The translations under genes were made by a program, and so were the position numbers. Shown here one piece after another: positions 1 through 44,604 of a DNA stretch of 44,604 bases (positions are counted from its first letter, which is position 1; each line of letters starts with the position of its first letter). The notes beneath the pieces are model-generated. The model had not been told where the DNA came from. It made no database searches and saw only the letters and a program-made list of their open reading frames with translations. This DNA comes from Anaerolineaceae bacterium (GTDB lineage Bacteria > Chloroflexota > Anaerolineae > Anaerolineales > Anaerolineaceae), in NCBI GenBank assembly GCA_017417055.1, contig JAFPZX010000062.1:1-44604 (forward strand), given 5' to 3'.

Positions 1-44
1 CAAATATAATTTTAGGAACTTCCTATTTTTTTTTCACCAGTTTC

Positions 45-98
45 TTTGAATATATGATACTTGAGCCGCTCCAGAGGCTCAAGTATCATATATTCAAA
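45..98. repeat. Perfect 23-bp inverted repeat (8-nt loop)
   Basis: Arms 45-67 and 76-98 are perfectly complementary around the loop 68-75. The stem is AT-rich apart from GAGCC/GGCTC at its tip. No long T tract follows on the plus strand, so a simple terminator is doubtful. It lies 125 bases upstream of the first antitoxin and could be a mobile-element remnant or an mRNA hairpin. Confidence 0.8.
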
Positions 99-222
99 TT
101 TGCCAGTTTTTCTTTTCTATGGAAATTTGATACGCAGACATTCATCGAAACCTTCATGATGTATTTTTGTTTTCGGATTATCATTATTCCAAAAGACGAA
201 AAAATGTTGAGAGGAAATAGTT

Positions 223-513
223 TTGCCAACAATTGCCCCGGTATCAGATCTCAGAAACTATGGCAGTGTTCTGGAAAAGGTTTCAAAAGGATTCCCTGTA
301 TATTTGACAAGGAATGGACATGGCGTTTACAGCATCCGGGATATGGAAGATGAGGAAAATTTAGAAAAAGCTGAGGCTATGATCCAGCTGCTTTGCGAAT
401 TGAATGCCGGGATCCGTTCCGCAAAGGAAGATGGATGGATTTCGGAAGATAATATGAGATCGTATATTCATAACCTGCGGAATTTACATCAAAAGAAGAA
501 GAAATATATTTAA
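223..513 (+). CDS. Orphan Phd/YefM-type antitoxin
   Basis: This 96-residue protein matches the N-terminal pattern of Phd/YefM antitoxins: MPTIAPVSDLRNYGSVLEKV, then a 'FPVYLTRNGHGVYSI' beta-hairpin, then an acidic helical tail that normally wraps a toxin. The family binds its own operator and neutralises a co-encoded RelE/YoeB- or PIN-type toxin. The start is TTG at 223, supported by a GAGAGG ribosome site about 8 bases upstream. No toxin gene follows directly: the next gene is a second antitoxin at 562. The protein is therefore either an orphan or a co-regulator of the downstream pair. Its stop codon lies inside the palindromic operator of that pair. Family call firm; partner unknown. Confidence 0.78.
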   Translation: MPTIAPVSDLRNYGSVLEKVSKGFPVYLTRNGHGVYSIRDMEDEENLEKAEAMIQLLCELNAGIRSAKEDGWISEDNMRSYIHNLRNLHQKKKKYI

Positions 514-547
514 TAGCTAATTTAAGGTATAATAATATTAGCTATTA
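511..547 (+). promoter_or_regulatory. Palindromic operator/promoter of the antitoxin-PIN operon
   Basis: Perfect inverted arms TAATAGCTAAT (511-521) and ATTAGCTATTA (537-547) flank a consensus -10 TATAAT at 528-533. The -35 position (505-510, TATATT) is weak. The left arm overlaps the stop codon of the upstream antitoxin. An inverted repeat around the -10 box is the expected geometry for autorepression by a Phd/YefM antitoxin. That function is inferred. Confidence 0.7.
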
Positions 548-561
548 CAAAGAGGTACATT

Positions 562-804
562 ATGGAAATGACAACTGCAACCGCAACAGAAATGCAAAAT
601 AATTTTGGCAGGTATTTGAATTATGTTATTGATGGGAATGAAGTGATCCTGACAAAAAATGGAAAGGAAGTAGCTCGCCTGATTCCACGAAAATCTGTCG
701 TTGCCAGTTTAACCGATTCTCTTACCGGTATTTTGAAAAATGAAACAGATGCGGAAGATGAAAGGGAATGGGAGTTGACAAGGAAATATGCGGGTGTTCA
801 TTGA
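562..804 (+). CDS. Phd/YefM family antitoxin (paired with PIN toxin)
   Basis: This 80-residue protein has the Phd/YefM N-terminal DNA-binding fold: TATEMQNNFGRYLNYVIDG, then 'EVILTKNGKEVARLIP'. An acidic C-terminal tail (about residues 55-80) is the usual toxin-binding segment. An AAAGAGG ribosome site lies about 7 bases upstream of the ATG. The gene overlaps the next ORF by 17 bases, as is common for co-translated antitoxin-toxin pairs. The palindromic operator immediately upstream fits autoregulation. Its partner is the PIN-domain protein at 788-1195. Phd-like antitoxins paired with PIN toxins are well known, so the role is reasonably secure; the target is not. Confidence 0.85.
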   Translation: MEMTTATATEMQNNFGRYLNYVIDGNEVILTKNGKEVARLIPRKSVVASLTDSLTGILKNETDAEDEREWELTRKYAGVH

Positions 805-1195
805 TGGCAATGTGATTTTGGATGTGCTGCAAAATCGGAAGCCTTTTGTTATCGACTCAGCCCTTATTTGGAAGTTGTGCGAAGCAGAAAAATTGGAAGG
901 GTATGTTTCATCTTTAACCTTTGCTAATCTGGTTTATGTGATGAGGAAAGAACTTACCCCGGAAAATATTGATGATATATTAAAAAAGTTATTGCTTATT
1001 TTCAGATTTGCTGATTTGACCGCAGATGATTTGAACAAAGCTGCATCTATGCATTGGATTGATTTTGAGGATGCAGTCCAATGTATGATTGCTAAACGAA
1101 TTCATGCGTATTATATCATTACCAGAAATATCAAAGATTTTAATCAAAGTCCGATAACGGCACTATCTCCTTCCGAATTTCTTCTTAAAATGTAG
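788..1195 (+). CDS. PIN-domain toxin (VapC-like ribonuclease)
   Basis: This 135-residue protein has PIN landmarks: an N-terminal hydrophobic strand ending in Asp6 (MRVFIDGNVILDVL), an acidic cluster around residues 92-95 (IDFEDAVQ) followed by a helix, and a late Asp (ITRNIKDF, about residue 117) after a Thr-Arg-Asn motif. PIN toxins are Mg-dependent RNases that usually cut tRNA or rRNA. The segment SSLTFAN near residue 41 stands where many PIN proteins carry a catalytic Glu, typical of the Ser-bearing subgroup. The start overlaps the antitoxin by 17 bases. RNA target not predictable here. Confidence 0.8.
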   Translation: MRVFIDGNVILDVLQNRKPFVIDSALIWKLCEAEKLEGYVSSLTFANLVYVMRKELTPENIDDILKKLLLIFRFADLTADDLNKAASMHWIDFEDAVQCMIAKRIHAYYIITRNIKDFNQSPITALSPSEFLLKM

Positions 1196-1291
1196 CTGTT
1201 CAGAATCCACAGCGACGCACATGGGGACAAGTACACTTGTACGGGCTGCGCCGCACAAAATACCAGTCCCTACGTGCTCCGTTCTGAATAG
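1196..1291. repeat. MITE-like element with CTGTTCAGAA ends
   Basis: The 96-bp segment begins CTGTTCAGAA and ends TTCTGAATAG, and has GC-rich internal short palindromes (around GTACACTTGTAC). Related ends occur in the hairpin at 13563-13609, and its interior resembles 6655-6715. It lies between the PIN gene and the ABC operon. No coding capacity. Confidence 0.55.
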
Positions 1292-1333
1292 ATACCTCAG
1301 AATTTAAAAGAAATGTGCCTGGCAGACCGGCAC

Positions 1334-1370
1334 ATTTCCGATTTCTGATTTCTTATTTCTGATTTCTCAG
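1334..1370. repeat. Degenerate heptamer repeat tract
   Basis: About five 7-bp units of the type TTTCTGA (TTTCCGA, TTTCTGA, TTTCTTA, TTTCTGA, TTTCTCA) run directly into the stop codon of the ABC ATPase gene. Comparable 7-bp-phased tracts with other base content occur at 5343, 5466, 13484 and 27084. Confidence 0.65.
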
Positions 1371-2479
1371 AACAGCTGCCGCTTGGCGCGTTCCTTTTCG
1401 GCTTCCTCGTCATCCACAGGGTACCACATGGGATCGACGAAGCGGACGGCACAGGCGTCGCCCTGGGCAAAGCGCACGCGGTGCGGTGTCTGGATCTTCA
1501 CCAGCTGTTCGCCTACCGGGACGAGATATTCGGTGCGGTCCGTCAGGAAGATGCGCTTTTCGATGCGGGATTTGAATCCCTCTTCCGTTGCGGGCAGCAG
1601 CTCGATTTCATTCGGTCGGGTGGCGACCACCATCTGCGCAGCGGCATCTTTCGGGATCTCCAGCTTGATGGCCTGAGAACCGTCGCCGCGCGGGTAAACC
1701 TTGCCTTCCCGGACATCCACATTGATAAAAGTAGACTCCCCGAGGAAGTTGTGCACAAAGCGGTTGACCGGTTTGTTGTAAAGGTTTTCCGGTGTATCGA
1801 TCTGCATGATCTTTCCCATATCGCAGACCATCATCCGGTCGGAAATCGCCATGGCTTCGGACTGGTCATGTGTCACAAAAATGATCGTGAATCCGAATTC
1901 CCGCTGCAGTTCCTTGATCTCAAAGCGCATGGTTTCCCGCAGCTTCGGGTCCAGGTTGGAAAGCGGCTCATCCAGCAGCATCACCTTCGGGTTGGTCACG
2001 ATGGCGCGGGCCAGCGCGATACGCTGCTGCTGACCGCCGGAGAGGTCACTCGGATAAACATTCTCAAGTCCGGTGAGGCTGGTGTGCTTCAGCGCCTTGT
2101 TGACCCGTTCCGTCACCTCGGAGTTGGAGACCTTCTGAATACGCAGCGGGAAGGCTACGTTTTCGAAGACATTCATGTGCGGCCAGACCGCGAAGGCCTG
2201 GAACACCATGCCCAGTCCCCGTTCTTCCGGCGGAACATAGAGGTTCTTGGACGAACTTGAAACCAACCGTCCGCAGAGCTCGATTTCCCCTTCGGTGAGG
2301 TCTTCAAACCCGGCGATCATGCGCAGGGTGGTAGACTTGCCGCAGCCGGAGGGCCCGAGGAAGGAAAAACATTCTCCCTCATGCACCGCTAAATTAAAAT
2401 TATCGACAGCGACAATGTCGCCAAGGGTCTTGGTGGCAAAGCGTTTGGTCACATTACGCAGGATAACCTGATCAGCCAT
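1367..2479 (-). CDS. ABC transporter ATPase (FbpC/PotA type)
   Basis: This 370-residue ATPase energises import by the neighbouring fused permease. Motifs in order: Walker A GPSGCGKST near residue 43, Q-loop 'VFQAFAVWPHMNVFEN', signature LSGGQQQR, Walker B VMLLDEP with 'LSNLDPKLR', and the switch His in IFVTHDQSEAM. The C-terminal 130 residues form a TOBE-like regulatory domain as in FbpC/PotA/MalK ATPases. It is the last gene of the operon and starts one base after the permease stop. A second ATPase at 4182-5324 belongs to the same operon, so the complex may use a heterodimer. Substrate not determined. Confidence 0.9.
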   Translation of the reverse strand: MADQVILRNVTKRFATKTLGDIVAVDNFNLAVHEGECFSFLGPSGCGKSTTLRMIAGFEDLTEGEIELCGRLVSSSSKNLYVPPEERGLGMVFQAFAVWPHMNVFENVAFPLRIQKVSNSEVTERVNKALKHTSLTGLENVYPSDLSGGQQQRIALARAIVTNPKVMLLDEPLSNLDPKLRETMRFEIKELQREFGFTIIFVTHDQSEAMAISDRMMVCDMGKIMQIDTPENLYNKPVNRFVHNFLGESTFINVDVREGKVYPRGDGSQAIKLEIPKDAAAQMVVATRPNEIELLPATEEGFKSRIEKRIFLTDRTEYLVPVGEQLVKIQTPHRVRFAQGDACAVRFVDPMWYPVDDEEAEKERAKRQLF

Positions 2480-2480
2480 C

Positions 2481-4178
2481 TTACACCCCCTTCCGTTCCT
2501 TGGTGATTTCGGTGACGATCGTGTTCAGGATAATGATGATCACGATTGCCACAGATGCCAATGCCGCTGCCTGCGGGATCATACCGGCGTCGCGCAGACT
2601 GTAGATCTTCACACCCAGCGTCATGGTCTTCGGACCGTAGAGCAGGATGGACGTCGTCACTTCACGCATGGCCGGCAGGAAGATCAGGAAGAAACCGGAG
2701 ACCATGGCCGGACGGATCAGCGGGAGCGTGATATCCGACAGGGACTCCGTATGAGAAGCGCCGCAGACACGCGCTGCCTCCTCCAGCGAGGAATGGACCT
2801 GAAGCAATGCTGCGGAACTTGTCTTCATGGAGAAGGAGAGGTAGCGGGCGATATAAGCCACCAGGATGATCCACAGCGTGTTATACAGTGAAATGCCAAA
2901 AATGGCGCCGGACCAAGCCAGGATCACGCCGATGGAAAGCACCGTGCCCGGGATAGAATAAGGCAGGACGGAAACCACTTCCAGAACTTCTTTCCCCTTC
3001 GGTTTGATCTTCTGCACCACGTAAGCCACCAGCGTTCCGAGGAACATGGAGATCACACCGGCGCTGATGGAAAGGATCAGGGAGTTCTTGATGGAGTCCA
3101 CTGTCCCGTTCATGTTGAAGACCTTCTGGTATTGGGCGAAGGTGAAATTCTCGAACTTCAGCGGCAGACCGTAAGCCTTGATGAAGGAGATGAGGAAGAT
3201 CATCACCAGCGGGACCAGTACGATCAGGACAAGCGTGAAGATGGCCAGGATCAAAAGCGGGATCTTCGCGCCGCGCAGCTTGATGAGCGTCGGACGCATG
3301 GACTTACCCTTGATGATGTCGTAGGATCCCGAAGAAAGGATCTTGTTTTGCAAAATCAACGCGATTGCCACGACTACGACCAGCATCACCGAAAGTGCGG
3401 CACCCTGTCGGATGCCTTCAAAGGACCCGGTCGAATTGTAGATGACCGCGTAAATGCGGGTCGGCAGCGTGTAAATTCCCTGCGCATACCCCAGGATGGA
3501 CGGCACACCGAAGTGGGCCAAAGATGTTGTCAAAATCAGCAAAGCCCCTGCAGAAATGGAGGGTTTCATCAGCGGAAGGGTGATCTTCCAGATGACGGTG
3601 CTCTGTTTGGCACCGGCGATGCGGGCGGATTCTTCCAGCGTCGGGTCCATACGTTCCAGCGCGGAGACCACCTGCATAAAGACAAACGGGAAGTAATAGC
3701 TCACTTCCACAAACACAATGCCCCAGATAGAGTTGATGTTGAATGGCATTTTTGACAAGCCGAAGGTGGTGCGCAGCCAGCGGTTCAGGTAGCCGGAGCG
3801 GCCGTTGAGCAGCAGGTCCCAGGCCATCGCACCGAGAAACGGCGGGAACATGTACGGGATGTTGAAGAGTGCCCGCATCAGGCCTTTGGCCGGGATGTCG
3901 GAGCGTCCCAGCAGCCAGGCATAAAACACGCCCATGATGGTCCCGATGATGGTGGTCAGGATGGCGATCTGGACCGTGTTCCACATGGCGGAGAGGTTTT
4001 TGGAATCTGTCATCTGAGAGGTGAACAGATCCAGAGAGAATTTGCCTTCAAAGAAAAAGGCGTTGTAAACGATCATAAAGATCGGAATCACAACGATGAT
4101 CAGCAAAAGAATAAAGCAGACCACCGTCAGGATCGCGTCCATATTCAGTTTGCGTTCGTTATCTTTCGCGGCTGCCAT
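2481..4178 (-). CDS. Fused double ABC permease (FbpB/ThiP type)
   Basis: This 565-residue inner-membrane protein has about 12 predicted hydrophobic segments and an internal duplication. Each half carries an EAA loop that docks an ATPase: EESARIAGAKQSTVIWKITL in the first half and EEAARVCGASHTESLSDITL in the second. Fusion of two permease units in one chain is usual in FbpB, ThiP and related anion/ferric importers. The gene sits between the two ATPase genes, 1 base from one and 3 bases from the other, so translational coupling is likely. With two fused halves and two distinct ATPases, each EAA loop could contact a different ATPase. Confidence 0.9.
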   Translation of the reverse strand: MAAAKDNERKLNMDAILTVVCFILLLIIVVIPIFMIVYNAFFFEGKFSLDLFTSQMTDSKNLSAMWNTVQIAILTTIIGTIMGVFYAWLLGRSDIPAKGLMRALFNIPYMFPPFLGAMAWDLLLNGRSGYLNRWLRTTFGLSKMPFNINSIWGIVFVEVSYYFPFVFMQVVSALERMDPTLEESARIAGAKQSTVIWKITLPLMKPSISAGALLILTTSLAHFGVPSILGYAQGIYTLPTRIYAVIYNSTGSFEGIRQGAALSVMLVVVVAIALILQNKILSSGSYDIIKGKSMRPTLIKLRGAKIPLLILAIFTLVLIVLVPLVMIFLISFIKAYGLPLKFENFTFAQYQKVFNMNGTVDSIKNSLILSISAGVISMFLGTLVAYVVQKIKPKGKEVLEVVSVLPYSIPGTVLSIGVILAWSGAIFGISLYNTLWIILVAYIARYLSFSMKTSSAALLQVHSSLEEAARVCGASHTESLSDITLPLIRPAMVSGFFLIFLPAMREVTTSILLYGPKTMTLGVKIYSLRDAGMIPQAAALASVAIVIIIILNTIVTEITKERKGV

Positions 4179-4181
4179 GAC

Positions 4182-5324
4182 TTATGCTCCTTTCCCGAAC
4201 AAGCTGAATTTCTTCTTTTTCTTTCCCTCTTCGGCAGTGACGACTTTTTCCGGTGGTTTGGGGTCGTAATAATGCGGGTTCATAAAGGTAACACCAATCT
4301 CCTCCCCCTCACCCGGTGTGCCGTAAAGACGAGCGGCCAGCATATCCTGCTGCACACGGATCTCTTTCTGCCCCAGCTTGAGGAAGTAGTTATATTCACT
4401 GCCGAGGAAGACCCGGCTGTTCACTTTTGCCCGCAGCGGGGATTGGGGATCAAACACCACGTCGTTCAGGCGGACGCCCAGCTCTTTTCCCGCGATATTT
4501 TTGTTCTCCGGGTTCAGTGAGGGCGGCAGCGGCAGCCTGGTGCCGCAGTCCAGGCAGTACTTTCCGTTTTCAGAAACCACCGGGATAAAGTTGGAAACAC
4601 CGATGAATTCAAAGACAAAACGGTTGGCCGGATTCAGGATGATATCTTCATCCGAACCGAACTGGCAGAGACTGCCGTCCGGCTGCATGATAGCCATTTT
4701 GTCACAGAGCTGCAGGGCGGACTGCTGGTCGTGAGTGATATACAGGATGGTTGCGCCCAGGCGGTTTTGGATCATGCGGATCTCCAGCAGCATCTCTTCG
4801 CGCAGCTTGGCGTCCAGATTGGTGATCGGTTCGTCCATCACCACCACGTCGGAGTCGGTCACCAGGGCACGGGCAATCGCCACGCGCTGCTGCTGTCCGC
4901 CGGAAAGCTGGCTGGGCAGATGGTTGGCATACTCCGTCATGCGGACCTGTTCCAGTGCGTGCATGGCGCGTTTCTGGATCTCGTCCTTGGGACGGCGCTG
5001 TTTTTTCAGCGGATAGGATACATTTTCAATAACGGTCATATGCGGCCAGACCGCGTAATCCTGAAAGACAATACCGATATTGCGTTTTTCCGCCGGGACA
5101 TTGATGCGCTTTTTCGCGTCAAAAAGCACTTTGTCGCCGACGGTGATCGTACCGGTCTCCGGCTTGTTGAGACCGAGCAGCGCGCGGACCAGAGTGGTTT
5201 TTCCGCATCCGCTGGGCCCGACAAGACAGACGATTTGTCCGCTTTCAACTTCAAGCGAGAAGTCCTTCAGAACCATGTGGTCGCCGTAACCGACCGTGAT
5301 GTTCTCAAAGCGTACATTTGCCAT
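4182..5324 (-). CDS. Second ABC transporter ATPase of the operon
   Basis: This 380-residue ATPase has Walker [10 protein letters not shown] (36-44), signature LSGGQQQR, Walker B VVVMDEP with 'ITNLDAKLR', a switch His in ILYITHDQ, and a C-terminal TOBE-like region. The ATG at 5324 is chosen because GAAGGAAA lies just upstream; the reading frame stays open for 29 more codons, but those fall in repeat DNA. A Lys/Gly-rich tail ([13 protein letters not shown]) ends the protein. It is distinct from the ATPase at 1367-2479, so this operon encodes two non-identical ATPases for one permease chain. Confidence 0.88.
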
Positions 5325-5342
5325 AGGGTTTCCTTCGGAAAC

Positions 5343-5391
5343 AGTTAGGAGTGAGGAGTAAGAAGTCAGGAGTGAGTGGTGAGGAGTGAAT
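5343..5391. repeat. Degenerate heptamer tract (AGTGAGG type)
   Basis: Seven 7-bp units (AGTTAGG, AGTGAGG, AGTAAGA, AGTCAGG, AGTGAGT, GGTGAGG, AGTGAAT) fill the gap between the binding protein and the ATPase gene. The 7-bp phase is exact over 49 bases. Confidence 0.75.
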
Positions 5392-5465
5392 GTCTCATAA
5401 CAAACCTGCACTCCTCATTTCCCTCTATCCTCACACCTGACTATACATATTCACTTTTTACTGAC

Positions 5466-5545
5466 ATCTAACTTCGAACGTCTAACGTCTTACGTCATAC
5501 GTCTTACGTCTGGCCACTGACAACTGGCCACTGACTGCTAACAAC
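5466..5545. repeat. Degenerate heptamer tract (CTTACGT/CTGGCCA types)
   Basis: Roughly eleven 7-bp units run from TCTAACTT to the stop codon of the binding-protein gene. The first part is CTAACGT/CTTACGT-like; the second is CTGGCCA/CTGACAA-like. The phase stays at 7 while the unit sequence changes. Confidence 0.75.
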
Positions 5546-6528
5546 TATTTATTGAAAATCCCGTTGAACTGTTCCAGATAAGCGCCGGTGTTTTCAGCAA
5601 GGTCGTTGAAGTCAACAGGGAGGTTGATGGCGGCGATGGAAGAGGTGTCCACTTTCATTTCCACGTCATCGCGGACGGAAACCAGGTTGTTGGCGACGAG
5701 GAGTTCCTGACCTTCCTTGGAAAGGATGAAGTCATAAAGCTTCTGAGCGTTTTCAACGTTCTGGCTGTCTTTGAAGATGCCCAGCGGGGAGGTCATGGTG
5801 ATGACATCTTCATCGGTGTAGTGGAAGGCCATCGGGGAACCTTCGGCAATCAGGTTGGCGGAGACATAGTCCAGGCAGATACCGACTTCGTAGGAACCGG
5901 CGGCGACGGCGTTATGGGTCGCGGTGGTGCCGGATTCCAGCAGGATTCCGTTGTCGCGCAGGGCTTCGAAATAGGCAGGGCCGTATTTTTCATTCTGCAT
6001 CATGGCAGCCATCCAATATTGGGTGGTGGAAGCCTGGGAGGGGTCGGTCATGACCAGCTGATCCTTCCATTTCGGGTCAAGCAGGTCGTTCCAGTTCTTC
6101 GGGGCGTCGGCTTCATCGACAAGCATGGAAGACCAGGCGATGCCCATGGTCACCAGACGGGCAGCGGTGTAGTAGCCATCCTTGTCGATGTAGATATCGG
6201 CGATGTGGTCAGCTTCCGGTGAGGAATACTGCTGCAGCCAGCCCGCGGCTTTGAATTCTTCATAGTCGGAGGGGTCGCCGGTCCAGATGATGTCGGCTTC
6301 GATCTTACCGGCCTGGGCTTCGGTGGTGACTTTGGTGATCACTTTACCGCCGGAGGCATAGTAATATTCCATGTCGATGTCGGGATACGCAGCTTCAAAG
6401 GCTTTTTCGATCGCCATCAGCTGATCTTCCTGCATGGAGGAATAAAGCATGACTTTGCCATCCGCATAAACTGCCGCGGTGCAGAACAGCACACAAAGCG
6501 CTAATACAAGAACAAGCATTTTTTTCAT
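5545..6528 (-). CDS. ABC substrate-binding protein (AfuA/FbpA-like)
   Basis: This 327-residue secreted protein has an N-terminal signal peptide (MKKMLVLVLALCVLFCTAAVYA, likely cut after AVYA), then the class-1 ferric/2-aminoethylphosphonate binding-protein fold: 'VMLYSSMQEDQLMAIEKAFE', 'ADIIWTGDPSDYEEF', 'KNWNDLLDPKWKDQLVMTDP'. No convincing lipobox is seen. Classic iron FbpA proteins carry adjacent Tyr ligands near residue 195; here the comparable region has a single Tyr (GICLDYVSAN). Ferric iron is therefore only one possibility, with phosphonates, phosphosugars or another anion also open. It is the first gene of the operon, with GGAG six bases before the ATG. Confidence 0.88.
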   Translation of the reverse strand: MKKMLVLVLALCVLFCTAAVYADGKVMLYSSMQEDQLMAIEKAFEAAYPDIDMEYYYASGGKVITKVTTEAQAGKIEADIIWTGDPSDYEEFKAAGWLQQYSSPEADHIADIYIDKDGYYTAARLVTMGIAWSSMLVDEADAPKNWNDLLDPKWKDQLVMTDPSQASTTQYWMAAMMQNEKYGPAYFEALRDNGILLESGTTATHNAVAAGSYEVGICLDYVSANLIAEGSPMAFHYTDEDVITMTSPLGIFKDSQNVENAQKLYDFILSKEGQELLVANNLVSVRDDVEMKVDTSSIAAINLPVDFNDLAENTGAYLEQFNGIFNK

Positions 6529-6577
6529 AAGTTTTCTCCTTTTTGTTTCTGATATCGAAACGACTTAATGTAATTAA

Positions 6578-6606
6578 ATCTTATCATGTCCGTTCCGATT
6601 CGTCAA
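6578..6606 (-). promoter_or_regulatory. Promoter of the ABC uptake operon
   Basis: On the minus strand, -35 TTGACG (6601-6606) and -10 TAAGAT (6578-6583) are separated by 17 bases, giving a leader of about 43 bases. The leader carries a short inverted repeat GTTTC/GAAAC (about 6545-6561) that could be an operator. Sequence-based prediction only. Confidence 0.6.
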
Positions 6607-6809
6607 GAAAGAATTTTGCCGTTACGAAAATAAGACAGAAATTATTATTCCAAAGCACATACGGGACCGGTACCGAGTGCCGCGTCAGCCGACACGAGCG
6701 TGCCAGTCCCTATAAAAACGCTGTCCCGATGAGATGTTCCGATTGATGAAAAAACGCACACGAGGTCGAGCCGGTATCGGCTTCGTGAAACAGCGTGTCA
6801 GTGAAAGAC

Positions 6810-6856
6810 CCTGCTCGGTAAGATACGAGCTGCGCTCGATTTAGATGCGGAGCAGG
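6810..6856. repeat. 47-bp palindromic repeat, copy 1
   Basis: It begins CCTGCTC and ends GGAGCAGG, with an inner ACGAGCTGCGCTCG palindrome. A related copy lies inverted at 11964-12010. Confidence 0.6.
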
Positions 6857-6910
6857 AACTGTTTTCCCATGTCCAGCTCAGCAATATTGGCGAATGTGTG
6901 AACAGTAACT

Positions 6911-6929
6911 TAAGGAAACGCCGATTAAT
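6911..6929 (+). repeat. Solo family-A terminal repeat
   Basis: The sequence TAAGGAAACGCCGATTAATG differs by about one base from the family-A end AAGGAAACGCTGATTAATTC. No partner end is seen nearby. Confidence 0.55.
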
Positions 6930-6947
6930 GGCTATTTGCGTGAAAAG

Positions 6948-7013
6948 AGTCAATGCAACCAGTTCTGTTGACTCAAGTATGAGTCAACGAAAACAGGTCA
7001 CTTTGACTCAAGC
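6948..7013 (+). repeat. Flanking repeat, left copy (ttgactcaag...gagtcaacg)
   Basis: It contains GTTGACTCAAGTATGAGTCA (imperfect inverted repeat), then ACGAAAACAGGTC and TTGACTC. The same string occurs inverted at 11920-11957. The two copies enclose the three glycan-type genes at 7120-11874. Confidence 0.7.
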
Positions 7014-7119
7014 AAATTTTCAATACTTCCTTATATATGAACGTAACAAGTATGAATATTACGGCACCTCTAACAATTTTTCGTATTATCAGATATAATT
7101 CAGAAAAAATTGAGGCAGC

Positions 7120-8757
7120 ATGATATCAGCTAAAAGCAAAGAAGAATGGAAAGCGTTTTATAACGATATTTTACGAAAGCCGGCCTACTGGCTCTGTATT
7201 GCATTTATCACATTATTATCTTACTTATTTGACCTGACAAACCGGACCGTTGGCATTGATGACCTTGCCAGGGCAAAATATATCAAAGATGAACATCTTA
7301 TGTTTGCCGCAACAAGATGGGGAATTACGCTTTGGACCCGTTTGTTAACAAATTCGAAATTTGTGCCTTTTATTGACAAATATCTGGCGATTATTTTCTT
7401 TATTTTCAGTGCTTTATTATTTACGAGGATATTTTTTGTTTACATAAAAAATAACCCGTACAAACTTTTCTTTTGCACGCTTTTCAGCTGTCTGTTTATC
7501 TCCTACCCGTTGATCAATGAAATCTGGAACTACAATATGGTGAATTTTATAACGACGGGAAACGCGGTTTTATCTGCCCTCTGCATACTTCTTTTGCAGC
7601 ATAAACAAAAGATTTTCAGCAAAACAACCCTTCTTTGTTCCCTGATAATGACCATTCCCATGGCAAGTTATGAGTCATCTGTATTTCTGTATATCACTGT
7701 TGTGATTACACTGCTGCTGATGGATTGTCTTGTTTTTTCTGAAAAAAACTGGTTTACAAAGGGCTGCCGCTTTGCAATTCCGCTGGTTATCGCGTTACTC
7801 ATGCGTTATATTATCGGTTTCGCTATTATACGCTTATTACATTTGTCATACAGTCCTATTGGAGAAACCACTATTGCCTGGCTGCCTGACGTAAGCCTGA
7901 CAGAACAAATCAACTCGTTATTTTTTGAAACATTCATAAATTACTTTTTGAAAAGTCTGATTTACGAACCCATAGCAATCTTTGATATTTCGCTTATTCT
8001 TGCAACCATCAGCATCATCATTTTATCAGTCAAAAAGAAGAGTTTACTTAGTGTTCTTCTTTATTTTTTTCTGGTGATCTCGCTTTTTCTGCTTTCACTG
8101 ATTCAAGGGAAAGACATGCCATACAGAACAGCACAGACACTCCAGTTCTTTTGCCCGTTCTCCCTGACTTTGACAGCTTTTATGATTTCAATGATCAACA
8201 ATAAAATTTTTGTCAATATCTGTTTTGGCCTGCTCTGTTTTCTGTGTTACCGGCAGGGCGTTTTTATGAACAAATCACTGGCTCTGAATAACCAGCGATC
8301 GGATTATGAAGCTGCTATAGCCAAAAATATCGGTATCAAATTGATGGAATTTGATACATCAAAACCGGTTTATTTTGTCGGTAAAATAAGTTTAGGTGAA
8401 TTTGTAAATAGCCAAAATCGTCCAAATCTTTCAGAACGCGGTGGATATTTATATAAAAAATATGCAGAAACGAACGGTTTGCTAAGTAAAATTTATAATT
8501 TTATGAAGATATATAAATCTAATGTCAATTCAATTATAAATTGGAACAGATTTGGATTCGGTGAACAAAAAATGATGTATGAATACTTATCATATTATGG
8601 ATTTGATATTACAGCTGAGGATACTTTACAAGCAGAAGATTATGAATTTTATCTGCACCAGGCAATTGATAATAATATGAAACCGATGAGTGTTCTGGAT
8701 ATGGGCGATTATATTCTCGTTTATTTAGACGAAGATATTTATGTTAAGAATCCGTAA
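7120..8757 (+). CDS. GtrII-like polytopic membrane glucosyltransferase
   Basis: This 545-residue protein has about 11-12 hydrophobic segments. A short cytoplasmic N-terminus and first membrane segment are followed by an extracytoplasmic loop containing GIDDLARAKY. An acidic pair after the first helix is the expected metal/substrate site of GtrII-type (GT-C fold) enzymes, which transfer glucose from undecaprenyl-phosphate-glucose to surface polysaccharide. The C-terminal ~150 residues are soluble and probably outside the membrane. The neighbouring DPG-synthase-like gene would supply the lipid-linked glucose. GAGG precedes the ATG. AT-rich compared with the ABC operon. Substrate is inferred from family and context. 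Confidence 0.65.
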   Translation: MISAKSKEEWKAFYNDILRKPAYWLCIAFITLLSYLFDLTNRTVGIDDLARAKYIKDEHLMFAATRWGITLWTRLLTNSKFVPFIDKYLAIIFFIFSALLFTRIFFVYIKNNPYKLFFCTLFSCLFISYPLINEIWNYNMVNFITTGNAVLSALCILLLQHKQKIFSKTTLLCSLIMTIPMASYESSVFLYITVVITLLLMDCLVFSEKNWFTKGCRFAIPLVIALLMRYIIGFAIIRLLHLSYSPIGETTIAWLPDVSLTEQINSLFFETFINYFLKSLIYEPIAIFDISLILATISIIILSVKKKSLLSVLLYFFLVISLFLLSLIQGKDMPYRTAQTLQFFCPFSLTLTAFMISMINNKIFVNICFGLLCFLCYRQGVFMNKSLALNNQRSDYEAAIAKNIGIKLMEFDTSKPVYFVGKISLGEFVNSQNRPNLSERGGYLYKKYAETNGLLSKIYNFMKIYKSNVNSIINWNRFGFGEQKMMYEYLSYYGFDITAEDTLQAEDYEFYLHQAIDNNMKPMSVLDMGDYILVYLDEDIYVKNP

Positions 8758-8787
8758 TCATTATTTTACAGGTGGAAACCTCTCTAT

Positions 8788-9513
8788 TTACTGATACATC
8801 CCGGATCGATCGTTTTTCCTGACCTGCAGGATTTCCATCAGCATTTTTGGCACTGCACTCCATAACTTGATTTTGGAGTTTTCTTCATATTGAATCACAA
8901 CAGGAATTTCAGTAATTCGATAACCGAGCTTTTTCGCGATAAACAGAATTTCGGCATCAAACGCCCATCCATTGATGCGCTGCAAAGAAAAAATCTTTTC
9001 CGCAGCTTCTGCAGAAAAGCATTTAAACCCGCATTGCGTGTCACGAATACCCAGGTGAAGAATCATGTCAACAACAAAATTGAACACCCGGCTGGAAAGT
9101 CTGCGGATCAGCGGTTCGTCCTTTCGCACAGATCCTGCTGCTGTTCTGGACGCGATAGCAACCTGACAATCAGGCAGTTCGGGCGGAATAAATTTACTTA
9201 CCTCGGTAATCGGCATGGCAAAATCAACATCCGCAAACATCCGGTAAGAGCCGCATGCTTTCATCATTCCCCGTTTTACCGCATTTCCCTTCCCTGCTGA
9301 TTTTTCATAAACAGCCTGTACATATGGGTATTGATCCTGATACTCCGAAACCATTTCGTATGATTTATCCGTACAGCCATTCGCAACAAACAAAACTTCA
9401 ACAGAATACGGAACGGTATCAACAAAAGCTCTAATTTTGCTGATACTGTCAGGCAACCGCTTTTCTTCGTTATAAACAGGGATAATCAGGGACAAATGAA
9501 CTTTTTGACTCAT
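8788..9513 (-). CDS. GT2 polyprenyl-phosphate glucosyltransferase (DPG-synthase-like)
   Basis: This 241-residue cytoplasmic GT2 resembles dolichyl/undecaprenyl-phosphate glucosyltransferases (Alg5/GtrB type). It shows LSLIIPVYNEEKRLPDSI at the N-terminus, 'KGNAVKRGM', a DxD metal site in ADVDFAMP (D95, D97), then DTQCGFKCF and GWAFDAEILFIA, all hallmarks of this group. It lacks the C-terminal membrane helices of GtrB. The likely product is polyprenyl-phosphate glucose, the donor for GT-C enzymes such as its two neighbours. No Shine-Dalgarno is evident before the ATG. Convergent with the GtrII-like gene; 72 bases after the large membrane protein, so the two are probably co-transcribed. Confidence 0.82.
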   Translation of the reverse strand: MSQKVHLSLIIPVYNEEKRLPDSISKIRAFVDTVPYSVEVLFVANGCTDKSYEMVSEYQDQYPYVQAVYEKSAGKGNAVKRGMMKACGSYRMFADVDFAMPITEVSKFIPPELPDCQVAIASRTAAGSVRKDEPLIRRLSSRVFNFVVDMILHLGIRDTQCGFKCFSAEAAEKIFSLQRINGWAFDAEILFIAKKLGYRITEIPVVIQYEENSKIKLWSAVPKMLMEILQVRKNDRSGMYQ

Positions 9514-9585
9514 AGTTTTATAATTTTATCATTAATTGATTTCATTCAGAATCGCATTGTTCAGTAATTCATACCTTATAACTAT

Positions 9586-11874
9586 TCAACGTGCTGCTGC
9601 CGGCGCAAAAGCATTGATACGTTTTTTCCAAACCACATATCCAGCCGCAAGAAGGATCACGCTGACGGCAGAAATCAGCAGCGCAGCACGCCAGGAGGCA
9701 GGGTCCCGGAAAGCAACGGTGATCGTTCCGTCAAAACTATCCGGCACATCAAAGGTGATCACATTCTGCACTCCGGAGGAAAGAGGAAATTCATTCCCGT
9801 CCTCATCCACCGCATGATAGCCCTTGTAATTAAATATCGGCACGATCACATGATGTACCTCATGGCTGTCATCCGCGCGGGCGTACATCTTCAAACTGTA
9901 GGAATTGCGGGAAAACAGGTCCAGAGCAGCCATATGCTCGCCTTCGATCACATTGGCCTTGATGCCAATATCATATCCCTGAATCAAGTCATATTCTTTC
10001 GTCCCTTCCAGCAGGTACATCGTACCGGTCAGCTCAGCCTGCAGAGAGGATGTATCATAGATCCAGCGGATCTCACCGGAATTCATCACATTTCCGGTGA
10101 ACCAGCACATCATCAGCACAGCGCACGCGGCAAGCGCCCATCGAACCTTAACAAAATCATAATCACGCAGCAGCTGACCGGCGAGCAGCGTCTCGAACAG
10201 CACCGCAAAGGACAAAAACCGCCACGGGAACTGAATGGTGGAAAGGGTATGCCAGAATTTGGAATGGATGATCAAATGGTTCCAGGGGAAAACGTCCGTG
10301 GAAAGCAGCATTGCGAGAGCAGAGAAAAACAGCAGAAAGTCATACTGTTTTTTCCGCGGATCATACAGCCGCAGGCCCAAGGCGATCACAAACACGATCA
10401 TCAGCGGGAAACCGGGGGTAAACTGGGACCGCCCCACCACAAAATAATCGGAACTTCCGTTAAGATTCTGAGAAAAGGCGAAAAACTGGGCGGGCGAAAC
10501 ACCGCGCAGCTGGATGAAATAATTATTTTGGTCAGTGGAAATCAGCGAAGGAACATTCAGGTGATAGTCAAAGAGCGGCACAAGGAAATAGAGATTCACG
10601 GCAATCGTGAAAATAACTGCCAGCACCAATGCCGTGAACGTTTCTTTCCGGAAAGTCATTTTCCACTTCAGAAGACAGAAGATCCCCAGGAAGAAAGCGA
10701 AAAGGATGGTTGTCAGGATATGGGAACCGATAATGCCGCTCATCGCTGCGGTCAGGATCAGAGCGTTGCGGAAAATCTTTTTGTAATCTGCTTCCCGGGC
10801 AGAAAACATCCAATAAACCGCCAGCGCTGCCAAAGGCAGGAATGCCTGCGCCGTATATTCCCCGACAGCTGCGCGTTCATAAACGTTCAGGATCCGGTAG
10901 GAGGCCGTAGTATAAAGCAGCGTCAGCACCATCCCGCTCTTTTTGCTGCGGAAGATCCTGCTAAAGGAAACGTACGCAATCAGAACCGTCAGAAAATTGA
11001 TGCTGAACGCATAGATCTTATAAGCCGCGTTGACAGAAAACCCAAGCAGCCTCAGCAAGGCCGGGAAATAGAGAAAGATATCGTTGTAATAGATGGAAAA
11101 GGGATAGCCAAGCCCGTAATGGCAGATCGAAGAGATACGGGCCGGGAACTGTCCCGAACGGAGTGCCTGTACGATTGCCTCGATCCGCAGGTAGTGTACT
11201 TCCAAATCATCCGAATCCTGATGTCCGCGGAATGCCAGCGGCAGCGAGATGAGCAGCGCGATCCCTGCGAGAGCAAGAACCACCCGCCGCTGCTTTAAAG
11301 GCAGCGCGGAAACAGCAAAACAGGCATCCAAAATCAGCAATGCCGCCAGAACTTCGGTAAGGATCCGTTTGTTCCGGTTATTGTTCGGCGTGATAGAAAT
11401 CGAATTCACGCGGAAGTTCCCATAGCCGCTGTAGCGGATGATCAGCTGGAAACGGTTGAGATTTTCGGAACACTCAAATTGATAAACGACATGGTCCGCA
11501 TGCCAGTTCAGGATCCCTTCGGAAGAAGTGACCAGATGATGATCCTCTCCCGCAGCAGTAGCATAAACCTTCTGACTGGCATCAGCTTCATAATTTACAG
11601 AAACGGAATAAGAACCCTTCGGCAACTCACCGTACGGCCCCCAGATCAGGTTAATGGGTGTGCCGGAATCCACATAAGATTCATCGACATAAAGAGAAGC
11701 GCCGTCAAATGCGGCATAGGAAACCTTCCAGTCAGCGATGTCGGAAAGGGTATATCCGACGGGTTTCAAATTCCTATGCGCATAAAGAAACCAGGCAAAG
11801 GCCAAAAGAATGATAAGAATATTCAACGCCGCCAGGGCAATAATTTTTTTACGCTTGCTCAACATGCCTTTCAC
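9586..11874 (-). CDS. Large membrane protein, PTPS-related/GT-C-like
   Basis: This 762-residue protein has an N-terminal membrane helix, an extracytoplasmic beta-rich domain (about 35-180), then 10 or more membrane helices, a further soluble domain and a final helix. The segment 'GHQDSDDLEVHYLRIEAIV', 'GQFPARIS' and 'HYGLGYPFSIYY' matches the membrane family misleadingly named 6-pyruvoyl-tetrahydropterin-synthase-related (YfhO-like, GT-C-like), thought to transfer sugars from polyprenyl carriers. The start is GTG at 11874 with GAGGAAGG eight bases upstream; an in-frame ATG at 11865 is less well supported. The upstream flank carries the inverted repeat at 11920. Function inferred from fold and neighbours. 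Confidence 0.7.
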   Translation of the reverse strand: MKGMLSKRKKIIALAALNILIILLAFAWFLYAHRNLKPVGYTLSDIADWKVSYAAFDGASLYVDESYVDSGTPINLIWGPYGELPKGSYSVSVNYEADASQKVYATAAGEDHHLVTSSEGILNWHADHVVYQFECSENLNRFQLIIRYSGYGNFRVNSISITPNNNRNKRILTEVLAALLILDACFAVSALPLKQRRVVLALAGIALLISLPLAFRGHQDSDDLEVHYLRIEAIVQALRSGQFPARISSICHYGLGYPFSIYYNDIFLYFPALLRLLGFSVNAAYKIYAFSINFLTVLIAYVSFSRIFRSKKSGMVLTLLYTTASYRILNVYERAAVGEYTAQAFLPLAALAVYWMFSAREADYKKIFRNALILTAAMSGIIGSHILTTILFAFFLGIFCLLKWKMTFRKETFTALVLAVIFTIAVNLYFLVPLFDYHLNVPSLISTDQNNYFIQLRGVSPAQFFAFSQNLNGSSDYFVVGRSQFTPGFPLMIVFVIALGLRLYDPRKKQYDFLLFFSALAMLLSTDVFPWNHLIIHSKFWHTLSTIQFPWRFLSFAVLFETLLAGQLLRDYDFVKVRWALAACAVLMMCWFTGNVMNSGEIRWIYDTSSLQAELTGTMYLLEGTKEYDLIQGYDIGIKANVIEGEHMAALDLFSRNSYSLKMYARADDSHEVHHVIVPIFNYKGYHAVDEDGNEFPLSSGVQNVITFDVPDSFDGTITVAFRDPASWRAALLISAVSVILLAAGYVVWKKRINAFAPAAAR

Positions 11875-11919
11875 AATATCGACCTTCCTCTGATAGTTTT
11901 TTGGTAATTGTTCAGCACC

Positions 11920-12035
11920 GAGTCAAGCGACCTGTTTTCGTTGACTCAGACTTGAGCGAAGCTCCTGCTCCGAATAAAAATCGGGCGAAGCCCGTACCTT
12001 GCGGAGCAGGTTTTACAGAACAGGCTGCATTGACT
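11920..12035 (-). repeat. Flanking repeat, right copy (inverted)
   Basis: Positions 11920-11957 are the reverse complement of 6971-7010 with few changes. The 47-bp palindromic block (11964-12010) sits inside this copy, splitting off the agtcaatgca segment (12021-12035). In the left copy that block lies outside, so it appears to have moved independently. Confidence 0.65.
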
Positions 12036-12042
12036 CATTATC

Positions 12043-12106
12043 GGGGACTGTCCCCCACCCCTTCAGGCTGCTGCAGTGGGGACAGTCCCATAAAGGGACA
12101 GTCCCC
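12043..12106. repeat. REP-like palindrome, one half and one full copy
   Basis: A half unit GGGGACTGTCCCCC (12043-12056) is followed by a full 29-bp palindrome with core CATAAA (12078-12106), built as GGGGACAGTCCC-core-GGGACAGTCCCC. Other copies are at 24670, 24725, 39433 and 42018. Confidence 0.8.
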
Positions 12107-12227
12107 GATTGCTTAACGCCCATTATACCGTATTTCTCTGTTGGCCGCCCTTCCGCTTCCAAATCATGGTCTTTCACCGTTCCCGGCGATATCCGGATGT
12201 ACATCTGGAATATGCTCACCCTCGGTA

Positions 12228-13097
12228 TTACGGCTGGCTCACATAATACCGGCCGTCATTCATGACCAACAGACCGTCTTCAAAATCAACATTCCCCAAA
12301 AGTCTGACATCCGCGTCAAGGAAAGAATAACTTTCCCCACCGCCGGAGGAACTCACGCAGTCAGCTTTCCCGATCACCTCACCATTACGAATCAAATTCC
12401 GCAGCGCATCTTTCTCCTCATCACTCAACTCAATAGGGATCGGCCCTTCCTCACAATCCATCTGAAAAGCCGCGATTTCCGCGTTCATGACTATTTCCAC
12501 GTCAAACCCCGCGAATTCCATAAGCGGCACAGGCTGGAAGCCTTCCGGACCCAGTCCGGGATCATAAGCATCTGACGGCACACCGGGGAAAAGGCTGCGC
12601 AGCCGCTTATAAAGAGCCTGCGCGTTTGGGTCGGTATTTTCAAACAGAACCTCACCGGACATGCCGAGCAGGATCGTTTCCGCTTCACCATCCCGTGAAT
12701 ACCGCACCGAACAGCTTTCTTCCGTTCCGCCGTCAAGAATATTGGTATATGTGGGGATATATTCCTGTTTTTCCACTGCGGAAATCAGACTTTTGAGTAC
12801 AAAAAGATCATCAGAATTCAGCGTACTTTCCTCATTGAATTTCTCTGTCTGAGAGAGATATTCCAGTTGTTCACCACTTTCAGAAGGCCAGCCCGCTTCG
12901 GAATAAACGCCGCTGAGCGTCCGGACAACACCCGCTTCGTCCACGCTCCCGATTTCAATGCGGTCATCCTCGCCGATCTGCCGGTACCAGGTGTAAAGAA
13001 TGATCCGCGGTTCGGAAGACTCCGCCGCAGCGATGATTTCCATCGATACAGAGCTGATTAGACAAAACAGCAAAAAAACAAATAAAAATTTTCTCAC
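12228..13097 (-). CDS. Secreted protein of unknown function
   Basis: This 289-residue protein has a clear signal peptide (MRKFLFVFLLFCLISSVSMEIIAAA, cleavage near residue 25). No family is recognised. The mature part is acidic, with RIILYTWYRQIGEDDRIEIG near the start and no obvious catalytic motif. Three Cys (EESCSVRY, MDCEEG, ADCVSSS) are far apart. It stands alone, transcribed away from the tRNA, and its upstream flank is a family-A repeat. Probably exported. Confidence 0.7.
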   Translation of the reverse strand: MRKFLFVFLLFCLISSVSMEIIAAAESSEPRIILYTWYRQIGEDDRIEIGSVDEAGVVRTLSGVYSEAGWPSESGEQLEYLSQTEKFNEESTLNSDDLFVLKSLISAVEKQEYIPTYTNILDGGTEESCSVRYSRDGEAETILLGMSGEVLFENTDPNAQALYKRLRSLFPGVPSDAYDPGLGPEGFQPVPLMEFAGFDVEIVMNAEIAAFQMDCEEGPIPIELSDEEKDALRNLIRNGEVIGKADCVSSSGGGESYSFLDADVRLLGNVDFEDGLLVMNDGRYYVSQP

Positions 13098-13120
13098 AAT
13101 GATCTCTCCTTATGAAAACA

Positions 13121-13200
13121 GGGAAGCACTGATTCATTCAGGTTCAGGGACAGTTTTGCGCAAAGCACAGAACTGTCCTCCCACATTCACCGAAATTCCT
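13121..13200. repeat. Family-A MITE-like element, degenerate copy
   Basis: The left end GGAAGCACTGATTCATTCAG and interior GGGACAGTTTTGCGCAAAGC...AGAACTGTCCTCCC match the elements at 16973, 18639 and 21528. The right terminal repeat is eroded and runs into a family-B element. Confidence 0.7.
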
Positions 13201-13201
13201 G

Positions 13202-13290
13202 TGAATTTAGAGCACACCGTGATCTGCCTTTTTGCTGCCGCGCAGCCGACACCAAAAGACTGCACTTTGTGTGCGAGCTCCGAAATTCAT
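13202..13290. repeat. Family-B MITE-like element
   Basis: Ends are TGAATTTAGAGC and GCTCCGAAATTCA; the right interior has GACTGCACTTTGTGTGCGAG. Related copies are at 28984 and 30300. Each copy adjoins a family-A terminal repeat or element. Confidence 0.65.
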
Positions 13291-13296
13291 TATAAA

Positions 13297-13322
13297 ACAA
13301 AAACCGCCCGAAAAAGGCGGCT
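13297..13322 (-). terminator. Intrinsic terminator after tRNA-Ser
   Basis: On the minus strand a CCGCC...GGCGG stem with a TTTTTCGG-type loop is followed by a T run. It begins about five bases after the tRNA 3' end. Confidence 0.75.
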
Positions 13323-13326
13323 TGAG

Positions 13327-13415
13327 CGGAGAGGGGGGGATTCGAACCCCCGAATGAGTATTACCCCATTAACCACTTAGCAGGCGGTCCCGTTCAACCA
13401 CTCCGGCACCTCCCC
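13327..13415 (-). tRNA. tRNA-Ser (anticodon GCU)
   Basis: The 89-nt cloverleaf has acceptor stem GGGGAGG/CCTCTCC with one G-U pair, discriminator G, anticodon stem ACCGC/GTGGT with loop CTGCTAA (anticodon GCT), a long variable arm typical of tRNA-Ser, and T stem GGGGG/CCCCC with loop TTCGAAT. CCA is not encoded. A TATAAT box lies 12 bases upstream (13428-13433) and a terminator follows. Confidence 0.95.
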
Positions 13416-13483
13416 GAACACTGCTTTATTATAAACGATTTTTAAAAAAATGAGGGATTTTTCATAAAAAGTGACAAATTTTA

Positions 13484-13508
13484 AAATAAGAAGTAAGAAA
13501 TAAGAAGT
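13484..13508. repeat. Short heptamer tract (GAAGTAA type)
   Basis: Units AAATAAG-AAGTAAG-AAATAAG-AAGT keep a 7-bp phase. Shortest of the tracts. Confidence 0.5.
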
Positions 13509-13562
13509 GTTATACGATGCCTCACTCTGTACGTTTATAACCTATGATTTGTAATGTTGACC

Positions 13563-13609
13563 GTAACTGTTCAGAAGAGGCCGCGTTGGCTCAGGTTCTG
13601 AACAGTTAC
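13563..13609. repeat. 14-bp perfect inverted repeat (GTAACTGTTCAGAA)
   Basis: Arms 13563-13576 and 13596-13609 are perfect complements around a 19-base loop. The CTGTTCAGAA end is shared with the element at 1196. It lies just beyond the stop of the Rpn-type gene and could also act as an mRNA 3' hairpin, though no T tract follows. Confidence 0.7.
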
Positions 13610-13620
13610 CGGGATAGAAA

Positions 13621-14607
13621 TTAAAGGTTTTGTATTTCAGATTCCGGGAGACCGGTATATTTGGAAATCAGTACGGGGTCCATTCCATCCGCTTTCATCC
13701 GCCGGGCATCTTCAAGATGAGCATTCCTCAGCCCATCTTCTTTGCCTCGTTTGAAGCCTCGTTTTTCACCTCGTTTTTCACCTCTTTTTTCACCTCTTTT
13801 TTCACCTCTTTTTTCACCTCTTTTTTCACCTCGTTTTTCACCTCGTTTTTCAGCCCTCGTTTCAGCAAGTGACATTCTGAAGGCTTCTTCCCGTTTGGCG
13901 TCCTGATCCATTTGATAACGTCTTACCAACAGCGGATCATTGATAGCGATATTGTATTGTTTCGCAAAATTTAACATTCCTTCTGTCATAGCCGCCAGTT
14001 CCTCCATTTCCTCTTTATTTTTATAACCCCTGTCCAGTAAATATAACCATGTCAAAAACAAATCATCCTTCACCGACGCTAAGGTTTTGTGATTCTTCCG
14101 AAACGCCGGCATTTGGATATGATACATTTTGAATACATCCGTCGCCTGTTCCTTACGGTCATTTTCATAGACCATGATCACAGGCTCTACCACATTGTCA
14201 TGATCCTCCCGGATATAAAAATCCACAATATTGATCACCCGCACCGGCGGCATTTTATCATAGGTCAGACCGGATTCAAACTCGTTCGTCGCCAGTTTCC
14301 CACCGTAAAAGAACGAGCGCTCATTCACATAGTCCTTTTCGATCTGCACTTCAATATCAAATATCCGCCCTGATTTTGCCCGAACCCGCACGTCCAGCCG
14401 TCCGTATTTCTGCCCGACGCTTTCCGATATCAGCGGATATTCGCTCATCATGCTGATGATTTCTTCAATTGGTTCTTCTCCCACATGAACCAGGATCGCA
14501 TTCAAAAACTCCAGCATGGCCTGCCCTGATTTTTCCTCGCTTTGAAAGATACAGGAAAAAACCAGATTATTCAGTGGGCTTAATCGAACAATCTTTTTCT
14601 TTTCCAT
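13621..14607 (-). CDS. Rpn/PD-(D/E)XK nuclease-family protein with EKRG repeats
   Basis: This 328-residue protein belongs to the Rpn family (often annotated as PD-(D/E)XK 'transposase'). It has SPLNNLVFSCIF near the N-terminus, then catalytic-type Asp72 (YGRLDVRVRA) and Glu86-x-Gln88 (FDIEVQIEKD). The family includes DNA endonucleases that promote RecA-independent recombination in E. coli. The C-terminal third carries eight tandem EKRG units, then FKRGKEDG, then a short helical end found in many members. The start at ATG 14607 is preferred over 14619 because GGAG lies six bases upstream. No transposon ends or partner genes are seen. Confidence 0.82.
   Translation of the reverse strand: MEKKKIVRLSPLNNLVFSCIFQSEEKSGQAMLEFLNAILVHVGEEPIEEIISMMSEYPLISESVGQKYGRLDVRVRAKSGRIFDIEVQIEKDYVNERSFFYGGKLATNEFESGLTYDKMPPVRVINIVDFYIREDHDNVVEPVIMVYENDRKEQATDVFKMYHIQMPAFRKNHKTLASVKDDLFLTWLYLLDRGYKNKEEMEELAAMTEGMLNFAKQYNIAINDPLLVRRYQMDQDAKREEAFRMSLAETRAEKRGEKRGEKRGEKRGEKRGEKRGEKRGEKRGFKRGKEDGLRNAHLEDARRMKADGMDPVLISKYTGLPESEIQNL
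13757..13852 (-). repeat. Eight 12-bp in-frame tandem repeats (EKRG)
   Basis: Eight units encode Glu-Lys-Arg-Gly within the Rpn-type gene; Arg is CGA in the outer units and AGA in the four inner ones. A unit gain or loss changes length by four residues without a frameshift. Confidence 0.9.
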
Positions 14608-14700
14608 GAAACGCTCCATTTTTTATTCATCTTAAAGCATACCATGAATCAGTGGTATTTTCAATAGGCAAGTCGACACAAAAACAAAATTACACGGCAC

Positions 14701-14721
14701 GGATTAATCAGCGTTTCTTTA
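14701..14721 (-). repeat. Solo family-A terminal repeat providing a stop codon
   Basis: The minus-strand sequence AAGAAACGCTGATTAATCC overlaps the 3' end of the GT2 gene and supplies its last codons (AAA CGC TGA). Confidence 0.75.
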
Positions 14722-15853
14722 GAACTGTGACATTGCAGCTGAAATGATGAATCTTCCGGTAAACCGGTTTCAAGAAATCTTTCGTCAAATATGGAATTTC
14801 ATTCGGATGCCGAACAGCGAAGGCCAGGCGGCGGAGATGAATATCAAGATAATCCTTGCGTCCCGGCTTAACAAACGGCGCAGCGAAAGGCCGTTTTTCA
14901 ATATTTTCACCGTATTTAACCAGTCCCCGAAGAACCAGATTCTTTTTTATGTCATTATCGAGCAGCGGACAGTGTTCAACCTGTTCGCGAAGTTCCTGCA
15001 AAAATAACTTTGCGGATTCTTTTTGCCCCGGGAAACGCCTTATATAGGCATGCAGCCGAAGAAAAAAAAGCACCTGATAAATAATATATTTCTTCGTGTA
15101 AGTATCATGATCCCGTTTGAGCAGTAATTCCAGGCAGGTTCGAAACACTTTCAGTCTGTCAAAAAGCCGCACATCCGAATAGGTCCTTGTGAGGGAGTCC
15201 TTTCTGTAAACGAGGTGATATGATTCAGGTGCGTCACAAATTCCAAAAGATGCATTGCTCAGCCCAAGAAGAAACAGATAATACATATCTTCACTATATC
15301 GCGTATCTCCATATTTTATACCCTGCTCCAGGATCAATTTCCGGCGGACAAGCATACTTTGATGCTCTCTCTTGAAAACCATATAAAGCGGATATCCTTT
15401 TGCCAGCCTATCTTGAATTTCCCGGTTCAATTTGCTTTTTTCTGAAATTCCCAGCTCCGGGATGTCAAGAACAAAACTGCCTTTGACAATATCCAGATTT
15501 TTTTCGGCAGCGTATTGATAAAGCGCTTCGAGAAAATGATGGTCTATAAAATCATCCGGATCAACGCACAGGATATATTCTCCCCGGGCGGCTTCAATGC
15601 CCCGGTTCCGGGAAAGACCTGGGCCCATATTTTCCGGATTTTCCAGGATGCGGATGCGAGGGTCTTCGGCTGCCGCTGCCCGTATCTTTTCCATGGCATC
15701 GTCTGTTCCCCGGTCATCCACAAAAATCATTTCGATATCTTTCAATGTCTGGCTGCGCAATGACTCTATGCAGCGGTCAATACCCGGTCCGGGATTCCAT
15801 ACCGGCAGGATCACGGAAATGATAATGTTTTTTGCAAATAGTCCATCCATCAT
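14708..15853 (-). CDS. GT2 glycosyltransferase (array member E)
   Basis: This 381-residue protein has an N-terminal GT-A domain: ISVILPVWNPGPGIDRCIES, MIFVDDRGTDDAM, 'NPENMGPGLSRNRGIEAARG' and the DxD-type site CVDPDDFID. The C-terminal half is helical and specific to this array (ends near 'PYLTKDFLKPVYRKIHHF'). It is closest to the frameshifted gene at 24757-25931, sharing the motif RGLVKYGEN. It overlaps the upstream GT2 stop by 4 bases, so translation is coupled. Its stop codon falls in a family-A repeat end. Likely adds a sugar to a surface polysaccharide; donor and acceptor unknown. Confidence 0.85.
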   Translation of the reverse strand: MMDGLFAKNIIISVILPVWNPGPGIDRCIESLRSQTLKDIEMIFVDDRGTDDAMEKIRAAAAEDPRIRILENPENMGPGLSRNRGIEAARGEYILCVDPDDFIDHHFLEALYQYAAEKNLDIVKGSFVLDIPELGISEKSKLNREIQDRLAKGYPLYMVFKREHQSMLVRRKLILEQGIKYGDTRYSEDMYYLFLLGLSNASFGICDAPESYHLVYRKDSLTRTYSDVRLFDRLKVFRTCLELLLKRDHDTYTKKYIIYQVLFFLRLHAYIRRFPGQKESAKLFLQELREQVEHCPLLDNDIKKNLVLRGLVKYGENIEKRPFAAPFVKPGRKDYLDIHLRRLAFAVRHPNEIPYLTKDFLKPVYRKIHHFSCNVTVLKKR

Positions 15854-17088
15854 AGATCAAGCTTCTTGTTCTTCATGTCGCGGTGTAAATTTTTCCAGAG
15901 AATTTTAAGCCGCCGTCTGCACTTCGCAGCAAACTGTGGATGCGCCAGGGCAAAACCCAGATAAGCTGCGGCAAGATCAAGATAATCTGAAAGCTTTCTG
16001 TTATCCCATCGGAGCGCAAACACCCTGTCCGGCAGGCATATGCCATAGTCTAAGAGGACCATGGCGGAAAAAGATTTGTTTCTGAGCATGCCGCTGAAAG
16101 GCAAACGCTGAGCAGAAAACCTGACTCGTTCCAGACATTCGGCATATTTCTTTTTCAGATGAGAATCCTTCCTGAAAACAGTGAAATATTGAGATAGCCG
16201 ATGACCCAGTATACTCAATATATAAGTGCATGCATGCTCATCAGCAGCAGAAGATCCGGAAAAGAAATCTGCTAATGCCTCAAAGGACAGGGTAATATCT
16301 TCCAATCCATCAGCCTTATTCTTATGCATGGCAGAATTATTTCTCTCCATATAAAAGTATCTTGCATCATCACAGATGACAATTTTATCCGTCTTTGAAC
16401 ATATACGCAGCAAAAAAATTGTATCCTGGTCACGACGGGTGACGCCATACCATACATCTCCGCTTTCAAACAATTTCCGGCTATAAATTGCAGAAAAATG
16501 TTCATAAGTAAAAGCCGTAAACAGCGGTTTCCTTTCCGATAATTCTTTTCTGATTCGCTCATTCAGGAAAAAAATCTGCTCCACATCTGTTCCGTCCCCT
16601 TTTCGATAAACGCAGAACCCTTTGGCAATATCCGCCCCGGCGGATGCAGCCGCTGCATACAGACGTTCAAAATAATTCGGCGCGATATAGTCATCCGGAT
16701 CAATGAATGAAAGAAACTCTCCCCTTGCGGCTTCAATGCCCCGGTTCCGGGATGGACCGGCTCCCACATTTTCCGGATTTTCCAGGATGCGGATGCGAGG
16801 GTCTTCGGCTGCCGCTGCCTGTACCTTTTCCATGGCATCGTCTGTTCCCCGGTCATCCACAAAAATCATTTCGATATCTTGAAGGGTCTGGCCGCGCAGT
16901 GAGGAAATGCAGCGGTCTATCCCCGGTCCGGGATTCCATACCGGCAGAATCACGGATATTCGCGGATTTTCAGAAATGCACTGATTAATTGTGGAACGGG
17001 GACGGTTTTGCGCGAAGCGCAGAACTGTCCTCCCGCCTTCACTGGAATTAATCAGCGTTTCCTTAGAGATTGTCGAATCAGCAGACAT
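15850..17088 (-). CDS. GT2 glycosyltransferase (array member D) with repeat-derived N-terminus
   Basis: This 412-residue GT2 has ISVILPVWNPGPGIDRCISS, MIFVDDRGTDDAMEK, 'GAGPSRNRGIEAARGE' and the metal site FIDPDDYIA, followed by an array-specific helical C-terminus. The ATG at 17088 is seven bases after GGAG. About 40 N-terminal residues before the fold (from MSADSTISKETLINS) come from a MITE-like family-A element (16973-17064) inserted after codon 8; the element stays open in frame. The paralog at 21643-22890 starts directly at MTVISVILPVYN. Whether the extension is kept in the mature protein cannot be told. A remnant of another GT2 lies upstream. Confidence 0.83.
   Translation of the reverse strand: MSADSTISKETLINSSEGGRTVLRFAQNRPRSTINQCISENPRISVILPVWNPGPGIDRCISSLRGQTLQDIEMIFVDDRGTDDAMEKVQAAAAEDPRIRILENPENVGAGPSRNRGIEAARGEFLSFIDPDDYIAPNYFERLYAAAASAGADIAKGFCVYRKGDGTDVEQIFFLNERIRKELSERKPLFTAFTYEHFSAIYSRKLFESGDVWYGVTRRDQDTIFLLRICSKTDKIVICDDARYFYMERNNSAMHKNKADGLEDITLSFEALADFFSGSSAADEHACTYILSILGHRLSQYFTVFRKDSHLKKKYAECLERVRFSAQRLPFSGMLRNKSFSAMVLLDYGICLPDRVFALRWDNRKLSDYLDLAAAYLGFALAHPQFAAKCRRRLKILWKNLHRDMKNKKLDL
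16973..17064. repeat. Family-A MITE-like element inside a GT2 gene
   Basis: The ends GAAATGCACTGATTAATTG and (reverse) AAGGAAACGCTGATTAATTC are inverted. The interior is the palindrome GGGACGGTTTTGCGCGAAGC...AGAACTGTCCTCCC. It is about 92 bp long and translated as part of the downstream enzyme. Confidence 0.85.
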
Positions 17089-17129
17089 CAATTTTCTCCG
17101 GATTGATTGAATCGATAGAATTATTGCCC

Positions 17130-17337
17130 ATATTCCTTTTTCTCTACTCTCCGGGTACTCCGAGAGGAAATCGGCTCAGCGCCGAACGCGGTCATAATGG
17201 ATTTCGTTCGGTCTCAAATTACGGACAGATATCAGATTTTGATGATCCACCAGGATCTGCAATTCAATTATAGCTGTTTTAAGCTGACCCTTATCCGGAA
17301 TTTTCATGATTTGCTGACGCAGAGTCAATAATATTGT
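17130..17337 (-). pseudogene. Decayed 3' part of a GT2 gene (array member C)
   Basis: This stretch aligns by eye with the C-terminal coding region of the intact GT2 at 21643-22890 (about 21860-22070) and of the remnant at 19710-20210, including strings related to 'ggaaatcnncncagcgccgaac' and TTTTGATGATCCA. It has frameshifts and no open frame. It sits just upstream of the GT2 start at 17088, exactly where an array neighbour's 3' end should be. The rest up to about 17450 is AT-rich with nothing recognised. Confidence 0.75.
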
Positions 17338-17588
17338 GCTGTTTTTAATTATAGGGAGTTGAGGCTATATCAGCGAAATTTTCATAGCACTTCGACGAAA
17401 GAAGATGGGGGGAGTGCTGTCTCTAATACTTTCAAATGGGCTGACATCAAATTTTGGTAATAATGTCAGTAATAAAAATCGATCCGAGAATAATGAATTG
17501 TTTAATGATATATACTATTTTGTTGTACTTGGCGTTTGTTTTTAATGTTTATGAGTTAAAAGGTTCAAGGCTGAGAATAGGAGAACAT

Positions 17589-18656
17589 ATGGATCAATTA
17601 TTTAAAAAATGGTTAGAGGAAGGAAAGATCTCTCAGCGGGCATATTTGAACCTTATTGGCGGCAATTCAGTGCATAATTCAACATCTCCCGTGGATGGCA
17701 AATTGAAGATTTCCGTTTTGATATCTACATATAAGAGAGCTGCTTATCTGATCAGACTTTTAAATTCTATCAAAAATCAGCAATATAATAACTGCGAGAT
17801 AATCATTGTTGACGATGCTTCTAACGACGATACGGAAGAACGTGTCAAACAATACAGAGAAGAAAACAGGGAACTGAACATTATATATTTGGTGAACGAG
17901 CGCAATTTGGGCGCCGGTGAAAGCAGAAAGAGAGCGTATTTAAAAGCTACAGGTGATATCGTTATTTTCGTGGATGATGATGATTACTATATTGAGCCGG
18001 CTTATTTTTCCATGCTGAATCATTTATATGAGGAACATCCTGATTGCACGATGACGGCTGCACCAACAATAGAACTCTTTGAACAGGAAGGAAAATATGA
18101 GTACCGTGGCTTAAATAATCCGAAGGCAATAAGCAATCGAGAGTATTTTAATGGTTTTGGCAAAAAGTACACAAGTCCGCATATAAACGCAGTATCATTA
18201 AACAACACTGTACTGAAAAAGGTCCATTATGAGGAACTTCTATTTTTCAATCATATATCTCTGCTATTATTTGCATTGTTGGAGAAAGGAAATGTATATA
18301 CAATAAATCAGGCCGTTGGAATTCGTACATTCCATACGGGAAATATGACAGGGAACACAACTCCGGAGTTTATACTATCGAACATGGAAGCCAAAGAGGA
18401 TATCTATCAGCGGGCGATGGCCGCCGGACTGCTGGATAATCCAAAAGAATGGCGATATAGACACTTGTCGGGTACAGCAATTTATCACTTTGAGAACAAT
18501 CAAATGATAACAGCAAAAGATATGATCATTTTTATATGGATGAAGAAGCACCTGGAGAAAACAGAATTTCATAGATTCGTCAAAAGAATATTGCAAATGA
18601 CAAAATTAAGAGTCAAACGTTGGCTGCGAGCGAATTTCAAGGAAAACACTGATTAA
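17589..18656 (+). CDS. GT2 glycosyltransferase, divergent orientation
   Basis: This GT2 has KISVLISTYKRAAYLIRLLN, 'CEIIIVDDASNDDTEE', 'NERNLGAGESRKRAYLKATG' and the metal site FVDDDDYY. It is not part of the minus-strand array family and is more AT-rich. The ATG at 17589 is favoured by AGGAG five bases upstream, giving 355 residues. The frame is open to 17454 and would add a hydrophobic segment (IYTILLYLAFVFNV), so a membrane-anchored longer form is possible. The last codons (AAG GAA AAC ACT GAT TAA) are from a family-A repeat end. It pairs with the pyruvyltransferase gene in a cassette inserted in the array. Confidence 0.83.
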   Translation: MDQLFKKWLEEGKISQRAYLNLIGGNSVHNSTSPVDGKLKISVLISTYKRAAYLIRLLNSIKNQQYNNCEIIIVDDASNDDTEERVKQYREENRELNIIYLVNERNLGAGESRKRAYLKATGDIVIFVDDDDYYIEPAYFSMLNHLYEEHPDCTMTAAPTIELFEQEGKYEYRGLNNPKAISNREYFNGFGKKYTSPHINAVSLNNTVLKKVHYEELLFFNHISLLLFALLEKGNVYTINQAVGIRTFHTGNMTGNTTPEFILSNMEAKEDIYQRAMAAGLLDNPKEWRYRHLSGTAIYHFENNQMITAKDMIIFIWMKKHLEKTEFHRFVKRILQMTKLRVKRWLRANFKENTD

Positions 18657-18735
18657 TTGAGGAGCTGGGACGGTTCTCCCGAGGAACGAGGGGAACTGTC
18701 CTCCCGCCTTCACCGGAATTAATCAGCGGTTCCCA
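18639..18735. repeat. Family-A MITE-like element
   Basis: The left end AAGGAAAACACTGATTAATT overlaps the GT2 3' end and supplies its stop codon. The right end is GGAATTAATCAGCGGTTCCC. The interior has GGGACGGTTCTCCC...GGAACTGTCCTCCC. It lies between the two genes of the plus-strand cassette. Confidence 0.85.
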
Positions 18736-18775
18736 AGGTTTAAATCTGCTTGTGACAAAAGGAATCGAAGAATAG

Positions 18776-19609
18776 ATGTACAAAATATTTTTCTACTCAC
18801 ATCCCAATATGGGCGACAGATTGAACAAGGTTATGCTTGAAGATCTGTTTGGAATAAAAGTAACCCAAACAGACCTGATGAAAAGTAATATGAGCGCAAT
18901 TGGAAGTTACCTTGGTGTATTAACGTGCAGCAAAAGACTTAGATACAGATTAAAGCAGCGATTGCGCTATCCATTTGCTCCGAAAGATCATTATGTGTGG
19001 GGGACAGGCTTTATGTCATATAAGACATATAAAAATGTAGGATTACTATTCAGGAATTTGCATTTTTGTGCAATAAGAGGAGAGCTTAGTAAGAAAAAAA
19101 TTGAAGATATCATCGGGAAAAAACTGGACATTCCAACAGGTGATGGCGGATTGTTAGCGGACCGCTGGGTTGGAAACAATGCAAAGAAAAAGTATTCTAT
19201 AGGTATCATTCCTCATTTTAAGGAGCAGGATCATTCCCTTATAAACAGCATTAAAAACTATTACAAGAATTCAGTAATTATAGATCTTACGGATGAACCA
19301 CGGAGCGTATTAAGGCTGATTTCTGAGTGTAATACTATATTGTCCAGCAGCCTGCATGGTCTAATCGTTTCTGATAGTTTTCATATTCCTAATATGCATA
19401 TGATACTATATAGGTATGGCGAACGAATTTTGGGAGATGGATTTAAGTTTTCAGACTATTATTCTTCTTATGGAGTTGAAGATAACCCCATATGTATGGA
19501 AAGCGGAAAATGGCCCGGCGTGGATGATATAGTCAACAACTATGTAATAGATACGAAGATGGTTGAGAATAAAAAGGATCAATTATATAGATGCTTTCCG
19601 AAATTGTGA
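18776..19609 (+). CDS. Polysaccharide pyruvyltransferase family protein
   Basis: This 277-residue protein fits the pyruvyltransferase family (CsaB/WcaK type), which adds ketal-linked pyruvate to surface sugars from PEP. Visible landmarks are NMGDRLNKVMLEDLFG at the N-terminus, HYVWGTGF, CAIRGELSKKKIE, 'IPTGDGGLLAD' and SSSLHGLIVSDSFHIPN, the conserved catalytic His region near residue 195. The N-terminal half is shorter than usual. A weak GAAG site precedes the ATG. It follows the divergent GT2 after a family-A element. Probable role: a negatively charged modification on the glycan. Confidence 0.83.
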   Translation: MYKIFFYSHPNMGDRLNKVMLEDLFGIKVTQTDLMKSNMSAIGSYLGVLTCSKRLRYRLKQRLRYPFAPKDHYVWGTGFMSYKTYKNVGLLFRNLHFCAIRGELSKKKIEDIIGKKLDIPTGDGGLLADRWVGNNAKKKYSIGIIPHFKEQDHSLINSIKNYYKNSVIIDLTDEPRSVLRLISECNTILSSSLHGLIVSDSFHIPNMHMILYRYGERILGDGFKFSDYYSSYGVEDNPICMESGKWPGVDDIVNNYVIDTKMVENKKDQLYRCFPKL

Positions 19610-19650
19610 TGCTAATCACTATCAAGCGGCAAATAATTCGCGTCAATATT

Positions 19651-19674
19651 AGAGATTGTTGAATCAGCAGACAT
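19651..19674 (-). pseudogene. Orphan 5' end of a GT2 gene (array member C)
   Basis: The minus strand reads GGGAGAATTG then ATGTCTGCTGATTCAACAAT and CTCT, the same ribosome site and first eight codons that open the GT2 genes at 17088 and 21643. The match ends precisely where the family-A element begins in those two genes. Beyond the junction lies the pyruvyltransferase 3' flank. Confidence 0.75.
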
Positions 19675-19709
19675 CAATTCTCCCCGGGACAAATTTTTCG
19701 GTAAATTAA

Positions 19710-20210
19710 CTATACTGCTCGGTTTAATGCACGTTTCAGCGCGGGGGATGAATAACGGAGCATCAGGCTTCGTTGGCTGCCGGTCAGTCTTCTGATTTGT
19801 TCCCGTATAAACGCAAAATACTGTTTCCTGAAAAAAACCGTTTTCCCCGGTGTGATTGTTTTCGGGAAAATTACATCGGCCAGAGCGAGATCAAATCGGG
19901 TCCATATTCTATTATCTTTGATTTCCGGATGCTTCGACAGGAAATCGACCCAGCGCTGAACCCGGTCATAATGAAATTCCTTTGGGCTCAAATTATGGGC
20001 AGGTATCAATGTTTGATGATCCATCAGGATCCTTGATTCAACGCTGCACGTTTTGAGCTGATCCTGATCCGGAAGTCTCATCATCTGTTGACGCAGAGAA
20101 TTCATTAATTCTGCCGCCTGCTCTTCCGAAAGCGAATCTACAGAGATGGCATTACATAGCATGGATATGAAATATCTACTTTTACCGGACAGATATTGAT
20201 AATCATATTT
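19710..20210 (-). pseudogene. 3' half of a GT2 gene (array member B)
   Basis: The open frame 19710-20162 encodes a piece nearly identical in plan to the C-terminus of the GT2 at 21643-22890: 'NAISVDSLSEEQAAEL', 'RWVDFLSKHPEIKDNRIWT', 'KQYFAFIREQIRRLTG'. Nucleotide similarity continues out of frame to about 20208, then stops eight bases before the stop codon of the ATP-grasp gene. The GT-A catalytic half is missing. Its N-terminal counterpart is at 21299-21643. Confidence 0.85.
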
Positions 20211-20216
20211 GTAACC

Positions 20217-21191
20217 TTACATTGCTTTCGGAAGGGTAAACATTTCCCCGACCCAGAGATCAGCTTCCGGAGGGTTCCATTTGCATGTACCTGACCTGGA
20301 GGTAAATGTCATTTCACCAAACTTGATTTCACCATTGTCAAGAAGATAAAGATCAACTCTGACATGAGGAAATCCGTCTGCCAGTATCTCTGCTATTCTT
20401 ATCATTTCAGGCAAGGATTTCGGCATGGGAACATCGTTTTCATAGTTTTTATAAGGTCTAATCGTATAAGGGAGTTTGTTCCATTTAGAATCGAACAATA
20501 CAATGTATCCACCATTTCTGCGATCTTTTATATATTCGATAAATTTACATTTTCCATCAAAACACCAGAATTTATAGTCCGGCATGTCTCCGTCCATGTT
20601 TTCCATGTATTGCTCGACGATCAGCCTGCGGGGAATGTCGTTGTATTGCTGTTCATAGCCGTATCTGAAGGTAAAATTTTCATGCAGCCAGCCTCTTGCA
20701 AGGGAGCGGATTTTTTCGAAATTTTCATTTGATTTATCCCGAACAATATAATTCATTCTGCTGCCGTGGTTGGCTTTAAGCACGAAGGAATTTGGCAGTG
20801 CGTCAAAATCGATCTCGTCTGCGGAGTGGTAGACACCAAGAAGTTGTATCAGGTATTCTTCACCGATTTTTTCTTTGATCCACTCCCGTACCAGGTATTT
20901 ATCCACGAGCCTGGTTTTCATGGGGTCACGATCATACACCTTCATCCACTGGATCTTTTCGTTATAGGTTTTCGGATTCTCCAGGTCCAACGGATTGCCG
21001 GTGATGTCCTGGTACCATTGTTTAATAGCATGGGCGTAAAGATCAGGATCGAGATGATTATAGGAGAGGGTTTTTAACTCATTGTAATTTGTATTAAGTG
21101 TTTGCAGCTGTTTCTCCATCGCTGTCAGCCGTTTGTTCAAAGACTGCGACGACATCGGTAGAAATTGTTTCAACCATTCACGAAATGACAT
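20217..21191 (-). CDS. TupA-like ATP-grasp protein
   Basis: This 324-residue protein matches the TupA-like ATP-grasp family found in teichuronopeptide and polysaccharide loci: 'LVDKYLVREWIKEKIGEEYL', 'LPNSFVLKANHGS', 'RRLIVEQYMEN', 'PDYKFWCFDGKCKFIEYI', 'HVRVDLYLLDNGEIKFGEMTF'. ATP-grasp enzymes join a carboxylate to an amine, so amidation of a uronic acid with an amino acid is plausible. A coiled-coil stretch (about residues 15-40) precedes the domain. The ATG at 21191 follows an AAAGGA site at long spacing; the frame stays open to 21302 but that part is probably leader. The gene replaces the middle of a GT2 gene whose ends flank it. Confidence 0.82.
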   Translation of the reverse strand: MSFREWLKQFLPMSSQSLNKRLTAMEKQLQTLNTNYNELKTLSYNHLDPDLYAHAIKQWYQDITGNPLDLENPKTYNEKIQWMKVYDRDPMKTRLVDKYLVREWIKEKIGEEYLIQLLGVYHSADEIDFDALPNSFVLKANHGSRMNYIVRDKSNENFEKIRSLARGWLHENFTFRYGYEQQYNDIPRRLIVEQYMENMDGDMPDYKFWCFDGKCKFIEYIKDRRNGGYIVLFDSKWNKLPYTIRPYKNYENDVPMPKSLPEMIRIAEILADGFPHVRVDLYLLDNGEIKFGEMTFTSRSGTCKWNPPEADLWVGEMFTLPKAM

Positions 21192-21298
21192 ATTTTTAGA
21201 TTTTTCCTTTATTTCCTTTTTTCTATTATAACCTATTCTCAGCGGTAATTTCAGTATAAAAACGCTGTAAAAGTCATAATTCTTTCTGCTATAAGAAC

Positions 21299-21643
21299 TC
21301 ACTTTAAAGGACCGGCTCCCATATTTTCCGGATTTTCCAGGATGCGGATGCGAGGGTCCTCGGCTGCTGCTGCCCGTATCTTTTCCATGGCGTCATCTGT
21401 ACCCCGGTCATCCACAAAAATCATTTCGATATCTTGAAGGGTCTGGCCGCGCAGTGACGTTATGCCGCGGTCAATCCCCGGTCCGGGATTCCATACCGGC
21501 AGGATCACAGATATTCGCGGACGTTCAGGAAAGCTCTGATTCATTGGAGCTCGGGGACGGTTTTGAGCGAAGCGCAGAATGGTCCTCTCGCCTTCTCGGG
21601 AATTAATCAGCGATTCCCTGGAAATTGTCGGATCAGCAGACAT
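21299..21643 (-). pseudogene. 5' part of a GT2 gene (array member B)
   Basis: This fragment encodes 114 residues: a family-A-derived extension, then ISVILPVWNPGPGIDRGI, MIFVDDRGTDDAMEK and 'ILENPENMGAGP', where homology stops and reads LK-stop. The intact paralog continues SRNRGIEAARGE. The DxD site and acceptor half are lost. AAAGGAG precedes the ATG, which overlaps the upstream GT2 stop as TGATG, so a truncated protein could still be made. Confidence 0.85.
21528..21621. repeat. Family-A MITE-like element in GT2 remnant
   Basis: It has the same position and orientation, after codon 8, as the element in the GT2 at 15850-17088, with interior GGGACGGTTTTGAGCGAAGC. The shared insertion site implies the two genes descend from one already interrupted copy. 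Confidence 0.8.
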
Positions 21644-22890
21644 CAATTCTCCTTTGGTCGAATGATTCTGTAAATAATTTTTAATGCATAAATCATTGCA
21701 GGTGACGAATAACGGAACATCAGACTTCGCTGCCTACCGGTCAGTCTGCCGATCTGTTCCCGTATGAAAGCAAAATACTGTTTCCCGGAAAAAACATGTT
21801 TCCCTGATATTTTATTAGATGGGAAAATCACTTCGACCAGAGCGAGATCAAACCCGGTCCATATTCTGGTATTTTTGATTTCCGGATGCTTCGACAGGAA
21901 ATCAACCCAGCGCCGAACCCTGTCATAACGGAATTCCTTTGAGTGTAAATTACGGGCAGGTATCAGTTTTTGATGATCCATCAGGATCATTATTTCAACG
22001 CTGCCTTCTTTGACCTGATTCTGATCCGGAAGTCTTATGATCTGCTGAGAAAGAGCATCCGCTAATTCCGCCGCCTGCTCTTCCGAAAGCGAATCTACAG
22101 AGATGGCATAACATAAACAGGATACGAATACTGAAAATCTTTGGGACAGATACAAATAATCAAAAGTGTCCATATTACCGCTGAGCAGAAAATCGATTCT
22201 CTCGGTGAGGCTGTCCAGGTCATACTGTAAGCGCCGTTTCGTGAAAGGAGCCGTTTGGGAACCGGGTCTTTGGGAATAATAGTAAACCGCGTCATCGTCA
22301 AAAATAATGTTCCGGGCTTTTTTGCAAACGATCAGCAAAAATGTCACATCCTGCCCGTTGCGGCTATTCCCGTACCGGACCTTCTTATCCTCAAACAGGT
22401 TCTTTTTATAAATTGCGGTCTGGTGCTGCCATGAAAACAAGACAAAAAAAGGAATTCCCTGTTTTAAGTTCTTTCGGATCGCCGGATTCAATTTTTCTAT
22501 ATAAGAAGCACCGGATTCCAGGTCAACTTTTCTTCTTATCCCTTTCGCGATGTCATAATTTCCTGAAACTGCCTTTGCATACAAGCGTTCATAAAAATCC
22601 GGTGCGATCCAGTCATCCGGATCAATGAATGAAAGATATTCTCCTTTTGCGGCTTCAATGCCTCGGTTTCGGGTTGGACCGGAACCAAGGTTCTCTGTAT
22701 TGCGGATGATCCGAACACGTGGATCGGTTCGCGCGAAATCTTCGATAACGGCCACGGAATTATCGGTGGAACAATCATCGACAAAGATGAATTCCAGATC
22801 CCGGAAGCTTTGCCGCTTCAGTGATTCGATGCAGGCGCCGATATAAGGTTCTACATTATAAACGGGAAGAATAACGGAAATCACGGTCAT
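21643..22890 (-). CDS. GT2 glycosyltransferase (array member A)
   Basis: This intact 415-residue GT2 has ISVILPVYNVEPYIGACIES, EFIFVDDCSTDNSV, 'GSGPTRNRGIEAAKGEYL' and the metal site FIDPDDWIA. The C-terminal region (about 230-415) has VDSLSEEQAAEL, WVDFLSKHPEIKNTRIW and 'QYFAFIREQIGRLTG', and is the reference for the remnants at 17130 and 19710. It begins four bases inside the end of the ABC exporter gene (22887-22890 overlap), so the two are coupled. No repeat-derived N-terminal extension. Confidence 0.87.
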   Translation of the reverse strand: MTVISVILPVYNVEPYIGACIESLKRQSFRDLEFIFVDDCSTDNSVAVIEDFARTDPRVRIIRNTENLGSGPTRNRGIEAAKGEYLSFIDPDDWIAPDFYERLYAKAVSGNYDIAKGIRRKVDLESGASYIEKLNPAIRKNLKQGIPFFVLFSWQHQTAIYKKNLFEDKKVRYGNSRNGQDVTFLLIVCKKARNIIFDDDAVYYYSQRPGSQTAPFTKRRLQYDLDSLTERIDFLLSGNMDTFDYLYLSQRFSVFVSCLCYAISVDSLSEEQAAELADALSQQIIRLPDQNQVKEGSVEIMILMDHQKLIPARNLHSKEFRYDRVRRWVDFLSKHPEIKNTRIWTGFDLALVEVIFPSNKISGKHVFSGKQYFAFIREQIGRLTGRQRSLMFRYSSPAMIYALKIIYRIIRPKEN

Positions 22891-24632
22891 TGTTCCCGTC
22901 CGGTTGTCAATTCTCTGCAGCTCACAGTGTTCGCGTCAATGTGAACCTCTCTGTCACAGATGTCCAAAGCCGCCGGACGATGGGTGACGATCAAAACCGT
23001 CCTGTCGGTCAGGGCCCGCAGGTGTTCCAGCAGCACCCGCTCGGTTTTCTCATCCAGCGAGCTGGTTGCCTCATCCAGCAGCAAAATCGGACGTCCGGTA
23101 TAAATCGCGCGGGCAACCGCCAGCCGCTGCACCTGGCCTTCCGAAAGCCCCAGCCCTTTTTCCCGAATCTGCGTATCCAACCCTTTTGGCAGCTTTTCGA
23201 CAAAATCCAGCGCACAGGCGATCTCCAGCGCCTCCCGGACTTTTTCATCATCCTGTTGGTCTGTTTTGTCGGAAAACGTAACCACCTCCCGGATAGAACC
23301 GGTCATCAGTTGATTTCCCTGCGGTACGTAGGCGAACAGTCTTCTGTAAGCGGCGTTCAGTTCATCCTCCGTTCCATTCTGATCCAGGATCACTTTTCTG
23401 CCGCCGTCCAATGGATAAAGGCTCATCATCAGTTTGAAAATCGTGCTTTTCCCGCTGCCTGTCAGGCCGGTGAAGGCGGTAAAGCTTTGTTTGCTTATGG
23501 TCAGATCCACATGCGAAAAGATTTTTGGCGCGGTATATAAGGCATCCGCACTGCGGTCCTGATAGGAAAAAGAGACGTCCCGGAGTTGGATCTCCCGGAA
23601 GCGGTTTTTGTAAAAATCGCTGATCTCTTCATCACCTTTGACCGGACCGGCCGGGTCATCCGGGTAGGATTCAGCCTCCCGCAGTCTTTCAATGCTGACA
23701 ATGTAATCAAAAAAATTATTGATATAATTTCCGAAGCTGTTGAGCGGGGCGCGAATTTGGGTCAGCAAACGGTAACACATCATCAGCGTGCCATAACTGA
23801 ACCGTCCATTCAGAAGATAGTACCCCCCTAATAATACGAGGATCTGGGTCCCTAATCTGAAGCCGGTATTCTGCAAGGATTTTTTATAGAGCGTGATCAG
23901 AAAACGCCGGATTCTTTTGCCGTATTCAGTTTTTAACAGTTCATCTCCGCGTTGTTTGGTAAACGCCTCCCTGTTGAACGCTTTCACGATCATCATCTGG
24001 GATAAAGCGTCGATTAAAAAGGATCTGGTTTTCCCCTGTGCCTCACGAAACTCCCGCTGGCGCACCATCATCGGTTTCCGTGTAATCAGCGTCAGCACAG
24101 CAAAAAAAAGGACAGCCAGCAGTGTGGCAGGAAGGAAGATCCATGAGACACTCAGCAGCAGCCAGGTGGCGCCGATGAGGCGGAGCACTACACCGGTCAG
24201 TCCCGGCACTACATTGGCAATTAATTTCGAAAGACCATCTGTGTCACCGTTGATCCGGTTCATCCATTCGCCGGTATGTTTTTCGGAGAAACGGGAGAAA
24301 TCTTTATTCAGTAAAGTCTCAAACTGACGCTGCTGCAGACCGATTTGGATCTGAAAAGCGGTGCGGTTCGACAGGTATTCATCCAAAACCGATAAAATCA
24401 ATTCTGCTGCAAGAATCAGCACCATACGGACCGCCATGGACCGGAACAGCTCCCGGTTGCAGGTTGTCGCGGCATCAATGAGCGTCCGCAGCCAGGTGGC
24501 GCTTAGCAGTGAAAGAATCGTGGTCACAACGGAGATCAATATCAGCAAAATGACCATGCCGTGCCAGGGTCTGGTCATCCGGAAGATCCAGCGGATGTTT
24601 TCGTTTTTATTCTTTTGCGGTGAGTTATTCAA
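22887..24632 (-). CDS. ABC exporter, fused membrane and ATPase domains
   Basis: This 581-residue half-transporter has about six membrane segments (residues 25-310) and a C-terminal ATPase: Walker A GLTGSGKST, Q-loop 'FAYVPQGNQL', signature LSEGQVQR (Gly to Glu versus LSGGQ), Walker B ILLLDEATSSLD and switch His in LIVTHRP. It would act as a homodimer exporting a lipid, glycan precursor or peptide. A TTG start at 24632 is supported by GGGAGA six bases upstream. It is coupled to the downstream GT2, which suggests a role in the glycan pathway, though generic MsbA-like use is possible. Confidence 0.87.
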   Translation of the reverse strand: MNNSPQKNKNENIRWIFRMTRPWHGMVILLILISVVTTILSLLSATWLRTLIDAATTCNRELFRSMAVRMVLILAAELILSVLDEYLSNRTAFQIQIGLQQRQFETLLNKDFSRFSEKHTGEWMNRINGDTDGLSKLIANVVPGLTGVVLRLIGATWLLLSVSWIFLPATLLAVLFFAVLTLITRKPMMVRQREFREAQGKTRSFLIDALSQMMIVKAFNREAFTKQRGDELLKTEYGKRIRRFLITLYKKSLQNTGFRLGTQILVLLGGYYLLNGRFSYGTLMMCYRLLTQIRAPLNSFGNYINNFFDYIVSIERLREAESYPDDPAGPVKGDEEISDFYKNRFREIQLRDVSFSYQDRSADALYTAPKIFSHVDLTISKQSFTAFTGLTGSGKSTIFKLMMSLYPLDGGRKVILDQNGTEDELNAAYRRLFAYVPQGNQLMTGSIREVVTFSDKTDQQDDEKVREALEIACALDFVEKLPKGLDTQIREKGLGLSEGQVQRLAVARAIYTGRPILLLDEATSSLDEKTERVLLEHLRALTDRTVLIVTHRPAALDICDREVHIDANTVSCRELTTGREQ

Positions 24633-24669
24633 ACTGATTCTCCCAATTTTTATATGACATCATTCGCAC

Positions 24670-24753
24670 GGGGACTGTCCCTTTATGGGACTGTCCCCAT
24701 TACATTGTGATTTACAAAACTGCCGGGGACAGTCCCATAAAGGGACAGTCCCC
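24670..24753. repeat. Pair of inverted REP-like palindromes
   Basis: Copies at 24670-24698 and 24725-24753 (core TTTATG/CATAAA) are exact reverse complements of each other, 26 bases apart, like a bacterial interspersed mosaic unit. They lie between the ABC exporter and the split GT2. Confidence 0.88.
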
Positions 24754-24756
24754 ATC

Positions 24757-25931
24757 TCATATCTTTTCATCCAGTTTCCTTTGAATTGTACGCAAAAATT
24801 CACTCAATACAGCCGGGAACTCACGAGGATGCCGGCAGACAAAACCGGCTATATGCAGCCACCTACGCAAATACTCGCCCATGCCCGGTTTATGAAACGG
24901 AGTGGTATAAGGCTTGAATGAGAGATTTTCTCCATATTTGACCAATCCCCGGATGGGCAGATTGTTTTTGATCAGGTCATCGGACAATGGACATCTCATA
25001 ACCTGTTCGCATATCCCTTTAAAAAAGGTTTCAGAAGTTTCCTTCAGCTCCGGAACAGAACTTGCTCCTGAATGTCTAAGAAGCATGTATCTGGTCCTCT
25101 TCAAAAGAACATATTCTGCATATTCGTCAAATTTTCTGCTCAGCAGAAAATCGACTTGCTCACGGAATCCATCCAAACTGCCCATAAGATTTTTCTCGCA
25201 TATTTGGTTCGTAAGGGAGTCTTCCCGATATACATAATGGTAAGCACCTTTTGTTTCACAAATATCGAAAGAAACTTCAGCATAGCCAAAACGAAGAAGA
25301 AACGTTGTGTCCTGTCCACAATAGGAATTTCCATAGCGTATTTGATATTGCATAAGGATGGATCGGCGAAACAGAATACTTTGGTGTTGGTTCAAAAGTG
25401 TATAAAGCGGATCCCCCCCCGAGTATATCTCTTTTTTATACGGTCATTTACACGTTTTTTGAATACCTGACTGCCATCAGCCAATTCGTGAACAAATTTG
25501 CCTTTGACAAGATCAAGCTTTCCCTCGCATGCGTACCGATAGAGTTCCTCAAGATAGTCAGCATCCATAAAATCATCCGGATCGGTAAATTGGAGGTATT
25601 CTCCGCGGGCGGCTTCGATGCCGGCGTTGCGTGAAAAAACGGGACCTGAATTTTGTTCATTGTGGATAATACGGATGCGGGAATCTTCATTCGCTGCTGC
25701 ATGAATTTTCTCCATGGTTCCGTCTGTTCCACAGTCATCTACGAAAATCATTTCTATTTCCCGCAGGGTCTGTTCTCTCAATGACCTGATGCAGCGTTCA
25801 ATACCGCTGCCCGGATTGCAGACCGGCAGAATGACAGAGACTTTGATGTGTTCTGAAATTTCGTGATCCTGATTTTTCTGTTCCATGCGTTTTTGTATTC
25901 CTGAACTTTCAGACGAATCCACTAAAAACAT
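24757..25931 (-). pseudogene. GT2 gene split by a G8 homopolymer (frameshifted or phase-variable)
   Basis: Upstream frame 25392-25931 encodes the GT-A half: KVSVILPVCNPGSGIERCIR, MIFVDDCGTDGTMEK, 'RNAGIEAARGEYL' and metal site FTDPDDFMD. It then shifts at eight G (25413-25420 on the plus strand as C8) into a short tail ending IRFIHF. Downstream frame 24757-25395 continues as the C-terminal half (from MNQHQSILFRR; RGLVKYGEN shared with the GT2 at 14708). Six or nine G would restore one ~390-residue enzyme reading RGDPLYTLLNQHQS, aligning with GYPLYMVFKREHQS of the paralog. Start could be 25931 or ATG 25886. Either a slipped-strand phase switch, true decay, or a sequencing error. Confidence 0.8.
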
Positions 25932-26009
25932 TTTATCACGGTTATTTCAACACACCGCTCCGCTGAGCCAAATTCTTACATACCTGGTTATCATTCACGG
26001 CGTATCCTC

Positions 26010-26033
26010 GGGACAGGCCCAAGGGCCTGTCCC
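26010..26033. repeat. Short palindrome GGGACAGGCCC/GGGCCTGTCCC
   Basis: A perfect 11-bp stem with a 2-base loop, lying in the gap 25932-26092. Variant of the REP-like unit with GGCCC replacing GTCCC. Confidence 0.7.
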
Positions 26034-26092
26034 CACTGCAGTCTCATGCGCACGGAACGCTGAAATATACCCCCGACGGGTTTTGAAAGTAT

Positions 26093-26908
26093 TTACTTTT
26101 TGCAAATAATCAAGGGTATGTTCCCGATATGAGCCGCGCATCTACCGAAGGAGCTCCAGTAACTTCCATAGATCTTGGAGCATTTGCTGAGGCACAAGAG
26201 GTCAATATAAGCATCACGGATTCCGTTTTGTTCAGCTCTGGAAAGTTCTATTCCTGTACGGGTGAAGATATGCTTACTCCCGTAACGCTTCAGGAGTAAT
26301 GACTTGCTTTCACTGTCATCTGATGCGATGAAAAAGATACAATTACCGTTATTTTCATCCATTTCCCGGTCCATGTTTTTCATGAAAAGCTCCAGTGGGG
26401 AGTTTTCAATGGAGGCAATGTTATCTGTCCGGCGGATGTGAATACCTATCAGGTTCGTGTGATCAAAGATTTTGGGCAGAGAGTCTGATATCGCCGATAC
26501 GGGATGAAAAATTGTGTAGTCTAAGGGTGGAAAATGTTCGTCAGTAGTTTTGTATAAGGTTTCACAGGTCCGAATATAGATGTTTTCGGGCTTTGAAAGA
26601 AACTCGTGTGCTTTATTCTTTTCTTTCCATAGTTTGATGTCTTTATCTGTGAAAAACCGATTTTTTCCCATGATTGTCGGAATTAGCTTGAGAAACTTTT
26701 TTGGGAAAAAACCATTCACAACAATTCCTTGAATATTTTCCGGCAGATTGAATAGTTCCCGGTAACTGCAATTGCAGTCGGTATCGTTTTTCCAAACAAG
26801 CACCAGCTTTTTATTTTCTGTTTCAGCGACATGATAGGCGGAAGCGATAACACGCATTCGGTTACACAATCCATATCTTGGTTGAAGGAAGATAATACTT
26901 CTGCCCAT
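26093..26908 (-). CDS. Fucosyltransferase-like glycosyltransferase
   Basis: This 271-residue protein has an N-terminal strand then 'PRYGLCNRMRVIASAYHVAE', the pattern of GDP-fucose-binding enzymes, and HIRRTDN near residue 157, the conserved Arg motif shared by alpha-1,6/alpha-1,2 and O-fucosyltransferases. A C-terminal 'DLLCLSKCSKIYGSYWSSFG' matches the usual 'D...L..C....G...S.FS' acceptor/donor region. It probably adds fucose or a related sugar to the surface glycan. ATG 26908 is chosen because a promoter lies immediately upstream; a longer frame to 26956 would overlap that promoter. Confidence 0.72.
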   Translation of the reverse strand: MGRSIIFLQPRYGLCNRMRVIASAYHVAETENKKLVLVWKNDTDCNCSYRELFNLPENIQGIVVNGFFPKKFLKLIPTIMGKNRFFTDKDIKLWKEKNKAHEFLSKPENIYIRTCETLYKTTDEHFPPLDYTIFHPVSAISDSLPKIFDHTNLIGIHIRRTDNIASIENSPLELFMKNMDREMDENNGNCIFFIASDDSESKSLLLKRYGSKHIFTRTGIELSRAEQNGIRDAYIDLLCLSKCSKIYGSYWSSFGRCAAHIGNIPLIICKK

Positions 26909-26915
26909 AAAAATG

Positions 26916-26943
26916 AGTATATCACACGGTGTAGGTTTGTCAA
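26916..26943 (-). promoter_or_regulatory. Strong promoter abutting the fucosyltransferase-like start
   Basis: On the minus strand, -35 TTGACA (26938-26943), a 16-base spacer and extended -10 TGATATACT (-10 hexamer 26916-26921). The ATG begins eight bases after the -10, so the transcript would start at or next to the ATG. Confidence 0.72.
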
Positions 26944-27083
26944 CGATGGGTGACAAAACTCTTTAAAAAAGCGGGGTAATTCACGCGTCTGCCAATATGG
27001 CTGTGACATACATGAAAGCAGCGATGTCCCGCTGATCTGGGGCGCTCATGGCGAGAGATGAAGCTCCGCGCGTGCTTCACATA

Positions 27084-27159
27084 ACTGCACTCTGAACTCT
27101 GCACACTTCACTCTTCACACTTATTCACTCCTCATTCCTCACTCCTAACTCCTCACTCC
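27084..27159. repeat. Degenerate heptamer tract (CACTCTT/CCTCACT types)
   Basis: About eleven 7-bp units run from ACTGCAC to CTCACTCC, shifting from CACTCTG/CACACTT-like to CCTCACT-like units without losing the 7-bp phase. It lies just upstream of the gene at 27195 and its likely -10 TATGAT. Confidence 0.75.
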
Positions 27160-27194
27160 ATAAAAACTGTGGTATGATAAGTAGGGGTACATTT

Positions 27195-27557
27195 ATGGAT
27201 AATAAGATAACGATCATTGAAGGACCAACACCGACGTTTGAATCGGTCAACGCGAACTGGGTGGAAGGTGTCTGTGAAACACCGCAGCCCGGATGCATCA
27301 TGGCGACGAACCTGCGCACCATGAACGGGCTGGCCCTGCTCGAACGCTGCCGCAATACCTGGGCACAATGTGACACCATGTACCTGCACTACCGCAACAC
27401 ACTTGGGATGGAAGAGCGTGTCCCCATCATTGCCGCGGAAGTCGTTGACACCGAAGAAGGCCAGAAACTGATCCTTTGGGTGGAGATGCCCTCCGCCAAC
27501 CGCGGACATGTTTACATCCAGACCGATGATGATTATGATGATGACGATGAGGATTAG
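27195..27557 (+). CDS. Conserved-looking small acidic protein, unknown function
   Basis: This 120-residue soluble protein is not recognised. It starts MDNKITIIEGPTPTFESVN, has MATNLRTMNGLALLERCRN and ends in an acidic tail (DDDYDDDDED). ATG 27195 is chosen over 27174 because AGGGG lies seven bases upstream. It is 14 bases from the C39/TPR gene and probably co-transcribed with it. No membrane segment or catalytic motif. Confidence 0.75.
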   Translation: MDNKITIIEGPTPTFESVNANWVEGVCETPQPGCIMATNLRTMNGLALLERCRNTWAQCDTMYLHYRNTLGMEERVPIIAAEVVDTEEGQKLILWVEMPSANRGHVYIQTDDDYDDDDED

Positions 27558-27571
27558 ACCACTTTCGACCC

Positions 27572-28924
27572 ATGGAACCGGACAGGGATAGACGCCCTTT
27601 TCTAATTTTTCTCCTGATCGCGATCATTATCATCTGCGTTGGCCTTTTTACCCCGATTCGGGAAAAAATCTCATACCGCATTGATGATTTAAAATCACGC
27701 CTGTTTTATCTGCACTCGGACCCGGCCAACACCATGTTTGTGCCCGGACAGTCCGGTACTGCGCCGATTTCCGATGCGGATGTTGAAGCCACAATTTCCC
27801 AATTTATCACGGAATCCGCCCCGACAGCGACCGAAATACCTCCGACGCCCACAGCCACACAGCCGGAAGCCACTGCCGAACCGACCGCGACGGAAGTCCC
27901 TACGGCAACACCGGAACCGACTGCCACTCCGGAACCCTTGCCGGAAAGTTTCTTTATCAGCGGCGTCAAGTACGAAACCCAGCACGGCATCTGGAATTAC
28001 TGCGCTCCGACAAACCTTTCCATGGCGATGACCTTTTGGGGATGGCCGGGGCAGCGGCTTGACATCGGGAAAGTTGTCAAACCCTTTGAAAAAGACAAAA
28101 ATGTCATGTTCTATGAACTGGAAGAATTCGTCGCGGATAATTCCGGACTGCGCACCCTTGTCCGCCCGGGAGGAACCCCAGAACTGCTCAAACGCCTGAT
28201 CGTCAAAGGCTATCCGGTCCTGATCGAAAAGGGCTCCTTTATGCAGGAAGTGAACGGGCGATACTCATGGATGGGTCACTATAACATCGTCACAGGCTAT
28301 GATGACGCGGCGCAGGAGTGGACGGTTCAGGATTCTTATTATAATGCCGACTACAAAGTCTCATATGAGACCCTTGCGCAGGAATGGCTGTGCTTCAACA
28401 ACCAGTTCATGCTGGTTTATCCGGGTGACCGCGAAGGGGAAGTTTATTCCATCCTGGGTCCCTACACCAACAGCAACTGGGCGAACAACAACGCACTGCG
28501 CATGGCGGACGCCCAAATCGAGGCTGCCGAGACACCGGAAGAATATTTCTACGCCTATTTCAACCGCGGTACATCCCAGGTTGAGCTCAGTGATTTCTTC
28601 GGCGCCGCGCAGTCTTACGACATGGCGTACACATATTATCCGGACATCGAAGCCAACCGGCGCCCGTATCGTATGGTCTGGTACCAAACCGGACCGTATT
28701 ATGCCTACTACTACTGCGGCCGCTATTATGACGTGATCGCCCTGGCGGAAACCACGCTTGCTTCTACTTCGGAACCGTATCTCGAGGAATCGCACTACTG
28801 GCGTGCCATGGCATATAACGAGCTTGGTGAAATTGAAAAGGCGCATGATGATCTGGAGACCTGCATCAGGCTCCATCCGGGCTTTACTGCCTGTGAGGCT
28901 TTGCTTTATGAACTTGGTTATTAG
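27572..28924 (+). CDS. Membrane-anchored C39-like peptidase with TPR repeats
   Basis: This 450-residue protein has an N-terminal membrane anchor (FLIFLLIAIIIICVGLF), a Pro/Thr linker (about 85-125, PTATPEPTATP), then a C39-like papain fold with Cys144 (NYCAPTNLSMAM) and His236 (GHYNIVTGYDD), and C-terminal TPR-like helices (about 310-450). C39-like proteins cleave peptides or have lost activity; the TPR part should bind a partner. It would face the outside of the cell. The arrangement and linker resemble Anaerolineae proteins. No clear Shine-Dalgarno precedes the ATG; coupling to the gene 14 bases upstream is likely. Confidence 0.78.
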   Translation: MEPDRDRRPFLIFLLIAIIIICVGLFTPIREKISYRIDDLKSRLFYLHSDPANTMFVPGQSGTAPISDADVEATISQFITESAPTATEIPPTPTATQPEATAEPTATEVPTATPEPTATPEPLPESFFISGVKYETQHGIWNYCAPTNLSMAMTFWGWPGQRLDIGKVVKPFEKDKNVMFYELEEFVADNSGLRTLVRPGGTPELLKRLIVKGYPVLIEKGSFMQEVNGRYSWMGHYNIVTGYDDAAQEWTVQDSYYNADYKVSYETLAQEWLCFNNQFMLVYPGDREGEVYSILGPYTNSNWANNNALRMADAQIEAAETPEEYFYAYFNRGTSQVELSDFFGAAQSYDMAYTYYPDIEANRRPYRMVWYQTGPYYAYYYCGRYYDVIALAETTLASTSEPYLEESHYWRAMAYNELGEIEKAHDDLETCIRLHPGFTACEALLYELGY

Positions 28925-29058
28925 AAAAACGCTGATTATTCCAACATGCCTCTCAATGCGTCACGATCAATGGATTTTCGGCAGCGCACACCGAGGTCTG
29001 CCCTGCTGCTGCGGCGAAGCCCGCACAGCAGGACTGCACTTCTGTGTACCTTAGAAAA
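28924..29058. repeat. Family-A end joined to family-B element
   Basis: A family-A terminal repeat (AAAAACGCTGATTATTCC) overlaps the last base of the C39/TPR stop codon. It is followed by a diverged family-B element (28984-29050, CACACCGAGGTCTGCCCTGC...GACTGCACTTCTGTGT). Fills the gap before sbcD. Confidence 0.6.
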
Positions 29059-29069
29059 AAGGGGCTGCG

Positions 29070-30302
29070 ATGAGTGTCAAAATACTCCATTTTGCGGACG
29101 CGCATATAGATTCCTACACCGGCGGACGGCTTAATTCAAAAACCGGTTTTTCCTATCACACCGGTGATTTTCTGGCCGCTATGGACGAAATCGTTGATCT
29201 GGCCATCAGCGAGAATGTCCAAATGGTCCTGTTTGCCGGGGATGCCTACCGCAGCTCCACACCGGTCCCGACTTTCCAGCGTGAGTGGCAGCGCCGCATG
29301 GTCCGCCTGTCGGAAGCGAAAATCACCACGCTGATGATCCCGGGGAATCACGACATTTCCAACTCGACGTTTAAGGCGAGCGCTCTGCAGGAAATGGATA
29401 CCCTGCCGGTGCCTTACCTTCACTATGCGGCCAAAGGGATCCATCTGTACACCCCTAAGGAACTGGATGGGCTGCCGGTCCAGGTGCTTGCTGTTCCCTG
29501 GATGCCGCTTTCGCTGCAATCCGCCCGTGACAAAGAAAACAGGCTGAGCCCGGAAGAACGTGCCGGCCAGATGGAAAGGGAAATCGTCAAACGGGTACAG
29601 ACTGCCGTTGGGAAAGCGGATCCCGGCTTGCCGCTGATTTTGCTGACGCATTATTCCGTTCAGGGGAGCAAATATCCCTCCGGTCAGTCAGCTGAGCTGG
29701 GACGGGACGTTACGCTTTCCCGTTCGCTGGTATGCGACCCGGCCTTTTCCTATACCGCCCTCGGTCACATTCATCTGTTCCAGGACCTGAACGAGGGTCA
29801 GCAGCCGCCGGTGATTTATCCCGGCTCCATCGAACGGGTCGATTACGGAGAAGCCAGAGAGAAAAAGGGCGTGGTCATCGCCGAGGTCGAAAATCATCAC
29901 GCCGAATATTCCTTCCGCGAGCTCCATTCCCGCCCGATGTATAACCTGAAGTATGAAGCAAAAGACGGGGAAACAATTCAGCAGGATCTGCTTGACCTGC
30001 TGCCCACGCCGGAACAGGCACAGGATGCCATGATCCGTCTTTCCATTACCTATCCGCACGCGTTTGAATCCAAAATCAATGAACGGGAACTGCGGCAGCG
30101 GGTGGAAGGCGCACTGGACTTTCAGATCAAACGCAAGCCGATCTATGAAACCCGGATGCGCATCCAATCAAAAAACATCAGCAGTCTGACGCCAAAGGAT
30201 CTGCTGGAAACGTATTGTCAAACTACAAATACATCCGAAGCGGAAACCGATGCGCTCTGCGCTCTCGCGGAGGAGATTTTTAAGGAAGCACTGATTAATT
30301 GA
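29070..30302 (+). CDS. sbcD: Exonuclease SbcD (Mre11-type nuclease)
   Basis: This 410-residue Mn-dependent nuclease subunit of SbcCD has the five phosphodiesterase motifs: HFADAHID (D10, H12), FAGDAYRSS, PGNHD near residue 93, THYSVQG and GHIHLF. With SbcC it opens DNA hairpins and trims ends, which suits a genome full of palindromic repeats. AAGGGG precedes the ATG. The C-terminal residues KEALIN and the stop codon come from a family-A repeat end. Unlike the usual sbcD-sbcC order, a CorC-type gene lies between the two. Confidence 0.92.
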   Translation: MSVKILHFADAHIDSYTGGRLNSKTGFSYHTGDFLAAMDEIVDLAISENVQMVLFAGDAYRSSTPVPTFQREWQRRMVRLSEAKITTLMIPGNHDISNSTFKASALQEMDTLPVPYLHYAAKGIHLYTPKELDGLPVQVLAVPWMPLSLQSARDKENRLSPEERAGQMEREIVKRVQTAVGKADPGLPLILLTHYSVQGSKYPSGQSAELGRDVTLSRSLVCDPAFSYTALGHIHLFQDLNEGQQPPVIYPGSIERVDYGEAREKKGVVIAEVENHHAEYSFRELHSRPMYNLKYEAKDGETIQQDLLDLLPTPEQAQDAMIRLSITYPHAFESKINERELRQRVEGALDFQIKRKPIYETRMRIQSKNISSLTPKDLLETYCQTTNTSEAETDALCALAEEIFKEALIN

Positions 30303-30388
30303 ATTTTAAGCATACCAAGGTCTGCCATGCTGATGCGGCAAAGCCCGCACAGCAGGACTGCACTTTGTGTGCGAGCTCCAAAATTCAT
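30281..30388. repeat. Family-A end joined to family-B element
   Basis: TAAGGAAGCACTGATTAATT (30281-30300) ends sbcD. The family-B unit follows at 30300-30388, ending GTGTGCGAGCTCCAAAATTC. Same A-then-B order as at 13121 and 28924. Confidence 0.7.
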
Positions 30389-30431
30389 TTATCGTGGTGC
30401 CTGTGATGGCATATTGAATAAGGATCACTAA

Positions 30432-31856
30432 ATGTCAGAAGTTGTTATCGAATTTATTTTACTGTTTGTGCTGATTCTCATCAACGGGCTGTTTTCCATG
30501 ACGGAAATGGCCGTTGTTTCCTCGCGCCGCGCAAGGCTGCAAAGCATTCTCGAAGACGGTGACCGGCGGGCAAAAACCGTGCTGGACCTGTTGGATAATC
30601 CAAACGACTTTTTTTCGACCATTCAAATCGTCATCACCTTGATCGGGGTTGTGAACGGTGCCATCGGTGCGCAGACTTTTTCCGGTTATCTGGTAAATTT
30701 ACTCGTAAAAGTACCTTTCCTTAAAGGAATCGCACAGCCGCTTTCCGTTCTGCTGATCTCCTCGCTCATCACTTATTTCAGCCTGGTGATCGGGGAACTG
30801 ATCCCCAAGCGGATCGCCACCAACAATCCGGAAAAAATCGCCATGACCATGTGCGGACCGATCAAAGTCCTCTCCCGCATTTTCCTCCCCGTTGTCCGCG
30901 TGCTTTCCCTCTCCACGGAAGCCGGCCTGAAGCTGATGGGCATCAAGGAAAATGAAGAGTCCCAGGTCTCCGAAGATGAGATCAAGGTCATGATCGAGCA
31001 GGGGAAACAGGATGGCGTCTTTGAGGAAAACGAACAGAACATCGTTGAATCAGTCTTTCGCATGAGTGACCAGACGGTCGATGCCCTGATGACGCCGCGT
31101 ACCGAGCTTGACTGGATCGACCTGGAAGAACCGGTCAAGGAATCGCTGAAGGAAATCGCCGATTCCACCTATCACTATTTCCCGCTGGTCCGCGGCAATC
31201 CGGATAACGTCCTCGGTGTGATCTCTTGCAAGGCACTGCTGGACGCCTATATCCGTAAGGAAAAAATCGACCTGGAAAAAATCATGGAACCGCCACTGTT
31301 TGTCCCGGAAAGCAAACCGGCGCTCAAACTGTTGGATGACCTCAAGGCCTCCGAATCGAATTTTGCCGTGGTTCTGGATGAATACGGCGGATTTTCCGGC
31401 ATGATCACCCCTTATGACCTGCTCAACAAACTGGTCGGCGACGTCACCAACATCGGGGAAGAACCGGATGACGAGGATGATGTCCTGGTCCGTGATGACG
31501 GCTCCTGGAGCTTCGACGGCATGATCGATATCGATGAATTCAAGGAAACCATCGGTGTCCGCGAACTCCCGGATGAAAACCGTGTCGGTTACCAGACGCT
31601 GGCCGGGTTCATCCTGAGCCGGACCGGTTCGATCCCTTCCGCGGGAACCAGCTTTGACTGGAACGATTTCCATTTTGAGATCGTCGACATGGACGGACTT
31701 CGGATCGACCGCGTATTCGTTTCCCGCATCGAACCGGAACCGGATGAACAGCAGCCGGCAGAAAAGGATGAGAAAACGGAAGATTCGGAAAGCAGCGGTC
31801 AGCCGGCTGAAGATGCTGACCATTCCAATGAAAAGGAGCCGAGTAACCCCGCATGA
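30432..31856 (+). CDS. CNNM/CBS/CorC-HlyC family membrane protein
   Basis: This 474-residue protein has an N-terminal DUF21/CNNM membrane domain with about four helices (start MSEVVIEFILLFVLILINGL; 'FSMTEMAVVSSRRARL'), a CBS pair (about 205-330, with MTPRTELDWID and 'YHYFPLVRGNPDNVLGVIS') and a C-terminal CorC/HlyC domain ('GSWSFDGMIDIDEFKE'). The family is linked to Mg/Co efflux or homeostasis. An acidic low-complexity tail (about 435-474) is disordered. Its stop overlaps the sbcC start (ATGA), so the two are co-translated. Confidence 0.9.
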   Translation: MSEVVIEFILLFVLILINGLFSMTEMAVVSSRRARLQSILEDGDRRAKTVLDLLDNPNDFFSTIQIVITLIGVVNGAIGAQTFSGYLVNLLVKVPFLKGIAQPLSVLLISSLITYFSLVIGELIPKRIATNNPEKIAMTMCGPIKVLSRIFLPVVRVLSLSTEAGLKLMGIKENEESQVSEDEIKVMIEQGKQDGVFEENEQNIVESVFRMSDQTVDALMTPRTELDWIDLEEPVKESLKEIADSTYHYFPLVRGNPDNVLGVISCKALLDAYIRKEKIDLEKIMEPPLFVPESKPALKLLDDLKASESNFAVVLDEYGGFSGMITPYDLLNKLVGDVTNIGEEPDDEDDVLVRDDGSWSFDGMIDIDEFKETIGVRELPDENRVGYQTLAGFILSRTGSIPSAGTSFDWNDFHFEIVDMDGLRIDRVFVSRIEPEPDEQQPAEKDEKTEDSESSGQPAEDADHSNEKEPSNPA

Positions 31857-34417
31857 TCCCTGTCAAACTTACGATCAGTGGTTTTCTTTCCTATCAGGAA
31901 CCGGCGGAGCTGGACTTTACCGGCATCCATGTCGCCTGCATTTCCGGGCGGAACGGTGCGGGGAAATCCGCGATGCTGGATGCCATGACCTGGGCGCTCT
32001 TTGGAGAGGCCCGCAAAAGTGATGACAGCATTATCAATGACGCGGTGGATAACAATACCGCCAAGGTGGATTTTGAGTTTATCTACGAAGGGACAAATTA
32101 CCTCGTCCGCCGCGGAAAGACCAAAGGGAAAACCGGCACCATCGAATTTTTTGTCCGCGGCCCTGACGGAGAATCCTGGAAGCCGCTAACGGAAAAACGT
32201 TCGAGCGACACCAATAAAAAGATCTGCACCACGCTGCACATGGATTACAAGACTTTTATCAATGCATCCTTTTTCCTGCAGGGGAAAGCGGATCAGTTCA
32301 CCGGACAAAACGCAGCCGACCGCAAAAAGATCCTCAGCACCATCCTGAACCTGGATGTCTGGGAAATCTACAAGGCCAAAGCTTCGGAAAAGCGCAAACT
32401 GGCTGAAAGCAGCGCCGATTACCTCAAAGGCCTGATCGATGAAACGGAAGCCGAGCTAAGGCAGGAGGGCGAACTGCGGGAGGCACTGAAGGCCGCCGAA
32501 AGCAGAGCGGCCGAGGCGGAAAAGGCATATAAGGACGCGGATGAAAAATGGCAGATGGCAAAGGCCAATGAAGCTTCGCTGAAGGCGCTGAAAGAGAACG
32601 CGGAACGAAAACAGCAAGAGGAAGTCCGCCAAACCAGGCAGATCCAGGAACAGCAGAATCTGTTGGCACAGCGCAGCCGGGAGCTGACTGGGCTGCGCGC
32701 GGAATTGTCCAATGCGGATACCATTGAAAAGAATTATCAGGAGCTCCTGTCGATCCGGACCAGGCTGGATCAGCTGACTGCTGCTGCCGCGGCATTCAGC
32801 CGGCTGGAGTCGGAGCGGATCCGCCTCGAAGGCGAAATCAAAAACCGCGAAAACCAGCTGCGGTATGAATATTCGCAGCTCTCAAAAGAAAAGGCTGAAG
32901 CAGAGCGCTTCCGTCAGGATGCGCAAAAGCTGGAACCGCTTCGCACGGCTGCCGCTGCGGATGTGGAAACCTTAACAAAAACCTGCGCTCAGCTTCCCTC
33001 ACTGCGCACCGAACTGGACAAAATAAAAGATGAAGGAAGCCTCTATAAAGGAAACATTTTCCATTTTGAGGAAAAGAAACGCGAAATTTTGGCAAAGCTC
33101 GACCGCTTCCTGGCCAATCAGGGTGGTGTCTGTCCCACCTGCGGCAGGGAAATGGATGCGGAACACTGCCGGAAACATTCGCTTGAGCTGAAAGAACAGC
33201 TTGCGGAAATTCAAAAAAGCATTGATTCCAACAGCCAAAAACGTGAGATGCTGGCGAATCGATACCGTGACTGTCAGAAAAAAATTCAGCAGCTGGAAAC
33301 CCGGGAAAAGGAACTGAACGCCCGTACCCTGGAGCTGACAAAAATGGATCAGCAGCTAAAAAATATCAGTGACCGGCTGCAGGGATGGGATGAAAAGGAA
33401 AAACGGCTGGCGCTTGCCTCCGCCTCGCTGCTCAACCAGGATTTTTGTACGGATGAACGGGGAAAACTGCAAACCATACAGACGCAGATCGCAGAACTGG
33501 CTTATGACCGCCCGGAACATGAACGGCTGAACGCCGCGAAATCCCGGCTGGCCGCTGCCGAGCAGGAACATCAAAAGCTTATCGCTGCCCGCAGCAGGAT
33601 CGAACCGCTGGAGCGGGAAATCACGGAAAAACAGGACCAGCTGATCGGCTTTCAGGATCAGCTGAAAGTATTGCGTGAAGAACGCGAAAAAGCCGAGACG
33701 GATTACCGTAATCTTAAAGAATTAATGCCGGACCTTAAAGAAATTGAAAACGAACGGAACCGCACAAATCTGCTGCGGGACCGCGCCAACAAGGAATTGG
33801 GACAGGCGGAACAGCGGGTGAAGCATCTGGACAGCGCCCGTGCTTCCATGAAGGAACGCATGGCGGACTATCAGGCAAAACTCCTCGAGATCCGCCGCTT
33901 TAAAGACCTGGAAAAAGCCTTTGGGAAAAACGGCATCCCGGCCCTGCTGATCGAGCAGGCCATCCCGGAGATCGAAGAGCAGGCTAACGAAGTGCTCCAG
34001 CAGCTTTCGGGCGGGACGATGTCGCTCCAGTTCGTCACCCAGGGCAGCTATAAGTCCAAAAAGGATGAAGTGAAAGAAACGCTGGACATCCTCATACAGG
34101 ACCCGTACGGCGTGCGGGAATATGAGATGTTCTCCGGCGGAGAGGCCTTCCGCATCAATTTCTCGATCCGTCTTGCCCTCTCCAAACTGCTCGCGCAGCG
34201 TGCCGGGTCCCGTCTGCAGACCCTTGTGATCGATGAAGGATTCGGCAGTCAGGACGAAGAAGGCCGTGCGCGGCTGGCAGAAGCCATCACAGCGGTTCAA
34301 GATGAGTTTGAAAAGATCCTCGTGATCACGCATCTGCCGGAATTAAAGGAAGTCTTCCCCTCCCGTATCGAGGTCGAAAAAACAGAAAACGGGTCCCACA
34401 TGGAGGTTGTCCTGTGA
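31853..34417 (+). CDS. sbcC: Exonuclease SbcC (Rad50-type SMC ATPase)
   Basis: This 854-residue partner of SbcD has Walker A GRNGAGKS (32-39), long coiled coils (about 170-700), a zinc-hook CPTC near residue 427, signature MFSGGEAFRIN near 760 and Walker B TLVIDEGFGS near 790. Length is on the short side for SbcC, as in many Gram-positive and Chloroflexota versions. The hook joins two molecules and the ATPase heads regulate the SbcD nuclease. The start overlaps corC-like by four bases and the stop overlaps the next GT4 start, so four consecutive genes are coupled. Confidence 0.92.
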   Translation: MIPVKLTISGFLSYQEPAELDFTGIHVACISGRNGAGKSAMLDAMTWALFGEARKSDDSIINDAVDNNTAKVDFEFIYEGTNYLVRRGKTKGKTGTIEFFVRGPDGESWKPLTEKRSSDTNKKICTTLHMDYKTFINASFFLQGKADQFTGQNAADRKKILSTILNLDVWEIYKAKASEKRKLAESSADYLKGLIDETEAELRQEGELREALKAAESRAAEAEKAYKDADEKWQMAKANEASLKALKENAERKQQEEVRQTRQIQEQQNLLAQRSRELTGLRAELSNADTIEKNYQELLSIRTRLDQLTAAAAAFSRLESERIRLEGEIKNRENQLRYEYSQLSKEKAEAERFRQDAQKLEPLRTAAAADVETLTKTCAQLPSLRTELDKIKDEGSLYKGNIFHFEEKKREILAKLDRFLANQGGVCPTCGREMDAEHCRKHSLELKEQLAEIQKSIDSNSQKREMLANRYRDCQKKIQQLETREKELNARTLELTKMDQQLKNISDRLQGWDEKEKRLALASASLLNQDFCTDERGKLQTIQTQIAELAYDRPEHERLNAAKSRLAAAEQEHQKLIAARSRIEPLEREITEKQDQLIGFQDQLKVLREEREKAETDYRNLKELMPDLKEIENERNRTNLLRDRANKELGQAEQRVKHLDSARASMKERMADYQAKLLEIRRFKDLEKAFGKNGIPALLIEQAIPEIEEQANEVLQQLSGGTMSLQFVTQGSYKSKKDEVKETLDILIQDPYGVREYEMFSGGEAFRINFSIRLALSKLLAQRAGSRLQTLVIDEGFGSQDEEGRARLAEAITAVQDEFEKILVITHLPELKEVFPSRIEVEKTENGSHMEVVL

Positions 34418-35496
34418 GTGTGGGTCTGATGCAGCGGGTGTGCGCCGGGTACCGGGTTCCGCTTTTCGATACCCTTGCGGAAACGCTCCCCGGCGGGCTT
34501 TCACTTTATGCCGGTGACCCGCGTCCGGAAGAGATGATCGACACATCCAAAAAGCCGGAAAAGGCAGCGTTTTGGCATGCGGAAAACGTACATCTGTTTT
34601 CCGGTAAATTTTATTTGTGTTATCAGCGGGACGTGCTGAACTGGCTCAATCAGGCTGACCCGCAGGCGTTGATCCAGGAAGCCAACATGCGGTACCTGCG
34701 GAACAAAGACGCGGCGGACTGGATGCATCGGAAAGGCCGTCCTGTGATCGGCTGGGGACTTGGTACCGGAAGCACCGGCGGGCTGCTGCTGAAGCGCCAT
34801 ATGCGTATGTATGACGCGCTGGTGACTTATTCTTCAGCCGGGAAACAGAGCTACGCGGCTGCGGGATTCCCGGAAGAGCGCATCTTTGTGGCCTGCAATG
34901 CAGCTGCTCCGCGTCCAATCCGCCCGATGCCGGTACGGCTTCCGGATCGCTATGACGGGAGGCCGATCGTGCTGTATGTGGGACGGCTGCAGAAACGGAA
35001 GCGGCTGGACCTGCTGATGCAAGCCTGTACAGCCCAGCCGGAAGAACTGCATCCGCGCTTATGGATCGTCGGTAACGGTCCGATCCGCGCGGAACTGGAA
35101 GATGCAGCCGCTGCATATTATCCGGAAACGGAGTTTTTCGGAGCCCGTTACGGAGACGAACTGACTGCCCTGTTTGACCGTGCGGATCTTTTCTGTCTGC
35201 CCGGTACCGGCGGTCTGGCGCTCCAGCAGGCCATGGCTTCTGCCCTGCCGCTGATTGCCGCGGAAGCGGACGGTACGCAGAACGACCTGGTCCGCCCCGC
35301 GAATGGCATTCAGGTGACTCCCGGTGATTTGGCGGAGCTTTCCGCAGCGATCACCACGCTGCTCACGGACCCGGTTCGGCTTCGTGAAATGGGTGCGGAG
35401 TCTTTCCGGATCGTGCGGGATGAGATCAATCTGGAAGCGATGGCGGCAGTATTCGCACGGGCTGTGGCATTTGTGAAAGCTGAGGGACTGCGATGA
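34414..35496 (+). CDS. GT4-type glycosyltransferase
   Basis: This 360-residue GT-B enzyme has the C-terminal donor-site pattern 'IVLYVGRLQKRKRLDLLMQA', LWIVGNGPIRAELE, 'EFFGARYGDELTALFDRADLFCLPG' and a following Gly-Gly-Leu-Ala-Leu-Gln-Gln stretch instead of the usual E-x7-E, so catalysis may differ. The N-terminus (MSVGLMQRVCAGYRVPLFDTL) resembles acceptor-side domains of surface-polysaccharide enzymes. GTG start overlaps the sbcC stop (GTGA). Sugar unknown. Confidence 0.82.
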   Translation: MSVGLMQRVCAGYRVPLFDTLAETLPGGLSLYAGDPRPEEMIDTSKKPEKAAFWHAENVHLFSGKFYLCYQRDVLNWLNQADPQALIQEANMRYLRNKDAADWMHRKGRPVIGWGLGTGSTGGLLLKRHMRMYDALVTYSSAGKQSYAAAGFPEERIFVACNAAAPRPIRPMPVRLPDRYDGRPIVLYVGRLQKRKRLDLLMQACTAQPEELHPRLWIVGNGPIRAELEDAAAAYYPETEFFGARYGDELTALFDRADLFCLPGTGGLALQQAMASALPLIAAEADGTQNDLVRPANGIQVTPGDLAELSAAITTLLTDPVRLREMGAESFRIVRDEINLEAMAAVFARAVAFVKAEGLR

Positions 35497-36716
35497 AAAT
35501 TCTGCTGATTGCCGACGGAAGGAGCCCGATCACACTGCGCTGGATCGAAAGCATGCGGGAGGACAATATTGAGGTTTATCTTGCCTCATCTTATCCCTGT
35601 GCCCGTCCGGAGAACATCGCCGGGTTTTATTTGATGCCGGTGGCCTTCGCGAATTTTTCTCATAAAAATACCGGTCTGGCGCCCGCGGGTCCAACCTCTG
35701 CCGCACCTCCGCCGCGCAGTCAAAAAGGGCTGGTGGCCCGGTTCCGCGGACTTTTTATGCGCATGCGTTACCTGCTCGGGCCGCTGACCCTGCCTTATTA
35801 TGGGTTCAAGCTGAACCGCATTGTCAACAAAATCAAGCCGGATGCGGTCCATGCCCTGCGGATCCCCTTTGAGGGGATGCTCGGTTCACAGCTCTCCCGA
35901 AAATATCCGCTGGCCGTCAGCATTTGGGGTAATGACCTGACGCTGCATGCAAAGGGATCATGGCTGATGGGGAAGCTTACCAAAACCACGCTGCACCGTG
36001 CCGACGCACTGGCTGCGGATGCGGCGCGGGACATCCGGCTTGGGAAACTCTGGGGCTTTTCCGATGAAAAACAGACCCTGGTGATCCCCGGGAACGGCGG
36101 GATCTCCCTCTGCGATATCCGTCTGATTGCTGAGGACGGACAAAACGGGCTGAACTGGCTGCCGCGGGATCATCACATCATCATCAATCCCCGCGGGTTC
36201 CGGCCGGGCTCTGTCCGCAATGACACATTTTTCAAGAGCATTCCGCATGTGCTCGCCAAAGCGCCGAACACGCTGTTTTTGTGCTGTTCGATGGCCGGTC
36301 AGCCGGAAGCGCTGGAATGGGTGAGCCAGCTAAAAATTGAAAAGAATGTCATTTTACTCCCAACCTTAAAACAAACTGACCTGTGGCCGCTCTTTATGCG
36401 CGCGGAGGCCTCGGTCAGTGTTTCCCAGCATGACGGGACGCCGAACTCGCTTTTGGAAGCCATGTCCCTGGGCTGCTTCCCAATCGCGGGAGATATAGAA
36501 TCCGTCCGGGAATGGATCGTCCCGGGAGAAAACGGCATCCTGATCGATCCGGACTCTCCGGAACAGCTCGCCAATGCCATCCTCTGCGCCATTGGCAATG
36601 AACCGCTGCGCCGGCAGGCCGCCGAGATCAACCGTCAGCTCATCCTCACCCGTGCTGAAAAATCCGTCGTCTCCGCCGCCCTCGCCGCCTTCTATCGTCA
36701 GCTGATCGGGAAATAA
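35493..36716 (+). CDS. GT4-type glycosyltransferase
   Basis: This 407-residue GT-B enzyme has an N-terminal domain starting MKILLIADGRSPITLRWIES and 'YPLAVSIWGNDLTLHAKGS', and a donor domain with 'ASVSVSQHDGTPNSLLEAMS', the E-x7-E-like region of GT4. It starts inside the stop of the preceding GT4 (ATGA), so these form a two-enzyme unit at the end of the sbcC operon. The gene ends 22 bases from the convergent res gene. Sugar unknown. Confidence 0.82.
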   Translation: MKILLIADGRSPITLRWIESMREDNIEVYLASSYPCARPENIAGFYLMPVAFANFSHKNTGLAPAGPTSAAPPPRSQKGLVARFRGLFMRMRYLLGPLTLPYYGFKLNRIVNKIKPDAVHALRIPFEGMLGSQLSRKYPLAVSIWGNDLTLHAKGSWLMGKLTKTTLHRADALAADAARDIRLGKLWGFSDEKQTLVIPGNGGISLCDIRLIAEDGQNGLNWLPRDHHIIINPRGFRPGSVRNDTFFKSIPHVLAKAPNTLFLCCSMAGQPEALEWVSQLKIEKNVILLPTLKQTDLWPLFMRAEASVSVSQHDGTPNSLLEAMSLGCFPIAGDIESVREWIVPGENGILIDPDSPEQLANAILCAIGNEPLRRQAAEINRQLILTRAEKSVVSAALAAFYRQLIGK

Positions 36717-36738
36717 GGTTTCCAACCTGCTGAAAGAT

Positions 36739-39399
36739 TTATTGGGAATAACGTTCCGCAAGCATGCGAAACGTGGTATTGCTGTAGATTTGCCCGGCGG
36801 GAATAAATAAATACTGCCATTCTTTAAAACCGTTTGCTTTTGCCCAGCGGCTGGCTGTTTCGCAATACTGCACACCGCGTTCCTTTTTTGCGATGACCTC
36901 CGGGTCCTTCAGTTTATCTTCCCCTTTGACCTCGACAAGGTAGTTCTTTTGCAGTGTCTCCACCACAAAATCCGGTTCGTAACGGTGCCCGTGATTATAG
37001 TAGATGTTAAATTCCTTCGGATGCGGACGCAGCCATTTCAGCACCGCTTCATCTTGTTCCAGCAAACGGGCAAGGGTCAGCTCTCCCTCTTTACTGTCAA
37101 ATTTTGTGCAGTCAAAAACTCCTTTGCGGATCCCTGTAAACAAAACGGATTGGATATTTCCGATCGGGTTCATAAATAACTCACATTTTTCCTTGTAGGA
37201 GTAGGCCGGTTCCAGATTCATCTTTCTTACCATTTCGACCGTTTCAAAAAACCCTTCCTGATGCTGGTAAACATGCTGCAGCATCTGTTCATAAATGGAT
37301 TTCACGATCTGCCGCTGATACATCATGACAATATTTTTCAGACCGCTCAGTCCGAATTGTGCGCGGTAATGGTCACAAACCTGATTGATGAGTTTAAACA
37401 GCAGTTCCGCGCAGCGTTCATAGTCGATTTCCGGAGCTTTCCTTAGTCCTTCCAGTATTCTTTTTTGCGGATTGAATCCTTCAAAATCGATATAGTCACC
37501 TCTCATATGCTGCCGGTCGGCCGGGTTTTCAAGGTTTTGCAGGATCAGTGTCCGGTCCGGAACAGGCTGCTGATCGAATTTTTCAAGGTCAATATCAAAA
37601 TCAAGAAAGACAAATTCTTCCGTCCCGTTGTCTGTAATTTTGATTTGCGGGATGGGAATAAACTTTTCAAAGCTTGCTTTACAAATCTGTTCAGCCTTTT
37701 GTTCCAATAAAGCAGCGATGATCGGCGTACCCGTCATTTGCAGCATATCGGCAAGGTCTTTATCCTGTGCAAGGGTTTCAACGGTTTTTTGTGCGATTTC
37801 TTTGGCTTTGTCCGGTGTTACAGTATGTTCGCTGCTGTGCTGAATGGCATGGGAGACTTCATAGCGGATCATCTCATCAGCTGAACGATAGAACTTCACA
37901 CTTGTTTCCGAGGGCGGAAGGCCGAATTCCTCCTCTGCTTTTTCCTGAATCAACGGTTTTTCCAGGTCCAGTGCCGGTTGAGCCATAATGATATGTACAG
38001 GAGCCAGATCCTCAGCCTGTATCACATTCTCAGCTCTGAAGATTGAATCTCCGCGCTGTGCTGCGGCAAGAATTTCGTCAAATCTATCATGCGCGGTGAG
38101 AAAGACCGCATCCACATCCCGCTCTCCGGTGCGTACCCCGTAAGGCAGGCGCAGTCCGCGTCCCACCATCTGTTCCCGCAGGATCTTTGATGCGGCGGTG
38201 CGCAGCGGGACGATGGTATAAAGATTGTTGACGTCCCACCCCTCTTTGAGCATGTTGACATGGATGACGATCTCGATCGGGTTATCGGGATTTTCCACAC
38301 CCAGCAGCGCACGGGTGTTCGCTTCACTTTCAGCGCTTTTCTGTTGGGAATGGATGACCAGGGTTTTATTTTTATACTTGCCGTCACGAAAGGCATCGGA
38401 GCAGACGTAGTTTTTCACCCATTCTGCGTGTTCCGTATCTTTGCAGACTACCAGCATGAAGGGCTTGACTTCAGGTTTCTGATTGTTGGCGGCATAAGCT
38501 GCCAGCTGACGTTTTACGTTTTCATGGCAGGTGATCCCATCGCCCAGCATCAGTTTATCCAGTTGTTCATCACCGAAATCGAAAGCACGGATATCTGAAC
38601 GGGTAACAGCAAAAGGCGTGCGGGTGAAGCCGTCCCGGATGGCATGGGAAAGCGGATATTCATAAACAACATTTTTGAAAGGGATTTGTTTGTTTCCTTT
38701 TGTAACCAGCGGCGTCGCGGTCAGTTCCAGCCCCAACAGCGGTTTCAAATCGTTCAGTGCCGCGGCTCCCTTTTCCGCACGGTAATGGTGGCTTTCGTCC
38801 ATGATGAGTGCCAGGTCATCCAGTTCGGAAAGCATCCTAATGAAGGAATTCCCGAGCATCTCGTTTTCCCGGCGCATGGAGGTGGTCTCTTTGTTAAATT
38901 TATCGATGTTATAGACAAATATGCGGATATCGCCGGTAAGGAAACTGAGCTGTTTGCTTTTATAATCCTCATCTGTGACGATTTCCGGAGCGCTGACAAA
39001 GCAGCCCAATCCCCGGAAGACATATTTGGGATCGTTGGGATTGGAAAGCTCGCGCTTGAGTTTTTCAAAGATGGTGGTGTTGGGAGCCACGACGAAGAAG
39101 TTTCGGAAGTTATGCCGGGTGTAAAGCAGCGCGATGAAGGCGCCCATCAGACGGGTTTTCCCGACACCTGTCGCCAGGGCGAAAGTGAGGGAGATGAACT
39201 CGCGCTCAAAGTCGGTGCAGGTGGGATACAGGGAATTGACCGCCGCCAGCGCGGGGCGGATGTTCCCCCCTTTGCGCAGTGTGATATTTTCAAGGATCTC
39301 TTCTAAAATTTTGAGGGATTCTGTCTGCGGCTTGCGCAGGGACATCACCCCGCTGATGTAGTCTGTGGTATATTGCGGAAATCGGTCGTTTGCTGCCAT
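36739..39399 (-). CDS. res: Type III restriction enzyme Res subunit
   Basis: This 886-residue superfamily 2 helicase-nuclease has Walker A ATGVGKT (76-82), DExH-type box MDESHH, motif III-like LTATP, 'VNMLKEGWDVNNL', motif VI QMVGRGLR, and a C-terminal PD-(D/E)XK nuclease (EPDFVV near 809, EVK near 823). With Mod it translocates or slides on DNA and cuts between two unmodified sites. ATG 39399 is preferred to 39426 because a TATAAT box ends six bases upstream, which suggests a near-leaderless mRNA; the -35 is poor. It is separated from mod by a 2.6-kb island instead of being adjacent. Confidence 0.9.
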   Translation of the reverse strand: MAANDRFPQYTTDYISGVMSLRKPQTESLKILEEILENITLRKGGNIRPALAAVNSLYPTCTDFEREFISLTFALATGVGKTRLMGAFIALLYTRHNFRNFFVVAPNTTIFEKLKRELSNPNDPKYVFRGLGCFVSAPEIVTDEDYKSKQLSFLTGDIRIFVYNIDKFNKETTSMRRENEMLGNSFIRMLSELDDLALIMDESHHYRAEKGAAALNDLKPLLGLELTATPLVTKGNKQIPFKNVVYEYPLSHAIRDGFTRTPFAVTRSDIRAFDFGDEQLDKLMLGDGITCHENVKRQLAAYAANNQKPEVKPFMLVVCKDTEHAEWVKNYVCSDAFRDGKYKNKTLVIHSQQKSAESEANTRALLGVENPDNPIEIVIHVNMLKEGWDVNNLYTIVPLRTAASKILREQMVGRGLRLPYGVRTGERDVDAVFLTAHDRFDEILAAAQRGDSIFRAENVIQAEDLAPVHIIMAQPALDLEKPLIQEKAEEEFGLPPSETSVKFYRSADEMIRYEVSHAIQHSSEHTVTPDKAKEIAQKTVETLAQDKDLADMLQMTGTPIIAALLEQKAEQICKASFEKFIPIPQIKITDNGTEEFVFLDFDIDLEKFDQQPVPDRTLILQNLENPADRQHMRGDYIDFEGFNPQKRILEGLRKAPEIDYERCAELLFKLINQVCDHYRAQFGLSGLKNIVMMYQRQIVKSIYEQMLQHVYQHQEGFFETVEMVRKMNLEPAYSYKEKCELFMNPIGNIQSVLFTGIRKGVFDCTKFDSKEGELTLARLLEQDEAVLKWLRPHPKEFNIYYNHGHRYEPDFVVETLQKNYLVEVKGEDKLKDPEVIAKKERGVQYCETASRWAKANGFKEWQYLFIPAGQIYSNTTFRMLAERYSQ

Positions 39400-39432
39400 G
39401 AGGTAATTATAACCGAAATTTTTCACTCCGAC

Positions 39433-39461
39433 GGGGACTGTCCCTTCATGGGACTGTCCCC
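39433..39461. repeat. REP-like 29-bp palindrome, core TTCATG (island boundary)
   Basis: It is the exact reverse complement of the copy at 42018-42046. These two alone in the window carry the TTCATG/CATGAA core; others have TTTATG/CATAAA. It lies between res and the immunity-like gene. Confidence 0.88.
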
Positions 39462-39477
39462 ATCGAATTGTTTTATA

Positions 39478-39843
39478 TCAGCAAAACATATGATCGCGGA
39501 TGTACTGATACCGATCTAATGTTTTGGGTTTCATAAAGTTTTCTAATATTTTTCTTTCAGATTCTTCCATATCTGCAATGGCTTCCAAAACAGAAAAATC
39601 AAGAATTTCCAATACGTTATTATTGTCAGAATTAGCCATGTTCTCAAAGAAATCAAAAATTTTCCCAATAATATAGCTATCCTTTTTGCACCATTCCTTA
39701 AGCAGTGGAACGATGACAAATGAAAAAATAATATGCATTCCATCATCTTCATCGACATCCTCAGCGATCATCTTTTCTCTGACGATTGTTTTGATTTCCG
39801 GAACTGTTGATAACAATTCAGATAATACTGTTTCGTATTTCAT
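39478..39843 (-). CDS. Probable immunity protein (DUF7674-like)
   Basis: This 121-residue acidic helical protein resembles the DUF7674-type proteins often found beside polymorphic toxins: 'MHIIFSFVIVPLLKEW', 'IGKIFDFFENMANSDNNNVLEILDFSVLEAI', 'RKILENFMKPKT'. No catalytic motif or membrane segment. It starts four bases inside the toxin-like gene, in the toxin-then-immunity order usual for such pairs. Most likely it binds and blocks the upstream gene product. The family assignment is from memory of the pattern and is moderate. Confidence 0.62.
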   Translation of the reverse strand: MKYETVLSELLSTVPEIKTIVREKMIAEDVDEDDGMHIIFSFVIVPLLKEWCKKDSYIIGKIFDFFENMANSDNNNVLEILDFSVLEAIADMEESERKILENFMKPKTLDRYQYIRDHMFC

Positions 39844-40334
39844 CGATATCCTCCAATTGCTTTTTTCAAATCATCAACTAATTGTTGAGCTAATATTCGA
39901 TCAGATGCAGATAAATTTCTATTTCTTAAAATCTTTTTTTCAAGGTGTCGGACCATTTCCCTTCCTTTTTGAAGATGTGTAGTACCGCCTCTTCCAATGC
40001 CAAGCCCGGTAGCTTTTTCAAATCTTATTGCATCTGCGGTACCTCCATCTCCAATAAAAGATCCTTCACGGTAAAGTTCCTTGATAGCAGTTCTCAATCT
40101 ATTGTCGTCTGCCTTATCCAAAATTACATTACGTTGATTGGTCCCTATCCAATTTTTATATTTAGCCGGGAGTGCTTTACCATTTGGTCCGACAAAGAAA
40201 TCCGTAGGATCAACTAAAGATTTTTCCACTCGATCAGCATTGTTTTTTGAGGCGATTTTACTATTTAGCTGAGTAAAATTTCCCTGTGTTCCTTGTGTTC
40301 CGCTTGCAATTTCAGAACTTGATCCTGTCGACAT
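39840..40334 (-). CDS. Toxin-like protein (polymorphic-toxin C-terminal type)
   Basis: This 164-residue basic protein resembles the C-terminal toxin modules of polymorphic toxin systems: a Ser/Gly/Thr/Gln-rich leader (residues 1-30), a short linker, then 'FFVGPNGKALPAKYKNWIG' and 'GDGGTADAIRFEKATGLGIGRGGTTHLQKGREMVRHLEKK'. The Gly-Thr-Ala-Asp-Ala-Ile-Arg and late Thr-His segment could be a nuclease-type site; I cannot name the family. No signal peptide or delivery domain is present, unlike standard polymorphic toxins. ATG 40334 has a perfect AAAGGAGGTG seven bases upstream, so expression should be strong. It overlaps its immunity-like partner. Confidence 0.58.
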   Translation of the reverse strand: MSTGSSSEIASGTQGTQGNFTQLNSKIASKNNADRVEKSLVDPTDFFVGPNGKALPAKYKNWIGTNQRNVILDKADDNRLRTAIKELYREGSFIGDGGTADAIRFEKATGLGIGRGGTTHLQKGREMVRHLEKKILRNRNLSASDRILAQQLVDDLKKAIGGYR

Positions 40335-40348
40335 TATAGCACCTCCTT

Positions 40349-41107
40349 TCAAATTCGAGCCTGATTTCTTTGCCGCATTGTATTATCAATAATCAAAACT
40401 TTGATACCTTTAGCTATTGCGTAGGAAAACAACTTTAATGATGTTTCATCTTTTCCGCACACGGAATAAATTAAAATCGTTTTCAAAGGAAAATGATCTA
40501 CAATGTATTTGACAGTTTCTTTCACTCTTGTTCTTTCACGGGCTCTGCGAACATGACCTTTCGTACTGAAACACATCACTGTGCAATTTTCAAATCCGCT
40601 TAAATAAACTGGCAAGCTTTTCTGCTGAAGATATACTGCGTTTGGAATCACAATTGCACCAATTTCCAGAACGAACCAGAGCATGATTATTCTGATTTTC
40701 CATAATCGGCTTTCATTTTCAAAGCGCCAAATGTCATCAAATAGCGAATAATCCGGAGCAATTACAAAATTAATTCCGGCGTATATTTTTTTAAATTTTT
40801 CCAATAGGTTTTTATCATTTCGATAAATTGCTTCAAAAAGGCCATCTTTTTTATCAAATGTTTTATCGAATGTATAAAAGCCAAGCGCTGTTGCTGGTGT
40901 CAGATGATATTTTGACTTTTCAGTATTTAGCGCAATAAAGTCAGGATAAACTCTTGGATCACAGTAATGAACAGGTAAATCATATTCATTTAATTCAGTT
41001 TGATTTAATAAATCTGCAATACCAAGATTTAAAAGATATTTTAACTCTCTTGGTTTTCTTGAAATCGTCCCATCTGCATTTTGTGTTTTAACACTGATTT
41101 TTCTCAT
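40349..41107 (-). CDS. DUF4417-like protein
   Basis: This 252-residue protein matches the DUF4417 pattern: 'NFVIAPDYSLFDDIWRFE', 'RLWKIRIIMLWFVLEIGAIVIPNAVY', then 'CFSTKGHVRRARERTR' and a final 'LKTILIYSVCGKD' strand. Function unknown; members are scattered in mobile regions of Firmicutes and phages. ATG 41107 follows AAAGGAGAG. It ends 15 bases before the toxin-like start, inside that gene's ribosome site region, so the three genes 41107-39478 form one operon. It may regulate or adapt the toxin pair; that is inference. Confidence 0.68.
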   Translation of the reverse strand: MRKISVKTQNADGTISRKPRELKYLLNLGIADLLNQTELNEYDLPVHYCDPRVYPDFIALNTEKSKYHLTPATALGFYTFDKTFDKKDGLFEAIYRNDKNLLEKFKKIYAGINFVIAPDYSLFDDIWRFENESRLWKIRIIMLWFVLEIGAIVIPNAVYLQQKSLPVYLSGFENCTVMCFSTKGHVRRARERTRVKETVKYIVDHFPLKTILIYSVCGKDETSLKLFSYAIAKGIKVLIIDNTMRQRNQARI

Positions 41108-41219
41108 AATCTCTCCTTTAAAGAAAAGGTGTTCCACCATAGCAAATATGATGAAGCAACATTACAAAAGCACAGTAAAATCTATGAAAATAGAAATTCA
41201 TAAATTCAAATCTATGCAC

Positions 41220-41248
41220 TTGTCAAAAGAGATGGGGATTGGTATAAT
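41220..41248 (+). promoter_or_regulatory. Strong promoter for small RNA, inside an inverted repeat
   Basis: On the plus strand, -35 TTGTCA (41220-41225), 17-base spacer, extended -10 TGGTATAAT (hexamer 41243-41248). The -10 lies in GATTGGTATAATC, mirrored by GATTATACCAATC at 41266-41278, so the site is also a candidate operator and gives a second TATAAT on the opposite strand facing the DUF4417-like gene. Confidence 0.7.
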
Positions 41249-41254
41249 CAAATT

Positions 41255-41327
41255 GAATTGAAGGATGATTATACCAATCTCATCCCGCCTACAGCAGCTG
41301 AAATTGCCGTTTCAGCTGCTTTTTTTA
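41255..41327 (+). ncRNA. Putative ~72-nt small RNA
   Basis: A consensus promoter (41220-41248) and a classic terminator (41293-41327) frame this transcript with no gene between. It opposes the operon: its 3' end overlaps the stop codon of the convergent gene at 41328. It contains the right arm of an inverted repeat shared with its own promoter. A 22-codon frame (ATG near 41265) lacks a usable ribosome site. It may be antisense to the operon leader or part of a toxin-antitoxin control. Predicted from signals only. Confidence 0.55.
41293..41327 (+). terminator. Intrinsic terminator of the small RNA
   Basis: Stem AGCAGCTGAAA (41293-41303)/TTTCAGCTGCT (41310-41320), a perfect 11-bp match with a 6-base loop, followed by seven T on the plus strand. 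Confidence 0.88.
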
Positions 41328-41747
41328 TTATAACACTGTTTCTGTATTTTCGTCTTTATTTTGCGTTTCTTTGATGTCAGATCTTGCTCCTTTCATGTCA
41401 AATTCAAATACATTCTCATTGTAATCAAAAACACCGGAAACTTTGTATGTGCGCGTTTTCAGATCCCAGTTCATTAATCCGGAAAGGTAGTTTAATAAAT
41501 CTTTATTGTTCCAGCGGACGGAGACGATACCTCTGTTGTTTTCCCGGTAGAACGGAATAGCCGGGGATGCGTCATCTTCGCTTGCTTCAATAGCAAGGAT
41601 CTTTTCATTGTCATTGATATACAGCTTGACATATGCCGGACATCCCAGTTTTTCGACAGCGGCCTTACTGAAGGTCAAGCCATTATCTGTGACTGAGATT
41701 GAAGGCAGTCCGTTAACCATAATAAAAGGTCTGAATCCTTCTTTCAT
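41328..41747 (-). CDS. Conserved hypothetical protein, unknown function
   Basis: This 139-residue soluble protein is a type I have seen in Clostridia-like genomes without a function: FRPFIMVNGLPSISVTDNG, 'LTFSKAAVEKLGCPAYVKLYINDNEKILAIEA', 'AIPFYRENNRGIVSVRWNNKDLL', 'WDLKTRTYKVSG'. The repeated beta-strand layout suggests a small DNA- or protein-binding fold (an AbrB/SpoVT-like N-terminus is possible but unproven). It lies alone, convergent with the small RNA, between the mod gene and the DUF4417-like operon. It could be the regulator of the palindromic promoter. Confidence 0.68.
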   Translation of the reverse strand: MKEGFRPFIMVNGLPSISVTDNGLTFSKAAVEKLGCPAYVKLYINDNEKILAIEASEDDASPAIPFYRENNRGIVSVRWNNKDLLNYLSGLMNWDLKTRTYKVSGVFDYNENVFEFDMKGARSDIKETQNKDENTETVL

Positions 41748-42017
41748 TGTTGCCTCTTTCTTCTTAAATTACACCTATTATACATTAAATTTTTGCGTTG
41801 ATGATATATGTAATATAAATAATAGCTGAAAAAATGATATTTAACAAACTGTTAAGTAATTAATTATGATTCCATTCGTTTGTCGGGAATTTTATCCTTA
41901 TCTTCATAAATTTCTCTTTTTGTTATTTTAACTGATATTTTGAAAAATGCAATGGTCTGTGTATAAGCAGACGATTTTGGGATGATTTTTAGTTAATGAT
42001 CACTCATCTGCCGGAAC
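41748..42017. other. AT-rich gene-free gap upstream of the island's first gene
   Basis: No gene seen. It contains the presumed promoter of the 41747 gene and ends at the palindrome bordering mod. Confidence 0.5.
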
Positions 42018-42046
42018 GGGGACAGTCCCATGAAGGGACAGTCCCC
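42018..42046. repeat. REP-like 29-bp palindrome, core CATGAA (island boundary)
   Basis: Exact reverse complement of 39433-39461. It lies two bases past the mod stop codon. Together the copies bound a 2.6-kb, four-gene segment. Confidence 0.88.
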
Positions 42047-42048
42047 GG

Positions 42049-43611
42049 TTATTCTTCCGCCGCCGGGGGATGGGTGATGTTCAGGGCGTAGGAGGGGTGG
42101 TTGAAGTCACATCGGTCCAGGAGCATCTGGGGGATTTTTTTGATGGTGATGTTGGGATAAAGCTTTTCTGTCCCGGCGTCGTGGGCTTTGCAGGCGATGA
42201 GCAGGTACTCGTTTTCTGCCATTTGACCATGGATGGAGTCCAGAAAGGGTGCGTTGATGTGGCGGGTGGTGACGAACAGCCAGGCGTTTTCGCTCCCTTT
42301 GGACTGCTTCCAGAACAGGGTATCGTCAGGCCGGTACGTGAAGCCTTCGTGGAGCGCGACGGCTGCGGCGAGCATGTCGGCGTTGTAGGCTTTGTTGATG
42401 ACGGGTTCGCCGAAGGGATCTTCATTGATGAGGGTTGGCGCCAGTTCATAGAAGCGGTAGCCGCCTCCGCCCTGCCAGCCGCTCGCTTTGGTGATGCCGC
42501 CGGGGTCTTCTCCAGCGATGACTTTGTCCAGGCGGACTTTGCAGTGGGTATAGGCGTGATCGCCCATCTCGATGCCGATCCATCTGCGTCCCATCTTCTG
42601 CGCCACAGCGGCGGTAGTGCCGGAACCCAGGAAGGAATCGAGCACTAGGTCCCCGGGGTTGGAGCCAAGCGTAAGTACGCGTTCGATTAGGCGTTCGGGC
42701 TTTGGGGTATCGAAAACAGAAGTGGAGTTAAATGCTTTTACTTCTTTTTTTGCGTCTTGATTATGACCAACTTCTTGAAAAGGCCATATAGTTAATGGTG
42801 TCATACCACTTTTAACTTCAGAAAGAAATCTTTTTACCCTGGGTACATTATTCCCATTTTCTCCGAACCATATTCGATTTTCTTCTACCATTTTTGAAAA
42901 TGTATCTTTCGAAAAACGCCAACAATATCCTGCTGGTGGATTAACAATACGTCCTGATGGAGTTGTAATTGGATAATCTGAACTTGCGCTGTATGTTTTT
43001 ACAGAGCAATCACCAGAAGTCCAAGGGCCTCGAGGGTCATTGTCAGGATTTTTATATCGAGAGTTCATTTCTTCTGATCGCGGCAACAAATTTGGTTGCC
43101 ATGATTCTTTATTTTTTGCATATACAAGAATAAAATCGTGATTGTCTGAAAACCATTTTGCATCATTTGAAGGTGAAAATTTTTTTTGCCATATGACATT
43201 GCAAACAAAATTAATTCTTCCAAAAATTTCATCGCATAGGATCTTACAGTAAGCCTGTTCAGTATCATCGAGTGATATCCAAAGAGAACCATCCTCCGCA
43301 AGCAAGGTGCGAAGCAGTTCGAGGCGCGGGCGCATGAGATTGAGCCATTGGGAGTGTTCGAGGTTGTCGTCGTAGTGTTCGAAGGCGGAACCGGTATTGT
43401 AAGGCGGATCGATGTAGATACACTTGACCTTCCCGGCGAATTGGGGCTCCAGGGCTTTGAGCGCGAGCAGGTTGTCCCCGTGAATCAGCATGTTTTCCGT
43501 CTTCGGGTTCTGTGCCGTGTTGGATAAAGTCTTGTCCTCAATCAGCAGCCGCGGCTCCACCCGTATGCGTTCTTCTTTTCCCACCCAGGTCAGTTCCAGT
43601 TTGTTCGCCAT
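42049..43611 (-). CDS. mod: Type III DNA methyltransferase Mod subunit
   Basis: This 520-residue adenine methyltransferase has the catalytic DPPYNTG (68-74) before the AdoMet motif DSFLGSGTTAAVAQ (about 321), the beta-class order of type III Mod proteins. Between them (about 115-305) is the target-recognition region. That middle, 42700-43265, is clearly more AT-rich than the ends, which suggests it was exchanged. ATG 43611 is chosen (GAGGG just upstream); 43 further open codons are in repeat DNA. Mod acts alone for methylation and with Res for cutting. It should recognise a short asymmetric site, not predictable here. Confidence 0.9.
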   Translation of the reverse strand: MANKLELTWVGKEERIRVEPRLLIEDKTLSNTAQNPKTENMLIHGDNLLALKALEPQFAGKVKCIYIDPPYNTGSAFEHYDDNLEHSQWLNLMRPRLELLRTLLAEDGSLWISLDDTEQAYCKILCDEIFGRINFVCNVIWQKKFSPSNDAKWFSDNHDFILVYAKNKESWQPNLLPRSEEMNSRYKNPDNDPRGPWTSGDCSVKTYSASSDYPITTPSGRIVNPPAGYCWRFSKDTFSKMVEENRIWFGENGNNVPRVKRFLSEVKSGMTPLTIWPFQEVGHNQDAKKEVKAFNSTSVFDTPKPERLIERVLTLGSNPGDLVLDSFLGSGTTAAVAQKMGRRWIGIEMGDHAYTHCKVRLDKVIAGEDPGGITKASGWQGGGGYRFYELAPTLINEDPFGEPVINKAYNADMLAAAVALHEGFTYRPDDTLFWKQSKGSENAWLFVTTRHINAPFLDSIHGQMAENEYLLIACKAHDAGTEKLYPNITIKKIPQMLLDRCDFNHPSYALNITHPPAAEE

Positions 43612-43659
43612 CGCCCATCCCTCAATTTTCTTCAAGATACCTTTATTATAACGGAAAAA

Positions 43660-43841
43660 CCGGTGACTGGACCCGCAGGGGCCTGTACCCGTATCACGAA
43701 AACAGCGGATGGCTAAACGGGGGAATGGATGCTTCAGCACTTCTTTTTCACAGAAGAATGCCGTGACAGACGCGGTGAATGGTTGGCCTTTACGCAGACA
43801 GTCCTCCGCGGGTACAGGCCTCTTGCGAGTCCAGTCACCGG
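43660..43841. repeat. MITE-like element with 32-33 bp inverted ends
   Basis: Ends at 43660-43691 and 43809-43841 are near-perfect inverted repeats (CCGGTGACTGGAC...GGCCTGTACCCG). The interior, 117 bases, has no gene. The motif GGGCCTGTACCC resembles the REP-like units. Confidence 0.78.
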
Positions 43842-43902
43842 TGGACAGCCTGTAATTTGAAATCGATAAATATTATCATTTTAGAATTTTTGTAAATTTT
43901 CC

Positions 43903-43930
43903 TTGACATTTTAGTTCTTTTCTATATAAT
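43903..43930 (+). promoter_or_regulatory. Consensus promoter of the final gene
   Basis: -35 TTGACA (43903-43908), 16-base spacer, -10 TATAAT (43925-43930). The transcript would carry a leader of about 188 bases before the ATG at 44125, with GATTAAT-like and TCCCAATA strings but no fold I recognise. Confidence 0.78.
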
Positions 43931-44124
43931 ATAGTACAGAATAATAAATTCTAATTAATCAGGGACAAACGCTTTTGGCAGCGATTCCTGAAAAAAAAGC
44001 TTTGAGTTTTTATTCGGAGCCTGTTACGCAGCATGTTTCGAACAATCCCCTGCGGCTCGATTTCGCGTCTGCGGTGGCAGTCCCAATAATGAACGATTAA
44101 TTTTTGAGAAAGGAGAAGCTGAAA

Positions 44125-44604
44125 ATGACAATGATGGCGGCAGAAGTAATGAAAAATGCAGTGAATACGCAGCGTGATGTTCCGGCTCCGGCGACTGAAA
44201 ACCGCGGGATCCTCACGAACATCAAGGCCGCCGATCTGCCGGACGAGTCGCTCATCGAATTCAGCAACGCTCCTTTTGAATTTGAAAGCACCGCGGCGTT
44301 ATTATGGCAGGACACACAGACGGTTTACGTTCACGCCTGCACCGCCAACCGTTTTTCCGAAAATTACCTGACTTTCTGCGGGATGCTGGAAAAGAACATC
44401 AAACAGCTCGGTTCCCTGTGCCTGACGAAGGCGGTTTTGGAACAGAACGGCATGTCTTTCCCGAACCTTTCCGAAATGTCCATCAAAGAACTGGTGTGCA
44501 TGGTCTCCTTCCATCTGCGCAAAGCTCATGCCGCGCTGGAGGGGATCTATCAGGACAACAGCATTTTGGGGATGACTTACCTGAACTGGGAATTCCGCTG
44601 GGCA
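44125..44604 (+). CDS. Unrecognised protein, 3' end outside the window
   Basis: The frame is open for 160 codons to the window edge. The protein begins MTMMAAEVMKNAVNTQRDVP and is mainly soluble, with FENYLTFCGMLEKN-like helices and 'MSIKELVCMVSFHLRKAHAALEGIYQ'. AAAGGAG lies nine bases upstream and a strong promoter is at 43903-43930. GC-rich, like the core genes. No family assigned. Confidence 0.72.
   Translation, partial: MTMMAAEVMKNAVNTQRDVPAPATENRGILTNIKAADLPDESLIEFSNAPFEFESTAALLWQDTQTVYVHACTANRFSENYLTFCGMLEKNIKQLGSLCLTKAVLEQNGMSFPNLSEMSIKELVCMVSFHLRKAHAALEGIYQDNSILGMTYLNWEFRWA

Follow-up and report, generated by a model that had tools for sequence, protein, structure and literature searches.

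Layout of the ABC-GT2 module

The window, i.e. the whole 44,604-base stretch of DNA analysed here, corresponds to positions 1-44604 of contig 157 in a draft genome of 4.4 Mb (200 contigs, 85% complete, 5.5% contaminated) and was surveyed by open reading frame (ORF) calls, Pfam, tRNA and Rfam searches and self-BLAST. It contains a gene for an ABC exporter that heads a series of glycosyltransferase family 2 (GT2) genes and gene pieces on the same strand (Table 1). Three of these genes, U1, U4 and U5, are intact, in agreement with the sequence-only reading of this DNA that preceded our analysis; they match PF00535 above its curated cut-off, as do the GT2 gene of cargo 2 and the first ORF of U0. 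U0, a GT2 of the same family beyond the ABC gene, was missing from that earlier list. The DPDD motif, which we take to be the acidic DxD-type motif of glycosyltransferase family 2, is present in the translations of U0, U1, U4 and U5 and absent from the U2 5' piece, which stops short of it. The sole Rfam match in the window is a tRNA.

Between U1 and U4 lie GT2 pieces, in the order and on the strand proposed earlier, flanking a TupA-like ATP-grasp gene (cargo 1) and a plus-strand pair of a GT2 and a polysaccharide pyruvyltransferase gene (cargo 2). The self-BLAST matches among the GT2 segments are collinear, on the same strand and far above chance, with E-values from 1e-8 to 2e-132. The 3' part of the U1-type (a-type) GT2, together with the junction to the next gene, is found in three copies (21621-22128, 19652-20171 and, broken, 17063-17324), and the 5' domain of the b-type, marked by WNPG, likewise occurs three times (21309-21651, 16754-17096 and 15613-15820).

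Table 1. Features of the ABC-GT2 module and the surrounding variable stretch (window coordinates)
Feature	Position	Strand	Evidence and remarks
Variable stretch between tRNA-Ser and C39-peptidase gene	13482..27162		absent in genus relative G013
U5, intact b-type GT2	14708..15853	-	PF00535, E 5e-32
U4, intact b-type GT2	15850..17091	-	PF00535, E 5e-33; in-frame repeat 16962-17062 in N-terminal extension
U3 3' piece, U1-type, pseudogene fragment	17128..17324	-	in-frame TGA, C-terminus lost
Cargo 2: GT2 (17454-18656) and polysaccharide pyruvyltransferase (18776-19609)	17344..19651	+	PF00535, PF04230
Copy of the palindromic repeat lying between the cargo-2 genes	18630..18733	-	80% to 16962-17062
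Shared junction containing the "eight codons"	19649..19687	-	92% to 17063-17101, E 1e-8
U2 3' piece, U1-type C-terminal domain	19710..20213	-	167 open codons; 80% DNA identity to U1
Cargo 1: TupA-like ATP-grasp, likely ORF 20217-21191	20213..21308	-	PF14305; promoter-like site 21254-21225
U2 5' piece: junction, in-frame palindromic repeat, first ~70 codons of b-type (WNPG) GT2 domain	21309..21643	-	89% to U4
U1, intact a-type GT2	21643..22890	-	PF00535, E 1.1e-39
ABC exporter, head of the ABC-GT2 module	22887..24632	-	Pfam ABC_membrane and ABC_tran; orthologues of 46-49% identity in L026, L180, L181
U0, same-family GT2 beyond the ABC gene	24757..25931	-	two ORFs split at an eight-G run (25413-25420)

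Ancestry of the GT2 pieces

The two pieces of unit 2 (U2), which lie on either side of cargo 1, match different members of the array: self-BLAST aligns the 3' region with U1 (19652-20171 vs 21621-22128: 80%, E 2e-132) and the 5' region with U4 (16754-17096 vs 21309-21651: 89%, E 2e-127). PF00535 passed on the 5' piece over profile positions 1-66 only, the piece ending at about codon 112, and the 150-residue ORF of the 3' piece has no Pfam match. Trees were built for each domain, leaving out the C-terminal row of locus L024 and, from the N-terminal tree, also the very long row of the cargo GT2. The U2 5' piece, with a column fill of 47%, pairs with U4 (84/82), both belonging to a b-type group that takes in eight of the 18 rows (100/97), and the U2 3' piece falls into a clade with U1 and the U3 piece, the last with a column fill of 35% (96/96; 12 rows). 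AU tests, for which the groups were chosen after a first tree had been seen, reject a grouping of U1 with the U2 5' piece (p-AU 6e-5) as well as one of the U2 3' piece with U4 (p 0.012) or with five b-type rows (p 0.003). The two pieces stand at similar distances from their respective sisters (dS 0.27 for the 5' piece, 0.41 for the 3' piece); for the latter against U1, dN is 0.21 and dN/dS 0.52, a ratio which, together with its open frame, argues that it was coding during part of its history.

The earlier proposal that one GT2 gene had been split around the ATP-grasp gene thus stands as regards the GT2 homology of both pieces, but they are not the two ends of one uniform paralog, the 5' piece belonging to the lineage of U4, the 3' piece to that of U1. 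Because the halves differ in ancestry, an ancestral array of five GT2 paralogs is only one of two readings of the count, while an ancestral tandem array as such is supported by the uninterrupted ABC-GT2-GT2-GT2 order of locus L026, described below. More generally, the halves of what looks like one gene remnant may differ in ancestry, which cautions against reading remnants as one gene.

Gene conversion has taken place between U4 and U5. A test restricted to silent codons (14 gene pairs, 20000 permutations) found a tract with 42 of 43 codons identical, a result reached in 0 of the 20000 permutations, and in a sliding comparison dS is 0.04 in codons 69-103 against at least 0.7 in every other segment. 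This is the only tract to survive correction for 14 tests outright; two others are borderline, one joining U1 and U4 over codons 117-141 (17 of 19 codons, p 0.005 before correction) and one joining the neighbouring genes b1 and b2 of G164, the genome of locus L180 (44 of 58, p 0.004). No bounded tract was found in 11 of the 14 pairs tested, and the three array pairs of L026 yielded none. An intact chimera was also considered for b2 of G164 and dropped, the C-terminal tree giving no significant result (p-AU 0.36 and 0.41).

Conversion tracts in intact copies, to which the truncated copies are 77-90% alike, are in keeping with a reservoir of silent cassettes, in which the truncated GT2 pieces would donate to intact genes in the manner of the truncated donor alleles of pilE mentioned in the sections of PMC6959607 drawn on here. 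This reading is nevertheless very improbable: the clearest tract joins two intact genes, the U2 piece is farther from both over nearly the same codons (dS 0.25 and 0.31), and the U3 piece carries a stop. Improbable too is an array serving as a generator of diversity, in which truncated pieces would swap 5' catalytic domains with intact GT2 genes while the gaps take up sugar-decorating genes; if true, one locus would alter both acceptor specificity and glycan decoration.

Unit 3 (U3) is represented by a 3' piece, which the earlier reading placed at 17130-17337. Its U1-type homology is borne out (17128-17324 vs 19902-20098: 77%, E 2e-36), with the qualification that the frame is interrupted and the end missing. 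The eight codons at 19651-19674, taken earlier for the GT2 start of this unit, belong instead to a junction that is identical in kind after all three U1-type 3' ends and is not part of a GT2 domain; accordingly unit 3 has no proven GT2 5' remnant. We saw no counterpart of MSADSTIS in U1, U5 or the GT2 genes of L026 and L180, and alignments after the eight codons gave no trace of a GT2 5' domain, their scores being matched by 518 and 758 of 2000 shuffles. The junction match at 19649-19687 stops within a few bases of the point at which a palindromic repeat starts in the sister copies (about 16962-17062 in U4 and 21517-21617 in U2), and other copies of this repeat in the genome mostly begin within about 5 bases of the same edge; this coincidence is left without explanation by the reading that we prefer.

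The palindromic repeat itself occurs genome-wide. Of 228 first-look candidates 40 were scored and all 40 matched; the survey comprises 32 matches in 30 loci, or 31 distinct places, as two loci show the same one. The possibility that the repeat is a general maker of in-frame protein extensions was rejected, the copies in U2 and U4 being the only ones in frame inside an identified gene among these matches. At five more places, in unannotated sequence, a mechanical measure puts the repeat in or at open frames 260-524 codons long.

As judged from these comparisons, U2 is a chimera or else what is left of two genes, with the ATP-grasp gene covering the scar. On the second view, U1-type and U4-type genes took turns along the ancestral array, and each cargo displaced the 3' end of a gene, the 5' end of the following one, or both, which would leave no single GT2 with its middle replaced. 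The different ancestry of the U2 halves, the common junction after the U1-type 3' ends and the lack of a GT2 domain in the eight codons of unit 3 all speak for it, and it has a precedent, as far as the portion of PMC6959607 used here describes it, in a deletion over the ends of the neighbours pglG and pglH in Neisseria glycosylation loci. It would, however, require six or seven ancestral genes instead of five, plus larger losses, and near codon 117 the silent sites of U4 switch from U5/U2-like to U1-like (p 0.005 before correction), which fits a chimera. We regard it as a possibility to be taken seriously, at clearly less than even odds; it differs from the preferred reading only in the chimera step, and the confidences of the two overlap. 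A chimera, most simply made by unequal crossing-over, is slightly favoured for U2, since unequal crossing-over between U1 and a U4-like gene would each time yield a b-type 5' part and an a-type 3' part with an identical junction, and since the U1-like silent sites in codons 117-141 of U4 adjoin the end of the U2 5' piece.

Cargo genes and the variable site

The TupA-like ORF of cargo 1 matches PF14305 over profile positions 1-240 of 241 (161 bits against a cut-off of 25, E 4.2e-47), and the pyruvyltransferase of cargo 2 matches PF04230 with 45.2 bits (cut-off 25.3); the probable role of the cargo genes is to introduce or alter glycan substituents. The promoter-like site of cargo 1 matches at 10 of 12 positions, and such matches are not above background (31 vs 27.4, sd 6.0, in shuffled sequence). 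TupA relatives were found at 1e-15 in 4 of 14 genomes of the genus, that of the window included, with five other matches 37-43% identical. The GC content is 0.37 in cargo 2 and 0.40 in cargo 1, and 0.55 in the right flank; since intact U1, U4, U5 and the ABC gene lie at 0.44-0.51, the stretch in its entirety does not stand out by GC content alone.

At the edge between the TupA-like gene and the U2 3' piece, homology to U1 sets in again near 20212, which is 4 bases past the stop codon of TupA (20217-20219). An alignment over this edge alone is equalled by 22 of 2000 shuffles, so that its position is known to within about 10 bases, and it is with this precision that the proposed distance of at most eight bases from the stop codon is upheld. 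Within 20 bases either side of the fuzzy cargo edges no significant direct repeat was found, the longest reaching 7 bases at cargo 1 (p about 0.10) and likewise at cargo 2 (p about 0.09); inverted matches measure 4 bases at cargo 1 (p 0.96) and 8 bases at cargo 2 (p 0.02), neither significant after correction for four tests. Transposon-borne or cassette-like cargo was rejected for want of significant target duplications or inverted ends in these same intervals. The two cargoes differ in strand, and their edges fall at no common position in the gene. Cargo 2 may be the older event, given that the adjoining U3 piece, with its TGA and lost end, is more decayed than the U2 3' piece.

These edges bear directly on the central proposal of the sequence-only reading, namely that the conserved GT2 ends are a docking frame, acting as homology arms for the repeated exchange of glycan genes. 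That two cargoes sit between GT2 pieces, that the TupA stop codon is so close to resumed homology and that array members recombine are all in its favour. Against these stand cargoes unlike in strand, gene position and edges, the want of significant direct repeats beside a single weak inverted 8-mer, a decayed fragment with a stop on the cargo-2 side, an array found in one of 147 genomes of the family and never with other cargo, and an array in L026 that carries no cargo at all. Moreover, two landings in GT2 genes need no preference, as these genes make up most of the array (a gene-length estimate puts the outcome at about 0.6 by chance). With its sole support in two cases in one genome, the proposal is not sustained, and we consider such a frame very improbable.

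The array lies in a stretch bounded by a tRNA-Ser gene (13326-13481) and a C39-peptidase gene, the latter present in 13 of the 14 genomes of the genus, that of the window counted. In G013 only about 130 bases separate the tRNA-Ser from the region upstream of C39 (27163 onwards); hence the 13.7 kb between them in the window are absent there. Other genes occupy the site elsewhere in the genus, amounting to about 6.8 kb in G005, 1.8 kb in G006 and 2.7 kb in G012, and both G006 and G012 have the tRNA in inverted orientation; the stretches examined in G008, G009 and G010 have no tRNA match. The tRNA-Ser is on the minus strand with its 3' end (13326) directed away from the stretch, and a self-BLAST at E 1e-3, a setting that may overlook short repeats, found no tRNA repeat near 27163; a classical tRNA-integrated island was rejected on these two grounds. 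The site is thus variable, though not of the classical tRNA type.

Relatives of the array and interpretation

The U1 C-terminal domain was found in one of the 147 family genomes and one of the 14 genus genomes, each time that of the window, and no second genome with this array appeared among the 147. The ABC gene, at 1e-60, was likewise matched in one of the 14 genus genomes, its own, where two paralogs of 38% occur in addition. Named genomes were scanned as well and gave 141 relatives of U1, from which 80 loci were kept. Among them is L026, from a Lachnospiraceae MAG, an uninterrupted array in which an ABC orthologue (47%) precedes three intact tandem GT2 genes. When the ABC protein of L026 was searched in seven genomes (eight loci), four matched at 1e-60, and in three of the four, G163 (L026), G164 (L180) and G165 (L181), the best match is the ABC orthologue, beside or near GT2 genes of the same family. 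No TupA or pyruvyltransferase match was found in L026 (1e-5) or in L180 and L181 (1e-6). In wider searches, with three candidates scored per genome in the matches listed and misses thus possible, the 397 genomes of G163's family gave two matches at 1e-120, namely that of G163 and a sequence of 37% identity that contains stops, and the 395 genomes of G165's order gave nine at 1e-110: G165, G802 and seven at 38-40%. The G802 match is 77% identical over 378 residues up to the contig end, on a contig that has no GT2 match, and, of the seven, the five that were examined likewise showed none at 1e-8. Nine other ABC hits stand at 32-37% to that of the window; eight of them have no GT2 match at 1e-8, and L204 has two weak ones.

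The reading that we prefer, with a probability of about 0.68, is that of a horizontally variable surface-glycan island shaped by duplication, conversion and decay. The core of the island is the ABC exporter followed by tandem GT2 genes, and the array would have grown by tandem duplication of a segment running from a U1-type 3' end through the junction and the repeat to a U4-type 5' end, most simply by unequal crossing-over of neighbouring paralogs, which would leave chimeric genes. Gene conversion would keep parts of the 5' catalytic domains alike, and redundant copies would have been broken by ordinary insertion-deletion as the TupA-like gene was gained and, in a separate event likewise breaking GT2 copies, the GT2/pyruvyltransferase pair. 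There is support for other glycan genes having been gained while GT2 sequence was lost; unequal crossing-over, horizontal gain, the functions of the genes and the order and age of the events we infer, and this order is read from a single contig of a draft genome (5.5% contamination), since the array was found in no other genome. Ordinary processes, i.e. tandem duplication, conversion, insertion with deletion and horizontal gain, account for nearly all observations. The array is thus a fairly ordinary trace of change in a surface-sugar cluster, in which no special insertion device was detected. Its value is that the course of such change can still be read in it: paralogs arise by duplication and come to have parts of their 5' domains in common through conversion, and redundant copies are lost at the places in which new glycan genes settle.

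Among the titles listed by the literature searches there is none that reports this arrangement. The closest likenesses are in the Lachnospiraceae MAGs RUG11623 (L026) and RUG13928 (L180) and the Atopobiaceae MAG RGIG4373 (L181), which share with the window an ABC orthologue near same-family GT2 genes, including WNPG-type copies. They differ from it in that the array of L026 is uninterrupted, the GT2 genes of L180 are on the strand opposite to the ABC gene, and L181 has an ATPase-like ORF between the ABC gene and a GT2 that is cut by the contig end. Glycan loci of the capsule and O-antigen type combine a flanked variable locus, low-GC acquired genes and glycosyltransferase fragments; in the window, by contrast, the fragments all derive from one tandem GT2 family adjoining an ABC exporter. 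The pgl genes of Neisseria, in the parts of PMC6959607 considered, resemble the window in a deletion spanning the 3' end of pglG and the 5' end of pglH, in the pseudogenised glycosyltransferase pglP and in a CREE repeat insertion that extends the end of an ORF. In those same parts the variation is followed from isolate to isolate and from species to species, and the scar is not said to contain any foreign glycan gene, whereas the window presents two cargoes in one genome.

Short repeats in the window

The palindromic repeat is roughly 80-100 bases long, with ends near CTGATTAATT and AATTAATCAG, and scored matches place it at a minimum of 40 sites in the genome. Two of its copies are in frame, each lying within the N-terminal extension of a GT2 (glycosyltransferase family 2) ORF. 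In sister copies, the repeat starts within a few bases of the end of the shared junction, i.e. the sequence following U1-type GT2 3' ends (window 19649-19687); this proximity could reflect either chance or a repeat-linked break. Sites of a second short repeat family, comprising GGGGACAGTCCCATAAAGGGACAGTCCCC and its complement, fall inside or adjoin gaps between long ORFs. Separately, a PD-(D/E)XK transposase-like gene carries 12-base tandem repeats near its end, which are translated as a GEKR run.

Repeats and GT2 features
Feature	Location	Positions
Palindromic repeat	window	13119-13197, 16962-17062, 18630-18733, 21517-21617
GGGGACAGTCCCATAAAGGGACAGTCCCC family	window	12078-12106, 24670-24698, 24725-24753, 39432-39461, 42018-42047
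12-base tandem repeats	window	13726-13869
Run of eight G	window	25413-25420
Two GT2 domains, single open frame	L027	51-2294
Two GT2 domains, single open frame	L033	253-2397
Two GT2 domains, single open frame	L030	3088-5244, 5278-8082
Fragmented GT2 matches	L028	6047-6539, 8330-9074

GT2 variants in the window and in other genomes

U0, the GT2 beyond the ABC exporter gene, consists of two ORFs, with the split falling at a run of eight G; either slipped-strand phase variation or misassembly could account for it. Elsewhere, the double-GT2 frames are tandem fusions, found at loci L027, L033 and L030, in MAGs named Eggerthellaceae, Lachnospiraceae and Ruminiclostridium. An Atopobiaceae MAG (L028) has an intact GT2 with fragmented GT2 matches alongside; thus, broken copies of the array's GT2 family also occur outside the window's genome.
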